DNA of 64,000 bases from an uncultured Phycisphaerae bacterium (GTDB lineage: Bacteria; Planctomycetota; Phycisphaerae; Sedimentisphaerales; Anaerohalosphaeraceae), in contig CALEDR010000021.1 in NCBI GenBank assembly GCA_937949545.1, positions 62,001 to 126,000 on the forward strand, written 5' to 3'. Shown one piece after another: positions 1 through 64,000 of the stretch. The notes below the pieces were generated by a model that worked only from the letters and a program-made list of their open reading frames with translations, did no database searches and was not told the DNA's origin. Numbering within the stretch: the first letter of the stretch is position 1; every line of letters begins with the position of its first letter. The translations under genes were made by a program, and so were the position numbers.

Positions 1-314
1 ACAAACACGAGGGCTATCAGATGTTCGAGCAGATGCTCGAATCGATTGATGACAAGGTGACGGATGTGATTTTCCGGGTGCGGCTGGTCGAACCGGCGGC
101 CCAGCGGCGCAGCGTCTGGACCATCAGCCAGGCCCAGCATGACCAGGTCGGCCAGTTCGAGATGGCCCAGCGTCAGCAGGCCGCCGCCCAGGCTCCGCAG
201 GGGGAAGTCAAGGTCAAAACCATCCGTCTTGAACAGCCCAAAGTCGGACGCAACGACCCCTGCCCGTGCGGCAGCGGCAAAAAATACAAAAAATGCTGCG
301 GACAGAATGTCTGA
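1..314 (+). CDS. secA: Protein translocase subunit SecA, C-terminal end (partial)
   Basis: Only the last ~104 codons are in the window; the frame is open from base 3 and the gene begins upstream. SecA is the ATPase motor that drives unfolded preproteins through SecYEG. The visible part holds the end of the helical scaffold/wing region ([19 protein letters not shown], typical of SecA C-termini), a Gln/Ala-rich linker, and a terminal SEC-C zinc-binding motif with the CxCx8CC pattern ([17 protein letters not shown]), which in SecA binds zinc and contacts SecB or ribosomes. The ATPase domains are not visible, but this tail after a SecA-like scaffold is diagnostic. The next gene starts 35 bp downstream on the same strand and is unrelated in function. 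Confidence 0.95.
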
Positions 315-349
315 CGCAATCCGGGGAACTCTTAGATTTCAGGAGCCAG

Positions 350-2776
350 ATGAACACAAATCAGTCCAAAACAAAAACCGCTGCCCAACGGCTGTTTCTC
401 TTTCTGCTGCCGTTCATTTCGTTCGGTCCTGAAAAGGCGAAAGCAGACGCATCGCCCCGAATCGTCCTGGACTTTGACTGGGAATGGAAATTTCTCCAGG
501 AAGACGCCGCCGGGGCGCAGCAGACCGATTTTGACGACAGCGCCTGGCGGGCGGTCAACCTGCCCCACGACTGGAGCATTGAGGGTCCGTACAGCCAGCA
601 ATGGGCCAGCGGCACCGGCTATCTGCCCGGCGGCATCGGCTGGTACCGCAAGACCTTCACCGCCCCGTCGGACTGGAAAAACAAGACCATTCTGGTTGAA
701 TTTGACGGCGTCTATAAGAACTCGCAAGTCTGGCTGAACGGACAGTTTCTCGGCAAACGTCCCTTCGGCTATATCGGCTTTCAGTACGACCTAACGGGCC
801 ATCTGTTCTTTGATAAGCCCAATGTGCTGGCCGTCCGCGTCGATCATTCGGACTTTGCCGACTCACGCTGGTACACCGGCTCCGGCATTTACCGCCATGT
901 GCGGTTGCTCATCACCGATAAACTCCGCATCCTGCCCTGGGGCGTTTTTATCCAGTCCAAACCGCTGGAGGGCGGAAAGGCCGCCGTGTCCATCGAAACC
1001 GCCCTGTTCAACGGCCGAGCGGAACCCGCCCGCATCCAAATCGTTTCTTCCATCTTTGATGCCAAAAATCAGCGCCTCACCCAGCAGCGAGACTCGGAAA
1101 CCATTCAGCCCGGCAAGCAAATCATCCACCGCCGGCATTTCACCCTCGAAAACATCCGGCTCTGGTCGCCGGACAACCCGGTTCTGTATCGGCTGGAAAC
1201 CGCTATCGAACTAGACGGCCAACTCGTTGACCAAATCGATACTCCCTTCGGTATTCGTTCGATTCGTTTTGACCCGAATGAAGGATTCTTCCTGAACGGT
1301 CAAAATCTGAAAATCAAAGGGGTTTGCGTGCACCACGACGGCGGCCCGATCGGGGCGGCTGTGCCGGAAAAACTCTGGCGGTTCCGCCTGGCACAGCTGA
1401 AGGAAATCGGCTGCAACGCCATCCGCACAAGCCACAATCCGCCGGCCCCGGAACTGCTGGACCTGTGCGACCAAATGGGATTTCTGGTGATGGATGAGGC
1501 CTTTGATGAATACACGCCGCCCAAGAAGAAATGGATAGAGGGCTGGAACAAAGGCACACCGGGCTTCGACGGCTACGGCAACGTTTTCGAAGAATGGGCC
1601 GTTCGCGATATTCAGGACATGGTTCGCCGCGACCGCAATCACCCGTCGATTATCCTCTGGAGCATCGGCAACGAGATTGATTTCGCCAATGACCCCTTCT
1701 CCCATCCGTCGATGGGAGCGGAGTATAAACCCGACCGGCCGCCGGCGGAAAACCTGACCAAGCTGGCCCGCCCGCTGGCAGACGCCGTCCGTGCCCTCGA
1801 CAGCACCCGGCCCATTACAGCCGCCATGGCCAACGCCGCCGTATCCAACCTCGTCGGATTTGCCGACCTGCTGGATGTCGTCGGCTACAATTATCAGGAG
1901 CAGCGGTATGCCCAGGACCATCAGCAGTATCCCAGCCGCTGCATCATCGGCAGCGAAAACAGCCTGTCCTTTGCCGCCTGGAAAGCCGTGCTGGATAATC
2001 CTTATGTATCCGGGCAATTTCTCTGGATTGGTTATGATTATCTGGGCGAAGCCGCCGGTTGGCCCGTCCGCAGCTGGACACGGGGGCTCTTTGACCTGTG
2101 CAATCTGAAAAAACCCAGCGCCTGGCAGCGGCAGGCCTGGTGGACCGACAAGCCGATGGTCTATCTGGCCGCAATGCCCAGCGCAGACGGTTTTCGGCGG
2201 GGGTCGGAGCCGCAGAGCCACTGGAACTGGCCGGCCGGTTCAACCGTCACAGTGCTGATTTACTCGAACTGTCAGGAAGTGGATCTGTTTCTCAACGGCA
2301 AATCGCTGGGGGGGACCGCCCCCTTGAGTGTGCCCGACCGAACCATCCGCCGGCCGGTACCGTTTGAAAGCGGCACGCTGACCGCTGTCGGCAGAAACGG
2401 GGGAAAAGAAGTCTGCCGATATACCCTCACCACCGCCGGTGCCGCCGAACAAATCCGTCTGATTCCCGACTGCACCTCGCTCCGAGCTGACGGCAGAGAC
2501 ATCGCTCTGGTGGAGTTTCTTATCACGGACGCAAACGGAACCGTCGTGCCGACGGCTTCGGATTCCATATCCTTTGACATCCGCGGACCCGGCCGGATTC
2601 TGGCGGTCGGAAACGGTGACCCCGCCTGCCACGAAAATCACAAAGGAAACACTTATTCCGCCTATCGCGGACGCGGCCTGCTGATTGTCCAGTCGGAAAA
2701 ACAGCCGGGAACCATCGAAATCAAAGCCCTCAGCACCGGTTTGAAACCCGCCGTCCTTACTCTCCAGTCGCAATAA
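350..2776 (+). CDS. Secreted glycoside hydrolase family 2 protein (beta-galactosidase-like, DUF4982 type)
   Basis: An 808-residue GH2 enzyme that should remove beta-linked sugars from glycans outside the cytoplasm. The ATG at 350 has AGGAG at 341-345; an earlier in-frame ATG (266) lies inside secA and lacks a site. The N-terminus (about residues 1-33) looks like a signal peptide with a hydrophobic LFLFLLPF core. Domain order: jelly-roll sugar-binding domain (~45-190), Ig-like domain, TIM barrel (~305-600), then DUF4982-like and Ig-like C-terminal domains. The acid/base glutamate is E442 in WSIGNEIDF and the likely nucleophile E536 in IIGSEN. Substrate is not deducible; GH2 includes galactosidases, glucuronidases and mannosidases. 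It stands apart from the carbohydrate clusters further on. Confidence 0.88.
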   Translation: MNTNQSKTKTAAQRLFLFLLPFISFGPEKAKADASPRIVLDFDWEWKFLQEDAAGAQQTDFDDSAWRAVNLPHDWSIEGPYSQQWASGTGYLPGGIGWYRKTFTAPSDWKNKTILVEFDGVYKNSQVWLNGQFLGKRPFGYIGFQYDLTGHLFFDKPNVLAVRVDHSDFADSRWYTGSGIYRHVRLLITDKLRILPWGVFIQSKPLEGGKAAVSIETALFNGRAEPARIQIVSSIFDAKNQRLTQQRDSETIQPGKQIIHRRHFTLENIRLWSPDNPVLYRLETAIELDGQLVDQIDTPFGIRSIRFDPNEGFFLNGQNLKIKGVCVHHDGGPIGAAVPEKLWRFRLAQLKEIGCNAIRTSHNPPAPELLDLCDQMGFLVMDEAFDEYTPPKKKWIEGWNKGTPGFDGYGNVFEEWAVRDIQDMVRRDRNHPSIILWSIGNEIDFANDPFSHPSMGAEYKPDRPPAENLTKLARPLADAVRALDSTRPITAAMANAAVSNLVGFADLLDVVGYNYQEQRYAQDHQQYPSRCIIGSENSLSFAAWKAVLDNPYVSGQFLWIGYDYLGEAAGWPVRSWTRGLFDLCNLKKPSAWQRQAWWTDKPMVYLAAMPSADGFRRGSEPQSHWNWPAGSTVTVLIYSNCQEVDLFLNGKSLGGTAPLSVPDRTIRRPVPFESGTLTAVGRNGGKEVCRYTLTTAGAAEQIRLIPDCTSLRADGRDIALVEFLITDANGTVVPTASDSISFDIRGPGRILAVGNGDPACHENHKGNTYSAYRGRGLLIVQSEKQPGTIEIKALSTGLKPAVLTLQSQ

Positions 2777-2854
2777 AATCAGCTGTCAGAAAACGGAAAA
2801 ATAACGGACGCCCGCGAACCCAAGAAAACGCTCGAAGAATTTGAACCATGAAAC

Positions 2855-4366
2855 CTATTGGGAAGACACCTCCGGTGGACGGCACAGAAGCAGCTGACGG
2901 CCGTGCCGCAAGGAAATCTCCTCGCTCCTCCAGCCGGTCTTTAATAAAGAGGATTGGATGGCTGGAACATGCTCGGATTTGTCCAATAAAAACAAATGAA
3001 CAAAACCGTCCTCCAGCATATCCCTGATTTCCTTCTCTACAGGTTCCGGAGGCATAAAAGCCGGATAAGGAGTGCCGTCTCGGTTTATAGTTTCAACTTC
3101 CATCGCTCCATAAAACCAAAGACCATCCACCCGTTTATCCACCGCAACAATCTCGTACTTACCATTCGGCAAATACGGTTTTAACTCCTTCCAAAGTGCC
3201 CGACAATCATTTCGAATCGGCACCATCCCCATCCCCGCCCGCACACCCAAGAGCAGAATGATCCAGACCACCACAAACCAAATCCCCTTCCTCCCATCCG
3301 AGGAAAGAACCCATTGGGCATCCTCAAACCAAGGCCGAACCAGTCCAGCAGACGCCAGAGCCAGGGCCGGAAACACCGGCAGAGCATAAAGCCCCAGTTT
3401 GGAGCTGGCCGCCGCCAGCACGGCCATCGGAACACAAATCCAGCAGGCCAAAAACAAAGAAGAAGGGCTTTCCGCCAGACGCTTCCAGCCCTCCCATCGC
3501 AAATACCGCCGAATCCCGTCTGAATGACGAAACCAGTCAATGCTCCACGGCAAGGTTCCCAGCAGCAAAACCGGCAAATAAATCAGCGCCCCCTTCAGGC
3601 CCGGATTTCTCTGATACACATCCGAAACCAGCCGTCCCCAAACCTGACTGACAAACAGATATTTTGCTGCGCCCGGAATCCGTAAACTCACAAAAAAATA
3701 CCAGCTGAATCCCAAAAGCCCAAACACCAACATTCCCGCAAGCAGCCACCACCCCCGCAGATAAGCAATCACTTCCCGGCGGACCAGCAGATAAACAAGC
3801 ATCGCCCCGCACGGAATCAAAGCTGCCGGCCCTTTGGTCAGGAATCCCAGCCCAACTGCCGCACACAGCAGGATTTTCCAAAGGGTCTTTCGGGTTTCCT
3901 CCGGCCGTGTGCTTTTCCAAAAAGCCGCCATCGATACTGTGGTAAACAGCGTCAGCGGGGTGTCCATCGTAATAAAATTGGCCGCCAGAAACGGAAGGAT
4001 CATCGTGGCATACATCACGGCCGATAAAAAACCGTCCTGGGCTCGGCCCCTAAAAGACCGACCCAAAGCAAACACCGCCAAACAGGTCAACGCATAACAT
4101 AGCCCCACAAAAAAACGAGCCGAAAATTCGCTCGACCCCAAACATTTCAGACCCGCCAAAATCCCCCAATACAGCAGAGGCGGTTTATCCAGAAAGATTT
4201 CTTCTCCGATTCGAGGAATCAGATAATCTCGATGCCTATCCATGCTGACAGACGCCCCGACATAATAGCCCTCATCCGGCTGCCAAATCCCCCGAATCCC
4301 CTGAAACCCAAAGGATAAAACCAAAAGAACCGCTCCCCATGCCCAAACAGCTGTCCTTGCTTTCAT
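2855..4366 (-). CDS. ArnT/PMT-like membrane glycosyltransferase (GT39/GT83 superfamily)
   Basis: A 503-residue polytopic membrane protein that should transfer a sugar from a polyprenyl-phosphate donor to an acceptor on the outer face of the inner membrane. The N-terminal helix is followed by the acidic loop motif IWQPDEGYY (D31/E32), the metal/catalytic signature of the PMT/ArnT fold, then DKPPLLYW and many hydrophobic helices. The last ~100 residues form a soluble C-terminal domain. It starts 4 bp after mraY ends and is the third gene of a murF-mraY operon, suggesting an envelope glycan role. Acceptor unknown: lipid A, a cell-wall polymer or a protein are all possible. Confidence 0.82.
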   Translation of the reverse strand: MKARTAVWAWGAVLLVLSFGFQGIRGIWQPDEGYYVGASVSMDRHRDYLIPRIGEEIFLDKPPLLYWGILAGLKCLGSSEFSARFFVGLCYALTCLAVFALGRSFRGRAQDGFLSAVMYATMILPFLAANFITMDTPLTLFTTVSMAAFWKSTRPEETRKTLWKILLCAAVGLGFLTKGPAALIPCGAMLVYLLVRREVIAYLRGWWLLAGMLVFGLLGFSWYFFVSLRIPGAAKYLFVSQVWGRLVSDVYQRNPGLKGALIYLPVLLLGTLPWSIDWFRHSDGIRRYLRWEGWKRLAESPSSLFLACWICVPMAVLAAASSKLGLYALPVFPALALASAGLVRPWFEDAQWVLSSDGRKGIWFVVVWIILLLGVRAGMGMVPIRNDCRALWKELKPYLPNGKYEIVAVDKRVDGLWFYGAMEVETINRDGTPYPAFMPPEPVEKEIRDMLEDGFVHLFLLDKSEHVPAIQSSLLKTGWRSEEISLRHGRQLLLCRPPEVSSQ

Positions 4367-4370
4367 GGTC

Positions 4371-5516
4371 TCACCGCAGTTTCAGGGTTGCCAGCGCCAG
4401 AATCGCAAACGCAATCGACAGCAGCCAGAACCGCACCACCACCTGAGGTTCTGACCAGCCGCTCAGATGAAAATGGTGATGAATCGGTGCACATTTAAAC
4501 AGCTTGCGTCCGGCGGCATATTTGTATCGGGTATATTTGAAATAGCCCACCTGCAGAATCACGCTGCCCAGCTCCATCACAAAGACCCCGCCAATCAGCA
4601 GCAGCAGAATTTCGTTGCGGGTCACAATCGCCCCATAGCCCATCGCCGCCCCCAGCGGCAGCGATCCGATATCCCCCATAAAAACCTGCGCCGGATGACA
4701 GTTGTACCACAAGAAACCCAGAATCGAGCCGGTAATTGCCGCAAAGAAAATACACAGCTCCCCCGCCCCGGGCACCCGCGGCAGCAACAGGTATCCCGCC
4801 CAGGTCATCGTGGTGGCCCGCCCCATCGTCTCCGAGGCAATGTAGCAGAGAATCACCAGCACCGTCGAAACAATCCCGATGCACCCGGAAGCCAGTCCGT
4901 CCATCCCGTCCGTCAGATTGACCGCATTGCTCGTGGCGGTAATATACAGCATCGACAGAATCACAAACATCCAGCCGGCCAGAGGAATCCCGTGTTTATA
5001 AAACGGAAGCCACAGAAGCCTCGCATCCTCCAGCTCCCTCATATCCGAATACAAAAACCAGGCCACCAGGAAGGAACCGCCCAGCTGATAGACCAGTTTC
5101 TGCCAGGCCAGCAGGCCGTCCCGGCTTTGTCCGGCGATTTTTCCGGTCAGCTTCCAATAATCATCGAGCCCTCCGATCCAGCCGAAAAAGAGCACCAGAA
5201 TCACCGCCTTGTGCATAAACGGATTGGTCAGTTTGGACCACAGCAGCGTACTGGTCAAAATCCCCGTCAGAATAATGATGCCGCCCATCGTTGGAGTGTT
5301 GGCACGGTCTTTCATCAGTTCATTGAGAGCAGCATGATGAAACTCAGGCCGGTCGCCGATTTTCTTGCGCATCAGCCAGCGAATCACCTTCGGCCCCATC
5401 CAGAAAGTCAGTCCCCAGCTGGTCAGAGCCGCCATGACAGCTCGAAAAAGAACATCCTCATAGGCATAAAAACCGATGCGGTAAATCTGTAAAAGTTCGC
5501 AAAGATGATAAATCAA
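4371..5516 (-). CDS. mraY: Phospho-N-acetylmuramoyl-pentapeptide transferase MraY
   Basis: MraY transfers phospho-MurNAc-pentapeptide from UDP to undecaprenyl phosphate, making lipid I of peptidoglycan synthesis in the inner membrane. The 381 residues are slightly longer than the usual ~360, owing to extra residues near position 160-180. Visible family motifs: TPTMGG (74-79), the D118/D119 pair in GGLDDYWK, NLTDGMDGLA (200-209), and HHHFHLSGW near the C-terminus, which contacts the nucleotide. About ten membrane helices are evident. It lies 15 bp downstream of murF, as in classical division/cell-wall clusters, but murD, ftsW and murG do not follow. Confidence 0.97.
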   Translation of the reverse strand: MIYHLCELLQIYRIGFYAYEDVLFRAVMAALTSWGLTFWMGPKVIRWLMRKKIGDRPEFHHAALNELMKDRANTPTMGGIIILTGILTSTLLWSKLTNPFMHKAVILVLFFGWIGGLDDYWKLTGKIAGQSRDGLLAWQKLVYQLGGSFLVAWFLYSDMRELEDARLLWLPFYKHGIPLAGWMFVILSMLYITATSNAVNLTDGMDGLASGCIGIVSTVLVILCYIASETMGRATTMTWAGYLLLPRVPGAGELCIFFAAITGSILGFLWYNCHPAQVFMGDIGSLPLGAAMGYGAIVTRNEILLLLIGGVFVMELGSVILQVGYFKYTRYKYAAGRKLFKCAPIHHHFHLSGWSEPQVVVRFWLLSIAFAILALATLKLR

Positions 5517-5531
5517 TTCCTTCCTCGTTTT

Positions 5532-6932
5532 CTAAGAGGTACTCTGTCGTCCGGCGAACAGCTCCCGCAGCCGCTCCACAGCCCGTTCCAGACGGACGGA
5601 GCGGGACGCCTTGATGAGTATTATATCGTCCGGCTGAACATAGAAATGCAGATTATTGCACAGGGCTTCCACCGTTCCAAAGGCAATCCGCACACCGGTA
5701 CCGCCCAAAAGATTATCGGCCCGAGCCGCCCCCTCCGCCAAAGCCTGGGCAAAACGGCCCGCCACCAAAATCACTCCGACCCCCCGTTCGGCAGCAAACT
5801 TTCCCAATTGACGGTGCAGGGAATCGCTCTCGGCGCCCAGTTCGAGCATATCCCCTGCGATAAACACACTCCGTCGTCCCTGCGACTGAGCCATCCGAAC
5901 CAGACAGTCCACCGCATTTTCCATAGAGGCCGGGTTGGCATTGTAGCAGTCATTGAGCACCGTCAGCGGCCCGATATGTTCAATCTGCATCCGCATATCC
6001 GCCGCCGTAACGGTCTTCATCGCCTCCGCAAAGTCCGATAAACGGATGCCCAAATCTCGACAAACCGCCCACACCATCAAACTGTTGCGCAGCGACCCTA
6101 TCCCGGCCAGCGGAACCCGAATGGTCTGCCCTTCCAGCTGCAGCCAGCCGTTGGTCCCGCAGCTGTGCAGCCGCTCCGCCCGAACCATACAATCCGGCCC
6201 TTCGCCTACCGTAATGACCGTGTGTGCATAGTGCTGACGAATGTAACGAACCAACGCTGCCACATCTCCATTGATGTAGGCTTTTCCGTCGGAAGAAAGT
6301 CCCTCCAGAATCGATGCCTTTTCCTGAATAATGGCCTCGATGGACCCCATTCCCTCCAAATGGGCCGGTGCAATATGGGTAATCACGGCGACGTCCGGAC
6401 CAGCCATCCGGCTCAGGGGAGCAATCTCGCCGGGATGATTCATCCCGATTTCCACCAAGAGAATTTCATCCTCCGGCTGGGCCGACAAAAGCGTCAGCGG
6501 CACGCCGATTTGATTGTTAAAACTTTTCTGGGCCTGCCGTGCTCGAAAGTATCGGCTTAGGACGCAGAAAAGCAGATGACGGGTCGTGGTTTTGCCGACG
6601 GAACCGGTAATCGCTATCACCCGGGCTTTCAGCCGTCTTCGATACCAGGCCGCCAGCCGCCCCAACGAACGGACCGTATCCTCCACGCGAATGACCGGAA
6701 TCTTTAAATCAGTCGGCGGTTCTTTGTGCACGACGGCACAAGCCGCCCCTTTCTGCTCTGCTTGACGAAGAAAGTCATGGCCGTCAAAACGCTCGCCCGG
6801 AACAGCCAAAAAACAGTCCCCCGGCTGAATGGTACGGGAATCAATGCTGACCCCTGTTATCATCCGCTCGGGCTGCTCTGTAAACGGCTGTCCCAAGACT
6901 TCGCACAATTCCGATAAACGCAGAGATTCCAT
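5532..6932 (-). CDS. murF: UDP-N-acetylmuramoyl-tripeptide--D-alanyl-D-alanine ligase MurF
   Basis: MurF adds D-Ala-D-Ala to UDP-MurNAc-tripeptide in the cytoplasm, the last soluble step of the peptidoglycan precursor. The 466 residues match the family. The N-terminal substrate domain (about 1-100) carries SIDSRTIQPGD; the ATP-binding loop is GSVGKTTT at 110-117; the central domain shows EIGMNHPGE; the C-terminal domain has NDCYNANPASM and AGDMLELG. First gene of the murF-mraY-GT39 operon. Its ribosome site is weak (GGG ~9 nt upstream of ATG). The transcript leader upstream contains a promoter and a strong hairpin with a T run (7126-7250), so its expression may be attenuated; a separate weak promoter nearer the gene (-10 TATAGG near 6985) is also possible. 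Confidence 0.96.
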   Translation of the reverse strand: MESLRLSELCEVLGQPFTEQPERMITGVSIDSRTIQPGDCFLAVPGERFDGHDFLRQAEQKGAACAVVHKEPPTDLKIPVIRVEDTVRSLGRLAAWYRRRLKARVIAITGSVGKTTTRHLLFCVLSRYFRARQAQKSFNNQIGVPLTLLSAQPEDEILLVEIGMNHPGEIAPLSRMAGPDVAVITHIAPAHLEGMGSIEAIIQEKASILEGLSSDGKAYINGDVAALVRYIRQHYAHTVITVGEGPDCMVRAERLHSCGTNGWLQLEGQTIRVPLAGIGSLRNSLMVWAVCRDLGIRLSDFAEAMKTVTAADMRMQIEHIGPLTVLNDCYNANPASMENAVDCLVRMAQSQGRRSVFIAGDMLELGAESDSLHRQLGKFAAERGVGVILVAGRFAQALAEGAARADNLLGGTGVRIAFGTVEALCNNLHFYVQPDDIILIKASRSVRLERAVERLRELFAGRQSTS

Positions 6933-7125
6933 TCAACTGCCCAGCTTTCCCAAACCCGCTATCATTCCTGACCGGCCCGAATACCCTATAATCTACCAAA
7001 AGATCCGCCAATGTGCTACAGCCTTCTTCTTGGAACCTCACTGCGCACCATATCAGAAAGGGGATGACAAGAACATCAGTATTATTCCCTATAAGTGGAA
7101 GAAAAAAGCTTTTTTGAAACAGTTT

Positions 7126-7169
7126 AAAAAAAAGAAAAGCAGCGGCAAGGAGGCAACCGCTGCTTTTTT
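7126..7169 (-). terminator. Intrinsic terminator of the candidate small RNA / murF leader
   Basis: Perfect 11-bp stem, 7135-7145 pairing with 7157-7167, with an 11-nt loop. On the minus strand it is followed by TTTTCTTTTTTTT (7138 down to 7126). The T run on the plus strand (7163-7169) is shorter, so the minus direction is the stronger one. Confidence 0.75.
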
Positions 7170-7213
7170 CCCAGGTTGAAGAACCTGGCATTAGGAGGAG
7201 GAGGGTAATCTTG
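7126..7213 (-). ncRNA. Candidate small RNA or attenuator with CCUCC motifs, upstream of murF
   Basis: From the predicted start near 7213 the minus-strand RNA has three parts. First is an unpaired 5' tail with repeated CCU triplets (CCCTCCTCCTCC, about 7195-7206). Next is a perfect 7-bp hairpin, CCAGGTT/AACCTGG (7171-7188). Last is an 11-bp hairpin (7135-7145 with 7157-7167) whose loop again holds CCTCC and which runs into TTTTCTTTTTTTT. That is a textbook intrinsic terminator, so an ~85-90 nt RNA is expected. Both CCUCC stretches are complementary to Shine-Dalgarno sequences. It could act in trans as an anti-SD small RNA, or in cis as a leader attenuator of murF, which starts 194 nt beyond the terminator. 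No known RNA family recognised. Confidence 0.55.
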
Positions 7214-7220
7214 TTATCAT

Positions 7221-7250
7221 ATTCTACGGAATATTCCCTATGCAGTTCAA
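7221..7250 (-). promoter_or_regulatory. Sigma70-like promoter of the candidate small RNA / murF leader
   Basis: On the minus strand, -35 TTGAAC (7245-7250) and -10 TAGAAT (7221-7226) are separated by 18 bp. Matches to consensus are 4/6 and 5/6. The predicted start (~7213) places the C-rich RNA immediately downstream. Confidence 0.5.
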
Positions 7251-7513
7251 GTCTCTTTTTCAAAAATCTCTAATTTTTTTAAATTTTCCCCCCACAATAG
7301 AGGAGATAAAACATCTATATATCCAATAAATCAAGAAACTATTTCAAAATAGACAACTAAAAACGTTTTTATAAGACCTTAAAAGGCGATATATCATTGT
7401 CTATATACGATAATAATACAAAGTCCCTATTTTCTTATTGATTTTCCTCTGCCCCAACGATACGATGAATCAGCAGAGGGGCGATAAAAACAACAGAAGC
7501 GTGCCGGAGAATT
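7251..7513. other. AT-rich intergenic stretch before the prepilin gene
   Basis: This stretch is markedly more AT-rich than its surroundings and holds no supported gene. The only structure seen is an inverted repeat in the probable 5' leader of the prepilin gene: CCTCTGC (7446-7452) and GCAGAGG (7473-7479), 20 nt apart. It does not match a c-di-GMP riboswitch. Confidence 0.5.
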
Positions 7514-8338
7514 ATGAGTAGCCGGTATTCCAAAACCGGGTTTACGGTCATCGAACTGCTCGTAGTAGTGTTTCTGATTGCACTGCTGCTGGCAATTGTT
7601 ATCCCCTCTCTGTTCAAGGCCCAGGGAAGGGTTCAGACCATCACCTGTCAGTCCAACCTCAAACAGTGGGGTATCTACCTGGTTATCTATTCCAATGACA
7701 ATGACGGATATCTGCCCGCAGACAGCCGCGACTGGATGATTTCGCTTCTGCCCTATTCCGAGGCTGCTCGAAGTGCTTCCGGTTCACCCTCCAGCAATGC
7801 CGGTCCCAACAAAAGTATTACCTGCTGCCCGACGGCCGCCCAGTCGGGCTCTATCCCCCCCAGCGATTTCGGTCAGCCGTTTGCCGCGTTCCCCATTCAG
7901 TATCCTCATTCCTCCGAAACAATCGCCCTCGGCAGCTACGGCATCAACGGCTGGGTTTGCCATGTTTCTCCATCTGAAAAAGAAATTTACGGCATCCCCG
8001 CCTCTAAGAACTGGAGACGCTTTGATGTCGGCGAAAGTGCTTCCAAAATCCCGCTGGTGCTGGACAGCATGTGGATTCGGGCCTTCCCGGACAACAACAA
8101 CCTGCCTCCTGAAAAGAACGGGGATTTCAGCAACTGTGACCTGACCGGCGGGGGAAGCCGCCAGATGCGTCACTTTGCCATTGCCCGCCACAATGGGCGC
8201 ACCAATATCCTGTTTCTGGATTTAGGGGTTCACCAGAGCGGTCTGAAAAAGCTCTGGAAGATGAAATGGCATCGCGGCAGCGATGCCAACGCTCCGGAAC
8301 CCGCCTGGCCCGAATGGATGCAGGGCCTTCCTGATTAA
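7514..8338 (+). CDS. Type II/IV prepilin-like protein with planctomycete-type C-terminal domain
   Basis: A 274-residue pseudopilin-like protein. Its N-terminus is a short positively charged leader followed by GFTVIELL (G9/F10, Glu14 at mature +5), the prepilin peptidase and methylation site, then a hydrophobic helix. The globular part contains SNLKQWGIYLVIYSNDNDGYLP and ends in RHNGRTNILFLDLGV, the pattern seen in large planctomycete/lentisphaeral families of exported prepilin-like proteins (H-x9-DG group), here with DLG in place of the usual DGH. ATG at 7514 is preceded by GGAG with 4-nt spacing. These proteins are usually numerous per genome and of unknown function; a second one lies at 18573-19433. 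No pilus assembly genes are nearby. Confidence 0.8.
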   Translation: MSSRYSKTGFTVIELLVVVFLIALLLAIVIPSLFKAQGRVQTITCQSNLKQWGIYLVIYSNDNDGYLPADSRDWMISLLPYSEAARSASGSPSSNAGPNKSITCCPTAAQSGSIPPSDFGQPFAAFPIQYPHSSETIALGSYGINGWVCHVSPSEKEIYGIPASKNWRRFDVGESASKIPLVLDSMWIRAFPDNNNLPPEKNGDFSNCDLTGGGSRQMRHFAIARHNGRTNILFLDLGVHQSGLKKLWKMKWHRGSDANAPEPAWPEWMQGLPD

Positions 8339-8367
8339 AACGGCGGGACGGTCCCGACGCGCATTTC

Positions 8368-8562
8368 CTACAGATTCCAGGCCTTCGCAAACGCCGAAAA
8401 ACTGCGGTCATACGTCTTTTCAGCCGACGGAGGAAAACAGCAGCCCGGCAGCTGGCGGTTTTTCAAATGATATTGAAGGCAGTCGCAGCAGATGCCTTTT
8501 CGGCCGCATCCAGGATACGAACAGCTGCAGAATTTCAGATTCTTTTCCTGCTTGCACTCCAT
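8368..8562 (-). CDS. DUF6485-like cysteine-rich mini-protein
   Basis: A 64-residue protein with nine cysteines at positions 3, 12, 14, 19, 25, 26, 28, 41 and 42, resembling the small DUF6485 family (MECK...CxCxYxxCxRKGxCCxCL...LPGCxF...EKTYDRS). The cysteine spacing suggests one or two metal sites, probably zinc or iron-sulfur; this is inference. The ATG at 8562 has GAGAGGG upstream. It sits convergent to the prepilin gene and 35 bp downstream of murA on the same strand order (murA lies at lower priority position 8598-9869, also minus), so it is likely the gene read after murA. Function unknown; the family is found mainly in anaerobes. Confidence 0.8.
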   Translation of the reverse strand: MECKQEKNLKFCSCSYPGCGRKGICCDCLQYHLKNRQLPGCCFPPSAEKTYDRSFSAFAKAWNL

Positions 8563-8597
8563 AGCACCCTCTCATTCAGACAAAGCGTGAAATCTCC

Positions 8598-9869
8598 TTA
8601 CACTGCAAGTCGGCGGATTTTGGCTCCGACCCGATTGAGTTTTTCCTCGATTTTTTCATAGCCCCGGTCAATATGATAGACTCGCTGGACCGTGGTCAGA
8701 CCATGTGCGGCCATTCCCGCCAGCACAAGAGCCGCCGAAGCCCGCAGGTCCGAGGCCATCACCGGCGCGCCAATCAACTTTTCCACCCCCTCGACAATCA
8801 CACTGGAGCCCTCTTTGCGCAGATGAGCCGCCATACGGTTCAGCTCCGCCACATGCATAAACCGGTCGGGAAAGATTTTCTCGGTAATGACGCTGTTGCC
8901 CTTGGCCAACGCCAGCAGGGCCATAAACTGCGCTTGCAAATCGGTCGGAAATCCCGGATACGGCTGGGTGGTAATATCTGCCGGCAACAGCTGTCCTTCG
9001 CAGCGCACTGTGCACTCTCCCGGTCCTTCTTCCACCGTCAAACCGATATGGCGAAGCCGATCCGTCACCGCCAGCATTTGATGAATCGGGCAGTTGCGAA
9101 TCCGCAGACACCCGCGTGTAATCGCCGCCGCCGCCATAAACGTGCCCGCCTCGATTCGGTCTCCAATCACCGAATACGAAACCGGATTCAGATGCCGCAC
9201 CCCTTCAATCACCAGCCGCGGGGAACCGATGCCGCTGATTTTCGCCCCCATTGCGTTCAGGCAGTTGGCCAAATCCGCCACCTCGGGCTCGCAGGCCGCC
9301 GACTCAATCACCGTCGTGCCTTTGGCCAGCACTGCCGCCATCATCACGTTGTCCGTGCCCAGCACGGTCGTTCCGAACGGCCCGCCCAGAAAAATCTGCG
9401 TACCCACCAGGCCGCCCGCCGGCGCCTCGGCCACGATATAGCCCTGTTCCAGATGAATCCGGGCTCCGAGGGCCCGAAGCCCGCGCAAGTGAATGTCCAC
9501 CGGACGGTCTCCAATGGCACAGCCGCCCGGCATCGACACCCGCGCCCTGCCAAAGCGAGCCAAAAGCGGCCCCAGAATGCAGATGCTGGCGCGAATCTTG
9601 CGCACAATGTCATACTCCCCGACCGGGCGATCCAGGGGCCCGCTGTCAATCTGCAGGGCCCCGTCCGCTGTCCGTTCGACCCGGGCCCCCATGCTCTCCA
9701 GCAGTATCTCGAACGAGGCGATATCCGCCAAATACGGCGCATTGGGGATTGTGCTCACACCGCCGGGCAGAATCATCGCCGCCATAATCGGCAGCGTCGA
9801 GTTCTTGCTGCCGGCTACTTCAATCTCGCCTTCCAGGCGTACTGGTCCTTCAATTTCAAAGAGATCCAT
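8598..9869 (-). CDS. murA: UDP-N-acetylglucosamine 1-carboxyvinyltransferase MurA
   Basis: MurA transfers enolpyruvate from PEP to UDP-GlcNAc, the committed cytoplasmic step of peptidoglycan synthesis. The 423 residues are the usual length. Visible hallmarks: GSKNSTLP with K22/N23 that bind substrate, the flexible loop MPGGCAIGDRPVD with active-site C117 (equivalent to E. coli Cys115, so fosfomycin-sensitive by sequence), and the repeated inside-out alpha/beta motifs of the EPSP synthase fold. Divergent from the CPBP protease gene with 62 bp between, which must hold both promoters. It lies apart from murF-mraY, so the cell-wall genes are dispersed. Confidence 0.97.
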   Translation of the reverse strand: MDLFEIEGPVRLEGEIEVAGSKNSTLPIMAAMILPGGVSTIPNAPYLADIASFEILLESMGARVERTADGALQIDSGPLDRPVGEYDIVRKIRASICILGPLLARFGRARVSMPGGCAIGDRPVDIHLRGLRALGARIHLEQGYIVAEAPAGGLVGTQIFLGGPFGTTVLGTDNVMMAAVLAKGTTVIESAACEPEVADLANCLNAMGAKISGIGSPRLVIEGVRHLNPVSYSVIGDRIEAGTFMAAAAITRGCLRIRNCPIHQMLAVTDRLRHIGLTVEEGPGECTVRCEGQLLPADITTQPYPGFPTDLQAQFMALLALAKGNSVITEKIFPDRFMHVAELNRMAAHLRKEGSSVIVEGVEKLIGAPVMASDLRASAALVLAGMAAHGLTTVQRVYHIDRGYEKIEEKLNRVGAKIRRLAV

Positions 9870-9931
9870 TCTGCTTTTCCTTTGCCAAAAAAACGACTTT
9901 TCACTATAACACCCTCCAGGAGAGATTGCAA

Positions 9932-10825
9932 ATGCCCTCTGGGACAGACGAACAATTCATCGGTTGGCTGGCAGCCGCTCAGGAAACGGCTCCTGCCTCC
10001 TCTGCGCTCCGAACGCTTTCTCTGCTTTGGTGGACCTTCTGTGTTCTCGGCGGACTGCTGACAATCCAATGGATGGTTTCCCTTCGACGGGGCAACCCGC
10101 TGACCCGCTGCCCTGTCCGCAGACACCGCCTGCCGACATGGTTTGTCCCCCTGCAGCTGTTTGTCTGGATGCTCGGTTCCTTCCTGATTCTGTCGGTCAT
10201 TAAAGCGCTTGTCCCGCCGCAGAAGAAGGTTCTCCTCGAAGCCGCCCTCCACGCAAGCACTATCCTCTGGTATCTGCACCTGACAGTCCTGTTTCTGGCT
10301 GTAGCCCATTTCGGTTTTGTCCGGGGACTGGCCGGCTTCGGTCTGGATTTCCGCCGACTCAAACAAGACTTGCTGAGTGCAGCCGGAATTCTTTGGGGCA
10401 TGCTGCCGCTGATTGTGCTTGCCCTCGAAGGAACATCCCAAATCGGCCGCTTTCTCTTTGGCCCGGACTTTACAATGGACCGTCATACTTCCCTGTCAGC
10501 CCTCCAGGAATATCCGCAACTGTGGCTTCGGTTGCTGATTGTTGTCAATGCCGTGCTGGTAGTGCCCGTATTTGAAGAAGTGCTCTTTCGAGGTCTTCTT
10601 CAATCCGTCCTGACGGCAGCCCTGGGAAAGCCCTGGGTGTCCATTCTTGCTGTTTCCGCTCTTTTTGCCGGAATGCATCCTTATCCAACTCACATAGCCG
10701 CCCTGCTGATTCTCTCCATCGGGCTCGGATACGCTTATGAAAAAAGCGGCTCCCTCTGGCAGCCCATCTTTATCCATATTCTTTTCAACAGCATTAACGT
10801 CGCCGCCGCACTGCTGGGCGTTTGA
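9932..10825 (+). CDS. CPBP family intramembrane metalloprotease (CaaX-protease-like)
   Basis: A 297-residue membrane protein with about seven or eight hydrophobic segments. The conserved CPBP core is in the C-terminal third: E215-E216-V-L-F-R220 (EExxxR), then AGMHPYPTH (second metal-ligand histidine) and FIHILFNSIN (last motif HxxxN). Family members are Rce1-like glutamate proteases or bacteriocin-immunity/processing proteins; the substrate here is unknown. I chose ATG 9932, which has AGGAG nine bases upstream; a TTG at 9926 is in frame but too close to that site. It is divergent from murA. The N-terminal ~100 residues (LRTLSLLWWTFCVLGGL) are poorly conserved helices. Confidence 0.85.
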   Translation: MPSGTDEQFIGWLAAAQETAPASSALRTLSLLWWTFCVLGGLLTIQWMVSLRRGNPLTRCPVRRHRLPTWFVPLQLFVWMLGSFLILSVIKALVPPQKKVLLEAALHASTILWYLHLTVLFLAVAHFGFVRGLAGFGLDFRRLKQDLLSAAGILWGMLPLIVLALEGTSQIGRFLFGPDFTMDRHTSLSALQEYPQLWLRLLIVVNAVLVVPVFEEVLFRGLLQSVLTAALGKPWVSILAVSALFAGMHPYPTHIAALLILSIGLGYAYEKSGSLWQPIFIHILFNSINVAAALLGV

Positions 10826-10949
10826 CGATTTCTTCTCTTTTCCAAATTGACACCTCTGTAAATCTTTCTATGATAGGTCGGACATTCTGGAAAAAAGTTC
10901 GAATCTGCCCGGATTAACTTGAAACTCAAAACGTAGAATTCAGAATATT

Positions 10950-11528
10950 ATGTGGCTCCGTCTTTGGCAAAGAAAACAGGCCTCCATCCGGCAAACCCTC
11001 AAAGGAAGCCGATTTCATCGCTTTTGGGGACAAACCCTCTTTCACAACCTGCTTTGGCGTACAGACCGCCGTTCGATTGCCGGCGGCTTGGCCCTCGGTC
11101 TTTTCATTGCCTTTACCCCTACAATCCCATTCCAAATGACCCTGGCCATCATCGGGGCACTCCTCCTGAAAGTAAACCTTCCAATCGCCATCGCCGCCTG
11201 TTGGATTACCAACCCCCTGACAGCCATCCCGATTTATACCGCCGCCTGGAAACTCGGCAAATACCTGATAGAACATATCGGAATTATCCACTCTTTCTTA
11301 ACCGCTCACCATTTCGAAACCAAATCCGCTCATCTAATCCTCAACGGTATTTACCTGTGGACGGGGTCTTTGGTCTTTTCCTTCTTGGCAGCCGTTTCCG
11401 GGGGACTTCTGGTTCTTTTGCTGTGGAAAATGCCCCGACCGCGCCGTCGGAAACGCCGCGGTTCTCCTGTACAGTCCAGCTCCTCTTCTCCAACACCGGG
11501 CAAACCGGAAAATTCTGAAAAATTTTAA
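10950..11528 (+). CDS. DUF2062 membrane protein
   Basis: A 192-residue integral membrane protein with the DUF2062 core: RRSIAGGLALGLFIAFTP near residue 40, then FQMTLAI and TNPLTAIPIY, with three or four helices. The family is widespread and often attached to glycosyltransferases or found near lipid/envelope genes, but its function is unknown. The C-terminal ~35 residues are basic then Ser/Pro-rich and probably cytoplasmic and disordered. It lies 124 bp after the CPBP gene on the same strand. No good Shine-Dalgarno precedes ATG 10950, so the start is uncertain by a few codons. Confidence 0.82.
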   Translation: MWLRLWQRKQASIRQTLKGSRFHRFWGQTLFHNLLWRTDRRSIAGGLALGLFIAFTPTIPFQMTLAIIGALLLKVNLPIAIAACWITNPLTAIPIYTAAWKLGKYLIEHIGIIHSFLTAHHFETKSAHLILNGIYLWTGSLVFSFLAAVSGGLLVLLLWKMPRPRRRKRRGSPVQSSSSSPTPGKPENSEKF

Positions 11529-11547
11529 AATTTCCGTCAAACAGCCG

Positions 11548-11577
11548 TTGGCGCCTCTTTCCGCCCAAAGGTATAAT
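11548..11577 (+). promoter_or_regulatory. Sigma70-like promoter of the mgtE transcript
   Basis: Perfect -10 TATAAT (11572-11577) with -35 TTGGCG (11548-11553) and an 18-bp spacer. Predicted start is near 11584, giving a ~195-nt leader ahead of mgtE. Confidence 0.6.
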
Positions 11578-11607
11578 TTCAGCTTTCTAACACAGAGAGA
11601 CGAAGCA

Positions 11608-11727
11608 ATGTTGGAAACAGAAAGGACACCTCCCAAAGAACCTTTGGGCAAAGCTGAAGACAGGGATTATTCAGAACCGCTGCGGCTTGACCAAACGGCC
11701 GGCAGAACTGTGGAGTACACCGCCTAA
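11608..11727 (+). CDS. Candidate 39-codon leader peptide upstream of mgtE
   Basis: An ATG at 11608 opens a 39-codon frame ending at TAA 11725-11727, inside the predicted mgtE leader. The peptide begins MLETERTPPKEPLGK and carries four prolines (residues 8, 9, 12 and 24). The upstream GAGAGACGAAG gives only a weak ribosome site. It resembles in concept the proline-containing mgtL leader peptide of enteric mgtA, where translation senses Mg2+/proline; no sequence homology is claimed. It could be chance, and only its position between a promoter and an SD-masking hairpin makes it worth listing. Confidence 0.35.
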   Translation: MLETERTPPKEPLGKAEDRDYSEPLRLDQTAGRTVEYTA

Positions 11728-11735
11728 ACTCCTTG

Positions 11736-11776
11736 TCTGCCTCCGGCCGGACGAATGCCGCGGCAGGGGAGGCAGA
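11736..11776 (+). promoter_or_regulatory. Hairpin sequestering the mgtE ribosome binding site
   Basis: TCTGCCTCC (11736-11744) is perfectly complementary to GGAGGCAGA (11768-11776), a 9-bp stem closed by a GC-rich loop with further pairing possible. The right arm contains the mgtE Shine-Dalgarno (AGGGGAGG, 11765-11772), so the folded leader should block mgtE initiation. Confidence 0.55.
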
Positions 11777-11778
11777 AC

Positions 11779-13158
11779 ATGATCAATCCGATTCTGATTC
11801 CGGAACTGAGAGAGCTGCTGACAAGCAACGACACAGACACCATTCGAAAATTCTGCCAGCAGAACCACCCGGGGAATGTGGCAGAATTAATCAGCGGCTT
11901 GGAACCTGCGGAAGTCTGGCAGGTCCTGCACCTGCTCGAGCCGCCTCTTCGGGCGGAAATCTTCTCCTTCCTCGACCTGAACAAACAAGTCGAACTGGCG
12001 ACCGGGCCGAGCCGAAACGATATGGCACGGCTCCTCGAAGAAATGCCACCCGATGACCGGGCTGACCTCGTCCAAAAACTCGATGAATCCCTCCTCCAGG
12101 AAATCCTTCCCCTCGTAGCCAAGGCCGAACGGGAAGACATTCGCAAACTGGTTTCTTACGAAGAACGAACCGCCGGAGCCGTGATGAGCACCGATTACGC
12201 GGTCCTTCGCCCGGAAATGACCGTTGCACAGGCCATCGAACAGCTGCGAATCCAGGCCCCTTCCAAAGAAACCATTTACTACATCTACGTCATCGATGAA
12301 AATCGAAAGCTCATCGGCTTCGTCTCCCTCAAAGACCTGATCACCGCCAAGCCCGCCCAACTCGTACGGGACATTATGCATACCGATACGATTTTCGCAC
12401 GTGTCAAGGATGACCAGGAGACCGTCGCCAAACTCATCGAAAAATACGACCTGATCGCCGTCCCCATCACAGACGAAAACGGCGTCCTAGTCGGGATTGT
12501 CACCCACGATGACGCCATCGACATCATCCGCCAGGAGCAAACCGAAGACATGGAAAAACTCATGGGAATCGCCGGAACCCATGAAATCAGCAATTATCTC
12601 CAAACTCCCTGGTGGAAGCATTTCTCCAAACGAGTCTATTGGATCGTCGGACTGGCCGCCCTCGGCCTGGTATCCGGACTGGTGATCCACAGTTTCGAAG
12701 CCACCCTGATGAATATGCTGATTCTGGCCTTGTATATGCCGATGGTCGCCGATACCGGCGGAAACACCGGCAGCCAAGCCGCCACCGTTGTGGTCCGCGC
12801 CTTGGCCCTCGGGCATCTGAAACCTCAAGACATTCTCAAAGTGCTTTTCAAGGAATTTCAAGTCTCGCTGGGGCTGGCATTGGCTCTCGGCCTGCTGTCC
12901 TTCGCCAAAGTCCTCTTTCTGTCCCGCGGTTCCGAAATCCCCGTCGGCTTTTCTCTTTCCAAAATTGCTGCAGCCATCTCCGTTGCCTTGGGCCTTCAAG
13001 TCATCACCGCCACGCTCATCGGGGCCGCCCTGCCTCTTATCGTGGCCCGATTCAAACACGACCCAGCCGTCGTGGCCAGTCCCGCCCTGACTACTATCGT
13101 CGATATTACCGGCCTGTTGATCTATTTTTGCACAGCCAAAATCCTTCTCGGAGTCTGA
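11779..13158 (+). CDS. mgtE: Magnesium transporter MgtE
   Basis: A 459-residue Mg2+ channel/transporter of the inner membrane. Domains: MgtE_N superhelical Mg2+-sensing domain (~25-125, with EEMPPDDRADL), tandem CBS domains (~130-250, YYIYVIDENRKLIGFVSL and DLIAVPITDENGVLVGIV), a connecting helix, then five C-terminal membrane helices (~280-459) including the MVADTGGNTGSQAATV pore motif. The start at 11779 is set by AGGGGAGG six bases upstream; an in-frame ATG at 11755 has no site. The leader holds a promoter, a small upstream ORF and an SD-masking hairpin. It ends 2 bp before mtnA, so the two are cotranscribed. Confidence 0.96.
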   Translation: MINPILIPELRELLTSNDTDTIRKFCQQNHPGNVAELISGLEPAEVWQVLHLLEPPLRAEIFSFLDLNKQVELATGPSRNDMARLLEEMPPDDRADLVQKLDESLLQEILPLVAKAEREDIRKLVSYEERTAGAVMSTDYAVLRPEMTVAQAIEQLRIQAPSKETIYYIYVIDENRKLIGFVSLKDLITAKPAQLVRDIMHTDTIFARVKDDQETVAKLIEKYDLIAVPITDENGVLVGIVTHDDAIDIIRQEQTEDMEKLMGIAGTHEISNYLQTPWWKHFSKRVYWIVGLAALGLVSGLVIHSFEATLMNMLILALYMPMVADTGGNTGSQAATVVVRALALGHLKPQDILKVLFKEFQVSLGLALALGLLSFAKVLFLSRGSEIPVGFSLSKIAAAISVALGLQVITATLIGAALPLIVARFKHDPAVVASPALTTIVDITGLLIYFCTAKILLGV

Positions 13159-13160
13159 CC

Positions 13161-14243
13161 ATGACAGAACCGCTCCACCCGCCTTTTCGGACGATTTACT
13201 GGGACGGCGGCCTTGACGGAACCCTGGTCCTGCTGGACCAGCGGAGACTGCCCGCTGAAGTTCGGTTTCTTCCCTGCCGGACTGTTGAAGACGTAATGGA
13301 AGCCATCCGCACCCTGGCTGTCCGCGGCGCACCGGCCATCGGCATCGCCGCCGCCTTCGGCATCTGCCTCGGTCTGTCCCAAGTCAATCCAGTCTCCGTT
13401 CCCCAGGCCCTCACCACCGTCGAAGACTCCGCCGCCCGCCTGGCGGCCAGCCGACCCACCGCCGTCAATCTCTTCTGGGCACTGGAACAAATGAGAAAGG
13501 CCGCCCTTCAATTCGCCCAGCAAAATTCGTCTTCCAATGTCCAAGACCTCCGCCGGCATTTACTCAATCAAGCCCAAACCATCCTTCAGCAAGACATCGA
13601 CACCTGCCGAGCCATCGGACAAAATGGTCAATCGCTCATCCCCGAAGGTGCCGGCATCCTAACTCATTGCAATGCCGGCGCCCTGGCCGCAGCCGGCATC
13701 GGCACCGCCTTGGCTATCCTGTACACCGCCCGCCATTTCAGCCGACAATTCCGCGTGTACGTCGATGAAACACGACCCCTCCTGCAGGGGGCTCGACTGA
13801 CCGCCTGGGAACTGAAACAGTTCGGGATCCAGCCGACTCTGATTTGCGACAATATGGCCGCTTCCCTGATGAAGGCCGGCAAAATCCACGCCGTCCTCGT
13901 CGGAGCCGACCGCATTGCCGCCAACGGCGACACCGCCAACAAAATCGGCACCCTCGGCCTGAGCATCCTGGCTTCTCACTTTCAAATCCCGTTCTATGTC
14001 GCCGCCCCGACCAGCACTTTCGACTTGTCCATCCCCTCCGGCCAATTCATTCCCATCGAGCACCGCTCTCCAGACGAAGTCTTCTCGTTCTCCAAGCAGC
14101 AGATTGCACCCCGCGACATCGCCGGGTATAATCCGGCTTTCGATGTAACCGAGGCGGAGCGAATCTGTGCTATTGTGACGGAAAAAGGCGTTCTTCATCC
14201 TCCGCTGCCCAAGGCAATTGAAGAACTGCGAAAAAAAGGATGA
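13161..14243 (+). CDS. mtnA: S-methyl-5-thioribose-1-phosphate isomerase MtnA
   Basis: MtnA converts methylthioribose 1-phosphate to methylthioribulose 1-phosphate in the cytoplasmic methionine salvage pathway. The 360 residues fit the family. Motifs: RGAPAIGIAAA near 55, ILTHCNAGAL with C170, DETRPLLQGARLTAWEL, and GADRIAANGDTANKIGT with D250. C170 and D250 correspond to catalytic Cys160/Asp240 of the Bacillus enzyme. The frame stays open upstream inside mgtE, but ATG 13161 right after the mgtE stop gives the family's usual N-terminus. Translation is probably coupled to mgtE. No other methionine salvage genes are in the window. Confidence 0.95.
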   Translation: MTEPLHPPFRTIYWDGGLDGTLVLLDQRRLPAEVRFLPCRTVEDVMEAIRTLAVRGAPAIGIAAAFGICLGLSQVNPVSVPQALTTVEDSAARLAASRPTAVNLFWALEQMRKAALQFAQQNSSSNVQDLRRHLLNQAQTILQQDIDTCRAIGQNGQSLIPEGAGILTHCNAGALAAAGIGTALAILYTARHFSRQFRVYVDETRPLLQGARLTAWELKQFGIQPTLICDNMAASLMKAGKIHAVLVGADRIAANGDTANKIGTLGLSILASHFQIPFYVAAPTSTFDLSIPSGQFIPIEHRSPDEVFSFSKQQIAPRDIAGYNPAFDVTEAERICAIVTEKGVLHPPLPKAIEELRKKG

Positions 14244-14324
14244 ACGTTTGCTTTCTATCAGCGTGCTGTTCGATTTGACCGGGCTTTTTGACTATTCCGC
14301 TGTCCGAAAAGGACTTTCTCAGCC

Positions 14325-15668
14325 ATGACTGCCGCTTCATTGGGGAAAAACATAAAAGCGCAATTTGCCGGGAATATCCTGTTTTCCCTGCTGATGGTGG
14401 CGGCGGCCATGCTGACCGCCCGCATCCTCGGTCCGGCGGACCGCGGTCTGCTCCGACTGGCCCAGCTGCTTCCCCTGGTCCTGACCAAAATCTTCAGCTT
14501 CGGCCTGGACATCAGCAGCGCCGCCTTTCCCGGCCTGTATCCCGACCGTCGGCGTGAACTGTTTTTTCTGACCGTTCTGCTCTCGCTGGCCGGCTCCCTG
14601 CTGGCCGTCCTGGTCGAATTCCTCTTCTTTGCCCTGCCTTTCCCCAAAGGCCAGTTCGGCCAGATGACTTTGCTACTGATTATCCTGAGTCTTGTGTATA
14701 TTCCCTTCTTCATGCTTGCCCAGAACCTGATGACCTTCGTACGCGGCTGCGGGCAAATCAGCCGGTCCGTCCATGTCCAGCTCATCCAAACCGCCGCCCT
14801 GCTGGTTCTCCTGCTGATCTTGATTGTTCTGGGCCGTCTGACCGTCATCTGGTCTATGGTCCTGTTTATCCTGTGCACCCTGCCGGGCATCGGCCTGGCC
14901 GCCGCCTATCTGCGTCCCTATTGGAACTTCCGCTGGCTTCCCCAGACCGGCTCGCTGCTGAAAACATCTCTGCGTTTCGGCCTCCAGGTCAGTTTGTCCC
15001 ACATCGCCTCCTTTCTGGTGCTCTATCAGGATCAGGTGATGCTCGGCTTTATGGTCCCTCTGGAGCAGGTCGGCCAGTATATGATTTCCGTCTCAATCGC
15101 CGAACGGATGCGTCTGCTGCCGAACGCGGTTTCGATGGCCTTTCTGCCGCACCTGTCTTCCGACCTGCAGAACCGGCAGACCGAGGTGCCCCGAACATTC
15201 CGGCTGACGCTGCTGTTCTGCCTGCTGTCCATTATGCCGTACGGTCTGCTCGGCACCGCCGCCATCGTCCTTCTGCTGGGTCGCCCCTATGCGGGCTCGA
15301 TTGCTCCTTTCCTTGTCCTGATTGCCGGGGTAGCCGTCGTCAGCGCCGCCGACATCCTCGCCGGCGATTTGGCCGCCCGGCAGAAACCTAAATACTCCGT
15401 CATCAATGGCTACACGACCTTTCTTTTAAATCTCGTCCTGAATCTTCTCCTGATCCCCTCGATGAGCATCCTCGGCGCCGCCCTGGCCAGTACCCTGGCT
15501 TACTGGCTCTCGACAGTCCTGTGGATACTCTTCTATCTTCGCGAGAGCAAACGTCCCCTCCGCTGCCTGCTGTTCGAAGCCGAGGACTTTCGGTTCCTTT
15601 TCCGCACAGCCGGCGGCTTCCTCCGGCACACAGCCGGCCGATTCCGCAAGCCTGCCGGACCCGCCTGA
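14325..15668 (+). CDS. MOP superfamily polysaccharide/lipid flippase (Wzx/MurJ-like)
   Basis: A 447-residue polytopic membrane protein with 12-14 predicted helices and the N-terminal AGNILFSLLMVAAAMLTARIL followed by GPADRGLLRLAQ, typical of oligosaccharide flippases that move undecaprenyl-linked sugars across the inner membrane. A short basic, Arg/Pro-rich tail follows the last helix. No glycosyltransferase cluster surrounds it, so the cargo cannot be assigned; O-antigen, capsule or another lipid-linked glycan are all possible. It begins 81 bp after mtnA on the same strand with no clear ribosome site. Confidence 0.82.
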   Translation: MTAASLGKNIKAQFAGNILFSLLMVAAAMLTARILGPADRGLLRLAQLLPLVLTKIFSFGLDISSAAFPGLYPDRRRELFFLTVLLSLAGSLLAVLVEFLFFALPFPKGQFGQMTLLLIILSLVYIPFFMLAQNLMTFVRGCGQISRSVHVQLIQTAALLVLLLILIVLGRLTVIWSMVLFILCTLPGIGLAAAYLRPYWNFRWLPQTGSLLKTSLRFGLQVSLSHIASFLVLYQDQVMLGFMVPLEQVGQYMISVSIAERMRLLPNAVSMAFLPHLSSDLQNRQTEVPRTFRLTLLFCLLSIMPYGLLGTAAIVLLLGRPYAGSIAPFLVLIAGVAVVSAADILAGDLAARQKPKYSVINGYTTFLLNLVLNLLLIPSMSILGAALASTLAYWLSTVLWILFYLRESKRPLRCLLFEAEDFRFLFRTAGGFLRHTAGRFRKPAGPA

Positions 15669-15873
15669 AAAAGTCCGCCGGAACAGCGGCCTCCTCGAAT
15701 GACAAGGCAATCGGCCATACAGGCCGGCCGCCTCATCCTTTCAATCAGATCCAGAATTATCTTGCCTAACCGATGATTTTCATTTATGTAAGGTGAGATT
15801 TCTTCCTAACAGATTGTCTGCAGAGCGTGTTTTACGTTCTATTTATCAACAATAATGAGACAAGGAGAACAAA

Positions 15874-16728
15874 ATGAAAAAGATTGTTGCAGCAGGGGTG
15901 ATTTGGGGACTACTGGGAACCGATGTTTTGGCATCCGGATTTATCGGGGCGCCGACTGCCGGACTGGACAAAGGTCAATGGAGCGCTGGCTATGAATACG
16001 CCTATTCCGAACAGGAGCTGGACAAAACCGAAGTCCCGGGAACACAATTTACGTTGAACGCCGACAGGGAAATTACCGGCAGCAGCAGAGATGGATATAC
16101 CCTCAAAATCGACGAATTAAAAATCCATCGGCATTACATCTCCTTCGGGTACGGAATTGACTCCTGGTGGGAAATCACCGCCAGCATCGGTGCCGCCGAC
16201 CTCAAAATGGATTCGAACGCCCCCTTCGGCCGCCCCATTTCCAATCTCGATACAGATTATGCATGGGGACTGGGCACAAAGTTCACCTTCTTTAAGCAGG
16301 ACAAAATCGACTGGGGGCTGACCGCCAAATGGAACTGGATTGACAATCAGGCGGACACAAGCAGCACCACGGACATCGGCGGAGGAACCCTTGTCAGAAA
16401 TAAACTCGAAACGATGGTGGAATACTGGGATTTGGTGATTGCTCTCGGTCCCACGATTGACTTGGGCGGCTGGAAACTCTACGGCGGTCCCTTCTACTAC
16501 TATCTGGACGGCGACATCAAAAACCGCAATACTTCCTCGAATTATACCGGCGGCACTTATACCGGCGGAAGTCTGCTCAAGGAATCCGGCGAGCTGAAAG
16601 CCGAAGACCACTGGGGCGGATATCTAGGGACCCAGTTTGCACTGGTCAAGAATTGGGATACCCATATCGAACTGTCCTTCACCCCGGACGGCTGGGGGGT
16701 AGGGGCTGCACTTCAGATTCAATTCTAA
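15874..16728 (+). CDS. Predicted outer-membrane beta-barrel protein
   Basis: A 284-residue exported protein. Residues 1-20 are a signal peptide ending LASG. The mature part alternates polar/aromatic residues in strand-like runs (RHYISFGYGI, WWEITASIGAADL, WGLGTKFTFF, WDTHIELSF) and ends in QIQF, a C-terminal aromatic typical of outer-membrane barrels. A clean AGGAG lies seven bases upstream of the ATG, and a strong terminator follows, so it is monocistronic. No family recognised beyond transporter/porin-like barrels. The preceding 205 bp (15669-15873) contain nothing else I can support. Confidence 0.6.
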   Translation: MKKIVAAGVIWGLLGTDVLASGFIGAPTAGLDKGQWSAGYEYAYSEQELDKTEVPGTQFTLNADREITGSSRDGYTLKIDELKIHRHYISFGYGIDSWWEITASIGAADLKMDSNAPFGRPISNLDTDYAWGLGTKFTFFKQDKIDWGLTAKWNWIDNQADTSSTTDIGGGTLVRNKLETMVEYWDLVIALGPTIDLGGWKLYGGPFYYYLDGDIKNRNTSSNYTGGTYTGGSLLKESGELKAEDHWGGYLGTQFALVKNWDTHIELSFTPDGWGVGAALQIQF

Positions 16729-16761
16729 CTACAGCCTATCCTAAAAATATCCCAAAAATGA

Positions 16762-16791
16762 AAACCGCGGCTTATAGCCGCGGTTTCTTTT
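16762..16791 (+). terminator. Intrinsic terminator after the beta-barrel gene
   Basis: A 10-bp perfect stem, AAACCGCGGC (16762-16771) and GCCGCGGTTT (16777-16786), with a 5-nt TTATA loop, followed by CTTTTT. Confidence 0.85.
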
Positions 16792-16851
16792 TGCGCTTTC
16801 TAATAGGACCCGCCTATCGCGGAGAACAACGCAACAAACACGCCGCGCAGC

Positions 16852-18414
16852 TTAACTGATGGTATCTATATTGTTGTCCAGATTGAAATAATCAATCTTT
16901 TCTCGCGGATTGGTCCCGTTGATATACTCTTCAATATTCGTATAGCCGTCTCCGTCCAAATCGTTCGACGCATCCGAGGAGTCCTTTGGATTCAAGCCGT
17001 ACTTGCTTTCCCACGCATCCGGCATTCCATCCCCATCCGTATCGGCCGGCACCTGATCAGGGGAAAACGTATAGGCCGGATATCCTCCAACCTGTTCCGG
17101 ATCGCTGATAATCCCGTTTTCGAACGTCACCTTTCCGGTCCGCACCATCTCCACAACCCGCTGATCCACAGCATCACGCCGAGGCCGTGTAGCCCCTGCC
17201 TTGGCCAAAACCTCCTCAAACGCCTGCAAAGCCGTCTGCTGATAGACCGGCCATCCCTCAAAAGGACTGTTCACACGGGCCATCTCCAGCGTCCCCGGCC
17301 CTTCCATCAGCCTGACCCCCTTCCAGTTATCCGCCGTCACTTCCGGATGCCCTTCCACAAAATTGCCGGCTATATACCACTTCCCGGGTCTTTTGCCAGC
17401 CGCCGGATACCAGCGGCTGTTTTGGAATCGCCGGCCGGGCGAGTACATATCCCGCTGCTCCATCCGGACAATCGTGCTGACCATATTTTCTAGAGTCGCC
17501 GGCCCGGGTTTGTAGTAGTTGTTGATGACATTAATCAGAGAGGTCTCATCTCCTCCGTCCATCGTTCTGTGGCGCCAGTTGAAAATCACGTTATTGCGAA
17601 AATCAAATTCCCCGCCCATCCCAATAGACGGATTGCGCCCCGTGTTGCACGCAAACAAATTGTGATGAAAGGTCGAATCCTGCCCGCCCCAGGTGCCGCC
17701 GAATTCATGGCCCGGCTTCATCCCTTCGCTGGAAATGCAGTATTGAATCGTCAGATTCCTCACAGAAGTCTTGACCTGCCTGGTCTTTCCGGGATTTTTC
17801 GGGTCGGGCTGCTCAATCATAGCGCGGTAAAGCGAAAGATTTTCGTCGCGTCCCCAGCTGGTCGAACAATGGTCAACAATAATATGATGAAGCGGGTTTC
17901 CGCCGATATTGTCCGAGCCCTGCCCGCCTGTGGTAATCCCCCGGCGAACCCGCAGATGACGCACAATCACATTGTAGGTGTTGATATCCAGCGAGGCGCC
18001 GGCAAGACAGATTCCGTCCCCCGGTGCGGTTTGTCCGGCTATCGTGATATGCGGATGATGGATCGATAGATTGGATTGAAGATGAATGATGCCCGCCACT
18101 CGGAATACCACAATCCGAGGCCCCTCGGCCTCAATCGCGGCCCGCAGGCTGCCCGGACCGCTGTCCTCCAGATTCGTCACCAGAAGAACCTTCCCCCCGC
18201 GTCCCCCCGTAGCAAACATTCCACCGCCCCAGGCCCCAGGAAAAGCCGGAATCGCCTCCGGCAGATCCGGCGGAAGCGGAGGAAGCATCCCCGCAGCGGG
18301 CTCCGTAATTTTTCCGGCCGAAGAAAGGCTTCCCTGGGCCGAGAGCAACCCGACAAGTAAACAAGATAATATCATTCCCAAAGCAATCGTCCCGGATGAA
18401 AAAATCTTTTTCAC
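16852..18414 (-). CDS. Secreted pectate-lyase-like protein (PL1 superfamily) with Ca-binding TSP3-like tail
   Basis: A 520-residue exported beta-helix protein. It starts at GTG 18414 with AGGAG six bases upstream; residues 1-27 form a signal peptide. Residues ~55-400 resemble PL1 pectate lyases: FPGAWGGGMFATGGRGG, VTNLEDSGPGSLRAAIE, IAGQTAPGDGICLAG, IVRHLRVRRG, and IIVDHCSTSWGRDEN, the Asp/Ser-His region of the active groove. The C-terminus has a calcium-binding segment (DTDGDGMPDAWE ... DLDGDGYTNIEEYI) often found on secreted enzymes of Bacteroidetes and planctomycetes. Likely cleaves homogalacturonan outside the cell. Neighbouring genes are unrelated exported proteins. Confidence 0.85.
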   Translation of the reverse strand: MKKIFSSGTIALGMILSCLLVGLLSAQGSLSSAGKITEPAAGMLPPLPPDLPEAIPAFPGAWGGGMFATGGRGGKVLLVTNLEDSGPGSLRAAIEAEGPRIVVFRVAGIIHLQSNLSIHHPHITIAGQTAPGDGICLAGASLDINTYNVIVRHLRVRRGITTGGQGSDNIGGNPLHHIIVDHCSTSWGRDENLSLYRAMIEQPDPKNPGKTRQVKTSVRNLTIQYCISSEGMKPGHEFGGTWGGQDSTFHHNLFACNTGRNPSIGMGGEFDFRNNVIFNWRHRTMDGGDETSLINVINNYYKPGPATLENMVSTIVRMEQRDMYSPGRRFQNSRWYPAAGKRPGKWYIAGNFVEGHPEVTADNWKGVRLMEGPGTLEMARVNSPFEGWPVYQQTALQAFEEVLAKAGATRPRRDAVDQRVVEMVRTGKVTFENGIISDPEQVGGYPAYTFSPDQVPADTDGDGMPDAWESKYGLNPKDSSDASNDLDGDGYTNIEEYINGTNPREKIDYFNLDNNIDTIS

Positions 18415-18572
18415 GTTGAACTCCTGATTTGAAAAAGGTCTATTCCAAAGGGAAAATCCACTTGCCTTGCAGAAATGTCTCAGACAAAAAACAAAGAGAT
18501 TGTCTGCGGCAGAATTTGAAATGGACTGAGAAATCCGTTCCTTATCCCATCCGAAAAACGGCTTCGGATTCT

Positions 18573-19433
18573 TTATTTGCGGACAGAACTCTGGACAGCC
18601 CAGCCGCGGCCCATGTATTCCGTGTCATTCGTCTGTTTCGGATCCCGCAGAATATCAAACAAAGCGTTCAAACCGCCGCTGCCGAACCCATAATCATGAA
18701 TGCTGGGATTGCTGAAGTAAAAATCGATGCGGGCCTTGGTATCCGAATCCTGCCATACATGAACCTCCGCATGTCCGTCACAAAAACCCAAAATTCCGCT
18801 GTTGCCGTGATTAATGGAAATCGGATCCCGCCAGTACCAGGCCTTGTAGGGGTTCGCCGTGTCCCATGGAGTATAAAACTCCCACGCCCCAAAGTTATAA
18901 TTTCGACCCTCACCCTCTTCGACAAATGTATAGCGGGTCGAAGGAGACGTAATCTGATGAAATCGGCTCACGCCTTTACCCAGGGCCGACGGCAGCGAAT
19001 AAGAACGGAAAAACGTCGTCCCATCATATTTGCTTTTTCGGTACGTATCACCCGGACAATGATAGGTGTTAAAATTGTCAACGCCGTATTCGTACATCTT
19101 GCCCTTGGCAATCCCTCTCTTTTCATCATCATCGGTAACCGGAGGAAAACTGGAGTTCGACAAACAAGGCGTCCCATCTTCCCGTACAGGATGCCGAATC
19201 CACGGCGCTTGCGCGTCGGTTGCCGTCGGATCGGCCGACATAAAGCGCCCGTCATTTTCTCCTTGGTAGGAGTACCAGGCCAGCGTAAGGTTCTTAACAT
19301 TCGTCAGGCACGATGCGCTGGCCGCTTTTCTCTTGGCCATCTTCACCGCAGGTACGATAATCGAAAGCAGCAAGGAAATGATCGCAATAACCACCAGAAG
19401 TTCTATTAACGTAAATCCTTTTTTTCTAATCAT
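18573..19433 (-). CDS. Type II/IV prepilin-like protein
   Basis: A 286-residue prepilin-like protein: leader MIRKKGFTLIELL (G6/F7, Glu11 at mature +5), hydrophobic helix, then a globular domain with cysteine and aromatic residues and FCDGHAEVHVW, the D-G-H motif of the planctomycete group. I start it at 19433, giving a five-residue leader; an ATG 24 bases upstream (19457) would lengthen it atypically. Upstream is a sigma70-like promoter with two phased direct repeats, so expression is probably activator controlled. After the stop, a 7-bp hairpin (18549-18569, ATCCGAA/TTCGGAT) may terminate transcription, though no T run follows on the minus strand. Confidence 0.8.
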   Translation of the reverse strand: MIRKKGFTLIELLVVIAIISLLLSIIVPAVKMAKRKAASASCLTNVKNLTLAWYSYQGENDGRFMSADPTATDAQAPWIRHPVREDGTPCLSNSSFPPVTDDDEKRGIAKGKMYEYGVDNFNTYHCPGDTYRKSKYDGTTFFRSYSLPSALGKGVSRFHQITSPSTRYTFVEEGEGRNYNFGAWEFYTPWDTANPYKAWYWRDPISINHGNSGILGFCDGHAEVHVWQDSDTKARIDFYFSNPSIHDYGFGSGGLNALFDILRDPKQTNDTEYMGRGWAVQSSVRK

Positions 19434-19498
19434 TTCAATGTCCTTTCCTTTCGTCATCTTCCTGGCTCAACCAAAAAAGTCGAACCATCATATCCTCA

Positions 19499-19561
19499 AT
19501 TATCGTACCTCTCTAACACAATCACAAGGCAATTTCGCGCTCAAATAAAGACAATTTCGCG
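19499..19561 (-). promoter_or_regulatory. Prepilin-gene promoter with two phased direct repeats
   Basis: On the minus strand, -35 TTGTGA (19522-19527) and -10 GATAAT (19499-19504) are 17 bp apart. Directly upstream are two identical 10-mers, CGCGAAATTG on the minus strand, at 19530-19539 and 19552-19561. They are 22 bp apart, two helical turns, and the nearer one lies two bases from the -35 box. This looks like tandem activator sites. Confidence 0.55.
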
Positions 19562-19603
19562 AAAATGAACCATTTCTCCATTCTTAACATTTCACAGCAA
19601 CAT

Positions 19604-19638
19604 CCGGAAAAGCCCCTATTTTTTAGGGGCTTTTCCGG
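19604..19638 (-). terminator. Hairpin terminator after the first LamG gene
   Basis: A perfect 15-bp stem (19604-19618 with 19624-19638) with a 5-nt T/A loop, 19 bp past the stop of the LamG gene. The U-rich part lies within the stem (CTTTTCC), so it may work in both directions. Confidence 0.7.
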
Positions 19639-19657
19639 CGGGACTCTTCCTTTGCTG

Positions 19658-21748
19658 TTACTGTGGGAAAATCCGGTAGTCAATCATCCACCGGGCAGCA
19701 ATCTCCGCAAAGTCGGGCAGATCGATCTTGCAATTCCGGTTGAAATCCCAGTCATACAAATTATAGATTTCCAAATCACAGACCGATTCGACACCCGTCA
19801 CCCGATTGTATTCTTCCGCTATCTCCTGCTTGGTCATCGCATAGTTGTAGATTTTCAACTCATCAATTCGGGCATTCAGATACGGAATATCGGCCCCAAC
19901 GGCCTTGCCGATGTAATTGTAAGTTTTCGTGAAATTGATCGGGCTTTGCAAAGACAAGCCCTGAGGAGCTTTGTTCTCTGTCCCGCATTCTCCGTTCAGA
20001 TAGATCCGGCCGTACCCGTTCTCCACTGTAACGACCATGTAATACCACTTTTCAGGCACAATTTCGGCTTCGACATCCAGCTCCTGGTTATGACGCTCCA
20101 ACGTGCCGTCTCCATCCTGATCGGTGTACCAGTTCCACTCACTGCGTGCCACATCCCATCCGCCTTGTCTCGGATCATTCTGCCGATAAAGCATCGTCAG
20201 GAAAAAGGCCTCCGTCGCATCTTTCCCAAAATCCCAGACTCGGGTCCAGCGGTCTCTGTCATTCGAATTCACCAGGGTCGTCGGCCGAACCCAGCAGGCA
20301 ATCGTAATATCCTCATAATGCGCCACCGTCGTATCGGCGATTTTGGCCCATTCGAGCGTCGCCCCGGAAGGATTTTCCAGCAGCAGATGCTTGCCCGCAA
20401 TGGCATCATAATCCGACAAATCCGCTCCGCCCATCAGCTGCATATCTTTGCCGCTGACCACGTCCGGCGTATAAAGATTTCCTCCGGCTGTATAGGTCGT
20501 CTCAAACGGATAATACGATTTCAGCTCGCCCACCATCAAACGGCCCTTGTTCAAACTTTGCGCCGTCAATCCGGTGGCCGTGTGCGTCGCAATACAGTAA
20601 TAGTATCCGGCATCCGCCGCCTCTGTATTCAAAACCGTCAGGGTGTCCGTATTCACCCCTTGGTACTTTGTGCCGTTCGACAAAGCACCCACCCCATCTT
20701 TATACCACTGATAGGTATCGGCCTTCATTTTGACGGTCAGCCCAAAGACGGCATCGTTCCCCGCGCGGGACACCAATCGGGCCGGTGCAACATTCCCCAG
20801 ATAAGGTCCTTCCTGAATTGTTTTGAAACTCCAGACCGGACTGGCATATTTCAAAGTCAGATTGACCCCATTGGGCTCATAGGCCAGAACCCGCCAGTAA
20901 TAATTTGTACTCCAAGACAGATCCTGAGGATATTCGCTCTGAAGCGTAATCGTATAAACCCCCGGCGAAACAGACATTTTATTCACAATCGTATGCGCTT
21001 CCGTCAGATTGGGGTCTGGTGCAAACAAAACATCCACCTTCGAAACTCCCCCATCCGCCACGAAGAAGACCAAATCGTTTTCCGCCGACGTCCGCTCCAC
21101 CGCCACATACTGAACACCGTTTTTCGGAAGCGAATTGACCACACTGGGCAGGGGCGCAATCTGAACATTGTCGATCACCATCGTGTCTTCTGTAGCGCTG
21201 TTTCCGTCGCCCACATTGGCAAAACGCAAAAACAGTTCCCCGCTCGCCGTACCCAAATATTGAAGCGTCACAGAGTCGCTGATCAATTGCCCGGGATTCA
21301 CTTCCGAGTAGGTTACCGTCACCGAATCCAGCAGCGTAACCCCTGAGGCCCCTTGAATATCCGAGGCGGCCGGCCCATCGGAACCGACAAAGGTACCGTC
21401 GGATTCATAGATGGAAACCCGAAGAACCAGGGTTCTCGATTCCGTCATATTCGTCGGTCGCCCAACTTGATACTGAATCCGCAAAGCCGGCTGGCCAGCC
21501 GTATTCAATCCGATGCTCTGATACGCCCAGCACTGATTGGTAGAAAAACCCATATACTGCGTACCGTTCGGGCTGTACATCAACCGCAAATACGTCTGCC
21601 CCGCGGCCCTCGTAGCCACCGTGTAATCAAACCATCCCGGGACATCCTCCCGAACTCCGAAGGCCTCAAAATCTCCATTGGTAATCGACAGCGCTGCGGC
21701 CGTCGAAGCCAAGAGTAAACAGTTCAAAACGCAGAAAATACGTTTCAT
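19658..21748 (-). CDS. Secreted LamG/Ig-domain protein with C-terminal dockerin-like motif (copy 1)
   Basis: A 696-residue exported adhesive or glycan-binding protein; no catalytic motif is visible. Signal peptide 1-19, then SITNGDFE opening a CBM-like beta-sandwich (~20-200), a fibronectin/Ig-like segment (ASPVWSFKTI), an Ig-like domain with DTYQWYKDGV and DAGYYYCIATH (~310-410), and a LamG/concanavalin-type domain (LKSYYPFETTYTAGG to NYIGKAVGADIPYLNARIDELKIYNYAMT). The C-terminus has one dockerin-like calcium-binding repeat, DWDFNRNCKIDLPDFAEIAA, followed by RWM. The start at 21748 follows GGAAAGGA. It lies 39 bp after its paralogue (21788-23893) and is cotranscribed with it. Confidence 0.82.
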   Translation of the reverse strand: MKRIFCVLNCLLLASTAAALSITNGDFEAFGVREDVPGWFDYTVATRAAGQTYLRLMYSPNGTQYMGFSTNQCWAYQSIGLNTAGQPALRIQYQVGRPTNMTESRTLVLRVSIYESDGTFVGSDGPAASDIQGASGVTLLDSVTVTYSEVNPGQLISDSVTLQYLGTASGELFLRFANVGDGNSATEDTMVIDNVQIAPLPSVVNSLPKNGVQYVAVERTSAENDLVFFVADGGVSKVDVLFAPDPNLTEAHTIVNKMSVSPGVYTITLQSEYPQDLSWSTNYYWRVLAYEPNGVNLTLKYASPVWSFKTIQEGPYLGNVAPARLVSRAGNDAVFGLTVKMKADTYQWYKDGVGALSNGTKYQGVNTDTLTVLNTEAADAGYYYCIATHTATGLTAQSLNKGRLMVGELKSYYPFETTYTAGGNLYTPDVVSGKDMQLMGGADLSDYDAIAGKHLLLENPSGATLEWAKIADTTVAHYEDITIACWVRPTTLVNSNDRDRWTRVWDFGKDATEAFFLTMLYRQNDPRQGGWDVARSEWNWYTDQDGDGTLERHNQELDVEAEIVPEKWYYMVVTVENGYGRIYLNGECGTENKAPQGLSLQSPINFTKTYNYIGKAVGADIPYLNARIDELKIYNYAMTKQEIAEEYNRVTGVESVCDLEIYNLYDWDFNRNCKIDLPDFAEIAARWMIDYRIFPQ

Positions 21749-21787
21749 TGTTCTATCCTTTCCGTTCATTTGCCTCTTGGATAGTGC

Positions 21788-23893
21788 TTAGTCAAAATAC
21801 ACCAGGTAATTGTTCAGCCATCGTTCCGCAATCTCGGCCAGATCCAAAAGATCTATCCGGCAATTGCGGTTGTAGTCCCAGTCGGCCAAATTATAGCTTT
21901 CCATATCACAGATCGATTCCACTTCCGTCCGAACCGCCATATACTCCCGGGCAATTTCCTCCGCCGTTTTGACGTAGTTGTAGATCTTCAATTCATCAAT
22001 CAACCCGTTAAAGTTCGGAGGATTGTCCGTGGTACTGACGGCTTTCCCAATGTAATTGAGCGGTTTGGGAATCTGGGTGGGCTGGTACAAACCATCTCTG
22101 CCGCCGTACTGGCCGTTAATATAGATTTTCCCCGGCGTACTGGACCCTTCCTGCCCAACAGTCAAAACAACATACAGCCATTTGGTCCCATACCCGATAT
22201 CGCCGCTCGCTTCGGTGTCGCGGCTGCTGTTGGCCAGCTTCATCTCACAGTACGCCTGATTGGTATTCCGAAGCAGAGTCAGGAAAAAGTAATTCTGAGC
22301 ATCCTGACCGAAATCAAACAGCCGAGCGTTTCGTTCATAGTCCAGATCCAAAAGCTCCGGCTTGACCCAGCAGCTGATCGTCAGCTCCGGATAATGAACC
22401 ACCGATGTGTCGCTGATCTGGGCATATTGCGTATGGGTGACATTCCTCGGATTCCGGAGTGCCAGATATCCGCCGAAGAGGTTGTTCGGGTCCGAAGGAC
22501 TCACCACCACCGCAGCCCCGCCCAGCAGTTTCGCGTCCTTGCCGCCAATCACATCTGGAGTATAAACATCACTTCCAACCGTATAGGTCGTCTCAAACGG
22601 ATAGTAAGACTTCAATTCTTTGATAAACACCGTTCCAGGGGCCTGCGTCGCAGACGTCAGACCGGTGGCCGTTTCTCTTCCGACACAATAATATGCGCCT
22701 TCATCCGCCCGCTGCACATTATAAATCGTCAGGGTATCGGAATCCGCCCCGCTGTACTTCGACCCATTCACCAGCGGATTCGGATCGCCTTGTTTATACC
22801 ATTGGAACGTATCGGCACTGACGCTGAACGGCACCGTAAAGACCACATTGTCTCCCGGCCAGACTCCGATGACATCCGGACTCACCGCCGACAGATACGG
22901 GCCCTGCTGAATCGTCTTAAACGTCGAAACATGCCCGATATATTTCAGTGTACGTCCGCCCATTCCGTCGGACTCATACGCCAGAATCTGCCAATAATAA
23001 TCCGTCAGATAATTCAGATCCGCCGACAGTTCCGTTTCCAGCGTAACCGTATTGAGCCCCATCGAAACCGGTCTGTTTTCCACAATCTTATACTGCGGGC
23101 TGGCAAACAGATTCGGCTCCGTCCCCAGCAGAACATCCACCGAGGTAATGGCAGGATCCACAATCTTAAAAACCAAATCATTCGCCGACGAAGACCGCCA
23201 TACCGGCACATAGACGGCCTTGTTTTGAGGCGATACATTCACCACAGAAGACAGAGAAAGGGTAATGTTGTCGATCTGCACATACGGCACAAGACTTCCG
23301 ACTTTGTAATTGTTGAAGCGAAGGAACAGCTCTCGGCCGTGTGTGGCGCTGGTCAGATCAATCTGAAACCGCTCGTGAAACACAACACCCGTAGCGGTTG
23401 TCCGGACAATGGTCCCCCGGCCGATCTCCCGAATCCCGGGTTTGCCGTAAATTTCATGAGCCGCCCCATCCCATTCCCCGGGCACAAACGTCCCGTCCGA
23501 TTCCAGAATCATCACCGTCACCCCCATTGGGCCGCCGGTCTTGCCAGGCCCCAATCCCCAATCTAACCTAATATCGACCACCGGCGGATCGTTTTCGCTG
23601 TCATAAAAGCCGATGCTCTGGTAAACGTAGGCGTGATTGCCTCCGTCCTCATTGGTATTCGCTTCTTTCCCCATATACACGCATTTGCTGTTAAAGATGG
23701 TTGAAGAAAGTCGGCCCAGGAAAAAAGGACCTTGGTCAACACCAATCGACGGCCCGCCGTAATCATACCAATATAAAATATCCTTATTGTAGGGATCATC
23801 GTATTGGTTCTCAAAATTCCCATTCGTGATCGACAGCGGAAAGGCCGTCGAAACCGCACATAACCAGAGCAAGATACAAAAAATTCTTGTCAT
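21788..23893 (-). CDS. Secreted LamG/Ig-domain protein with C-terminal dockerin-like motif (copy 2)
   Basis: A 701-residue paralogue of the downstream protein, with the same domain order: signal peptide (FPLSITNGNFE cleavage region), N-terminal beta-sandwich, Ig-like domain (DTFQWYKQGD and DEGAYYCVGRE), LamG domain (LKSYYPFETTYTVGSDVYTP to FNGLIDELKIYNYV) and terminal DWDYNRNCRIDLLDLAEIAE with RWL. Head-to-tail arrangement and shared motifs indicate tandem duplication with divergence. ATG 23893 has AAGGA upstream. Likely cell-surface or matrix protein binding carbohydrate; no enzyme signature seen. First gene of the two-gene unit. Confidence 0.82.
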   Translation of the reverse strand: MTRIFCILLWLCAVSTAFPLSITNGNFENQYDDPYNKDILYWYDYGGPSIGVDQGPFFLGRLSSTIFNSKCVYMGKEANTNEDGGNHAYVYQSIGFYDSENDPPVVDIRLDWGLGPGKTGGPMGVTVMILESDGTFVPGEWDGAAHEIYGKPGIREIGRGTIVRTTATGVVFHERFQIDLTSATHGRELFLRFNNYKVGSLVPYVQIDNITLSLSSVVNVSPQNKAVYVPVWRSSSANDLVFKIVDPAITSVDVLLGTEPNLFASPQYKIVENRPVSMGLNTVTLETELSADLNYLTDYYWQILAYESDGMGGRTLKYIGHVSTFKTIQQGPYLSAVSPDVIGVWPGDNVVFTVPFSVSADTFQWYKQGDPNPLVNGSKYSGADSDTLTIYNVQRADEGAYYCVGRETATGLTSATQAPGTVFIKELKSYYPFETTYTVGSDVYTPDVIGGKDAKLLGGAAVVVSPSDPNNLFGGYLALRNPRNVTHTQYAQISDTSVVHYPELTISCWVKPELLDLDYERNARLFDFGQDAQNYFFLTLLRNTNQAYCEMKLANSSRDTEASGDIGYGTKWLYVVLTVGQEGSSTPGKIYINGQYGGRDGLYQPTQIPKPLNYIGKAVSTTDNPPNFNGLIDELKIYNYVKTAEEIAREYMAVRTEVESICDMESYNLADWDYNRNCRIDLLDLAEIAERWLNNYLVYFD

Positions 23894-24160
23894 TGTTCCA
23901 TCCTTTCAATTATTCTTCCCCTGTTCAAAGACGCGTCATCCCGCCTGATGGCTCGAATACAGCAAACATATGATTGTAGCAGGGTCTTGCTTCCTGACTG
24001 ATTTCTCTTTCGGAAAGCGGGAGGGCTCTTCTCCATGTTCTCATTCCTGGCGGAAAGAAAGGATCCTTCTCCGCCAAAACTCTCAAAAACCCGCCTTCTG
24101 ACAATTCTGCCTGACTGATGCCAAAGAACCCCTCCCCCGCACACTGCATCCAAAGGGAAG
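23894..24160. other. Intergenic leader ahead of the LamG pair, no gene seen
   Basis: No frame here has a credible protein. One imperfect inverted repeat is visible: TGGCGGA (24048-24054) and TCCGCCA (24070-24076), enclosing the palindrome AAGGATCCTT. It could be part of the 5' leader of the LamG unit. Confidence 0.4.
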
Positions 24161-24196
24161 ATTCAGGTACTGCATCTGGCTATGCAGTACCTGAAT
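24161..24196 (-). terminator. Perfect 15-bp inverted repeat after the PEP-CTERM gene
   Basis: ATTCAGGTACTGCAT (24161-24175) pairs perfectly with ATGCAGTACCTGAAT (24182-24196) around a 6-nt loop, 17 bp past the PEP-CTERM stop on the minus strand. No T run follows, so it may be a processing or pause hairpin rather than a standard intrinsic terminator. Confidence 0.5.
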
Positions 24197-24212
24197 CCGT
24201 CAAAATCGAAAC

Positions 24213-25094
24213 TTAACTTTTTCTTCGCAAAAACAGCCCGCCCAAACCCAGCAGAACCAGCGTCGCCGGCTCCGGAACAAAAATCAGCGAGGGAGAAAAT
24301 TCCCCGTTGGCATTCGACATCCCGCCCCACGGGCTGGCAGGATCATTATTCAGCACCAACATCTCTTTCGAGTTGAACAGATAATTAAAGTTGATCCACT
24401 GGGGATTGTCGCTGTCTGCATTGTGAGCAATGTACATCACAACCGTCACCGTTTTATGGTCCGTTTGCTGCAGGGATTTGGCAATCGCCTGGTGCAGCGC
24501 ACTGCCCGCACTCAGCACAAAGTCAAAGGGGGCCCCGACAGCCAGATGCCCGCTCACCAGATACTCATCATCATACAAACGCTGACCCAGGTACGTTAAC
24601 TCAGGGTTCAAATCCCCTAAAAAGTCATAAATCGGCTTGGTCGTGAAGTCCCCGTCAATGTAAAGCCCCGGTGCCGTACTGGGCGTGATGGTCAGTTCAT
24701 CCCAATCCGCCCCAGGCGTCGTCGGATCCAGCACATAGTAATCCCACCCTGTATTGGGCCCAATCGGCTCGACGGTGTCTTTGTAGCGTCCCGGAGCTAA
24801 GTTGGTGTTTCGAATGGTCGTCCGCACAATGATGTCCTTCATCAGATCCGCTTCCGTAACACTGGACACATTAAACTTCAGGTAAATCAACGATTGATGG
24901 TCATGACTGGCACCGAGGGATTTTGCACTGACGCGCGATGCGATTTCCGTACTCGTCCCACGATTGGTGGTCGGATTCACTTCGCGCATCTCGCAGTCGG
25001 CTCCGCCCATGTTGGTTGTGATCGTCAACGCTTTCGCATCCGCCACAAATAACACGACCGCAGCCAAACCCACTAAAACGAATGCTTTCTTCAT
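24213..25094 (-). CDS. PEP-CTERM sorting-domain protein
   Basis: A 293-residue exported protein: signal peptide MKKAFVLVGLAAVVLFVADAK, a beta-rich body (about 25-260), and a C-terminal PEP-CTERM signal, VPEPATLVLLGLGGLFLRRK: the V-P-E-P motif, a hydrophobic helix and an Arg/Lys tail. Such proteins are cut by exosortase and anchored at or released from the surface, commonly with exopolysaccharide. The body may be a carbohydrate-binding or DNRLRE-like domain (IYLKFNVSSV); not certain. Start 25094 has GGAGGAAGG upstream. It is the first gene behind one of three matching AraC-type promoters (25300-25364), which gives a ~200-nt leader. No exosortase gene is in the window. Confidence 0.82.
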   Translation of the reverse strand: MKKAFVLVGLAAVVLFVADAKALTITTNMGGADCEMREVNPTTNRGTSTEIASRVSAKSLGASHDHQSLIYLKFNVSSVTEADLMKDIIVRTTIRNTNLAPGRYKDTVEPIGPNTGWDYYVLDPTTPGADWDELTITPSTAPGLYIDGDFTTKPIYDFLGDLNPELTYLGQRLYDDEYLVSGHLAVGAPFDFVLSAGSALHQAIAKSLQQTDHKTVTVVMYIAHNADSDNPQWINFNYLFNSKEMLVLNNDPASPWGGMSNANGEFSPSLIFVPEPATLVLLGLGGLFLRRKS

Positions 25095-25299
25095 TTTTCC
25101 TTCCTCCAAAAAATTAGAAATAAGTGAAAGATACACATCTTCAGTCAAAGGCTTCACACACCCACACGCAAGTTTCTTAATTCCCCTGACTGCAACGACA
25201 TTCGCTGACAAACGATTCCTCCAAAACCAAAAGGTGAATAAATCGATGGTCTCTTGCTCCTCCTATTTTTAATGAGCACTTTCCCATTTTTACATTTGA

Positions 25300-25364
25300 A
25301 GTATAACACAGCAAATAAGATACTTCTTCCCACATTTTAAAAATAACTTTTCATATTCTTAGAT
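25300..25364 (-). promoter_or_regulatory. AraC-type activator promoter, copy A (PEP-CTERM gene)
   Basis: Minus-strand promoter with a 25-nt box at 25340-25364 (core GAATATGAAAAGTTATTT). A second half-site, AATGTGGGAAG, follows 21 bp downstream of the box half-site AATATGAAAAG. The -10 TATACT is at 25300-25305. The -35 position (AAGAAG) is non-consensus and overlapped by the second half-site. The same layout and spacings occur at 31214-31278 and 54316-54380. The rest of the 25095-25418 gap holds only the leader. Confidence 0.65.
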
Positions 25365-25418
25365 GGCGATTCGACGTCAAGATGCAAAAATATAGGTATT
25401 TTGTGCCCACTTTAACCT

Positions 25419-28061
25419 CTATTTCCAGCATACGTCAGTGGGCTCACGGCTGCATTCAAGCCAGTCAATTGCCATCTGGGCCAAATCAGCCAAGCTCATG
25501 TCCCCAATACCCGATAACCATTCGCCGGCAAGAGCAGCAAAATCCTCAAAATCTACCTGACAGTCCTGGTTATAGTCCGATAAAAGCGGGGCGGTACAAG
25601 AATACGCAGTAATCGTATAGACATGACCGGCCTGGGTGCCAAATTCATAAAGATTCACGCCAGGTCTCTGGACCTCCACACGGACAGTCCCATCCGTCAC
25701 GGCAATCGGCCAAGCCGAACGAATTCGGCAGGTTTTACCCAGCAGTGAGCGAATTTGTGCACTCTTTAAATCATTATTTTCCCACGTAATATCCACCTCA
25801 AAACCCCCGCGAGCCTTCAAGCCCGTCACACTCCCATTCGCCATTTTATCCGGCAATGCCGGCAGCAAATACACCTCCCCCTGATGACTCTGCAGAAACA
25901 TCTCCGCCATCCCCATCAAAACCCCTAAATTTCCATCAATCTGGTTCTCAGATGTCCCATCAGCCGTCCCCCCTTTTCGGGAAAAAGTCATGTTATACGT
26001 ATGGGATTTGCCAAGAATCTTATTGAGAATCATATAGGCATGATTGCCCTGCAGCAGACGCACCCGACAGCACATCTTCCACGCTTGACTCCAGGACGTA
26101 TTATTCGTATTATCCCCTTTCCAATTCAAAACCACCTGCGCTGCCGCCGCCAGGTCCGGTGTGTGATGAGGGGTAATATTTCCAGCCGGCATCAGGTCCA
26201 CCAGATGCGACAGATGCCGATGCGTGTTCGGCACATCCACATCCTCCAGCCACTCCTGCAGCTGACCGTATCGGCCGATCTGGTTGGGAGGCAGCTGCGC
26301 ACGCTTCTGCTCCAGCTGCTGCCGAAAGTCTGCATCTACGCCCAGAATCTGACTCGCTTCAATCACATACGTAAACAGATTTCGAATCAGCTGGCAGTCC
26401 ATCGTAGGGCCGGCCACAAGCTCCCCGTTCTCTCCGAGCGCCGGATTGGGCTGCTCCGGCGAATGGGAAGGATTCGTCAGCAGATACGGAACTCGCCCGC
26501 TCCGCGGATCCGGCACCAAAAAGTCCGCAAAAAACTCCGCCGCCCCCTTCATCAAAGGATAGGCCTCCGCAAGAAAATTCAGATCCCCGCTGTATTCATA
26601 GTGCCACCACAGATGCATACACAGCCACGCCCCGCCGCTCGGCCACAGTCCTCCCGGACTATTGATGGGAGCCGCCCCGCGCCACAAATCCGTATTGTGA
26701 TGCACAACCCACCCGTCTGCACCATAGTGCACCGATGCCACCGCAGCCCCCGTCTCCGACAAATCCCGAATCAGATCAAACAGCGGCTGATGGCATTCCC
26801 CCAAATTCGTGACCTCCGCCGCCCAGTAGTTCATCTCCTCGTTGATATTGAGGGTCATCTTGCCCTCCCACGACGGCTCGAACTCGTTATTCCACTTGCC
26901 CTGCAGATTCAGCGGCTGAGAACCCGGACGAGACCCCGAAATCAGCAGATACCGGGCCATCTGAAAATTCACCGTCAGCAGCTGCAAATCATCCGCATTG
27001 AAAAGCGACCAGTCCGTCTTGGCGGCATCCACGCCGGCCTCAATGGCCCTCAGACGCGCATCCGTCGGATTGTTGACCTTCTCCGAAGTCCCTAAATCCA
27101 ACGTCACCCGATTAAAGAGGGCCTGATAATCATCCAATTGGGCCTGACGCAGCGCCGCAAATCCTTTGGCCGCCGCACTGGATACCGTGTTCAGACAACG
27201 CTGACTCGGATCGCCGCTGATGTCGTTATAGCGAACAAAATTCGAAGCGGCCCCCAGTACCAGCGTCACCGCATCCGCCCCGCTGACCACCAGAGTCTGG
27301 CCGGAAGGGGTCACCGAACCGCCCTCTGCGAGAATCCGCACGCGGGTTTCAAACTCCACATCACTGGCCAGACCGTTTAAACCCACATGATCCACAGCCC
27401 CGCGGAGAACCACGTCATGGCCGCTGACCGAACGGCTGACCACCGTATGCGGTGTGGTTAAACTGCATGTAAACCCAATTTTTCCGGGCTGGCTGGCTGT
27501 CAGCCGAACCACAATCACGTTATCCGGATAGCTGGCAAAACAATCTCGCTGATAGGTCACGCCTCCGGCTGTGTAGGTTACCGAGGCCGTAGCTGTCGTC
27601 AAATCCAGCTGCCGTCTGTAATTCGTGCCCGAATGATTAAACGTCAGCCGAAGTTCCGCCGTCGGCTGATAGGGGCACTGACGCAGCGGAACGCTCATAA
27701 AATTGTTTTTGGCCGCAAGGTCATAAGCATTCTTGCCCTGCCCGGCCCATATATAGTTTCGAATCTGCTGCAGGTAGGCCGACGCCCCGGTGTGAGCATA
27801 ATTATGCGGATGGCCCGCCCAAACCGTATCCTCATTGAACTGAACGATTTCCTCATTCATCCCGCCGTACACCATCGCGGCCAGACGCCCGTTGCCGATC
27901 GGCAGCGCCGAATTCGAGGTGGCATTGGCCGTATACGTCGCCGGACTGGTATAAAACAACACAAGCGGCCCCGGGTCCGCACCGGCAATCAAGGACAACA
28001 CCGCAACCAGAACAGAAAACAACACCCAATTTTGGTAAGCCCGCTCACCGCTTGTTCTCAT
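25419..28061 (-). CDS. Secreted GH95 family glycosidase (alpha-L-fucosidase/L-galactosidase type) with dockerin-like tail
   Basis: An 880-residue exported enzyme. Signal peptide covers ~1-28. N-terminal GH95 beta-sandwich domain (~33-270: [34 protein letters not shown]), then the (alpha/alpha)6 barrel with [37 protein letters not shown] and [18 protein letters not shown], the last carrying the family's catalytic Asp. GH95 enzymes cleave alpha-L-fucosides or alpha-L-galactosides by inversion; both sugars occur in pectin and xyloglucan side chains. The C-terminus bears the planctomycete dockerin-like repeat [19 protein letters not shown], and a second partial one ([13 protein letters not shown]). 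It lies 27 bp downstream of the PL1-LamG gene, so they form one unit. Confidence 0.9.
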
Positions 28062-28088
28062 ACAAACCCCTCAAACAAGAACTTGTTT

Positions 28089-31000
28089 TCACCTGCTTTC
28101 CTGCTGATACAGATTCTGAATCTCCTCCGCACTCAAAGCCCGCTCGTAAATCCGCACATCATCGATGCGGCCGCTGAAAAAACTCCCCAGCAGTCCGGAA
28201 ACCTGCTCGATCGTCCCAACCCGCACCGGACAAGCCGTCCCCGTTACAATTGACAAAGTGGGAGACGTATAAACCCCCGGATCCAGCTGACCGTCGATAT
28301 ACAGCCGAAGATGCTGCACCAGCGCCGGCCCCGCTTCCGGTGCCTCCAGAACCGCCGCTACATGATGCCACTGCCCATCGGCAACCGGTTGATTGCTGAC
28401 AACATTGCCGCCGCTGACGCCCAGCTGAAGTTTGGCATTATTCACAAATAACAGCCAGCGGGTCCCTGTATCCAGACCGCCGTAGGTCAGAATCATTCCG
28501 CCCGTCTGCGTGGTTTGAATCCAGGCACAAACGGTTCGCGCCCGCCCTCCGCCGATTCCGAAATAATCGGGAAACTCGGCATAATCATCCAGCCCGTCCA
28601 GCAGAAGACCGCCGCCCGAAACGCCCTCTGTCCATATAGGCCCCCCCGCCAGATGGGCCGTGCGATTATAGAGGGAAATATCCTTCGTCGTATCCCCGCT
28701 CATTTCCTCAAACGGCAAAGCAAGAACAAGGGCCTCATCCCCCAGCCAGCACGAAGCCAGAACAGCAAAATCGGCCAAATCCACCCTCCGATCCTCGTTT
28801 CGATCCGCCCCGCCGCACGAAGGAATCTCCTCACAGCCCGCCCAAAGCCATCTGTCGGACAGCCCGGCCAAATCCTCCAGCCCTTTGACCCCGGAATAAA
28901 CATTGGACACATGGATTGTCATAACAGCTGTATCGGATTGCCCAGAGGTATTCTCAAAAACAACGGTGAAGGTGTTGAGCCCTCTGTCCGAATCCTTCGG
29001 AGCCCCCGACAGATTCCCGTTGGGACTGACAGTCAGCCAGTCCGGGCCGGAAAGTTTGCGGAATGTGCCGATGCCCTCCGCATAAGACCGCAGGGTCCCG
29101 CCGACATACGGCGTCAGTTCGACCGCGTCCAGATTCTCTATCAAATCCGTTGTAAACACAGGAGTTCCGACAGCCGCACGCCCCAAACCGTCATTGTAAA
29201 GGATTTCCGCAAACGTCCGGTCCGACGAGCGGCTCCATATGGCCACATCATCCAGATAGCCGTTATACTCCCCCCGGCTCATCCCGTTGACGCTCGGTTC
29301 ATCCCCATAAAAACCAATCCCCGTGTACTGGCCGTTATAATTGTTCGAAGGAGAAGTCGCCAGCGCAATGGAACCCGCCTCATTCGCATTCAGCCAGCCC
29401 CGCAGCTGGCCGGATGCATCAATGGACACCAGCACATGGTTCCATTGATTCAGAACGGGCCGATTGCCGAATTCCGGGGTCTGGGTATCCACGGTCAGCC
29501 GGCACGCCCCGGACGGAAGCAGCTCAATCCGGAAGGTTTTGGCGGAGGTTTGTGTGCCGACTTTGGTGCCGAGCATGCACGCCGTTTTATCGGAGGCAGG
29601 CAGAGCCGTGGGCTTAAACCACAGCGAAATCGTCATCGGAGCGGCATTCGGAAAAATCCGGTTGGTTCCCGTATCCGACCATCCGACAATCAGGCCGTCT
29701 TTCGGATAAGTCAAATCCAGACAGCCCCCGCCCAGCAGTTTCTCCTCGGAATCCAGCCAAGCCGCCCCGAACGGATTGTTGGGATTCGATGCATAGACCT
29801 TGGAAACATCCAAGAAATCCACATCAAACGGCCAATAATGAATCAAATCCGACGGAAGATTCGGCGCCGTCTTGAACATCCACACCTCTCCCGGAATCAC
29901 CGTATTGTCAGCAGTCACTTCATCAATCCGCCAGTAATACTTCGTATCCGCCGTCAGGGTCGGCGGTGTGAAGGTGGTTGCCGTCTGATTGCCGTAGCCG
30001 ACCAGTTCAGTCGGCGAGGTCCCAAAATAAACATTGTGGGTGACGGCCGTATGGCCGGCACGCCAGCTCAGCGCCGTTGTTGTCGCCGCACAAAAATCTC
30101 CGTTTGCCGGTCGGGGAACCGTCGCCTGCACCGGCCAAAGCGATGAGTCTCCAACCAAAATCGTCGTCCCGGCTCCTCCCATCACGAGGGAGGGAATGTT
30201 CGCCGTCGCATCCAGACTGTACGCATACGGCGGCACAAAAGCACTGCCGTATCCCGACATACTCCCGCTGCATCCGTCAAAAATATTGCCCACCGACTTG
30301 ATTTCAACCGTAAACGTGCCGCTGGTCCCCGAATCCACACGCCCCGCATCCGTAATCGGATTTTTCACATGATCAAAGTAGTTATTCTCCAAAAGCACCT
30401 TATACCCCCACGACCCCCCGACACAATAGGAGTTTCCCGTGCACGAGTAGTAGTTGTTGAAGACGTGATCTTGCCCATATCGCCCGCGCGGCATCCGCTG
30501 ATCCGCATACGACCCCCACCAGTTATGATGAAACGTCACATTCAGCTTGCCCACATCCGTCGGATTGTCATCGGTCGAACCAACCAGGCAGGTTAACCGG
30601 TGAGCATTCACTTTGCTGGTATAATAAAAGCGGCACCACGAAACCGTGATATAGTTAGACTGATCCGTAATATCAAGCAGCCCGTCCGCGCAGTCCAAGA
30701 ACGTACAATGATCAATCCACACGTGAGTCGCACGCCGGCAAATCAGACCATCCTGCGGCATCGCCCCCTGAAAGGTAAGATTGCGGACGATCACATTATC
30801 CACATCACTGACCTTCACGCTGAATCCAACAATTTTCGCATCATACCCAATGCCCAGAATCGTCTTGTTGGACCCCACATTCGGAATATTGTAATCGCCG
30901 TGAATGGTCCCGAGCACCTGAACAATCCGCGGCGTATCCCCGCTGACGGCATTTACAAAGTCTTCTTTGTTCGTTACGGTCACCACTTCACCGCCCTGAC

Positions 31001-31112
31001 CGCCGGTCGTGCCTCCAGCCATTGCCGCCCACCCAATCGGTTCTGCATCCGCCGCAAGACAAGGCCGACACAAAAGGAAAACAAGGACAGGAAACGCCGC
31101 GATGATTCTCAT
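28089..31112 (-). CDS. Multidomain pectate lyase (PL1) with two LamG domains and dockerin-like motif
   Basis: A 1007-residue exported enzyme predicted to cleave pectate by beta-elimination. ATG 31112 follows GGAGGG; residues 1-20 are a signal peptide. Order: PL1 beta-helix (~25-330) with GWAAMAGGTTGGQGG, WIDHCTFLDCADGLLDI (calcium/substrate Asp) and DQRMPRGRYG (catalytic Arg near residue 209); Fn3-like segment; LamG (~430-650, LIHYWPFDVDF); Ig/cadherin-like domain (~660-745); dockerin-like repeat DRNEDRRVDLADFAVLASCW; second LamG to the C-terminus (RIDDVRIYERALSAEEI). The dockerin-like repeat is internal, unlike its neighbours. Promoter copy B lies ~100-165 bp upstream. Confidence 0.9.
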   Translation of the reverse strand: MRIIAAFPVLVFLLCRPCLAADAEPIGWAAMAGGTTGGQGGEVVTVTNKEDFVNAVSGDTPRIVQVLGTIHGDYNIPNVGSNKTILGIGYDAKIVGFSVKVSDVDNVIVRNLTFQGAMPQDGLICRRATHVWIDHCTFLDCADGLLDITDQSNYITVSWCRFYYTSKVNAHRLTCLVGSTDDNPTDVGKLNVTFHHNWWGSYADQRMPRGRYGQDHVFNNYYSCTGNSYCVGGSWGYKVLLENNYFDHVKNPITDAGRVDSGTSGTFTVEIKSVGNIFDGCSGSMSGYGSAFVPPYAYSLDATANIPSLVMGGAGTTILVGDSSLWPVQATVPRPANGDFCAATTTALSWRAGHTAVTHNVYFGTSPTELVGYGNQTATTFTPPTLTADTKYYWRIDEVTADNTVIPGEVWMFKTAPNLPSDLIHYWPFDVDFLDVSKVYASNPNNPFGAAWLDSEEKLLGGGCLDLTYPKDGLIVGWSDTGTNRIFPNAAPMTISLWFKPTALPASDKTACMLGTKVGTQTSAKTFRIELLPSGACRLTVDTQTPEFGNRPVLNQWNHVLVSIDASGQLRGWLNANEAGSIALATSPSNNYNGQYTGIGFYGDEPSVNGMSRGEYNGYLDDVAIWSRSSDRTFAEILYNDGLGRAAVGTPVFTTDLIENLDAVELTPYVGGTLRSYAEGIGTFRKLSGPDWLTVSPNGNLSGAPKDSDRGLNTFTVVFENTSGQSDTAVMTIHVSNVYSGVKGLEDLAGLSDRWLWAGCEEIPSCGGADRNEDRRVDLADFAVLASCWLGDEALVLALPFEEMSGDTTKDISLYNRTAHLAGGPIWTEGVSGGGLLLDGLDDYAEFPDYFGIGGGRARTVCAWIQTTQTGGMILTYGGLDTGTRWLLFVNNAKLQLGVSGGNVVSNQPVADGQWHHVAAVLEAPEAGPALVQHLRLYIDGQLDPGVYTSPTLSIVTGTACPVRVGTIEQVSGLLGSFFSGRIDDVRIYERALSAEEIQNLYQQESR

Positions 31113-31213
31113 CCATTCCCTCCAGGAACCTCGGCTCCACAGCCTAACCATACTGACCGTCCCCCTATTCGGAGAGTGCCGAAAAAACAATAACCCTCAT
31201 CACTTTTGTAGCA

Positions 31214-31278
31214 ATGATAGCAAAACAACAAGATAAGTTCTTCCCGGATTAGGGAAATAACTTTTCATATTCATAGAT
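31214..31278 (-). promoter_or_regulatory. AraC-type activator promoter, copy B (PL1-GH95 unit)
   Basis: Same layout as 25300-25364: 25-nt box at 31254-31278 (23 of 25 bases identical to copy A), second half-site AATCCGGGAAG 21 bp downstream, and -10 TATCAT at 31214-31219. Predicted leader to the PL1 start is ~95 nt. Elsewhere in the 31113-31502 gap are only a small palindrome and a terminator. Confidence 0.65.
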
Positions 31279-31421
31279 TTTACAAGAATATGGCCAGACT
31301 ATACCCTTTATGTCTGATATATATTTCGCGGATAGACAGAGACACACCCCCTCCGGAAAGGAGTCGTATCCTTGTTTTAGCTAACACTCGGCTTCGGAAA
31401 AAAGACCGACTCTTGAATCAG

Positions 31422-31441
31422 CCGCGGGCGCAAGCCCGTGG
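31422..31441. repeat. Short REP-like palindrome
   Basis: CCGCGGGC (31422-31429), loop GCAA, GCCCGTGG (31434-31441): an 8-bp stem with one G-T wobble. No T run in the right place for a terminator. Similar CGGGCxxxAGCCCG palindromes are common in planctomycete genomes as far as I recall; only this copy is in the window. Confidence 0.4.
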
Positions 31442-31457
31442 AAAAAAAGTACGTCCT

Positions 31458-31486
31458 AAAAAAATCCTCCCCTTTGTGAAAAGGGG
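31458..31486 (-). terminator. Intrinsic terminator after the DUF3826 gene
   Basis: CCCCTTT (31469-31475) pairs with AAAGGGG (31480-31486) around GTGA. On the minus strand this is followed after 4 nt by seven T residues (31464 to 31458). It lies 17 bp past the DUF3826 stop. Confidence 0.7.
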
Positions 31487-31502
31487 GCTGTTCCGCCGAC
31501 CG

Positions 31503-32180
31503 TCAGTTAGAACCGGCCTGGTTTCGAACATTTCGCTCTTCTGAGGCTTTCTTCAGGTCATACCCCTGGGCGGACAGGTAATTGTTAATCCGCCCTTTGT
31601 ATTTCCCAAACCATTGATGTTTTTCCCCCGAAGAACTCGCATCCATCGCGATTTCCCGCGCCTCAATCAGATAGGCCGAAATCACCTCCTTTTGCTCGTC
31701 AGTCAGCTGCGGCAGCATCTGAAGATAACTGTTGTACGTCACCGGCAAAAGACCGTAGGTCATCCCGTCCTTGACCTGATCAATCTGGGCAGGACTCAGC
31801 AGGGCCGACAATCTCAGCAGATACTGCGTATGCAGCTGCTCCCGCAGCCGCTGGGTTATATCCTTCAGGGCCTGGATAATCAGTTTTTTCGTCTCCGCAT
31901 CCACATCCGTCCGGGATTGAACCGCTTTGATTTGAGCATCGCAGGTATCCTGCAGCATCCCCAGACTGCGATACTGCTCCGCAATTACCTCCTGAACCTG
32001 CCGAGCCCTCGCGTCATCTTCAATTTTCAGTGTCTGGACAATTTTCCTTGCCCGCTCCTGAAGAACCTGCGTATAGGCAGGGTCTGGGTCCTGCGGAACA
32101 GTGATGACTTTCGCCGGCTCAGGCACCGCCGTGAGGGCAAATACAATCAATCGTGCAAAAATACCTGCCGAATACATCAT
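31503..32180 (-). CDS. DUF3826 domain exported protein
   Basis: A 225-residue protein with an N-terminal hydrophobic signal (MYSAGIFARLIVFALTAV) and a helical body: YTQVLQERARKIVQTLKI, RAREQLHTQYLLRLSALL-like repeats, DQVKDGMTYGLLPVTYNSYL, and EISAYL followed by GKYKGRINNYLSAQGYDLKKA. This matches DUF3826, found in polysaccharide utilisation loci of Bacteroidetes and planctomycetes; its function is unknown to me. Start at 32180 (or 32177) after AGGAG. It is monocistronic with its own terminator and lies between the pectate lyase region and the transketolase cluster. Confidence 0.8.
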   Translation of the reverse strand: MMYSAGIFARLIVFALTAVPEPAKVITVPQDPDPAYTQVLQERARKIVQTLKIEDDARARQVQEVIAEQYRSLGMLQDTCDAQIKAVQSRTDVDAETKKLIIQALKDITQRLREQLHTQYLLRLSALLSPAQIDQVKDGMTYGLLPVTYNSYLQMLPQLTDEQKEVISAYLIEAREIAMDASSSGEKHQWFGKYKGRINNYLSAQGYDLKKASEERNVRNQAGSN

Positions 32181-32293
32181 CTTCTCTCTCCTGCAGTGAA
32201 TTTTCTTCAAAAAATAGAATAATTGTTTCCTCTCCTTTTTTTCAAGTTCTTTTTGTCCGCAATTTGCCGGCGACGTCCAAACGGAAAAAATCT

Positions 32294-32322
32294 TTGAATC
32301 AGAAACCCGTTTTGATTAGGAT
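32294..32322 (+). promoter_or_regulatory. Possible promoter of the first split-transketolase operon
   Basis: TTGAAT (32294-32299) and TAGGAT (32317-32322) with a 17-bp spacer, 67 bp before the transketolase start. Both boxes match consensus at 4/6, so this is tentative. Confidence 0.35.
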
Positions 32323-32388
32323 GAAACCCCATAAAAAAAATGACGAATCGATTTCAGATTTAAGATTTCGAGCCGAAAGGCAAAAAAC

Positions 32389-33216
32389 GTGCAGAACCGA
32401 ATTAAAGAACTGGAAGAAATTGCCCGGCAGATTCGGATCGACATCCTCACAATGATTTACAAGGCCGGCGACGGTCACCCCGGTGCCTCTCTGTCCGTAA
32501 CCGACCTCCTTACAGCCCTGTATTTTGAGGTGATGAATATTGACCCGGCCAACCCCCAAAAACCTGACCGAGACCGATTCATTCTCTCCAAAGGGCATGC
32601 CTGTCCGGCCCTTTATGCGGCACTGGCCCGCAGGGGCTTTTTCTCCCGCGACGAACTGCCCCGACTGCGCTCGCTGGACTCGATGCTTCAGGGACATCCG
32701 GATATGAACAAAACCCCCGGCATCGACAGCACCTCCGGCTCTCTGGGCAACGGAATCTCCATCGGATTAGGAATGGTGCTGGCCGCACGCCTGACGGGAT
32801 ACGATTACTATACCTATGTGATTACAGGAGACGGGGAGCTTCAGGAGGGGGTCGTCTGGGAGGCAGCGACAGCGGCCGCCAAGTACAAAGCAGGCCGACT
32901 CATTGTGTTGGTGGACAACAACGGCCTGCAGAGCAGCGGCCCTGTCGAAGAGGTCAGCGGCCTCTATCCAATCCTGCCCAAGTGGGAGGCCTTCGGTTGG
33001 CACTGTCAGGAAATTGACGGCCACAGATTTGAACAGATTCTCCCCGCACTTCAAAAGGCCCGAGACTGCACAGACCGGCCGTCGCTCATTCTGGCCCATA
33101 CCGTCAAGGGACAAGGGGTTCCCTTTATGATAGGCGACAATTCCTGGCACAAACGCGTCCCGACCACAGAAGAATATCAGCAGGCCATGCACATCCTCGG
33201 AGGACCCTGCTCATGA
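32389..33216 (+). CDS. Transketolase N-terminal (ThDP-binding) subunit, set 1
   Basis: A 275-residue protein equivalent to the first half of transketolase. It binds thiamine diphosphate: GDG at 147-149 with N177/N178 in VDNNGLQ forms the cofactor motif; GHPGASLS near 30 and SKGHACPALYA near 68 are substrate/cofactor loops. It starts at GTG with AAAGG upstream. The partner C-terminal subunit overlaps its stop by 4 bp. Split transketolases occur in archaea and many bacteria both as general enzymes and as specialised ones (DHAP-forming or apulose 4-phosphate transketolase). Downstream genes are a racemase-like protein and a transporter, so a catabolic role is more likely than the housekeeping pentose phosphate one. 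Confidence 0.9.
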   Translation: MQNRIKELEEIARQIRIDILTMIYKAGDGHPGASLSVTDLLTALYFEVMNIDPANPQKPDRDRFILSKGHACPALYAALARRGFFSRDELPRLRSLDSMLQGHPDMNKTPGIDSTSGSLGNGISIGLGMVLAARLTGYDYYTYVITGDGELQEGVVWEAATAAAKYKAGRLIVLVDNNGLQSSGPVEEVSGLYPILPKWEAFGWHCQEIDGHRFEQILPALQKARDCTDRPSLILAHTVKGQGVPFMIGDNSWHKRVPTTEEYQQAMHILGGPCS

Positions 33217-34163
33217 CCGCTTTGGGCAATACCCGCCTGGCTTTTATCGAAACCCTGATTGAACTGGCCGAACAGGACCCCAAAACCGTTCTGGTCTGCG
33301 CCGATTCCGTCCTGGTCGTCAAGGGCAGACAGTTCGCCCAAAAATACCCGGACCGTTTCATTGACGTAGGCATTGCCGAACAAAACGCCGTCAATTGTGC
33401 CGCCGGCATGGCCGCCTGCGGCCTGATTCCCTATGTCGCCACCTATGCCGGCTTTCTGACTATGCGGGCCTGTGAACAAATTCGCACGTTTGTGGCTTAC
33501 CCAGGACTGAACGTCAAACTCATCGGAGCCAACGGCGGCATCAGTGCCGGAGAACGCGAAGGCGTCACCCATCAGTTCTTTGAAGACCTCGGAATCCTCC
33601 GAGCAATCCCAGGCATCACCATCGTCGTGCCGGCTGACGACACCCAAGTACGCCTGGCCGCACGTGCGATTCACAAGATCCATGGCCCGGCCTACGTGCG
33701 CATCGGCAGCGGACGCGACCCGCGGGTGGATGGCCGGGAGATTCCCTTTGAACTGGGCAAAATCCGAATCCTCGCCGAACACGGAAAAGACCTTACGCTC
33801 TTCACAAACGGATTCGTGGTCAATCGCGCCCTGAAGGCCGCCGAACGCCTCGCTCAAGAAGGAATCCGGGCCGTCGTCGCCGATGTCCATACCCTCAAAC
33901 CCCTGGACAAAGAGGGAATTATCACCCTCTTAAAACAAACCGGAGCCGCTGTCACCATCGAGGATCATAATATCATCGGCGGCTTAGGCAGCGCCATCGC
34001 CGAATGCAGCGTCGAAGACTGCCCCGTCCCCATCCAACGAATCGGACTGCCGGATTGTTTCCCCCGTTCCGGTCTGCCCGATCCCCTGCTGGATTATTAC
34101 CATATCGGTATTAACGATATCGTCGAGGCCGCCCGAGCCGTCGTCAGGAAGAAAAAGATATGA
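33213..34163 (+). CDS. Transketolase C-terminal subunit, set 1
   Basis: A 316-residue partner with the pyrimidine-binding and C-terminal transketolase domains. DVGIAEQNAVNCAAGMA (around residue 50-65) carries the catalytic Glu that activates ThDP; GISAGEREGVTHQFFEDLGI is the DXS/transketolase loop; VVPADDTQVR and TLKPLDKEGI mark the later domain. The ATG overlaps the upstream stop (ATGA), so subunit synthesis is coupled. Its own stop overlaps the following racemase-like gene in the same way. It resembles the second C-subunit at 49207-50172 in layout but differs clearly in sequence (TRSHQFFEDL- versus STHHSLHDL-type loop), suggesting different substrates. Confidence 0.9.
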   Translation: MTALGNTRLAFIETLIELAEQDPKTVLVCADSVLVVKGRQFAQKYPDRFIDVGIAEQNAVNCAAGMAACGLIPYVATYAGFLTMRACEQIRTFVAYPGLNVKLIGANGGISAGEREGVTHQFFEDLGILRAIPGITIVVPADDTQVRLAARAIHKIHGPAYVRIGSGRDPRVDGREIPFELGKIRILAEHGKDLTLFTNGFVVNRALKAAERLAQEGIRAVVADVHTLKPLDKEGIITLLKQTGAAVTIEDHNIIGGLGSAIAECSVEDCPVPIQRIGLPDCFPRSGLPDPLLDYYHIGINDIVEAARAVVRKKKI

Positions 34164-34813
34164 AGAAAAAACGACTCACCCTCATTCACACCTCCCCCCT
34201 AATGATTCCGATCTTCAATGACCTGTGCCGCCGGCTCCTGCCGGACATCGAAACGGTGCATATGGTGGATGAGGGACTTCTGAAGGATATTCTCCGGGAA
34301 GGATGCCTCACCAAGCCGACCGCCCGCCGTCTGGTCAGCCACATCCTCTCGGCGGAGCAGGCGGGAACGGATGCCATCCTCGTCACCTGCTCCTCCCTCG
34401 GCAGGGCCGCCGAAATCGGCGGAGAGCTGGCGACCGTCCCCGTTATCCGAGTGGATGAGCCGATGGCCAAATTGGCCGTTCAAATCGGCAAACGAATCGG
34501 CGTCATCGCCACTTTGCCGTCCACGCTGAACCCGACTGCAGAACTCATCCGCAGACAGAGCCCCAGCGATGTTGAACTGACAGAAAAACTGTGTGAAGGG
34601 GCATTCGAGGCCGTGCTTTCCGGCAATCCGGCCGTCCATGACAAAATCGTATCCGAAGGCATTCTCGAACTGGCCGGACGGGTGGACGTCATCGTGCTGG
34701 CCCAGGCCTCTATGGCACGGGTGGTCCAGATAATTCCGCCGGAACGGCTGACGGTTCCGGTACTCTCCAGCCCCCAGCCGGCAATCGAATATCTGGCAAG
34801 CGTGCTGAAATAA
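34160..34813 (+). CDS. Asp/Glu/hydantoin racemase superfamily protein lacking the second catalytic cysteine
   Basis: A 217-residue protein of the Asp/Glu racemase fold. The first catalytic site is present (ILVTCSSLGRAAE, C77), but the second half-site, where racemases have GCTE, reads VIVLAQASMARV (residues 177-188) with Ala at the expected cysteine position. A two-base racemisation is therefore unlikely; decarboxylase- or isomerase-type members of the superfamily use one cysteine. Start codon overlaps the transketolase stop (ATGA), and a transporter follows 46 bp later, so it belongs to this catabolic operon. Substrate unknown. Confidence 0.78.
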   Translation: MKKKRLTLIHTSPLMIPIFNDLCRRLLPDIETVHMVDEGLLKDILREGCLTKPTARRLVSHILSAEQAGTDAILVTCSSLGRAAEIGGELATVPVIRVDEPMAKLAVQIGKRIGVIATLPSTLNPTAELIRRQSPSDVELTEKLCEGAFEAVLSGNPAVHDKIVSEGILELAGRVDVIVLAQASMARVVQIIPPERLTVPVLSSPQPAIEYLASVLK

Positions 34814-34859
34814 AACCGTCGCCAATGTGCAATTGTTCCCTATTCATACAGGAGAGTGG

Positions 34860-35975
34860 ATGGCTATACGAAGAAAGGTCAGTCTCTTTCAAATAGCATT
34901 GGGATTATCCGCCGTCTGTCTGCTTGCAGCCCTGCTCTTTTCTCTGCTCATCCCGGCGCCGATGCCGGCCAAAATCTTCGCAGCGGCCTGCCCCATTCTC
35001 CTAGCCGTAGGTCTGTCGGATACCCCCCTCAAAGGATTTCGTTATACCGTCTGCATCATCGCCGCCGTGACGGCCCCCCTGTGTTTTCCGGAGTATTTCC
35101 TCCGCATCGGGCCCGTCAATCTGCAGGACCGCCGTCTGATTCTGCCCATCGTGCAGCTGGTTATGTTCGGCATGGGAACGCAGATGAGCATCCAAGACTT
35201 TTTGGGTGTGGCCAAAATGCCCAAAGCCGTCTTCATCGGAACGGCCTGTCAGTTTACCATCATGCCCCTGGTCGGCTTTGCTCTGGCCAAAACCTTCGGC
35301 TTTCCGCCGGAAATCGCCGCCGGCATCATCCTGATCGGCTCCTGCTCCAGCGGCCTGGCCTCAAACGTAATGAACTACATTGCCGGGGCCAACCTGGCCC
35401 TGTCCGTAACCCTGACCGCTCTGGCCCAGCTGCTGGCGCCCCTGCTGACGCCCCTGTGGATGAAGCTGCTGGCCGGCGAAATGGTCCACATTCAATTCCT
35501 CAAAATGATGCAGGAAATCATTTTGATGGTCCTGCTTCCCATTGCGGCGGCCTTTGTCTATAACGCCGTACGAAAAGAACGCTGGCCGCATCTGCATCGG
35601 CAGATGCCAATCTTGTCGATGGCGGGCATCCTTTACTTTACCGCCGTCACAACCGCCGCCGGACGCGATCACCTGCTGAAGATCGGCATTCTGCTCTTTG
35701 CAGCCGCCGCCCTGCACAACACGCTGGGCTATCTTCTGGGCTATGGGGCGACCCGACTGTGCGGACTCGACAGAAACTCCTGCCGGACCATTGCCATCGA
35801 AGTGGGCCTGCAGAACGGAGGAATGGCTTCCGGCCTGGCTGCGGCCATGGGAAAACTGGCCACCGTCGGACTGGCCGCCGCTGTCTTCAGCCCCTGGATG
35901 AATGTATCCGGTTCCATCCTGGCCAATTACTGGCGCAAACACCCGCCGAAAGACAACCCGTCGCAGTCGGCCTAA
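34860..35975 (+). CDS. BASS-type (bile acid:sodium symporter-like) transporter
   Basis: A 371-residue inner-membrane protein with about nine or ten helices. Family features: FGMGTQMSIQDF, GIILIGSCSSGLASNVMNYIA and EVGLQNGGMASGLA, the crossover/sodium-binding region of BASS proteins, which import organic acids or similar compounds with Na+. ATG 34860 follows AGGAG; an in-frame ATG at 34827 lacks a site. It is last in the transketolase set 1 operon, so it may import that pathway's substrate. Its stop (TAA, 35973-35975) overlaps the stop of the convergent gene, leaving no room for a terminator. Confidence 0.85.
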   Translation: MAIRRKVSLFQIALGLSAVCLLAALLFSLLIPAPMPAKIFAAACPILLAVGLSDTPLKGFRYTVCIIAAVTAPLCFPEYFLRIGPVNLQDRRLILPIVQLVMFGMGTQMSIQDFLGVAKMPKAVFIGTACQFTIMPLVGFALAKTFGFPPEIAAGIILIGSCSSGLASNVMNYIAGANLALSVTLTALAQLLAPLLTPLWMKLLAGEMVHIQFLKMMQEIILMVLLPIAAAFVYNAVRKERWPHLHRQMPILSMAGILYFTAVTTAAGRDHLLKIGILLFAAAALHNTLGYLLGYGATRLCGLDRNSCRTIAIEVGLQNGGMASGLAAAMGKLATVGLAAAVFSPWMNVSGSILANYWRKHPPKDNPSQSA

Positions 35976-37534
35976 TCCGCCCGCTGCAGCCGCAGCGCCA
36001 TATACGGCCGGCCCGGCAGACGAATGAAACGCCCCTCTTTGTCCGTAAACGTATAGCGATCCAGCGGCTTGACTTCAAAAACCTCCTGGACCGGCTCCAC
36101 CGTCATATTCCACGTATCCACAATCTCTGCCCGAAATCGCATCCCCTCCTGGAGATTTTTCTTCGGCAGACGAAACGTCCACTGTTCCATCGGATCCCGG
36201 CCGAAATAAATCAGATACAGATCAGGTGCCCGACCCCCAATATTCGTCTCAAAGGTATAGTCAATCGGATCGATCCCGCCGGCCGATTCCACAATCTTCC
36301 GCAAAAACGCAATCCGCGACGGACTTTGACCCTGCATCTTGCCGCCGATGGAAATCCACGTCGGATCCTCCGACGGCCCAAAACAATCCCCATGGGTCGC
36401 GTACGCCCCGCCGACATAGGCCGACCAAAAACGAAACACCATCTCTTCCCCGGAGATATTCCCCCAGCGCTTTTCAATATTCCCCTCATAGTTGATCTCA
36501 TCATGCACAATCGGCTTCTGATACATATCCCGCAGCATCGGGGAAATCCCCAGATACCGCACCGCCATATAGTACTGAAGACTTACATGCGTCACCCACG
36601 GTTTGCAGTAATCGTAAATCCGGTCCGCATTGTGAATCGACCGCAGGTGCCCATACGGATCCCGCTCCTGCACAATCTGAAACATCCGATCCCAATCCGC
36701 ATCCGTCCAATGCTTCAGATAACTGTTTTCGTTGGCCAAACACCACCAGACATTTCGAAACGCCGCAAAGCGGGCGATTACATAGCGCAGATACCGCTCG
36801 TTCGTCGCCGCATCCATCCGGTCAAACCCCCACTTGCCGTCGTCATACGGATGAAAGATGATCAGGTCCGCTTCAATCCCCAAATCGCGGAACTGCCGGA
36901 CACACCATTCCAAATTCCGAAAATAGCCCGGATTGAATCGAGAAAAATCCCAGTTCTCACGGGAGGTGCCGACAAAGGGAAATTCCGTGAGTTTCTCCGG
37001 CCCCGTTACATAATGCTCTTTCCACGGCGGAATCAGCAGAAACCGCGCTTTGTTAAACGGTGACTGCTTGAGCGTCTCCAGCGTCTGCTTTTTGAGTTCT
37101 TCCGTCTGAAAAGGCCATTCGTAAAGGGTCGTGCCGAATGGGAAGAACGGCGTGCCGTCCGCATAGGCAAAATGATACTGATCACGCACCCGAACAGGAC
37201 CGTGATTGCCCTTCGACGGGGCTGTACAGACAAACTGTCCCGTCTTCCCGTCCAGCTCCCGGTAGTTGCTTTTCGTCTTATATCTCCAGACCCCCTGGGC
37301 ATCCGGCATAAATCGGATCTTGAACACTCCATCTCCGTCATAGAACCCCTCCGGTTCGAACCGCCGCCCCGCGTTTTCAAAAACGGCACTGAATTCGAAC
37401 CCGACAAATGGATTGCCCGTCGCCGGCCCCTTCAGAGACAGTTCAAAAAAATCCCACTGCTCAACCGTCGCCGTTTCCGCGGCATACAGACATCCCGCCA
37501 GTCCTATCCACACAAACAGAATCGTCTTCTTCAT
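35972..37534 (-). CDS. Secreted DUF5060 / apiosidase-like glycoside hydrolase (copy 1)
   Basis: A 520-residue exported enzyme. N-terminus MKKTILFVWIGLAGCLYAAE is a signal peptide, possibly a lipoprotein type (LAGC). Residues ~22-110 are the DUF5060 beta-sandwich; ~120-420 a TIM barrel like PF13204 (apiosidase-like, formerly DUF4038) with GTTLYEW, QTLETLKQSPFNKARF, LIIFHPYDDGKWGFDRM, WWCLANENSYLKH (probable acid/base Glu) and PIVHDEINYEGN (probable nucleophile Glu). The C-terminus resembles DUF5605. GH140, related by this domain, removes apiose from rhamnogalacturonan II; sequence alone does not prove that here. It is the last gene of the long minus-strand run. A 4-bp convergent overlap joins it to the BASS gene. 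Confidence 0.8.
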   Translation of the reverse strand: MKKTILFVWIGLAGCLYAAETATVEQWDFFELSLKGPATGNPFVGFEFSAVFENAGRRFEPEGFYDGDGVFKIRFMPDAQGVWRYKTKSNYRELDGKTGQFVCTAPSKGNHGPVRVRDQYHFAYADGTPFFPFGTTLYEWPFQTEELKKQTLETLKQSPFNKARFLLIPPWKEHYVTGPEKLTEFPFVGTSRENWDFSRFNPGYFRNLEWCVRQFRDLGIEADLIIFHPYDDGKWGFDRMDAATNERYLRYVIARFAAFRNVWWCLANENSYLKHWTDADWDRMFQIVQERDPYGHLRSIHNADRIYDYCKPWVTHVSLQYYMAVRYLGISPMLRDMYQKPIVHDEINYEGNIEKRWGNISGEEMVFRFWSAYVGGAYATHGDCFGPSEDPTWISIGGKMQGQSPSRIAFLRKIVESAGGIDPIDYTFETNIGGRAPDLYLIYFGRDPMEQWTFRLPKKNLQEGMRFRAEIVDTWNMTVEPVQEVFEVKPLDRYTFTDKEGRFIRLPGRPYMALRLQRAD

Positions 37535-37586
37535 TGCCTATCCTTTCCAATGATTCGGAGGTTTTTTTGATCCTCTCAGCCGCCTC

Positions 37587-39593
37587 CTACCGGACCGGCA
37601 GCCACACACACATCTCCCAGTCGCCGCGGTTATCCCACGCATAATAAGGAATCAGACGCAGACGAATCGACGCCGGCTTCTCCAGCCGAACCGGCCGATA
37701 CAACGACTCTCCCCACGGCTGTCTATTCCAAACGTACCCACGCCCTTCCACCACCATCACACCGCCCAGCAAATCTTTCCGCCATCGAACCTCCCATTTG
37801 TCCCCGGGCCGCACCGCCACATTCTCCGGCCGAATCCCCTCCGGCAGATCCGGCGACTCCAAACAATAAACCAGCGGACCGCGCTGCAGCGCCGCCTGGC
37901 CGCGAATCTCCTCGGCCAGCGGATGTCCTTCCACCCACTGCGGCTCCATCGGAAACGTCAATTCAATCCGATCCCCCGCCTTCCAAACCCGCCGAAGCGG
38001 AATATACTGCGGACCCAACACCCCCTTCGAAAAAACACGACCGTTAATTCGAATGACGCCGCCCGATGACCAGCCCGGTACCCGCACAAACACCGTGCAC
38101 GTCTCCTTCGGGGCCTGCTCGACCGCCAGCTGAACGGTCCCCTCCCAGGGATAATCCGTCGTCTGATTCAGCCGTATCCGTTCCCCTGACGGCAGCTTCG
38201 TGTCCAGAACACTGCTCCCATACAGATGAACATACACCCCTTCCGGCGACACACTGTAGGCATATTCGGCGGATTCCGCAATCATCCGAACCACATTCGG
38301 AGGACAGCAGAAACAGCTGATATACCGCTCCCGATGCCGCGACCATCGCAGTTCAAATGGCAGCTCTTTTGTCACCCGCAAAGGATTGGTATAAAAAAAC
38401 TTCGTCCCGTCCAGACTGATCGCCGCCAGCACTCCGTTATACAGCGCCCGCTCCAGAGCATCCGCAAACTTCGCCTCTCCGGTCAGCAAAAGCATCCGCT
38501 TGTTCCACAACACAAAGCCCACCGTCGCACAGGATTCATTGTGCGCCGTAAGATTCGGCAGCTGATACGCCCGCCCATACGCCTGATGCACCGGCTGAAT
38601 CGCATCCTGCTTCCATGAGCCGTCCGGCGAAGCACCGTTGTACAGCGCTCCGGTCGCTCCCGTCAGATACAGCTTGCGGCTGACCACATCCTGCCAGATG
38701 CTTTCCAGCGGCGCCCATAGCCGCTCATCGCCCGTTTCCGCCAGAAGATCCGCCGCCCCCGCATACAAATAGTTGGCCCGAACCGCATGACCCACCGCCT
38801 CCCGCTGCTCATAAAACGGAATCCGATCCTGATTGTCATCCATCCCGTTTCGATACAAACTTCGAATCTCCATCAGCCCCTTCAGAAGATCCAGATATCT
38901 CGGATCCCCCGTGATTCGGTACAGGTCTGCCGTCCCCATATAGTGCGACGGACAGATCGCGTTGGCAGCCAGAATCTCCGGCTGGCTTTGATACACCCCA
39001 TACAAATAATCCGCCGCCTTCCGGGCAATCTCCAGCAGAGTCCGCTTGCCCGTCGCCTGATAATGAACACAGGCACACGTCATCAGATGGCCCATATTGT
39101 ATGTCTCAAAATCAAGCCGCTGGGCGAACTCCGCCGCCTGGGCCGCACCGGTCCGCTGCGCAATCAGCACGGGCGTATGAATATACCCGTCCGGCCGCTG
39201 CGCTGCGCCGATGACCTCAATGATCTCATCCATCTGCCGGTTGAGGGCTTCATCCCTTGTCACGGCATAGACATAGGCCGCCGCCTCCAGCCACTTATAA
39301 AAATCCCCGTCATTCCATTTCGGCCCGCGATGCCGACCCTCTTTTCGTCCGGCGGCAACCAGAAAGTTCTCCCAGGCATGGCTGACATTCGGGTCTGAGA
39401 ACAGACGCCACATATTCGGAACCATCACATCCCGACATATGGCAAACCGCTCCGCCCAAAACCCTTCCGTCCACCGTACCGCACAGAATTCGGGGTTTCT
39501 CAGCTTCGCATACGGGCTCACTAGAGGGGAAGCACCGAGGACGGAAGAAACAGCCGCCAATGCAAAAATGACCATTCGGTTAAGCTTGTTCAT
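37587..39593 (-). CDS. GH127 beta-L-arabinofuranosidase-like protein (DUF1680)
   Basis: A 668-residue exported protein with a ~21-residue signal peptide. The (alpha/alpha)6 barrel shows the GH127 zinc/cysteine site: NESCATVGFVLWNKRML (Glu and Cys equivalent to Glu338/Cys340 of the Bifidobacterium enzyme HypBA1) and RYISCFCCPPNVVRM, whose Cys-Cys pair holds the nucleophile cysteine and zinc ligand. C-terminal beta-sandwich domains follow. The family removes beta-L-arabinofuranose, present in pectin side chains and hydroxyproline-rich glycoproteins. ATG 39593 follows GGGAG; 26 bp separate it from the GH2 gene. Part of the long minus-strand catabolic run. Confidence 0.9.
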   Translation of the reverse strand: MNKLNRMVIFALAAVSSVLGASPLVSPYAKLRNPEFCAVRWTEGFWAERFAICRDVMVPNMWRLFSDPNVSHAWENFLVAAGRKEGRHRGPKWNDGDFYKWLEAAAYVYAVTRDEALNRQMDEIIEVIGAAQRPDGYIHTPVLIAQRTGAAQAAEFAQRLDFETYNMGHLMTCACVHYQATGKRTLLEIARKAADYLYGVYQSQPEILAANAICPSHYMGTADLYRITGDPRYLDLLKGLMEIRSLYRNGMDDNQDRIPFYEQREAVGHAVRANYLYAGAADLLAETGDERLWAPLESIWQDVVSRKLYLTGATGALYNGASPDGSWKQDAIQPVHQAYGRAYQLPNLTAHNESCATVGFVLWNKRMLLLTGEAKFADALERALYNGVLAAISLDGTKFFYTNPLRVTKELPFELRWSRHRERYISCFCCPPNVVRMIAESAEYAYSVSPEGVYVHLYGSSVLDTKLPSGERIRLNQTTDYPWEGTVQLAVEQAPKETCTVFVRVPGWSSGGVIRINGRVFSKGVLGPQYIPLRRVWKAGDRIELTFPMEPQWVEGHPLAEEIRGQAALQRGPLVYCLESPDLPEGIRPENVAVRPGDKWEVRWRKDLLGGVMVVEGRGYVWNRQPWGESLYRPVRLEKPASIRLRLIPYYAWDNRGDWEMCVWLPVR

Positions 39594-39619
39594 CTTGGAC
39601 TCTCCCTGTTTCTTTCATT

Positions 39620-45693
<6,074 letters not shown>

Positions 45694-45715
45694 CCTTGAC
45701 TCTCAAAAAAAGGTT

Positions 45716-45904
45716 TCAGCCCAAATGGTCTTTTCGAATCCAGAATACGGCTGTACTGAACCACATCAGCATCCCCGCCGTCATCAAATGAAAATACAGC
45801 TCCTTGGACAGAACCCCCCCAAAGACCAGAAACGACGGCACAATCGATAGCCCCAACCCCGCAAAAGAAATCACCTGAAGAATCCGCGTTCTTGCTGTTT
45901 TCAT
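45716..45904 (-). CDS. Small two-helix membrane protein coupled to the NCS1 permease
   Basis: A 62-residue protein with two hydrophobic segments (ILQVISFAGLGLSIVPSFLVF and LYFHLMTAGMLMWFSTAVFWI) and a basic N-terminus and short C-terminal tail (RKDHLG). Its ATG overlaps the permease stop (ATATGA), with GAGAGGAG just upstream, so the two are translationally coupled. I do not recognise a family. By analogy with small subunits of other symporters, it may be an accessory or stabilising subunit of the permease; this is inference. Confidence 0.7.
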   Translation of the reverse strand: MKTARTRILQVISFAGLGLSIVPSFLVFGGVLSKELYFHLMTAGMLMWFSTAVFWIRKDHLG

Positions 45905-47427
45905 ATGGTCTGCTCCTCTCGAAGGGGATGCAGTCGCTGCTGAATCATACTGCATACCGTATAGAGAACTATCGCAATCAGCCACGCCGGAAGCACCTGC
46001 AGAAACAAATCCGGCTTATACCGGCTCAAAAACCCCGGCAGATAGCTGTTCACCCACGCCATCGAAGCATACTGATCTTTGGCATACAGAACAAAACAAA
46101 TTCCAAAGGACCCAAACCATCCGATCGCCGCCGGCCAGCTGAACCGAAGCCCCCGCCGCTCCGCATAGTACCGAGAAAGCCCCAGACGCGGAAACAGCCA
46201 AAAATCAATAAAAATAAACGCACCCAGCGGCATAAAGAAAAGCCCGTAATACGCCACAATCCGGTCCAGATAGTGCAGCACGGCCGGAATGCACGCCGTC
46301 ACAATCATCAGAATCCCCGCCGCCAGCGTCACCGCCCAGCGCCGCCAGTTGGGCGTAGCAACCTGAAACGCCAGCCCGGCCCGGTACAGCGTCGGATTGG
46401 CCGTCGTCCAGCCGGCCAGCAGCACGCATACAATTCCGGCGTATCCGGCGCCGAACATTGCGATGTTTCCCGGTGTCGGATTGGGGGCCGCCGCACCCGC
46501 CTCCCGCTGAGCATGAACAAACGCCGCACACAAAACCCCCGAACATATCCACGCCATATAGTGCCCAATGAACATCCCAAACGCCGAACAAAACCCCATC
46601 TGCCACTTTCGGGCATAGCGAAAAATCGTCACATCACCCATCCCCATATGCTGGGCAATATTACACAGCCACGCCAAACCCACACAGTGCCAGAAACGGT
46701 ACGGCATCTGGCCGGGATACGGCTCCCCCGTCCAGATTTTCTCATTGGCAATCTGCCAGAAATTTCCCAGTCCGGTCACCCCCAGCGACGGCAGCGACGC
46801 AATCGCCCCGGACAAAAACACAAACGGCATCCACGGCGCCACTACTTTGGCAAAATGAGCCAGCCGTTCAAATCCGAGAACGGCCAGAACGGCAATGGCG
46901 GTTCCGACTCCCACGGCAATCAGAATCCAGGGAACGCTCGGCACCGTCTGTCCGGCCGCATAGTTCGGACTTGCAATCCCCAAAGGCAGCGTCACCGCCG
47001 TCGTGGAAACATTCACCATCGAACCAGCCAGCAGACAAAGAATTAAGGCAAACAGGCCCGAATACAAAACCGTCAGGTACGGCCCGGCAATTTTGCGGAT
47101 CTGCCAGTAAATCGTCAGCCGCTCTTTGACCGCTATCGGCGCACACATAAACGCCCAGCTCAGAACCGCCAGCAGATTGCCCAGCGCCAGCCCTCCGAAC
47201 ACATCAACGGCTCGGACCCCATGCAGAACCAGCAGCGTCCCGAGTACAAACTCCGTCCCGGCGATGTGCTCACTCGAAAACATCGCGATAAACGTCCGCC
47301 AGCCCTGCAGTTTGCTTTCATGAACGGGCTCCCGATCATACTCATAGAGAGCATCAAGCCGTTCAATCAGTGTGGATTTAACTTTGGAGGGAACCGAAGC
47401 CGGAGTCGATTGGGTTTTTGTACTCAT
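45901..47427 (-). CDS. NCS1-like permease (cytosine/purine/hydantoin permease family)
   Basis: A 508-residue inner-membrane transporter with about 12 helices. Features of the nucleobase:cation symporter-1 fold include GTLLVLHG, the helix-breaking stretch VNVSTTAVTLPLGIAS, and a hydrophilic N-terminus. ATG 47427 is set by GGGAG; the frame extends further upstream but lacks a site. A near-consensus promoter lies 55 bp upstream, so it has its own start within the gene run. NCS1 members import nucleobases, hydantoins or thiamine; here it is followed by an alpha-rhamnosidase and preceded by sugar kinase, transketolase and isomerase genes, so a sugar substrate is possible but unprecedented to my knowledge. 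Confidence 0.78.
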   Translation of the reverse strand: MSTKTQSTPASVPSKVKSTLIERLDALYEYDREPVHESKLQGWRTFIAMFSSEHIAGTEFVLGTLLVLHGVRAVDVFGGLALGNLLAVLSWAFMCAPIAVKERLTIYWQIRKIAGPYLTVLYSGLFALILCLLAGSMVNVSTTAVTLPLGIASPNYAAGQTVPSVPWILIAVGVGTAIAVLAVLGFERLAHFAKVVAPWMPFVFLSGAIASLPSLGVTGLGNFWQIANEKIWTGEPYPGQMPYRFWHCVGLAWLCNIAQHMGMGDVTIFRYARKWQMGFCSAFGMFIGHYMAWICSGVLCAAFVHAQREAGAAAPNPTPGNIAMFGAGYAGIVCVLLAGWTTANPTLYRAGLAFQVATPNWRRWAVTLAAGILMIVTACIPAVLHYLDRIVAYYGLFFMPLGAFIFIDFWLFPRLGLSRYYAERRGLRFSWPAAIGWFGSFGICFVLYAKDQYASMAWVNSYLPGFLSRYKPDLFLQVLPAWLIAIVLYTVCSMIQQRLHPLREEQTI

Positions 47428-47481
47428 ATCTCCCTGTTCTCTCTCAAATCGAAAAATCTTATCGTGCGGTTCGAACTCCCT

Positions 47482-47510
47482 TTTATAAAAAATTCCCCCC
47501 GTTCCGTCAA
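47482..47510 (-). promoter_or_regulatory. Near-consensus sigma70 promoter of the NCS1 permease
   Basis: Minus strand: -35 TTGACG (47505-47510), 17-bp spacer, -10 TATAAA (47482-47487). Both boxes match 5/6. It divides the long run into an upstream catabolic block and a downstream transport plus glycosidase block, and lies in the only large gap (47428-47605) of the run. Confidence 0.65.
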
Positions 47511-47605
47511 CACCGCTTAACAGCCCCCGCCAGCCGACAGGAAACACACAGGCCGTTCCCTTCCATTTCTCTTCCCCTTGCCGGCTGCCAGTTCCCCAGA
47601 AGCCA

Positions 47606-49210
47606 TTACCGACCTTTGCCGACAAACACCTCGCCCTTTTTCCCGGCAATCTCCTCAATTCGAGGCCGACGCCGTTTCACCTGTGCTTCCTGATCCGTTT
47701 GACACACCGTCAACGGTCTGTTCAAACGCTCCACTTCCAACAGCCATCCTTCATACCCTTTTTGGACTTCTTCGCGGTGTGCCCCCGGTTGATACTTCAC
47801 TTCGCCGAGCACATTTTGCGGCAGCCGCTCCAGATCCGGATAGACCCCAGCTCCCAGCCCCGCCAGACAGGCCGCCCCGAACGCCGAAACGTCCTGGATC
47901 CCGATATTGACCACCTCTTTTCCCAGCAAATCCGCCAAAAACTGCAGAAGAAACCGGTTCCGGCTGATGCCCCCGTCCACCCGCAGCTGCGACAGCGAAA
48001 GCCCGCTGCAAGCCTCCATCGCCCCAATCACATCCTGGATCTGATAAGGAATCGATTCCAGCGCCGCCCGAACCAGATGGTTCCTCGTACTGCCCAGCGT
48101 CAGGCCGGAAATGACCGCTTTGATGTTCATATTCCAGTAGGGAGCCCCCAGCCCGCTGAACGCCGGAATCAAATACACCCCGCCGTTGTTCGGAACCGCC
48201 TGGGCCATCGCCTCACTGTCTCCGCTGTCCCGAAGCAGTCCCAGATTGTCCTTGAGCCACTGAATCGTCGCCCCGCAGGAAACAATGATGCCCTCCAGCG
48301 CATAATCCACCCGTTCGCCGACACTCCAGCCAATCGTACTCATCATCCCGTTGTCCGACGAAACACGCTGGCTCCCGGTATTCAGCAAAATCGAACATCC
48401 CGTTCCCAGCGTGGCCTTCGCCGTCCCCGGCGTAAAACATCGCTCCCCAAAGGCCGCCGCATGCGAATCCCCAACCAGCGCGCTAATCTCAAGTGGTTCC
48501 GGCAGCAAACCCTCAAAATCTGTTCGGCCAAAATCAAACGTGGACGGCCGGACCTCCGGCAGTTTCAATCCGGACAGACCAAACGCCGACAGCAGATCCG
48601 TATCCCAGCCCAAACGGTCAATGTGAAAAAACAGCGTTCGGCACGCATTCGTATAGTCCGTCAAATACCTTCGACCGCCCGTCAGCTTATACAGAAGCCA
48701 GGTGTCCACCGTCCCGAAGAATGCCCGACCGCTCCGAACAGCCGCTTGAATCTCAGGACGATTCTCCATCAGCCAAATCAGCTTCGTCCCCGAAAAATAA
48801 GGATCCGCTATCAGCCCCGTCCGACGGATGATTTCTCCCTCCAGCGAAGACCCCCGAAGACGACCGCAAATCTCCGACGAACGCTTGCACTGCCAGACAA
48901 CCGCCGGGCACAGCGGCCGCCCCTGCTCATCCCACAAACAGAACGTCTCCCGCTGATTGGAAATCCCGCACGCCCGAATCCGGCTCAAATCCGAGCCAAC
49001 CTCCCTGCGAAACTGATCCAGACAGGACCGAACCGCCGACAAGACCGTCTGATAAATTTCCAAAGGATCCTGCTCCACAAAACCCGGCTGCGGATACAAG
49101 GAACTCAGCGGCGATGTCCCCTTGGCCGCTATTCGGCCCTCTCTATCAAACACAACTACCTTCGTGGAACTCGTGCCCTGATCAATCGCTAAAAGATAGT
49201 CTTTCTTCAT
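47606..49210 (-). CDS. FGGY family carbohydrate kinase (glycerol-kinase-like; candidate apulose kinase)
   Basis: A 534-residue cytoplasmic sugar kinase. FGGY signatures: AIDQGTSSTKVVVFD (first ATP loop), SNQRETFCLWDEQGRP, VVWQCKRSSEICGRL, GDSHAAAFGERCFTPGTAKATLGTG (second ATP motif) and LRVDGGISRNRFLLQFLADLLG. It is glycerol-kinase-like but carries a ~35-residue basic C-terminal extension. The ATG overlaps the transketolase C-subunit stop (ATGA). With a split transketolase and an isomerase upstream, the set matches the described apiose route in which apulose kinase, also FGGY, makes apulose 4-phosphate. Specificity is inferred from context only; glycerol, xylulose or fuculose are alternatives. 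Confidence 0.85.
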   Translation of the reverse strand: MKKDYLLAIDQGTSSTKVVVFDREGRIAAKGTSPLSSLYPQPGFVEQDPLEIYQTVLSAVRSCLDQFRREVGSDLSRIRACGISNQRETFCLWDEQGRPLCPAVVWQCKRSSEICGRLRGSSLEGEIIRRTGLIADPYFSGTKLIWLMENRPEIQAAVRSGRAFFGTVDTWLLYKLTGGRRYLTDYTNACRTLFFHIDRLGWDTDLLSAFGLSGLKLPEVRPSTFDFGRTDFEGLLPEPLEISALVGDSHAAAFGERCFTPGTAKATLGTGCSILLNTGSQRVSSDNGMMSTIGWSVGERVDYALEGIIVSCGATIQWLKDNLGLLRDSGDSEAMAQAVPNNGGVYLIPAFSGLGAPYWNMNIKAVISGLTLGSTRNHLVRAALESIPYQIQDVIGAMEACSGLSLSQLRVDGGISRNRFLLQFLADLLGKEVVNIGIQDVSAFGAACLAGLGAGVYPDLERLPQNVLGEVKYQPGAHREEVQKGYEGWLLEVERLNRPLTVCQTDQEAQVKRRRPRIEEIAGKKGEVFVGKGR

Positions 49211-50172
49211 AACCGTTTCCTGTTCAACAAGGTGCGAGCCGTTTCGGCCAGACCCTCCGGGCAAATCCCGTAATGGGCCATAATCTCCAACTGAGTGCCT
49301 GGAACCGTTTCCTCATCCGGAAAACCCACAATTCGGAACGGTACAGACACCCCCGCCTGCATCAGAACCGCCGCACACGCCTCCCCCAGACCGCCCGCAC
49401 AGCTGTGCTCTTCCACCGTAATCACCGCTCCGCACTCCTGCGCGGCCTGCACAACCGCCTCTTCATCCAGCGGTTTGATCGTATGCATACTGAGAACCCG
49501 GGCAGAAATCCCTTCCTGAGCCAGAAGATCCGTTGCCATCACCGACTGAACAACCGTCTCGCCGGTCGCAAGAAAAGCAAGATCATTTCCTTCACGAACC
49601 AGCAGCGATTTGCCCACCGTAAACGTCGTCCCGGGCCGATGCAGATGCGGCATCGGCCGTTTGCCGAAACGAAGAAAAACCGGATGGGCCATTTCAGCAG
49701 CCGCTTTGACCGCCTCCGCCGTTTCAAAGTTATCCGCAGGCACAACAATCGTACAGTTAAAAAGAGCCCGAAGCGCCGCCAAATCATGCAGCGAATGATG
49801 CGTCGAACCCAGGGCTCCGTAACTGACCCCGGAACTGATCGCAACCAGCTTCACCGGTTGGTCCGAATAACATACATCATTCTTAATTTGTTCCAAAGAA
49901 CGCGCCGTCAAAAAACTTCCCGGTGAAACCGCAAAAACAATCTTGCCGGCAGACGCCAGACCTGCCGCCACACCCACCAGGTTCTGCTCGGCAATTCCCA
50001 CCTCAATAATCTGCTTCGGAAGGGCTTTGGCAAACGGTACCAGCTTGCCAGAACCGCGCGAATCACTCGTGACAACCACAACATCCCGGTTGGCTCGGGC
50101 AAGACCCAGCAGGGTCTCCGAAAACACATCCAGGTTGGCCTTCCCCATCTCCAGAGGCAAACAGCTCTTCAT
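49207..50172 (-). CDS. Transketolase C-terminal subunit, set 2
   Basis: A 321-residue pyrimidine-binding plus C-terminal transketolase subunit: IEVGIAEQNLVGVAAGLASA (catalytic Glu), SSGVSYGALGSTHHSLHDLAA, VVPADNFETAEAV, MHTIKPLDEEAVVQAA and ITVEEHSCAGGLGEA. Four-base overlaps join it to the N-subunit upstream and the kinase downstream. Together with the N-subunit it should form a heterotetrameric enzyme transferring a two-carbon ketol unit. In the apiose pathway described from Actinobacillus, subunits AptA and AptB act on apulose 4-phosphate; this gene is a candidate equivalent by context. Confidence 0.9.
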   Translation of the reverse strand: MKSCLPLEMGKANLDVFSETLLGLARANRDVVVVTSDSRGSGKLVPFAKALPKQIIEVGIAEQNLVGVAAGLASAGKIVFAVSPGSFLTARSLEQIKNDVCYSDQPVKLVAISSGVSYGALGSTHHSLHDLAALRALFNCTIVVPADNFETAEAVKAAAEMAHPVFLRFGKRPMPHLHRPGTTFTVGKSLLVREGNDLAFLATGETVVQSVMATDLLAQEGISARVLSMHTIKPLDEEAVVQAAQECGAVITVEEHSCAGGLGEACAAVLMQAGVSVPFRIVGFPDEETVPGTQLEIMAHYGICPEGLAETARTLLNRKRL

Positions 50173-50999
50173 ACCGCCGCCTCCTTCATTTGAGACCGAA
50201 GTTCCTCAATCGCCCCCTCGTACTCCTCCTCGCTGGGAACACCATGATGCCATCGGGCATCGTTTTCCATAAAGCTGACTCCCTTGCCTTTGATGGTATG
50301 AGCAATCAGCACACTCGGACGGCCGGACTCAAAAGGTACAGCGCACAGAACATGACGAAGCGCCGCCACATCATGTCCGTCCACCTCCCGCACAGACCAG
50401 CCGAAAGCCGTAAATTTCTCCGCCAGACTTTCCAGAGCACATACTTCCTCGGTCCGGCCGGTAATCTGCAGCTGATTGCGGTCCACAATCGCCGTCAGGT
50501 TGTCCAGCCCATAATGGGCCGCCATCATCATCGATTCCCAATTCGACCCTTCGGCCAGTTCCCCGTCTCCCAGCAACGTAAAGACCCGATACCCCAACCC
50601 GTCTATTTTCCCGGCCAAAGCAACCCCCGCACTGAAGGCCAATCCATGACCCAAGGCTCCGGTGTTGTGTTCGATTCCCTTGACCTTCCGCGTCGGATGT
50701 CCCACATACGGCGAACCAAACCGGCAAAGAGTCTCCAAATCCGATTCCGAAAAAAAACCCCGATCCGCCAAGACGACATAGAGGGCTTCTACCGAGTGCC
50801 CTTTGCTCTGAATATACCGATCCCGACGAGGATCCTCCGCCGTCTCCGGCGAAACATTCAGCACACAGTTGTACAGAACATTCAAAATATCCACACACGA
50901 CAGACTGCCGCCCGTGTGCCCGGCCCGCGCCTGGCGGATATACCTCAGCAGCCGGATCCGATACTCAATCGATTTGATGAACAACTGTTGTTCCGTCAT
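50169..50999 (-). CDS. Transketolase N-terminal (ThDP-binding) subunit, set 2
   Basis: A 276-residue ThDP-binding subunit: RQARAGHTGGSLSCVDIL near residue 23-40, SKGHSVEALYVVL, GALGHGLAFSAGVALAGK, and the cofactor motif GDG (144-146) to N175 in VDRNQLQ. The frame runs upstream to 51116, but ATG 50999 gives the family N-terminus; only a weak AGG precedes it. Less than 45% resemblance by eye to the set 1 subunit (32389-33216), so the two sets are not a recent duplication. It lies 37 bp after the apiosidase-like gene in the catabolic run. Confidence 0.88.
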   Translation of the reverse strand: MTEQQLFIKSIEYRIRLLRYIRQARAGHTGGSLSCVDILNVLYNCVLNVSPETAEDPRRDRYIQSKGHSVEALYVVLADRGFFSESDLETLCRFGSPYVGHPTRKVKGIEHNTGALGHGLAFSAGVALAGKIDGLGYRVFTLLGDGELAEGSNWESMMMAAHYGLDNLTAIVDRNQLQITGRTEEVCALESLAEKFTAFGWSVREVDGHDVAALRHVLCAVPFESGRPSVLIAHTIKGKGVSFMENDARWHHGVPSEEEYEGAIEELRSQMKEAAV

Positions 51000-51036
51000 A
51001 ATACCTACACTAAACAAACGTTCGAAAACATTCCCT

Positions 51037-52617
51037 TCAGTCCTCAACCCGAACAATTCGCAGCGCCATGTACGGCTTCGATGGCATCGGAACCGAACGG
51101 CCGTTTTTATCCGCAAAAAAGTACCCGTCTTTCTTGCTCACTTCAAAAATCCCTTCCACCGGCGTAATCGTCATATTCCAGGTGTCAATCACTTCCACCC
51201 GAAACTTCATCCCTTCCGAAAGACCGCCTCGATACAATTCAAACGGCCATTCCGTCAGGATCTTTCGCCCAAAGTAGCCCAGATAGTATTTCCCCCGCTG
51301 GCCCGCAAATGGAAAATCCTGCCCTTTATCAATCGGATCCAATCCTTCCGCCGGCCCTTCTTCCAAAATCTTCCTCAGAAAGGCAATTCGCGAAGGACTT
51401 TGACCCCGAAGAACTCCGCCCTTGGCCCACCAGATAAGATCATTCGGCTCCAGATACGTCTCCCCATGACCCACATAGGTCCCGGCAATCGTGCCCTCCC
51501 AGAACCGAAGCACCATCTCCTCCGCCGAAAGATTTCCCCATCGCTGCGGCAGATTCCCCTCATACTTGACCTCGTCAAACACGATCGGCTTGACATAAAC
51601 ATCCCGATAGAGAACCGCCCGTCTATAATCTTCCACCGCCGAGCCCTTCTGAAGACTCACATGAGTCACCCACGGCTTCTTATGATCGTAAAGAACCGAC
51701 CCGTTGTGGATGGAACGCAGATGAGAATAGGGATCGCTGGATTGAACAATCTGAAAAAATCGATCCCAATCCTCCGGCGTTTTCTCTTTCATAAAATCGT
51801 ATTCATTCGCCATCGACCACCAGATATTCCGATAGGCCGCCAGCCGAGACACCACATACTTCAGATAGCGATCATCCGCCTCTTTCGGCATCCGATCAAA
51901 GCCCCAGTGCCCTTTATCATAGGGATGAAACAGAATCAGATCGGCCTCAATCCCCATCTCACACAGCTGCCCTATCCGTTTTTCCAAATGACGAAAGAAC
52001 GCCGGATTAAACCGCGTAAAATCCCACGAAGACGGCGGTGTCCCTTCGAACGGATACAAAAGCGGCTCCGTTTTGTTATAGGCATACCATTTGGGAAACA
52101 CACAAAAGCGGATCTTATTGAACGGAGCCTCCGACAGCGTCTTTAAGGTTTGCTCCTGAAGCTCCATCGGCTGATGAATCCACGCATAACAGGTCGTCCC
52201 AATCTGCCGATACGGCGTACCGTCCGCATAGGCAAAATGAAACGTATGGGCAACCCGCACAGGGCCGTGATTGCCCTTGCTCGGCTCAACGGCCTTCAGC
52301 GTGCCTGTTTTCCCCGCCAGTTCCGGCCGATTGCTCTGCGTCTGATAGGTCCATTCCCCTAAGCTCGGCGGACAGAAACGAATCCGGTAAACCCCATCCC
52401 CATCATAAAACCCTGTCACGGTGACCTTTTGCTCCCCTTGCGTAAAGGTCGCCGTCAGTTCCACATCCACAAAAGGATTCCCCTCCGAAGGCCCCGAAAA
52501 CGACGCCTCAAAGATCCCCCAGCGCTCCACTGTGACCGGCTGGGCCCCGGCACAAACTCCGCAGAAACAAGCCAGTAGGACAGCGGCTATACCCAATCCC
52601 TTTCTCTTGCGCAACAT
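51037..52617 (-). CDS. Secreted DUF5060 / apiosidase-like glycoside hydrolase (copy 2)
   Basis: A 526-residue paralogue of the protein at 35972-37534. Signal peptide: [20 protein letters not shown], then AGA. DUF5060 domain (~27-115), apiosidase-like TIM barrel with [60 protein letters not shown] (acid/base Glu) and [12 protein letters not shown] (nucleophile Glu), then a DUF5605-like C-terminus ([12 protein letters not shown]). The second gene of the catabolic run, between isomerase and transketolase, which argues that its product monosaccharide feeds that pathway. Apiose fits; another sugar cannot be excluded. Confidence 0.82.
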
Positions 52618-52636
52618 AGTCCATTCCTTTCCTTTA

Positions 52637-54061
52637 TTATTGGTGATAATACAGATCCCAGCCCAGATACTTCGAAATCGCCTCAGAAAGAACCCGAGCA
52701 CAGTGACTTCTCGCCATCGCCACATGATGCTCAAAACCGTTTTGGCAGATATGTCTCAGCAGGGCTCTCAGGTTGTCCACCTGACAGACCGCAATGCCCC
52801 CATCCATCCCGAACGAATCATCGGTAAACCGCCCCTCTCCCAAATACGATTTAATCCGGCCCTTCGTATCATCTGTGGAAATTCGGAAATACGTCATCGG
52901 CCCCGGCGCCACCTTGCCCTTGACAGCCCCGAAACAGCGTTCGCGGTCCAGCACGGTCCCCAACACATCCAGCTTGGAGATTTCAACCTCATTTCCCATA
53001 AACGACTTGGGATAATTGCTGCAGTGCGTGCAGACACATTTATCCCGCTCCTGCCCGAAATTGTTGTTCCAGTCCAGCAGGGCCGGAACGGAACCGCTCG
53101 CCAGCAAAAGGGCCGCCATCGAGACCGCTCCCGTCACATCCGTTTCGCAAGCACTCGGAAGATGCCGCTCCCCCATCATCGACATCGACAGACAGGTCGC
53201 ACACCCATAGTGATTCTCAACGGAGCTCCAGCACTGAATCGCACTGGCATCCAGTTCATACTCCTCCATCAGCTCATCAAACACCACCGACAATTTCGCC
53301 TGACGAAGGACACTCTCCGCCCCCACATCCGATGGAATTCTCCCATACTCCCGGATCGCCGACAGTTTGGCCTGTACGGCCCGACACTGCCCATCAAGGC
53401 CCTGCGCCCGCGCAATTACCTCCGACAGGTCCACCGGTACCACCGTAATCCCCGCCGCCTGCAGGATTTTTTCACTGAAGCGAACCGTCTGAAAGGCCCA
53501 CGGACGAGTCCCGAACGCCCCGACCCGCAGACTCCGAAGGCCCCTGACAACCCGGCAGACCGATGCAAAAAATCGGATATCCTGCTTAAATACGTCACTG
53601 TCGATATCGCACGTATGCTCTGTCGTATCCGTAAACGGAATCTGATACTGATACAGATTGTTGCAGACCGAAATCTTGCCGCAAAAGGCATCCCGCCGGC
53701 TTTTTACATCCACTTTGTCTATTTCATCGTTGCAAGCCTGAACCAGAACCGGCACCTTCAAATCTGCAAGCTTCAGGGTTTCTGCGACCCCCAATTCATC
53801 CCCGAAATTGGGCAGGATAACAAGAACCCCGTCAATTTCATCCCGATGGGCCTTAAACAGCTCCGCGCAAATCTTGGCATCCGCCCGTGTCTCAATCGCT
53901 CCGGCCTTCGTCGCCTTCTCATCGGGTATCACGGCCCCGTACCCCAGCTCCTGAAGCACCGAAAGCACCTTTTTCCGCTGCTCTGCAGCCAGATGAGCGT
54001 TAAAAATATTCCGAGTCCCTACAATAACCCCAAAGGTGATTTTCTTTTGCATGATTCTCAT
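52637..54061 (-). CDS. L-fucose/L-arabinose isomerase-fold sugar isomerase (candidate apiose isomerase)
   Basis: A 474-residue cytoplasmic ketol isomerase of the fucose isomerase superfamily. The N-terminal Rossmann-like parts ([35 protein letters not shown]) precede the C-terminal metal-binding region, with [26 protein letters not shown] and [15 protein letters not shown] (metal/substrate ligands in family members). ATG 54061 follows AAGGA; a downstream ATG (54052) lacks a site. First gene behind promoter copy C. With kinase and transketolase downstream, it would convert an aldose to the ketose they use; D-apiose to apulose is the inferred reaction, by a different fold possibly from characterised apiose isomerases. 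Confidence 0.8.
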
Positions 54062-54315
54062 ATCGCATCCTTCAATCTGCCAAGCCCTTCTCGCATCGAA
54101 TAAATGCAGACACAAGAGAACAAGACACTCCAGACCAAAAAACTGTAAAGAAAAGCAGAAGGTTCAGCCAACATCGATTCCTCTGTCCGGCCGTTCGATT
54201 TCTGTCATCTGCGAACATAATACTTTGTAAAAACAAAACCTCCCCTTCCCCCTTTCACAGGGGTTTCTCGGCCCAGTTGTCTTCTTTTTCTTTGTTTTCG
54301 TTTGTACTGATTCCT

Positions 54316-54380
54316 ATTGTAAAATTGAAATCCGGCAGATTCCTCCTTGATTTTAGAAATAACTTGTCATATATTTAGGT
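54316..54380 (-). promoter_or_regulatory. AraC-type activator promoter, copy C (isomerase operon and araC-like gene)
   Basis: 25-nt box at 54356-54380 (20 of 25 bases match copy B), a purine-rich AGGAGGAA at the same 9-nt offset, then 18 nt to -10 TACAAT (54316-54321) on the minus strand. The box ends 2 bases before the ATG of the divergent AraC gene. A possible plus-strand araC promoter (TTGTTT 54292-54297, 17 bp, TATTGT 54315-54320) overlaps the minus -10, so occupancy could shut off araC. The remainder of the 54062-54382 gap holds leaders and a short CCCC/GGGG hairpin near 54250. Confidence 0.65.
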
Positions 54381-54382
54381 CC

Positions 54383-55258
54383 ATGAAACACTTCAACCCA
54401 AACCGAAAAGAGTTCACACCGTACGGGTTCACGTGTGAAATGTGGGAACCCATGTTGATGAGCCGCCCCGACAAGCACTCCGAAATCGAAATCAACTTTT
54501 TTGAAAAAGGAACCCTGACTTACTTGTTCTGGGGAGAGCGCGTGTCCATCCAGGGCGGCACTCTGGCCCTTTTCTGGGCCGCCGTTCCCCATCAGATCGT
54601 CGACTTTTCAAAACTCAAATCGTACTATGTCATAACGATTCCGCTCCCCTGGATGCTCAGCTGGGGAATGCCCGAAAAGTTCGCCTCGCAGATTCTGAAC
54701 GGCCGCATTTTACAGGAGCCCGAACCGTCCAGCCGCGTCCCCGACAAACATCTGTTCGAACAATGGTTTGAGGACATCAATCAGAATGCCGCCGCCACTC
54801 GGGAAATTGTCCTGCTCGAAATCAAAGCCCGTCTGCTGCGGATGGCCATGAACCTGGACAACCGCAAAGAACCGGCTGATGTTTCCTCCTCGAAAAGCTC
54901 GCTGCGGCACGTCGGGGCTCAGAATTTCAGCAAAATCGAAACCATGGCACGATTCATTGCTCAGCACTATACCGAATCGATTCATCTGGCGGACATCGCC
55001 GCCGCCGTCGGCCTGCATCCGGACTATGCGGCATATGCCTTCAAAAAAACCTTCGGCATCACCATGAATACCTTCATCATCCAGCACCGCGTCCAGCACG
55101 CCCAGCGCCTGCTGGTCACAACCAATAAAAAAATACTGGATATCGCCTTTGAATCCGGCTTCAACTCGCTGAGCCGTTTCAATACCTCCTTTAAAGAACT
55201 CTGCCACTGCACGCCCCGAGAATACCGCGAATCCCATCGACTTGCGGAGGTCTCCTGA
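54383..55258 (+). CDS. AraC family transcriptional regulator
   Basis: A 291-residue regulator. The N-terminal half (~1-170) is a cupin-like ligand-binding domain (HSEIEINFFEKGTLTYLF, GGTLALFWAAVPHQIV). The C-terminal ~100 residues are the double helix-turn-helix: FIAQHYTESIHLADIAAAVG, YAFKKTFGITMNTFI and LDIAFESGFNSLSRFNTSFK, ending in a P-R-E-Y-R motif. Start at ATG 54383 (AGG five bases upstream); an in-frame TTG at 54347 lies within the operator. Divergent from the isomerase operon. It is the only obvious regulator in the window and the natural candidate for binding the three matching promoters, including its own. A GH gene follows 63 bp later and may be cotranscribed. Confidence 0.92.
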   Translation: MKHFNPNRKEFTPYGFTCEMWEPMLMSRPDKHSEIEINFFEKGTLTYLFWGERVSIQGGTLALFWAAVPHQIVDFSKLKSYYVITIPLPWMLSWGMPEKFASQILNGRILQEPEPSSRVPDKHLFEQWFEDINQNAAATREIVLLEIKARLLRMAMNLDNRKEPADVSSSKSSLRHVGAQNFSKIETMARFIAQHYTESIHLADIAAAVGLHPDYAAYAFKKTFGITMNTFIIQHRVQHAQRLLVTTNKKILDIAFESGFNSLSRFNTSFKELCHCTPREYRESHRLAEVS

Positions 55259-55321
55259 ACCCTCTCGGCTGCAGGAAGCTGCAGGAATTAAGAAAAAATA
55301 CAAATCCAAAGGTAAACAACA

Positions 55322-57997
55322 ATGAAACAATGGTTCTTTACGGCAGTGATGGGTTTTGTCTTAAGTGCTGCGGCGGTCCTTGCCGCGGAAACACAAACCG
55401 GAGCCGGTCAGGAAAACCACGCCGGCCTGTCCATCGAAATCGAGGGACAACCCTCCCCCCGGCTCCTGTATGCCTCCCGGCGCCTTCAGGAAAGCTTAAG
55501 CCAATTCGGTCCGGCCCGCATCCTCCTGTCCAGCGGCAAACTGGTTACAGTCAACGGCAGCCAGACCCCGGAGGGTTTCCATCTGTATCGGGATGAACGG
55601 GGAATCTACCGCATTCACGGCTTCGGCGATTCCGGAGCCCTCTATGGAGCCCTCGAGCTCATCGACCGCGTCAACGAAGCGGGCCGCTGGCCCCGGACCC
55701 TCGACATCACCGATGCACCCGACTTCCGCCTCCGCGGCCCCTGTATCGGAATGCAGCTGACCTATATTCTGCCGGGCCGGGAAACCTACGAATATCCCTA
55801 CACGCCGGACAATTTCCCTTTCTTCTACGACAAGGACCAGTGGCTGGAGTTCCTCGACTTCCTGGTGGACAACCGAATGAACACCCTCTACCTATGGAAC
55901 GGACACCCCTTCGCTTCCCTGATCAAACTCGAGGAATACCCTTATGCCCTCGAAGTCTCGGAAGAGGTGTATCAGCGCAACGCAGAGATGTACCGATTCC
56001 TGACGGAAGAAGCGGACAAACGCGGCATCTGGGTCATCCAGATGTTCTACAACATCTTCGTCTCCAAACCCTTTGCCGAACACCACAACATCCCCACACA
56101 GCATGCCGCCCCCACTCCGCTGATTGCCGACTACAACCGCAAATCCATTACCCAGTTCATCAAAACCTACCCCCATGTAGGACTGCTGGTCTGTCTGGGC
56201 GAGGCCCTGCGCGGGCAGGAAAACCAGGAGACCTGGCTGAATGAAACCATACTCCCCGCCGTCAAAGATGCCCTGGCTGTCCTCGGCAAAACGGAAGAGC
56301 CCCCGGTTATCATCCGGGCCCATACCATCGGAAACGTCCGGCAGCTGATGGAATCCGCCTTGAAACACTACACCAATCTCTACACCATGGCCAAGTACAA
56401 CGGCGAGTCCCTGACCACCTTCGAACCGCGCGGACGCTGGCAGCAGGTGCACCTGGATATGAGCCGTCTCGGGTCCGCCCACGTGGTCAATATCCATCTG
56501 CTGTCCAATCTGGAGCCCTTCCGCTACGGAGCGACAGAGTTTATCCGCCGCTGTGTGCTGGCCTGCCGACAGCGGCTGGGAGCGCAGGGCGTGCATCTCT
56601 ATCCTCTGACCTACTGGGACTGGCCGCATTCCCCCGACAAAACCAATCCGTATCTCAAACAGATTCAGCGGGACTGGATTTGGTTTGAGGCCTGGGCCCG
56701 CTATTTATGGCGGATGGACCCAGACCCGCAGCAGGACCGGCAGTACTGGCTCCAGCGGCTGACCGACCGCTACGGAACCCCGCAGGCGGCCGAATGCATC
56801 CTGACGGCCTACAATGAATCCGGATACTGTGCTCCCCTGCTGCTCCGACGCTTCGGCATCACCGAAGGCAACCGCCAGACCCTCTCGCTGGGAATGTTCC
56901 TCGATCAGCTGGTCAACCCCAAACCCTATACCCCTGTCAGCGGCCTCTGGGAATGGTTTGCCCCGCCCGGCGAACGGCTGGAGGAGTATGCCCGAAAGGA
57001 ATGGGCCGGCGAACCCCACGAAGGCGAAACCCCCGTCACAGTCATCGAAGAAGCCGTCCGCCGCTCCGAGGCGGCTGTACAGGCCATTGAAAAGGCAGCT
57101 CCCTCCGTCACCCGCAATCAGGAAGAGTTCGAACGGCTTCGAAATGACATCGCCTGTATCGACCTGATGAGCCGGTTCTATGCCGAAAAAGTTCGGGCTG
57201 CGCTCTGGGTCCTCGATTACAACTACAGCCGCAATCCGGACCGCATGCGCAAGGCCGAAGATCACCTCAAAAAAAGCCTCGAATTCTACCGGGCCCTTAC
57301 GGAGCGAACAAGCCGCTTTTACCGCTATGCCAACAGTCTCCAAACGGGCCACCGCCGCATCCCCATTCGGGGAATGAAAGGCGATACCCCCTATTACTAT
57401 CATTGGGAGCACATGCTGCCGCTCTATGAGAAAGAACTGGAGGATTTTCGGGCACGCCTGGCCGAACTTTCCGACGGAAAACCGCAGCCCGCCGGAAACA
57501 TCTCCCGTCTTCAGGGGGCTCCTTTTGAACTCCTCAGCAAAGATTGTGAAACATACGAAGTGCGTATCGGGGCCAAACCCTTCCTCGACCGCGAGTACCG
57601 CATCCTCCAGCTGGCACAGGAACTCGAAGGCCTTACCGGCATCCGTCTGTCCCATACAGCAGGTAAAAACGGGCAGCTGGGCCCCATCCGCCTGAAAACC
57701 CGAACCCCCGTGCAGATGCTTGTCGGCTATTTCAAAGAAGACCGATCCATCTGGGCAAAACCGCCCAATCCGGACCTCGACAGTCAGGCCGCCAAATACG
57801 GCGGCATCGAATGCACCCTGCAGAACGCCATCCAAATTGAAGAAACGCCGGGCGTCAATGTCCATCTCTTCACATTCCCCGCCGGTGAAATCGCCTTCGA
57901 CCCGCGCAGCCCGGGCAGCTTCCTGATTCTCGGCATCATCCCCGCCGATACAAACGTGCCGCCGCGCGACGTCGGAATTCCGCCAGGACGGATGTGA
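55322..57997 (+). CDS. Secreted large glycosidase with GH20/GH67-like N-domain and TIM barrel, family unassigned
   Basis: An 891-residue exported protein with a clear signal peptide (MKQWFFTAVMGFVLSAAAVLAAE). Residues ~30-125 form a zincin-like alpha/beta domain common to GH20/GH67/GH84 (GFHLYRDERGIYRIHGFGDSG then ALYGALELIDRV), followed by a TIM barrel (~130-490: FLDFLVDNRMNTLYLWNGH, WVIQMFYNIFVSKPF, YPHVGLLVCLGEALRG, LYPLTYWDWP) and a long helical C-terminal region. Candidate catalytic acids are the Glu in LGEALRG and the Asp in TYWDWP. I recall similar planctomycete/Bacteroidetes proteins being named alpha-D-galacturonidase, which would suit pectin, but cannot verify it. It sits directly behind the AraC gene. 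Confidence 0.65.
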   Translation: MKQWFFTAVMGFVLSAAAVLAAETQTGAGQENHAGLSIEIEGQPSPRLLYASRRLQESLSQFGPARILLSSGKLVTVNGSQTPEGFHLYRDERGIYRIHGFGDSGALYGALELIDRVNEAGRWPRTLDITDAPDFRLRGPCIGMQLTYILPGRETYEYPYTPDNFPFFYDKDQWLEFLDFLVDNRMNTLYLWNGHPFASLIKLEEYPYALEVSEEVYQRNAEMYRFLTEEADKRGIWVIQMFYNIFVSKPFAEHHNIPTQHAAPTPLIADYNRKSITQFIKTYPHVGLLVCLGEALRGQENQETWLNETILPAVKDALAVLGKTEEPPVIIRAHTIGNVRQLMESALKHYTNLYTMAKYNGESLTTFEPRGRWQQVHLDMSRLGSAHVVNIHLLSNLEPFRYGATEFIRRCVLACRQRLGAQGVHLYPLTYWDWPHSPDKTNPYLKQIQRDWIWFEAWARYLWRMDPDPQQDRQYWLQRLTDRYGTPQAAECILTAYNESGYCAPLLLRRFGITEGNRQTLSLGMFLDQLVNPKPYTPVSGLWEWFAPPGERLEEYARKEWAGEPHEGETPVTVIEEAVRRSEAAVQAIEKAAPSVTRNQEEFERLRNDIACIDLMSRFYAEKVRAALWVLDYNYSRNPDRMRKAEDHLKKSLEFYRALTERTSRFYRYANSLQTGHRRIPIRGMKGDTPYYYHWEHMLPLYEKELEDFRARLAELSDGKPQPAGNISRLQGAPFELLSKDCETYEVRIGAKPFLDREYRILQLAQELEGLTGIRLSHTAGKNGQLGPIRLKTRTPVQMLVGYFKEDRSIWAKPPNPDLDSQAAKYGGIECTLQNAIQIEETPGVNVHLFTFPAGEIAFDPRSPGSFLILGIIPADTNVPPRDVGIPPGRM

Positions 57998-58007
57998 ACG
58001 CAGCCCT

Positions 58008-59108
58008 TCAGACGCGGTAGGGTTCTATCTTTTCGGCAAGCGCTTCCATCTGACGGGGCGTGATGGGCTTCCCTCCGGCCGTGGTAACCGTCAGATACAT
58101 TCCCTTCGGCCCGACCGCATCCAGCAGCGGTATCACCTCCTCCGCATCCAGATTGGCCGCCCAAACAGCCTTGCCCGCCCGAAGGATTTTTCTGTACAGG
58201 TCATACCAGTGCGGCGAACCCCCCGGCGGAACCTGCGGGTCCGGCGTCCATTCAATCGCCTTCAGCCCCTCAATAGCCAGCAGCGAATCCACACACGCCA
58301 GACACTGATGCCCGTCCACATGAAACATCGAATAATCCAGATACTCCACGGACTGCTTCAGATACGGCACAACAAACTCGTCAAACATCTTCGGAGAAAT
58401 CATCACCGCCGTATCGCACTGAAGCAGGCCCGTCTTGCCCGGCCCCCAGAGCATAAAATACCCGAAGGCCATGCTGCCGTCTTCGTCTCTGAGAATCTCA
58501 TACAGCTCCTCAAACACCTGCCGATACGCCGTTTCAATCTCCTGAAGCTTCTGATGAACCCACGCCGGACGCTCCAGCATATCCGCCAGCAGATTTTCCG
58601 TCCCGCGCAGCGCCGCCAGCACATCCAGATTCGAAATGACGGCAGGCATCCCCACAAAATAACGCCCTCCGCTGCGGGCGACCGCCGCCCGAAGAACCTC
58701 TTTCAGCATTCGGCTGTAAGGGGCATCCGGATTGTAGCGAAGCGGCGGATGGTTTTCCGGGTCGGCAATGCACGGGTGATACCAGATGTTCTCCTTCTCA
58801 TATTTCGGGACAGCCCCCAGAAAGGGCGCCAGCGTCACCGTGCCGATATCCGGCCAGGCAACCGGCAGCATATCCGCAGGCCAAACCTTGTGAGCCATTT
58901 CATAATGAATCCGTTCCGCAACCCGATTCGGGTCCGTATGGTACTGTTCCGCATCGGCCGCCGCCGCAGGTCGGGGAACATCCTCGTGAGGCGGGCCGTC
59001 TCCGTCAAGCCCCGTGCCCCAGCTTCCCAAGACCAGTCCTCGACCGTTCCACCAGTCCAGAAAATGCTGACGGGTCTGAGACCAATTCCTTTTCCAAAGC
59101 GGTTTCAT
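58008..59108 (-). CDS. Uroporphyrinogen-decarboxylase-superfamily protein (non-haem type)
   Basis: A 366-residue cytoplasmic protein of the URO-D/methyltransferase TIM-barrel superfamily. FGYFMLWGPGKTGLLQCDTAVMISPKMF and YLKQSVEYLDYSMFHVDGHQCL follow the URO-D-like pattern, and LDAVGPKGMYLTVTT ends the fold. Methyltransferase relatives bind zinc through His/Cys residues: the H-V-D-G-H and nearby Cys residues here are candidates. Proteins of this kind are frequent in planctomycete and verrucomicrobial glycan loci with no demonstrated function. It is the last gene of the minus-strand rhamnose-flavoured operon, 15 bp after the beta-helix gene, and converges on the GH gene with 10 bp between. Confidence 0.75.
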   Translation of the reverse strand: MKPLWKRNWSQTRQHFLDWWNGRGLVLGSWGTGLDGDGPPHEDVPRPAAAADAEQYHTDPNRVAERIHYEMAHKVWPADMLPVAWPDIGTVTLAPFLGAVPKYEKENIWYHPCIADPENHPPLRYNPDAPYSRMLKEVLRAAVARSGGRYFVGMPAVISNLDVLAALRGTENLLADMLERPAWVHQKLQEIETAYRQVFEELYEILRDEDGSMAFGYFMLWGPGKTGLLQCDTAVMISPKMFDEFVVPYLKQSVEYLDYSMFHVDGHQCLACVDSLLAIEGLKAIEWTPDPQVPPGGSPHWYDLYRKILRAGKAVWAANLDAEEVIPLLDAVGPKGMYLTVTTAGGKPITPRQMEALAEKIEPYRV

Positions 59109-59123
59109 AGTCTGAAGTCCCGA

Positions 59124-61118
59124 TTAATCCTTTTCTGAAGAGGGTCGGATATCCTGATAGGCAGCCTCAAGGCCGGCGGCATCCACAATCGCCTGCGCCT
59201 CCGGCGACCAGGGCGGCGCACTTGCTTCCTCAATCGTGCGGGTAATCAAGCAGCGCGTCCCTTCACAGCGAACACGGTCCGACTTGACAAAATTCTGATC
59301 AATCCGCATATCATGACAGGCCGCTGTCCAGATATGCAGCCACAATCCCTCCCGATCGTCCGAAAAACCGGGGCCATTCAAAATCACATTATGATGAATA
59401 CTCCAATACCCCGACCCGTCATCCGGATAAATACACCGCGGACCGTCATACAGATAATTATACGCTATTTCCGATCCCGGCTGTTCCCCCAGCACATAAA
59501 TGACCCCGCCGTCGCGAAGCGCCCGGTGTGTACGGCCGATGCGGTTGTACAGAATCGAATTCTTTTTGGCTGTCGTCGAGGGGGGAATCCCGGCATTGCC
59601 CCACCACCACCCCAGCGCCAGACCCCCATACGGCGTATCGCTGATTTCATTGTGAACAATCCTGACATTTTCGACAAAAAAGCCCGTCATCCCTTCCACC
59701 TGCCGAAAATCAAGGCACACTTCCCGAACCAGGTTGTTGGAAATCAAAATATTTTTACAGACCCCCTCAACCCCCTCCAGAAACTGCTCCCCATCCCCAA
59801 TCCGATAATGCTGAGGATGACCGACATTCACCGACGTGCCCATCAAATCAAAAAAGGTGTTGCCGACCACGGCCGTATCCACAACATCGTTTTCCAAACT
59901 CAAGGCCGCCGCGCTGCCCAGATGCACAAACCGGTTTCGTTCAAATCGAATCATCTCCGCATTGCACACATTGACCGTCCCTTTGGGAATCGTAATGTCG
60001 TTGTAATAATTGCGATGCCAGTTGCCCTCCGGAATATACCGCGTAAACTGAGTCAGACTCTGCACGCTCACCCACCCGCGGGAATCCCCCAGAGAAGACA
60101 GAAGATAATCATCATAAGCAAACGTCAGCCCGGAAAACTCCATATTCCGCACCCGCCGGCAAACGCCCTCGCCCTGAATGCGGACAAGCCCTTCAACAGC
60201 CGGAGCATACACCTCCGCCGTGGTCATATCCTCCCCGCGCGAATAATAATACAGGGTCTGGGCCTGTTCATCAAAGTAAAACTCCCCCGGCTCATCCAGT
60301 AGCTCATAGGCATTCCGGATAAAAATCGGCCGATCCGGGCGGGGAGAAGCCCGAAACGGCACCCAGCTCATATTCATCGCAATTGCACCATACGGCTGCT
60401 GAAGCACAGCCACTGTATGCCCGTCTTCAGAAAACATCTCCCTGACGCACACAATCGGCTCACTCCATACATTCGTCTGAACCAGCTCGACATTCTGAGG
60501 ATTTTTATAGACGCCGACTTCATCCGCCCGAAATCGAATCCCGGCAGGGTGCGACCCGGATGCGGACGCCCACGGCTCCCGGCCGGTGATGACGAAGGTT
60601 CCGTAGCCGCCCTGGGCGACCACTCCCTCGGGCTTTCGGGCCATGACGGCTCTTTTGCCGTTGACATACAAAGCCCGAAGCTTTCTATCCCGCACCAGCG
60701 GCGCCTTCCAGATATCGCCTTCATGCCGCTGCCAGCCCGTCACCCGCATCGCCCCGCTTAAGACCGGCTTTTCCCCCGGATACGCCCGATAGTGAATCCA
60801 GTGTCCGTTCGTTCCCGAATCCTCCGGAGTCAGCACGAAGGGCCTCTCCAGCGGATAGACTCCGCCGCGAAGATAAACGATAATATCTCGCTGCATATTT
60901 TTGTTGAGCCGCCGAATCCGGTCGCGTGCCTGCTCCAGTGTCCGCCACGGCCGCTCCGCCGTCCCAGCCGCTCGGTCATCCCCGTCCGGCGCAACATAAA
61001 ACTCTATCGACCCCGACGGCGGCACAACCGCACAGCCGACCCCTAGAATCACCGTCAGAAACCCCAGAACGCCGGCTTGCACCCACCCGACCACCGCTTT
61101 TTTGTCCTCCTGGTTCAT
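59124..61118 (-). CDS. Secreted right-handed parallel beta-helix protein (polysaccharide-active candidate)
   Basis: A 664-residue protein. An N-terminal hydrophobic segment ends VILGVGCAV, a possible though atypical lipobox. FYVAPDGDDRAAGTAERPW and RTLEQARDRI is the standard opening of beta-helix proteins; later turns read VRNMEFSGLTFAYDDYLL, ILISNNLVREVCLDF, VRIVHNEISDTPYGGLALGWWWG and SEIAYNYLYDGP. The fold serves lyases, GH28-like and GH110/GH120-like enzymes; none is assignable here. The ATG overlaps the symporter stop (ATGA), so it is translated with it. Probably acts on the same glycan as its operon partners. Confidence 0.78.
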   Translation of the reverse strand: MNQEDKKAVVGWVQAGVLGFLTVILGVGCAVVPPSGSIEFYVAPDGDDRAAGTAERPWRTLEQARDRIRRLNKNMQRDIIVYLRGGVYPLERPFVLTPEDSGTNGHWIHYRAYPGEKPVLSGAMRVTGWQRHEGDIWKAPLVRDRKLRALYVNGKRAVMARKPEGVVAQGGYGTFVITGREPWASASGSHPAGIRFRADEVGVYKNPQNVELVQTNVWSEPIVCVREMFSEDGHTVAVLQQPYGAIAMNMSWVPFRASPRPDRPIFIRNAYELLDEPGEFYFDEQAQTLYYYSRGEDMTTAEVYAPAVEGLVRIQGEGVCRRVRNMEFSGLTFAYDDYLLSSLGDSRGWVSVQSLTQFTRYIPEGNWHRNYYNDITIPKGTVNVCNAEMIRFERNRFVHLGSAAALSLENDVVDTAVVGNTFFDLMGTSVNVGHPQHYRIGDGEQFLEGVEGVCKNILISNNLVREVCLDFRQVEGMTGFFVENVRIVHNEISDTPYGGLALGWWWGNAGIPPSTTAKKNSILYNRIGRTHRALRDGGVIYVLGEQPGSEIAYNYLYDGPRCIYPDDGSGYWSIHHNVILNGPGFSDDREGLWLHIWTAACHDMRIDQNFVKSDRVRCEGTRCLITRTIEEASAPPWSPEAQAIVDAAGLEAAYQDIRPSSEKD

Positions 61119-62716
61119 TGTGCCCCCATCCCAAACTGAAAGAACAGATACAAACTCACCATCACCGCCGCCAGAACTCCCCACCCAAGAAAGCCGGCCG
61201 TGCCCAAACCCGGATTTTCCCGATAGGTCTGGCGCAGCGTCGGCAGCGGCGTTTCCGAAGCACTGTGCCGCGTAAGAAGAGAAACCAGCACCATAAAAAG
61301 CCCTATCCCGACGAACAAATAAAACGACAGCAAAAGAAAGTGCGGGAAAATATCCTCCCCCCTCTCGTTGGCAAAAATGCTGGTAATATCGCAGACCCCG
61401 ATGGTCAGGGAAACCGCCGAGCCGACAATCAGGGTCAGCAGGGCCGCCTTTGCCGTCGAACGCCTCCAGAAAATCCCCAGCACAAAAACCGCCGCCACCG
61501 GCGGAGCTATATACCCGATAATCCCCTGAAAAAGATTAAACAGATTCGTTCCCTCCACCCGGCTCAGAAACCAGGCAATCCCGACCGCCAGCAGCGCCGC
61601 CGCAAACGTGGTAATCCGCCCGACCTGTTTTGTCTGATGCTCTGACGCCGCCGGCGCAATCCAGCGCTTGTAAAGATCCAGCGTAAAGATTGTGCTGAAA
61701 GAATTAAGTCCGGAATCCAACGTCGATATCACGGCGGCCACCAACACCGAAATCATCAATCCGACCAGACCCCTCGGCAGAAAAGTACTGACCATCCTCA
61801 GAAACACCTGTTTGTCATCCGGTATCCCCGGCAGCAGCTGAGCCGCCAGAATCCCCGGCAGCAGAAAAAGAAACGGCGGAAGGATTTTCAGAAACGCCGC
61901 AAACAAAGTGCCCCCCTGGCCCTGCTTCAAATCCCGCGCCCCCAAAGCCCGCTGGACAATCGTCTGGTCCGAACACCAGAACCACAGCGACAAAACCGGG
62001 TACCCGAGCACAAATGCGTACCAGGGATTGTCGGAACCGGCCGGATGCAGCAGTTTCCACGTCAGCTCCGCCGGCACAGAAACGCATCGAATCTGCGCCA
62101 GTGCCGAAAACGACTCCAGCCGCCCCGCCGCAAGAACGGTTAAAAGCGCAGCCCCCACAATCATCAAAATAGACTGAAACGAGTCCGTCACCATCACGGC
62201 CGCCAGCCCTCCGGCAATCGTGAAACTGGCCGATACAGCCGCCAGCAGCCACACACAGGGCATCAGGTCCCACCCCAGAAACTGCGACAAAAGCGCCCCG
62301 CCGGCAAACAGCGTCCCCCCAATCCATAAAACAACAATTCCCAGCAGGGAGTAAAACGTCATAAAGGTATAGCAGTCCGGCCCGAAACGCTTCTTCAGAA
62401 ACTCCGGCATCGTGGAGATTTTCGTGTGCAGGTAAAACGGCAGAAAAACCGTCCCCAGCAGAAACAGAAAGACCCACGCCATCCATTCAAAATTGGCCGT
62501 CACCATCCCCGTCGTATAGCCGGCCCCGCACGTGGCGATTAAAAAGGTCGGACCGATGTTCGTGCCGAAGATGCTCAATCCCACATTCCCCCACCCCATT
62601 GACCGGTCCCCCAGAAACAAATCCTCGCTCCGGCGGCGCCGATAACTTACAAAACCGCCGATAGCCAGCAGCGCCGCCAAATACCCCCCGAAAACCCACA
62701 TATCCAGCGGATGCAT
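61115..62716 (-). CDS. Sodium:solute symporter (SSS family), sugar-type
   Basis: A 533-residue inner-membrane symporter with 13-14 helices and SSS motifs: FLGDRSMGWGNVGLSIFGTNIGP, TFLIATCGAGYTTG, SASFTIAGGLAAVMVTDSFQSILM and AAVISTLDSGLNSFSTIF (sodium-site region). Two starts have good ribosome sites: ATG 62716 (GGAG) and ATG 62755 (AGGAG, overlapping the upstream stop region); I chose 62716 since it places the first helix at the usual distance, and an extra 13 residues are possible. It follows the mutarotase-like gene and overlaps the beta-helix gene by 4 bp. Context suggests uptake of rhamnose or another sugar. Confidence 0.9.
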   Translation of the reverse strand: MHPLDMWVFGGYLAALLAIGGFVSYRRRRSEDLFLGDRSMGWGNVGLSIFGTNIGPTFLIATCGAGYTTGMVTANFEWMAWVFLFLLGTVFLPFYLHTKISTMPEFLKKRFGPDCYTFMTFYSLLGIVVLWIGGTLFAGGALLSQFLGWDLMPCVWLLAAVSASFTIAGGLAAVMVTDSFQSILMIVGAALLTVLAAGRLESFSALAQIRCVSVPAELTWKLLHPAGSDNPWYAFVLGYPVLSLWFWCSDQTIVQRALGARDLKQGQGGTLFAAFLKILPPFLFLLPGILAAQLLPGIPDDKQVFLRMVSTFLPRGLVGLMISVLVAAVISTLDSGLNSFSTIFTLDLYKRWIAPAASEHQTKQVGRITTFAAALLAVGIAWFLSRVEGTNLFNLFQGIIGYIAPPVAAVFVLGIFWRRSTAKAALLTLIVGSAVSLTIGVCDITSIFANERGEDIFPHFLLLSFYLFVGIGLFMVLVSLLTRHSASETPLPTLRQTYRENPGLGTAGFLGWGVLAAVMVSLYLFFQFGMGAQ

Positions 62717-62747
62717 CACAACTCCGGCCGCCAAAATCCTCGCCGGA

Positions 62748-63548
62748 TTACCCATTTTGGGGCTCCTTTTGGACTGCTGAACCTCCAATCGGAATCATCG
62801 GCGCCCAAATCTCCTTTTCCCCCGGCAGCGGCTTCTGGCAGGGCCCCGTCTGAGCCCACCACCGCTGATTGACCGGGTCCTGCTGGTTCATCCGGTCATC
62901 TTTTGCAAAATCGGTCCCCATATACTCCAGATAGAAAAACTCATACAGCGTATCCCCGATTTCCGCCAGAAAGATGCAGAAATTTCGGTTGTTCCCGCGA
63001 ATCATCTGGTCCACCACCCCCGGCCAGACGGTCTGGTGCAGACTGCGGTATTCCGCTTCTTTTTCCGGCCGAATCGTTGTCACCATCGACAAAACCTGCG
63101 ACGCAGGGCCCTCCATATTCAGCCCCCGGATATAATTAATCCATTCCGCCTGCAGCCAGTACCGCCCGTACCGCACCGCCCGCGGATGGGGCTCAATCAG
63201 CTCCTTCAGCTCCGGCGTGATGCTCTCAAACGCCTCCGCCGCCGTCAGATAAGGTTTTCCGCCTGCATACTGAAACACAACCAGAAACCAGGTTTCTCCC
63301 TGAATCGAACGCCGAAACGCCGCCGGATTCGAAATCCCCGCCCGCAGCATCCGCACATTCTCCTTGTCCGTGCAGACCTTCAAAAGCCCCTCCGCCAGCT
63401 GGACTTCTCGCCCCGCCTTGGCACGGGCCAGCAGTCCAGCAAAGGTTGGTTTCCCCGACAGCAAATAGTTCTCATACGGGGAAAACGCAAACGCCTCCGC
63501 CAAACCGAACACCACCGCCGCCGGCACAATCCACCCAAAACGTCTCAT
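62748..63548 (-). CDS. Exported L-rhamnose-mutarotase-like protein with extra N-terminal domain
   Basis: A 266-residue protein. The C-terminal ~105 residues match L-rhamnose mutarotase (RhaM): EYRSLHQTVWPGVVDQMIRG, NFCIFLAEIGDTLYEFFYLEY, and RWWAQTGPCQKPLPG, which carries the family's conserved WW. RhaM interconverts rhamnopyranose anomers and is normally a ~104-residue cytoplasmic enzyme. Here it follows a signal peptide (GWIVPAAVVFGLAEAFAFS) and a ~135-residue domain (WFLVVFQYAGGKPYLTAAEA...), perhaps a divergent second ferredoxin-like copy. It may act outside the cytoplasm before uptake by the adjacent symporter. ATG 63548 begins 3 bp after the GH65 stop. Confidence 0.8.
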   Translation of the reverse strand: MRRFGWIVPAAVVFGLAEAFAFSPYENYLLSGKPTFAGLLARAKAGREVQLAEGLLKVCTDKENVRMLRAGISNPAAFRRSIQGETWFLVVFQYAGGKPYLTAAEAFESITPELKELIEPHPRAVRYGRYWLQAEWINYIRGLNMEGPASQVLSMVTTIRPEKEAEYRSLHQTVWPGVVDQMIRGNNRNFCIFLAEIGDTLYEFFYLEYMGTDFAKDDRMNQQDPVNQRWWAQTGPCQKPLPGEKEIWAPMIPIGGSAVQKEPQNG

Positions 63549-63551
63549 CGC

Positions 63552-64000
63552 TCATCTCCTTTCTCCGGCCGGCTCACCGAGCAAAGGAACCCGCACGCCG
63601 GCCGAATCTATCCGATACACCCGGTCATAAATCTTAATCTCCACAGGCTCGCCTTCCTTCAGCCGAAAACCTGCATGAGTCTTATTCACTTCCGCTTCAA
63701 TCAGACGCCCCCGATAATGCACCTGAAACCGGTAGCGTTTCCACAACGGGGCAATCTGAGGGCGAAACGAAAGCACCGCCCCATCACTGCGCATCCCGCC
63801 GTACCCGCAAACCAGATTCGCCCACACGCCCGCCGCCGACGTCGCATGAAGCCCCTGCTCCGTATTGCGGTTGTAGTTGTCCAAATCCAGCCGCGCTGCA
63901 TAGGTGAAAAACGCATACCCCTCCTCGGCCTTGCCCAACTCCAGCGCCAAAATCGAATGCAGCGACGGCGACAAAGAAGACTCATGAATCGTCCGCGCCT
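63552..64000 (-). CDS. GH65 family phosphorylase/hydrolase, C-terminal part (partial)
   Basis: The frame is open to the window end, so the gene starts beyond 64000; a TTG at 63974 is not the true start. The visible ~149 residues are the end of a GH65 (alpha/alpha)6 barrel and C-terminal domain: TIHESSLSPSLHSILALELG, AARLDLDNYNRNTEQGLHAT and GGMRSDGAVLSFRPQIAPLWKRY, then the final beta domain. The H-E-S-S-L-S-P stretch lines the phosphate/active site in GH65. Members include maltose, kojibiose and nigerose phosphorylases, and 3-O-alpha-glucosyl-L-rhamnose phosphorylase; the adjacent rhamnose mutarotase-like gene makes the last worth considering. First visible gene of this minus-strand operon. 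Confidence 0.88.
   Translation of the reverse strand, partial: ARTIHESSLSPSLHSILALELGKAEEGYAFFTYAARLDLDNYNRNTEQGLHATSAAGVWANLVCGYGGMRSDGAVLSFRPQIAPLWKRYRFQVHYRGRLIEAEVNKTHAGFRLKEGEPVEIKIYDRVYRIDSAGVRVPLLGEPAGERR

Follow-up and report, generated by a model that had tools for sequence, protein, structure and literature searches.

On the minus strand of the window (the whole 64,000-nucleotide stretch of DNA that was analyzed), a short element ahead of murF very probably encodes a regulatory RNA of ~90 nt that has been kept by selection across the bacterial family. We consider it likely that this is a stand-alone gene of ~90 nt for a trans-acting, C-rich anti-Shine-Dalgarno small RNA expressed from a stress-type promoter under the control of an alternative sigma factor, one that probably acts on the protein output of other genes and not on its neighbor murF. 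The traits that point to this functional kind, all read from sequence, are a conserved unpaired CCUCC and a predicted independent unit, with its own promoter and terminator, that is not linked to any one target gene.

The initial annotation had described a minus-strand promoter, a CCU-repeat tail, a 7-bp hairpin, an 11-bp hairpin whose loop carries CCTCC, and a long T run, and we confirmed this layout to the base (Table 1). The 5′ end of the small RNA was inferred to lie 6–8 nt past the −10 box, while the 3′ end was placed within the T run. The predicted 90-nt RNA had a folding energy of −28.8 kcal/mol (z = −4.6), with none of 200 shuffled sequences folding as well (0/200), and its fold consisted of two hairpins with the tail left single-stranded. 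A simple scanner called the promoter as ordinary sigma-70 (9/12 match) and overlooked the terminator, since it allowed loops of at most 8 nt and the actual loop is longer. The element is single-copy in its own genome (2.84 Mb assembly), whose placement in Planctomycetota is based on the nearest named record, a MAG of that phylum with 84% MurF identity.

Table 1 Coordinates of the predicted small RNA, its parts and associated promoter and dyad motifs in the window.
Feature	Position	Strand	Basis or remark
Predicted small RNA, ~89 nt	7127..7215	minus	promoter and terminator positions; model match 7130-7213 at 98.7 bits
Promoter hexamers TTGAAC and TAGAAT, spacer 18 nt	7250-7245 and 7226-7221	minus	read from sequence
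ECF/alternative-sigma-type promoter core, GAAC (7248-7245), N16, CGTA (7228-7225)	7225..7248	minus	
Operator-like dyad TAGGGAATATTCCGTA in promoter spacer	7225..7240	minus	TMRGKA-N4-TMCYKA pattern
Unpaired pyrimidine tail CCCTCCTCCTCCT (CCCUCCUCCUCCU tail), anti-Shine-Dalgarno element 1	7205-7193	minus	unpaired in fold
Hairpin 1, perfect 7 bp: CCAGGTT (7188-7182), tetraloop CTTC, AACCTGG (7177-7171)	7171..7188	minus	
Intrinsic terminator hairpin, 11 bp, with T run	7126..7167	minus	all 11 pairs with compensatory changes
Terminator stem arms AAAAGCAGCGG and CCGCTGCTTTT	7167-7157 and 7145-7135	minus	T run ends at 7126
CCTCC within terminator loop TTGCCTCCTTG, anti-Shine-Dalgarno element 2	7149..7153	minus	
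Second dyad TAGGGAATAATACTGA past terminator	7076..7091	minus	conserved here in the genus and one other genus

Conservation of the element was assessed in genomes that were mostly metagenome assemblies. A plain DNA search recovered it in every genome of the window's genus and across most of the family's remaining genera. With a covariance model (R1), 36 of 39 family genomes, representing 16 of 16 genera, gave a match, mostly one copy each, and weaker matches occurred in the sister families of the order. A second model (R2), run against 397 genomes of the class, found no convincing member beyond the order; its sole match outside (G331) had neither tail nor promoter. In a 42-sequence alignment that was fitted to the covariance model, 15 of 18 base pairs had changed on both sides and 95.8% of cells were paired, with 71 compensatory cells compared to 17.7 in shuffled alignments (0/500 shuffles as high). 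An unfitted 15-sequence MAFFT alignment agreed with this result (9/18 pairs, 23 compensatory cells vs. 5.0 in shuffles). Compensatory changes were distributed over 4/7 pairs of hairpin 1 (92.4% of cells paired) and 11/11 pairs of the terminator hairpin (97.6% of cells paired). Among 38 distinct members, CCUCC was present in the tail of 34 and CCTCC or CTCCT in the terminator loop of 33, and the 29 members with CCUCC in both tail and loop included cases in which the stems were wholly rewritten. Hairpins and CCUCC elements alike were kept in relatives. Together, the stability of the fold relative to shuffled sequences and the family-wide conservation with covariation place the element above chance.

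Since terminators are common and C+U-rich spacers arise by chance, as is generally known, the element could be taken for just a strong shared terminator with a pyrimidine-rich flank and no regulatory RNA. However, none of our results favored this reading; the unpaired segments, hairpin 1 and the promoter are conserved over 16 genera in unrelated contexts, and we regard it as exceedingly improbable. An RNA from the opposite strand, which would carry GGAGG, was not favored, as promoter conservation is confined to the minus strand and a T run on the other side is missing from several members. A short protein within the element was not favored either, given that the ATG before hairpin 1 becomes AAAG in some members and that spacer lengths vary.

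Two further loci were recorded during these searches. One genome carried two copies of the RNA ~500 nt apart (L144, G007:C68:23939-24523), one having a GAAC-N16-CGTA promoter and no CCUCC in the terminator loop, and the other having the loop CCUCC and no such promoter. Tandem TTTCCTCCTCCTCCAAATG repeats with a nearby hairpin in a same-genus genome (L155, G001:C3:6984-7097) may represent another C-rich RNA.

Gene context was compared across homologues. In the window, murF (5532-6932) has its start codon at 6932, 194 nt downstream of the element, and the other flank is occupied by a divergent pilin-like ORF (7514-8338) with an N-terminal methylation motif. As an alternative to a small RNA, the initial annotation had put forward a transcription attenuator of the murF-mraY-GT39 operon. 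In such an attenuator or leader of murF-mraY, conditional bypass of the terminator would let the upstream promoter express murF. This is consistent with the window's genus, in which the element precedes murF on the same strand in 6/6 genomes (with one intervening ORF in 2), but not with the other 17 homologues examined, in which murF was not nearby and some elements faced convergent genes. Outside the genus, neighbors included mgtC, ftsY (assigned from its sequence, not by Pfam), dnaA, rnpA, parB, gapA (GAPDH) and NUDIX genes, several of them convergent. In addition, hairpin 1 and the terminator form separate helices, and neither the minimum-energy nor the consensus fold held a competing antiterminator. 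Neighbors thus change while the RNA and promoter persist, indicating that RNA and promoter travel as a unit, and this changing gene context argues against an operon attenuator. With murF downstream in one genus only and convergent neighbors in several genomes, we dropped the attenuator as very unlikely.

We also assessed the promoter among homologues, independently of the RNA itself in that the model that found the 41 members did not include the promoter. GAAC-N16/17-CGTA was present upstream of 38 of these members, compared to 0.18% of shuffled upstream regions. The promoter TTGAAC-18-TAGAAT of the initial annotation does occupy the bases given for it, but the core that is conserved is the ECF-like GAAC/CGTA, not the sigma-70 hexamers. 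Promoters in the window's genus are also sigma-70-like in this way, whereas most other members retain GAAC and CGTA 16/17 nt apart but have no −10 resembling TATAAT (for example TTCGAAC..CGTAATAG, TTTCGAAC-N17-CGTAATAG), and in two complete sister-family genomes the promoter of the homologue is sigma-70-like instead (TTGATA-17-TAGAAT). A GAAC-type −35 and a CGTA-type −10 at a fixed 16/17-nt spacing form the layout of ECF-sigma promoters such as that of Bacillus SigW (TGAAAC-N16-CGTA). Judged by its motif, the small-RNA promoter is better described as alternative-sigma (ECF-like) than as ordinary sigma-70. Across the genome, GAAC-N16-CGTA had 43 hits vs. 71 for a reversed control, and nearly all of the hits checked were within genes, which indicates that it is not the general promoter of this genome.

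The genome has 27 sigma-domain genes, among which we searched for a cognate sigma. No sigma gene that both bears this promoter and is conserved family-wide was found, and the GAAC/CGTA motif was absent upstream of the sigma genes conserved in small relatives, including the L159-like and L164-like genes that all or nearly all small genomes share. Autoregulation did not identify a cognate sigma either: the motif precedes just one ECF gene (C6), which lacks conservation across the family and is parted from the motif by a distinct RNA-like element. Judged only by which sigmas small family members share, the candidates are the RpoD-like L159 type and the ECF L164 type.

Only one other intergenic GAAC-N16-CGTA clearly preceded an RNA-like element (L165:1059-1340; G000:C6:74353-74640, plus strand). 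This candidate RNA is ~230 nt long and terminator-ended with a fold z of only −1.55, and the genes just downstream encode an ECF sigma and a putative anti-sigma factor. It had no match in Rfam, and long matches to it occurred within the genus and in a few of the family's other genera. Another sequence that may be a promoter of this type, TTGAAC-N18-TACAAT with CGTA (L238, G000:C42:959-987, minus strand), is located ~69 nt ahead of an ORF beginning MIRPALTLRRRRILIDVGTQRDLFTADGKA that is putatively isochorismatase-like.

The operator-like dyad was recurrent as well. The pattern TMRGKA-N4-TMCYKA occurred within −200 to +150 at 16 of 29 sRNA loci and had no occurrence in the remaining 48.6 kb of these loci, although it was derived from the same loci, such that its fit is partly by construction and its absence elsewhere in the loci serves as control. 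Species of the window's genus have one copy in the promoter spacer and, in most cases, another beyond the terminator; in other genera the dyad is located upstream of the −35. It is predicted to bind a regulator, probably a dimeric one. Two near-perfect dyads 289 bp apart were also seen where a GNAT-like gene begins elsewhere in the genome (L325:11335-11350 and 11624-11639). As for regulator-like genes near the sRNA, an Rrf2-like gene is divergent to it at one locus (L009), and another is found near it at a second locus (L014).

The same small RNA could be constitutive and transcribed via the housekeeping sigma, with GAAC/CGTA being a transcription-factor site, as might be argued from the sigma-70-like hexamers of the window's genus with a dyad overlapping CGTA, from the lack of a cognate sigma that could be named, and from the alpha-r14 RNAs, which have a conserved motif within a sigma-70 promoter (PMC7143759). 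Most other members nevertheless keep GAAC/CGTA where there is neither a TATAAT-like −10 nor a dyad at that place, and we judge constitutive transcription to be unlikely and control by an alternative sigma to be the better reading.

Shine-Dalgarno use and complementarity to the small RNA were quantified in 614 genes from the window and 40 genome stretches (862 kb in total), for which gene starts were taken from a simple ORF finder. The Shine-Dalgarno 4-mers AGGA/GGAG/GAGG were present at 40% of genes vs. 13% in the background, with a sharp peak at −11/−12, and GGAGG at 6.5% vs. 1.3%, such that Shine-Dalgarno use in the genome is mixed. These sites occur in a minority of genes, which suggests that an RNA directed against them would be selective. 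Tail-complementary 7-mers were found in the Shine-Dalgarno window of 18 genes vs. 4 upstream, and 6-mers complementary to the loop in 56 vs. 18, and composition-matched shuffles were as good in 10/100 cases for tail 7-mers, 1/100 for loop 6-mers and 17/100 for loop 7-mers. Among 161 genes, complementarity tests showed no enrichment in the Shine-Dalgarno window, and duplex-energy target prediction showed no Shine-Dalgarno preference (36% vs. 35% shuffled). Genes complementary to the tail more often encoded exported proteins (45% vs. 21%, p = 0.015), which is a hint only, as the excess had p = 0.12 once restricted to genes with a Shine-Dalgarno 4-mer.

The initial annotation had claimed a small RNA able to pair with ribosome binding sites. 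Its first part, a self-contained RNA with exposed CCUCC, has strong support from conservation, covariation, the promoter and shifting context, whereas for pairing the computational signal was weak, with complementary sites weakly enriched in the set of 614 genes and not in the set of 161. That target pairing only modestly exceeded composition-matched controls would also be expected if the C-rich segments were mainly a protein-binding or decoy site, either bound by an RNA-binding protein or sponging a purine-rich RNA, and the regular CCU repeat of the tail could be read by a protein. We give this reading a low probability relative to Shine-Dalgarno pairing, given that both conserved unpaired segments carry the exact 16S-like CCUCC(U) core and that sites complementary to this core are more common in the Shine-Dalgarno window than upstream.

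For the anti-Shine-Dalgarno RNA we infer a mode of action that covers its expression, the kinds of sigma factor and regulator involved, mRNA pairing, and repression as the outcome. An alternative (ECF-type) sigma, when active, would probably transcribe the RNA from GAAC-N16-CGTA, with a dimeric DNA-binding regulator probably modulating transcription via the overlapping dyad, and transcription would stop at the Rho-independent terminator of the element itself. The C-rich segments would be protected and presented by hairpin 1 and the terminator, and the single-stranded CCUCCUCCU tail and the CCUCC of the terminator loop would mimic the 3′ end of 16S rRNA. By pairing with the strong Shine-Dalgarno sequences that selected mRNAs carry, the CCUCC elements would then block translation. 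A doubtful but possible extension is a so far undescribed planctomycete stress regulon built around one small RNA that mimics the 16S tail, which would serve as a switch specific to the minority of genes with strong Shine-Dalgarno sequences (perhaps rich in exported proteins) under an ECF sigma and the dyad-binding regulator. With many genes lacking a strong Shine-Dalgarno sequence, the system would offer a direct test of an rRNA-tail mimic as a selective translational regulator.

In the open-access literature that we searched, no comparable regulatory small RNA was described from Planctomycetota, and the window searched against Rfam at the gathering threshold gave no match. Firmicute C-rich sRNAs (RoxS/RsaE and similar) target ribosome-binding sites with single-stranded C-rich stretches, but differ from the planctomycete RNA in sequence, structure and phylum. 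GsrN of Caulobacter, an sRNA under the general-stress ECF sigma factor sigma-T, uses an exposed C-rich segment to pair with G-rich sites of mRNA leaders (PMC5869019). The planctomycete RNA resembles it in having an exposed C-rich segment and, as predicted from the promoter motif, ECF-type control. The C-rich segment of GsrN, however, is a hairpin loop, and GsrN homologues are confined to Alphaproteobacteria, typically near ecfG/nepR; we found no sequence relation between the element and GsrN.

The closest likeness in principle is to the alphaproteobacterial cuckoo, alpha-r14 (NfeR1) and CcsR1-4 RNAs, which are small and trans-encoded, with unpaired anti-Shine-Dalgarno motifs of the CCUCCUCC type and variable stems (PMC10746234, PMC3927594, PMC7143759). 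The planctomycete RNA likewise combines variable stems with conserved, unpaired anti-Shine-Dalgarno motifs, and with CcsR it shares an alternative-sigma promoter (RpoHI/RpoHII in CcsR; PMC10253847), here predicted from the motif. Unlike CcsR (CIN1 locus), which is processed from the mRNA of ccaF1 (DUF1127), the planctomycete RNA has its own predicted promoter, and among the neighbors recorded at its loci no DUF1127 gene was noted. Cuckoo and alpha-r14 RNAs are defined by three or more hairpins with CCUCCUCCC in each loop (PMC10746234, PMC7143759), in contrast to the two hairpins found here, with one motif in the 5′ tail, one in the terminator loop, and a host in another phylum. The best same-strand Rfam hit, RF02344 (ar14), scored 20.3 bits against a cut-off of 58.8 (E = 0.13). 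As this score is far below the cut-off and the three-hairpin architecture is absent, the element is not an alpha-r14 member, and we conclude that it probably works like these RNAs in principle and forms a new family within a known kind of sRNA. If true, this would be an sRNA present throughout a planctomycete family, for which promoter, pairing elements and covariance model are defined; it would share its underlying idea with the alphaproteobacterial cuckoo RNAs while being independent of them.

Follow-up and report, generated by a model that had tools for sequence, protein, structure and literature searches.

The locus

In the window, that is, the whole stretch of 64,000 nucleotides that was analysed, which belongs to a genome of 2.84 Mb in 52 contigs, a leader stands between a 192-aa ORF and mgtE, a Mg2+ transporter gene identified by TIGR00400 (E = 1.9e-108). 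A sequence-only reading of this DNA had called a promoter with a perfect TATAAT, a 39-codon upstream ORF (uORF) with four prolines and, 8 nt past its stop, a 9-bp perfect stem (B:C) burying the Shine–Dalgarno sequence (SD) of mgtE, and all three were recovered (Table 1). The transcript would start at around 11584. Promoter-like sites number 4 in the 2.6 kb scanned, with 0.8 expected, and a TTGGC/TTGCC...TATAAT arrangement can also be read in the same-genus upstreams L003, L004, L005 and L008. The SD of the uORF is weak (GAGAG, 11595–11599), and a second in-frame ATG of mgtE, at 11755, lies inside the hairpin loop.

Table 1. Positions of the leader elements and of the transporter gene in the window
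Feature	Position	Strand	Remarks
Promoter, TTGGCG – 18 nt – TATAAT	11548–11577	+	TTGGCG 11548–11553, TATAAT 11572–11577; score 10/12
uORF, 39 codons, MLETERTPPKEPLGKAEDRDYSEPLRLDQTAGRTVEYTA	11608–11727	+	Four prolines; putative (translation presumed)
Early acidic pair E3-x-E5 of uORF peptide	11614–11622	+	Read from the sequence
Acid/proline cluster EDRDYSEP	11656–11679	+	Aligned by MAFFT with (D/E)DPGP of relatives
Element A, CGGCCGGCAGA	11696–11706	+	Near uORF end; alternative partner of B in predicted fold
Element B, 5' arm, TCTGCCTCC	11736–11744	+	Stem partner of C
GGCCG	11745–11749	+	Second partner of A in predicted fold
Element C, 3' arm, GGAGGCAGA	11768–11776	+	Contains mgtE SD GGAGG, 11768–11772
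mgtE, Mg2+ transporter	11779–13158	+	MgtE_N, CBS pair and MgtE domain (Pfam)

Genes of the mgtE type can be under Mg2+ control by the M-box (ykoK) riboswitch, which we take to be RF00380. This leader differs in that no M-box was matched in 401 bases even at E up to 5, which bears out the sequence-only reading, and none was found in the 20 related loci scanned; the Rfam scan of the window returned nothing above threshold, and no intrinsic terminator was called at the hairpin on the + strand. Around the –10 box and the uORF lie two pairs of perfect inverted repeats, of 10 and 9 nt, ordered as in a pseudoknot (11563–11586 with 11640–11658); this candidate structure was set aside because L003, a relative with 94% identity, has its second arm pair broken.

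Conservation of the SD-masking stem

Taken alone, the window locus departs no more than moderately from chance: its exact hairpin pattern has a single occurrence in the window and none in shuffles, the stem stands out from shuffles at p = 0.015 to 0.025, and the fold z is –1.54 for the hairpin and –2.04 for the whole leader. It is conservation that lifts it well past chance. Each gene was scored by its best contiguous helix joining the 18 nt that precede the start to the 60 nt lying upstream of them. Compared with shuffles, a stem at p ≤ 0.05 was found in 29/47 curated mgtE genes with a uORF, against 2/42 mgtE genes without one (a repeat of L041 and Persicobacter) and 11/199 control genes; L115, from the cultured carrier Alkalispirochaeta alkalica DSM 8900, was left out because of an N. 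The curated status was assigned by reading peptides, with some of the hairpins already seen, and an automatic uORF call is therefore the fairer test: it gives 21/34 against 10/55, and nine of these ten have a uORF (or its repeat) noted by reading, the tenth again being Persicobacter. In a sequence-only alignment of 18 leaders, chosen out of 26 aligned, 8/11 pairs of B:C have changed on both sides, 86.9% of cells are paired, and the covariation score is 0.424, compared with 0.262 when shuffled (0/500 reach the real value) and at most 0.212 when slid. Searched for in relatives, the hairpin was matched strongly in 7 genomes and nowhere but at this mgtE, and four weaker matches that were inspected lie by nothing Mg-related. 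That selection keeps a short uORF together with an SD-masking hairpin before mgtE is strongly supported, and since both are conserved in close relatives, the lack of conservation that the sequence-only reading had named as speaking against it was not what was found.

Distribution among mgtE genes

The same layout, diverged in sequence, is found before MgtE homologues in Planctomycetota, Desulfobacterota, Acidobacteriota, Spirochaetota, Lentisphaerae and Caldisericales. A uORF with an acidic start – defined as an SD-preceded ATG/GTG frame of 12–60 codons, with its stop 20–100 nt before the gene and two or more acidic residues among positions 2–6 – precedes 35/87 mgtE genes and 6/486 other genes at the same loci (Fisher 5e-26), counts that include kin, since four Caldisericales and some eight Desulfatitalea-like loci are near copies. 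The sample comprised upstreams of MgtE homologues from relatives plus 80 named loci, of which 90 were tested and 87 offered an upstream region of 200 nt or more; L036, being a copy of L008, was dropped, L119 repeats L041, and neither the copies L037, L039 and L045 nor L076, L086 and L009–L031, whose MgtE is distant in the last group, were entered. In Desulfobacterales (L200–L226, the 27 MgtE matches with the highest scores once three known ones were set apart, drawn from matches in 163 of the 194 genomes), such a uORF was seen by a looser rule in 20/27 loci, and by the automatic rule in 17/25 (L207, a repeat of L051, being dropped and L204 too short), 10 of these 25 loci having a stem at p ≤ 0.05 and 8 having both features. 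Of the 24 genomes behind the loci, 10 yielded the mgtE leader in a search for the uORF, which also gave two weak matches.

The leader is not found before every close homologue: L116 (G123), whose MgtE is 70% identical to that of the window, has no such leader within 330 nt, none was seen at the mgtE paralogue G000:C17, and 0/30 Bacteroidota loci, Persicobacter among them, carry a uORF as defined above. Persicobacter (L073/L227) does have a uORF, MEPEPHSQTLGHDISNARFEQRDLLRAFSCVCKPPQR, before mgtE, with an MgtL-like N-terminus (MEPEP), which escapes the definition because it ends further upstream than permitted; its relatives have no acidic uORF by the same test, and it was treated as a singleton. 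The mgtE of G003 (L008, G003:C23) matches in two pieces, owing to a frameshift or an assembly error. Fluoride riboswitches lie near leader-bearing mgtE genes at 3 of the 20 loci scanned (L038, 1332–1393; L054, 1494–1560 on the – strand; L055, 3926–4004 and 6011–6080), one of those in L055 beginning just past mgtE.

The leader peptide

Counterparts of the uORF were found in 46 curated upstreams, most of them with an acidic start whose consensus takes the forms MNDSDGGSS, MNDSEGGS, MDEKDSGGS, MSDSEGS and MEAIESDSPSP, and many with DDPGP or EDPG further along. The genus of the window lacks the full MNDSDGS start and has an MLETER start with EDRDYSEP (QDEPDP in L004). Acidic residues make up 29% of residues 2–9 and 6% of the last ten in the curated uORFs, and [DE]x?[DE] occurs within residues 2–9 in 34/46 of them, compared with 9.0 in within-peptide shuffles, a count to be read in the light of the uORFs having partly been selected for acidity. 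N-termini are conserved and C-termini are not. Pooled pN/pS over nine pairs is 0.48 in codons 2–16 and 0.71 later, and constraint on the uORF is therefore modest; between L002 and L003 there are 5 nonsynonymous and 0 synonymous changes. Of the peptide-sensing logic proposed in the sequence-only reading, the enteric-like coupling of a uORF with a hairpin stands, but the feature that is conserved is the early acidic pair together with (D/E)DP and not the four prolines. These 34 uORFs thereby have the mark of an intrinsic ribosome destabilisation (IRD) sensor given in PMC11282234, two acidic residues near the N-terminus that are neighbours or one residue apart.

Codon choice is skewed at two places. 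Serine following glycine within the first 14 codons is encoded by AGT in 30/36 distinct N-termini, against 12/156 for later serine codons, and proline in (D/E)PG is CCT in 13/19, against 68/252 elsewhere, a preference seen in the uORFs of L034–L226 that is left unexplained by amino-acid constraint. Our guess is that such wobble-decoded codons may add to the loss of peptidyl-tRNA. As an anecdote, E. coli mgtL uses CCT for three of its four prolines.

A predicted alternative pairing in the window's genus

In the predicted lowest-energy fold of leaders of the window's genus, A pairs with B and the SD is open, and masking the uORF tail causes B:C to form, the probability of B:C in five genus members going from 0.01 to 0.93, 0.00 to 0.84, 0.05 to 0.91, 0.38 to 1.00 and 0.00 to 0.93 when the tail is covered. 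With shuffled uORFs its median is 0.92–0.99, and it is as low as in the real leaders in 4, 0, 0, 6 and 0 of 60 shuffles. This fold switch is predicted in 5/5 genus members that carry the gene. In a sister genus it is predicted for L006, L034 and L099, but not for L035, and the fold test fails in L007, L038, L055, L058 and L090. As a plain duplex, A:B reaches p ≤ 0.05 in 12/39 leaders, several of them close relatives (window p = 0.405). The RBS-freeing pairing is, on these predictions, not general, being weak or absent in other lineages, where a ribosome at the stop would sooner open B:C.

The position of A relative to the stop also varies. In L006, L034 and L099, only 5–6 nt lie between the end of A and that of the stop codon, and B begins 16–17 nt past it, so that a ribosome in the act of terminating would sit on A but not on B. 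In the window, 18 nt separate A from the stop codon; a ribosome parked on the stop would therefore hardly cover A, and the OFF state would need kinetic trapping. A ribosome modelled there gives a B:C probability of 0.00.

Comparison with known leaders

According to the accessible parts of the sources, early acidic pairs cause E. coli ribosomes to pause or fall off (PMC11282234, PMC9718836), such fall-off at acidic codons in low Mg2+ has been shown for E. coli MgtL and Salmonella MgtQ, and low Mg2+ makes mgtL translation inefficient and mgtA go up (PMC11552253). Here control would be exerted by hiding the SD, and the nearest known parallel is therefore mgtQ (translation) and not mgtL (Rho-dependent transcription), which keeps the enteric Mg2+ leader logic of the sequence-only reading and shifts its model from the latter to the former. 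As far as PMC8092293 is accessible, mgtQ of Salmonella mgtCBRU has (i) a short uORF with ribosome-destabilising Asp/Glu codons, as the window's leader has a short uORF with acidic codons near its start, (ii) translational control, which is proposed for the window's leader too, and (iii) competing stems over the mgtB RBS. Of these, 3:4 masks the RBS, like B:C, and 2:3 frees it, for which a counterpart is predicted in the window's genus and in three of four leaders of the sister genus. It differs in having 8 codons, in lying inside an operon between mgtC and mgtB and in needing stem 1:2 plus mgtQ translation for expression, whereas the leaders described here have uORFs of 20–48 codons, their own promoter, mgtE as the gene, hosts in other phyla and no stem 1 shown.

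The mgtL leader of mgtA in E. coli/Salmonella likewise has an acidic/Pro N-terminus (MEPDP), alternative structures and inefficient uORF translation at low Mg2+ that raises the importer – a direction that would apply to the window's leader by analogy – but it works by Rho-dependent transcription termination, has 17 codons, and no SD-masking stem is described for it in the accessible text of PMC11282234 and PMC11552253. Compared by eye with the MgtL peptide, the uORFs seem to share its acid/Pro character, with no alignable homology seen. The corL-corA leader also places a uORF and alternative structures before a Mg2+ transporter gene, but that gene is corA and the leader is Rho-dependent in Salmonella (PMC11552253, accessible part). 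Going by its description in the accessible part of PMC11109978, the Thioalkalivibrio mgtE motif likewise has a stem in the 5' leader of mgtE that takes in the SD and the AUG, but it was proposed as a riboswitch candidate, with 32 examples in one genus. Within the scope of our literature search, which left subscription papers and preprints aside, no report of the present mgtE leader was found.

Proposed mechanism and alternatives

The leader is real and conserved, and probably a variant of the enteric-type Mg2+ leaders that stands before mgtE in other phyla. Because the arrangement recurs before Mg2+ importers in many phyla, it looks like an unrecognised Mg2+-sensing switch with the ribosome as sensor, and it is probably, on balance, a translational Mg2+ switch like mgtQ. 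Judging from the acidic motif and the target genes, ribosomes in low Mg2+ would be prone to drop off at the early acidic codons of the uORF; A would then pair with B, leaving the SD free and mgtE translated, a step taken from folding predictions in the window's genus and its sister genus. When Mg2+ is ample, ribosomes would pass through A and B would be freed to pair with C, shutting mgtE, with B:C in the window assumed to be trapped after the ribosome has passed. The outcome would be more importer when Mg2+ is scarce. That Mg2+ is the signal, and that it acts in this direction, is suggested by the target genes and by analogy.

An unlikely alternative is a classical arrest peptide, with a ribosome stalled near the uORF end sitting on B and keeping the SD open. 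In the 28 leaders whose stems reach p ≤ 0.05, the median distance from the stop to B is ~10 nt, so that a ribosome on the stop would reach B, and one modelled there opens B:C in nine leaders (L007, L038, L051, L054, L055, L056, L058, L093 and L102). However, the conserved part of known arrest peptides is C-terminal, the reverse of what these uORFs show.

Direct sensing by the RNA, as riboswitch or thermometer, with an incidental uORF, likewise seems improbable. Mg2+ stabilises RNA stems, the hairpin covaries and GGN-AGT is conserved at the nucleotide level, but the amino-acid motif persists while the serine codon at S4 switches between TCN and AGC, and folding of a 20-leader alignment gave no conserved structure over the uORF, a null result that is weak since the gappy alignment missed B:C too.

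Amino-acid attenuation, exemplified by mgtP in the Salmonella mgtC leader, would have scarce charged tRNA-Pro or tRNA-Ser slow the uORF, in line with the prolines of many uORFs and the CCT and AGT preferences; it is very unlikely given that the proline count and position vary, that the conserved residues are acidic and that the target genes, from two families without kinship, both encode Mg2+ importers. Plain translational coupling, in which the uORF does no more than deliver ribosomes to a weak or masked start, would suit the masked SD and the 51 nt between uORF stop and mgtE start but is hardly credible, as it leaves the acidic start, its conservation and the restriction to Mg2+ importers unaccounted for.

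Beyond the mgtQ-like switch, a more ambitious reading can be put forward tentatively, as possible rather than probable: a family of Mg2+ sensors in at least six phyla, attached to MgtE and to P-type Mg2+ ATPases, in which a codon-tuned leader peptide reads the ribosome's own dependence on Mg2+. Its motifs (an early D-x-D/E, Gly-Ser(AGU) and (D/E)-Pro(CCU)-Gly) would be decoded by wobble pairing, and release of peptidyl-tRNA would therefore be the sensing step. In the accessible parts of the sources, destabilisation of the ribosome by the nascent chain as a means of sensing Mg2+ is described only from enterics, for mgtA and mgtB and, with less clarity, for corA. If true across phyla, it would be a general bacterial Mg2+ sensor beside the M-box, and the conserved AGT codon would offer a handle on what, besides acidic residues, makes the ribosome let go.

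Other target genes

A profile of 16 uORFs was searched against 298 genomes of the class. In G256, a second copy of the leader, with a uORF beginning MDECGSCSLNVAESGGEDPEP and a 13-bp SD stem, precedes a P-type ATPase scored as Mg2+-translocating (TIGR01524, 5.7e-230), and in G079 the uORF precedes another Mg2+ P-type ATPase. Altogether, 23 Mg2+ P-type ATPase loci occur in 20/298 genomes, two with an acidic uORF and one of these two with a significant stem. In G073, the leader stands before an MgtE-like protein that, by eye, apparently has no CBS domains. The Mg2+ P-type ATPase gene behind the leader in L156 (G256:C223) and L162 is frameshifted after 626 codons in the assembly.
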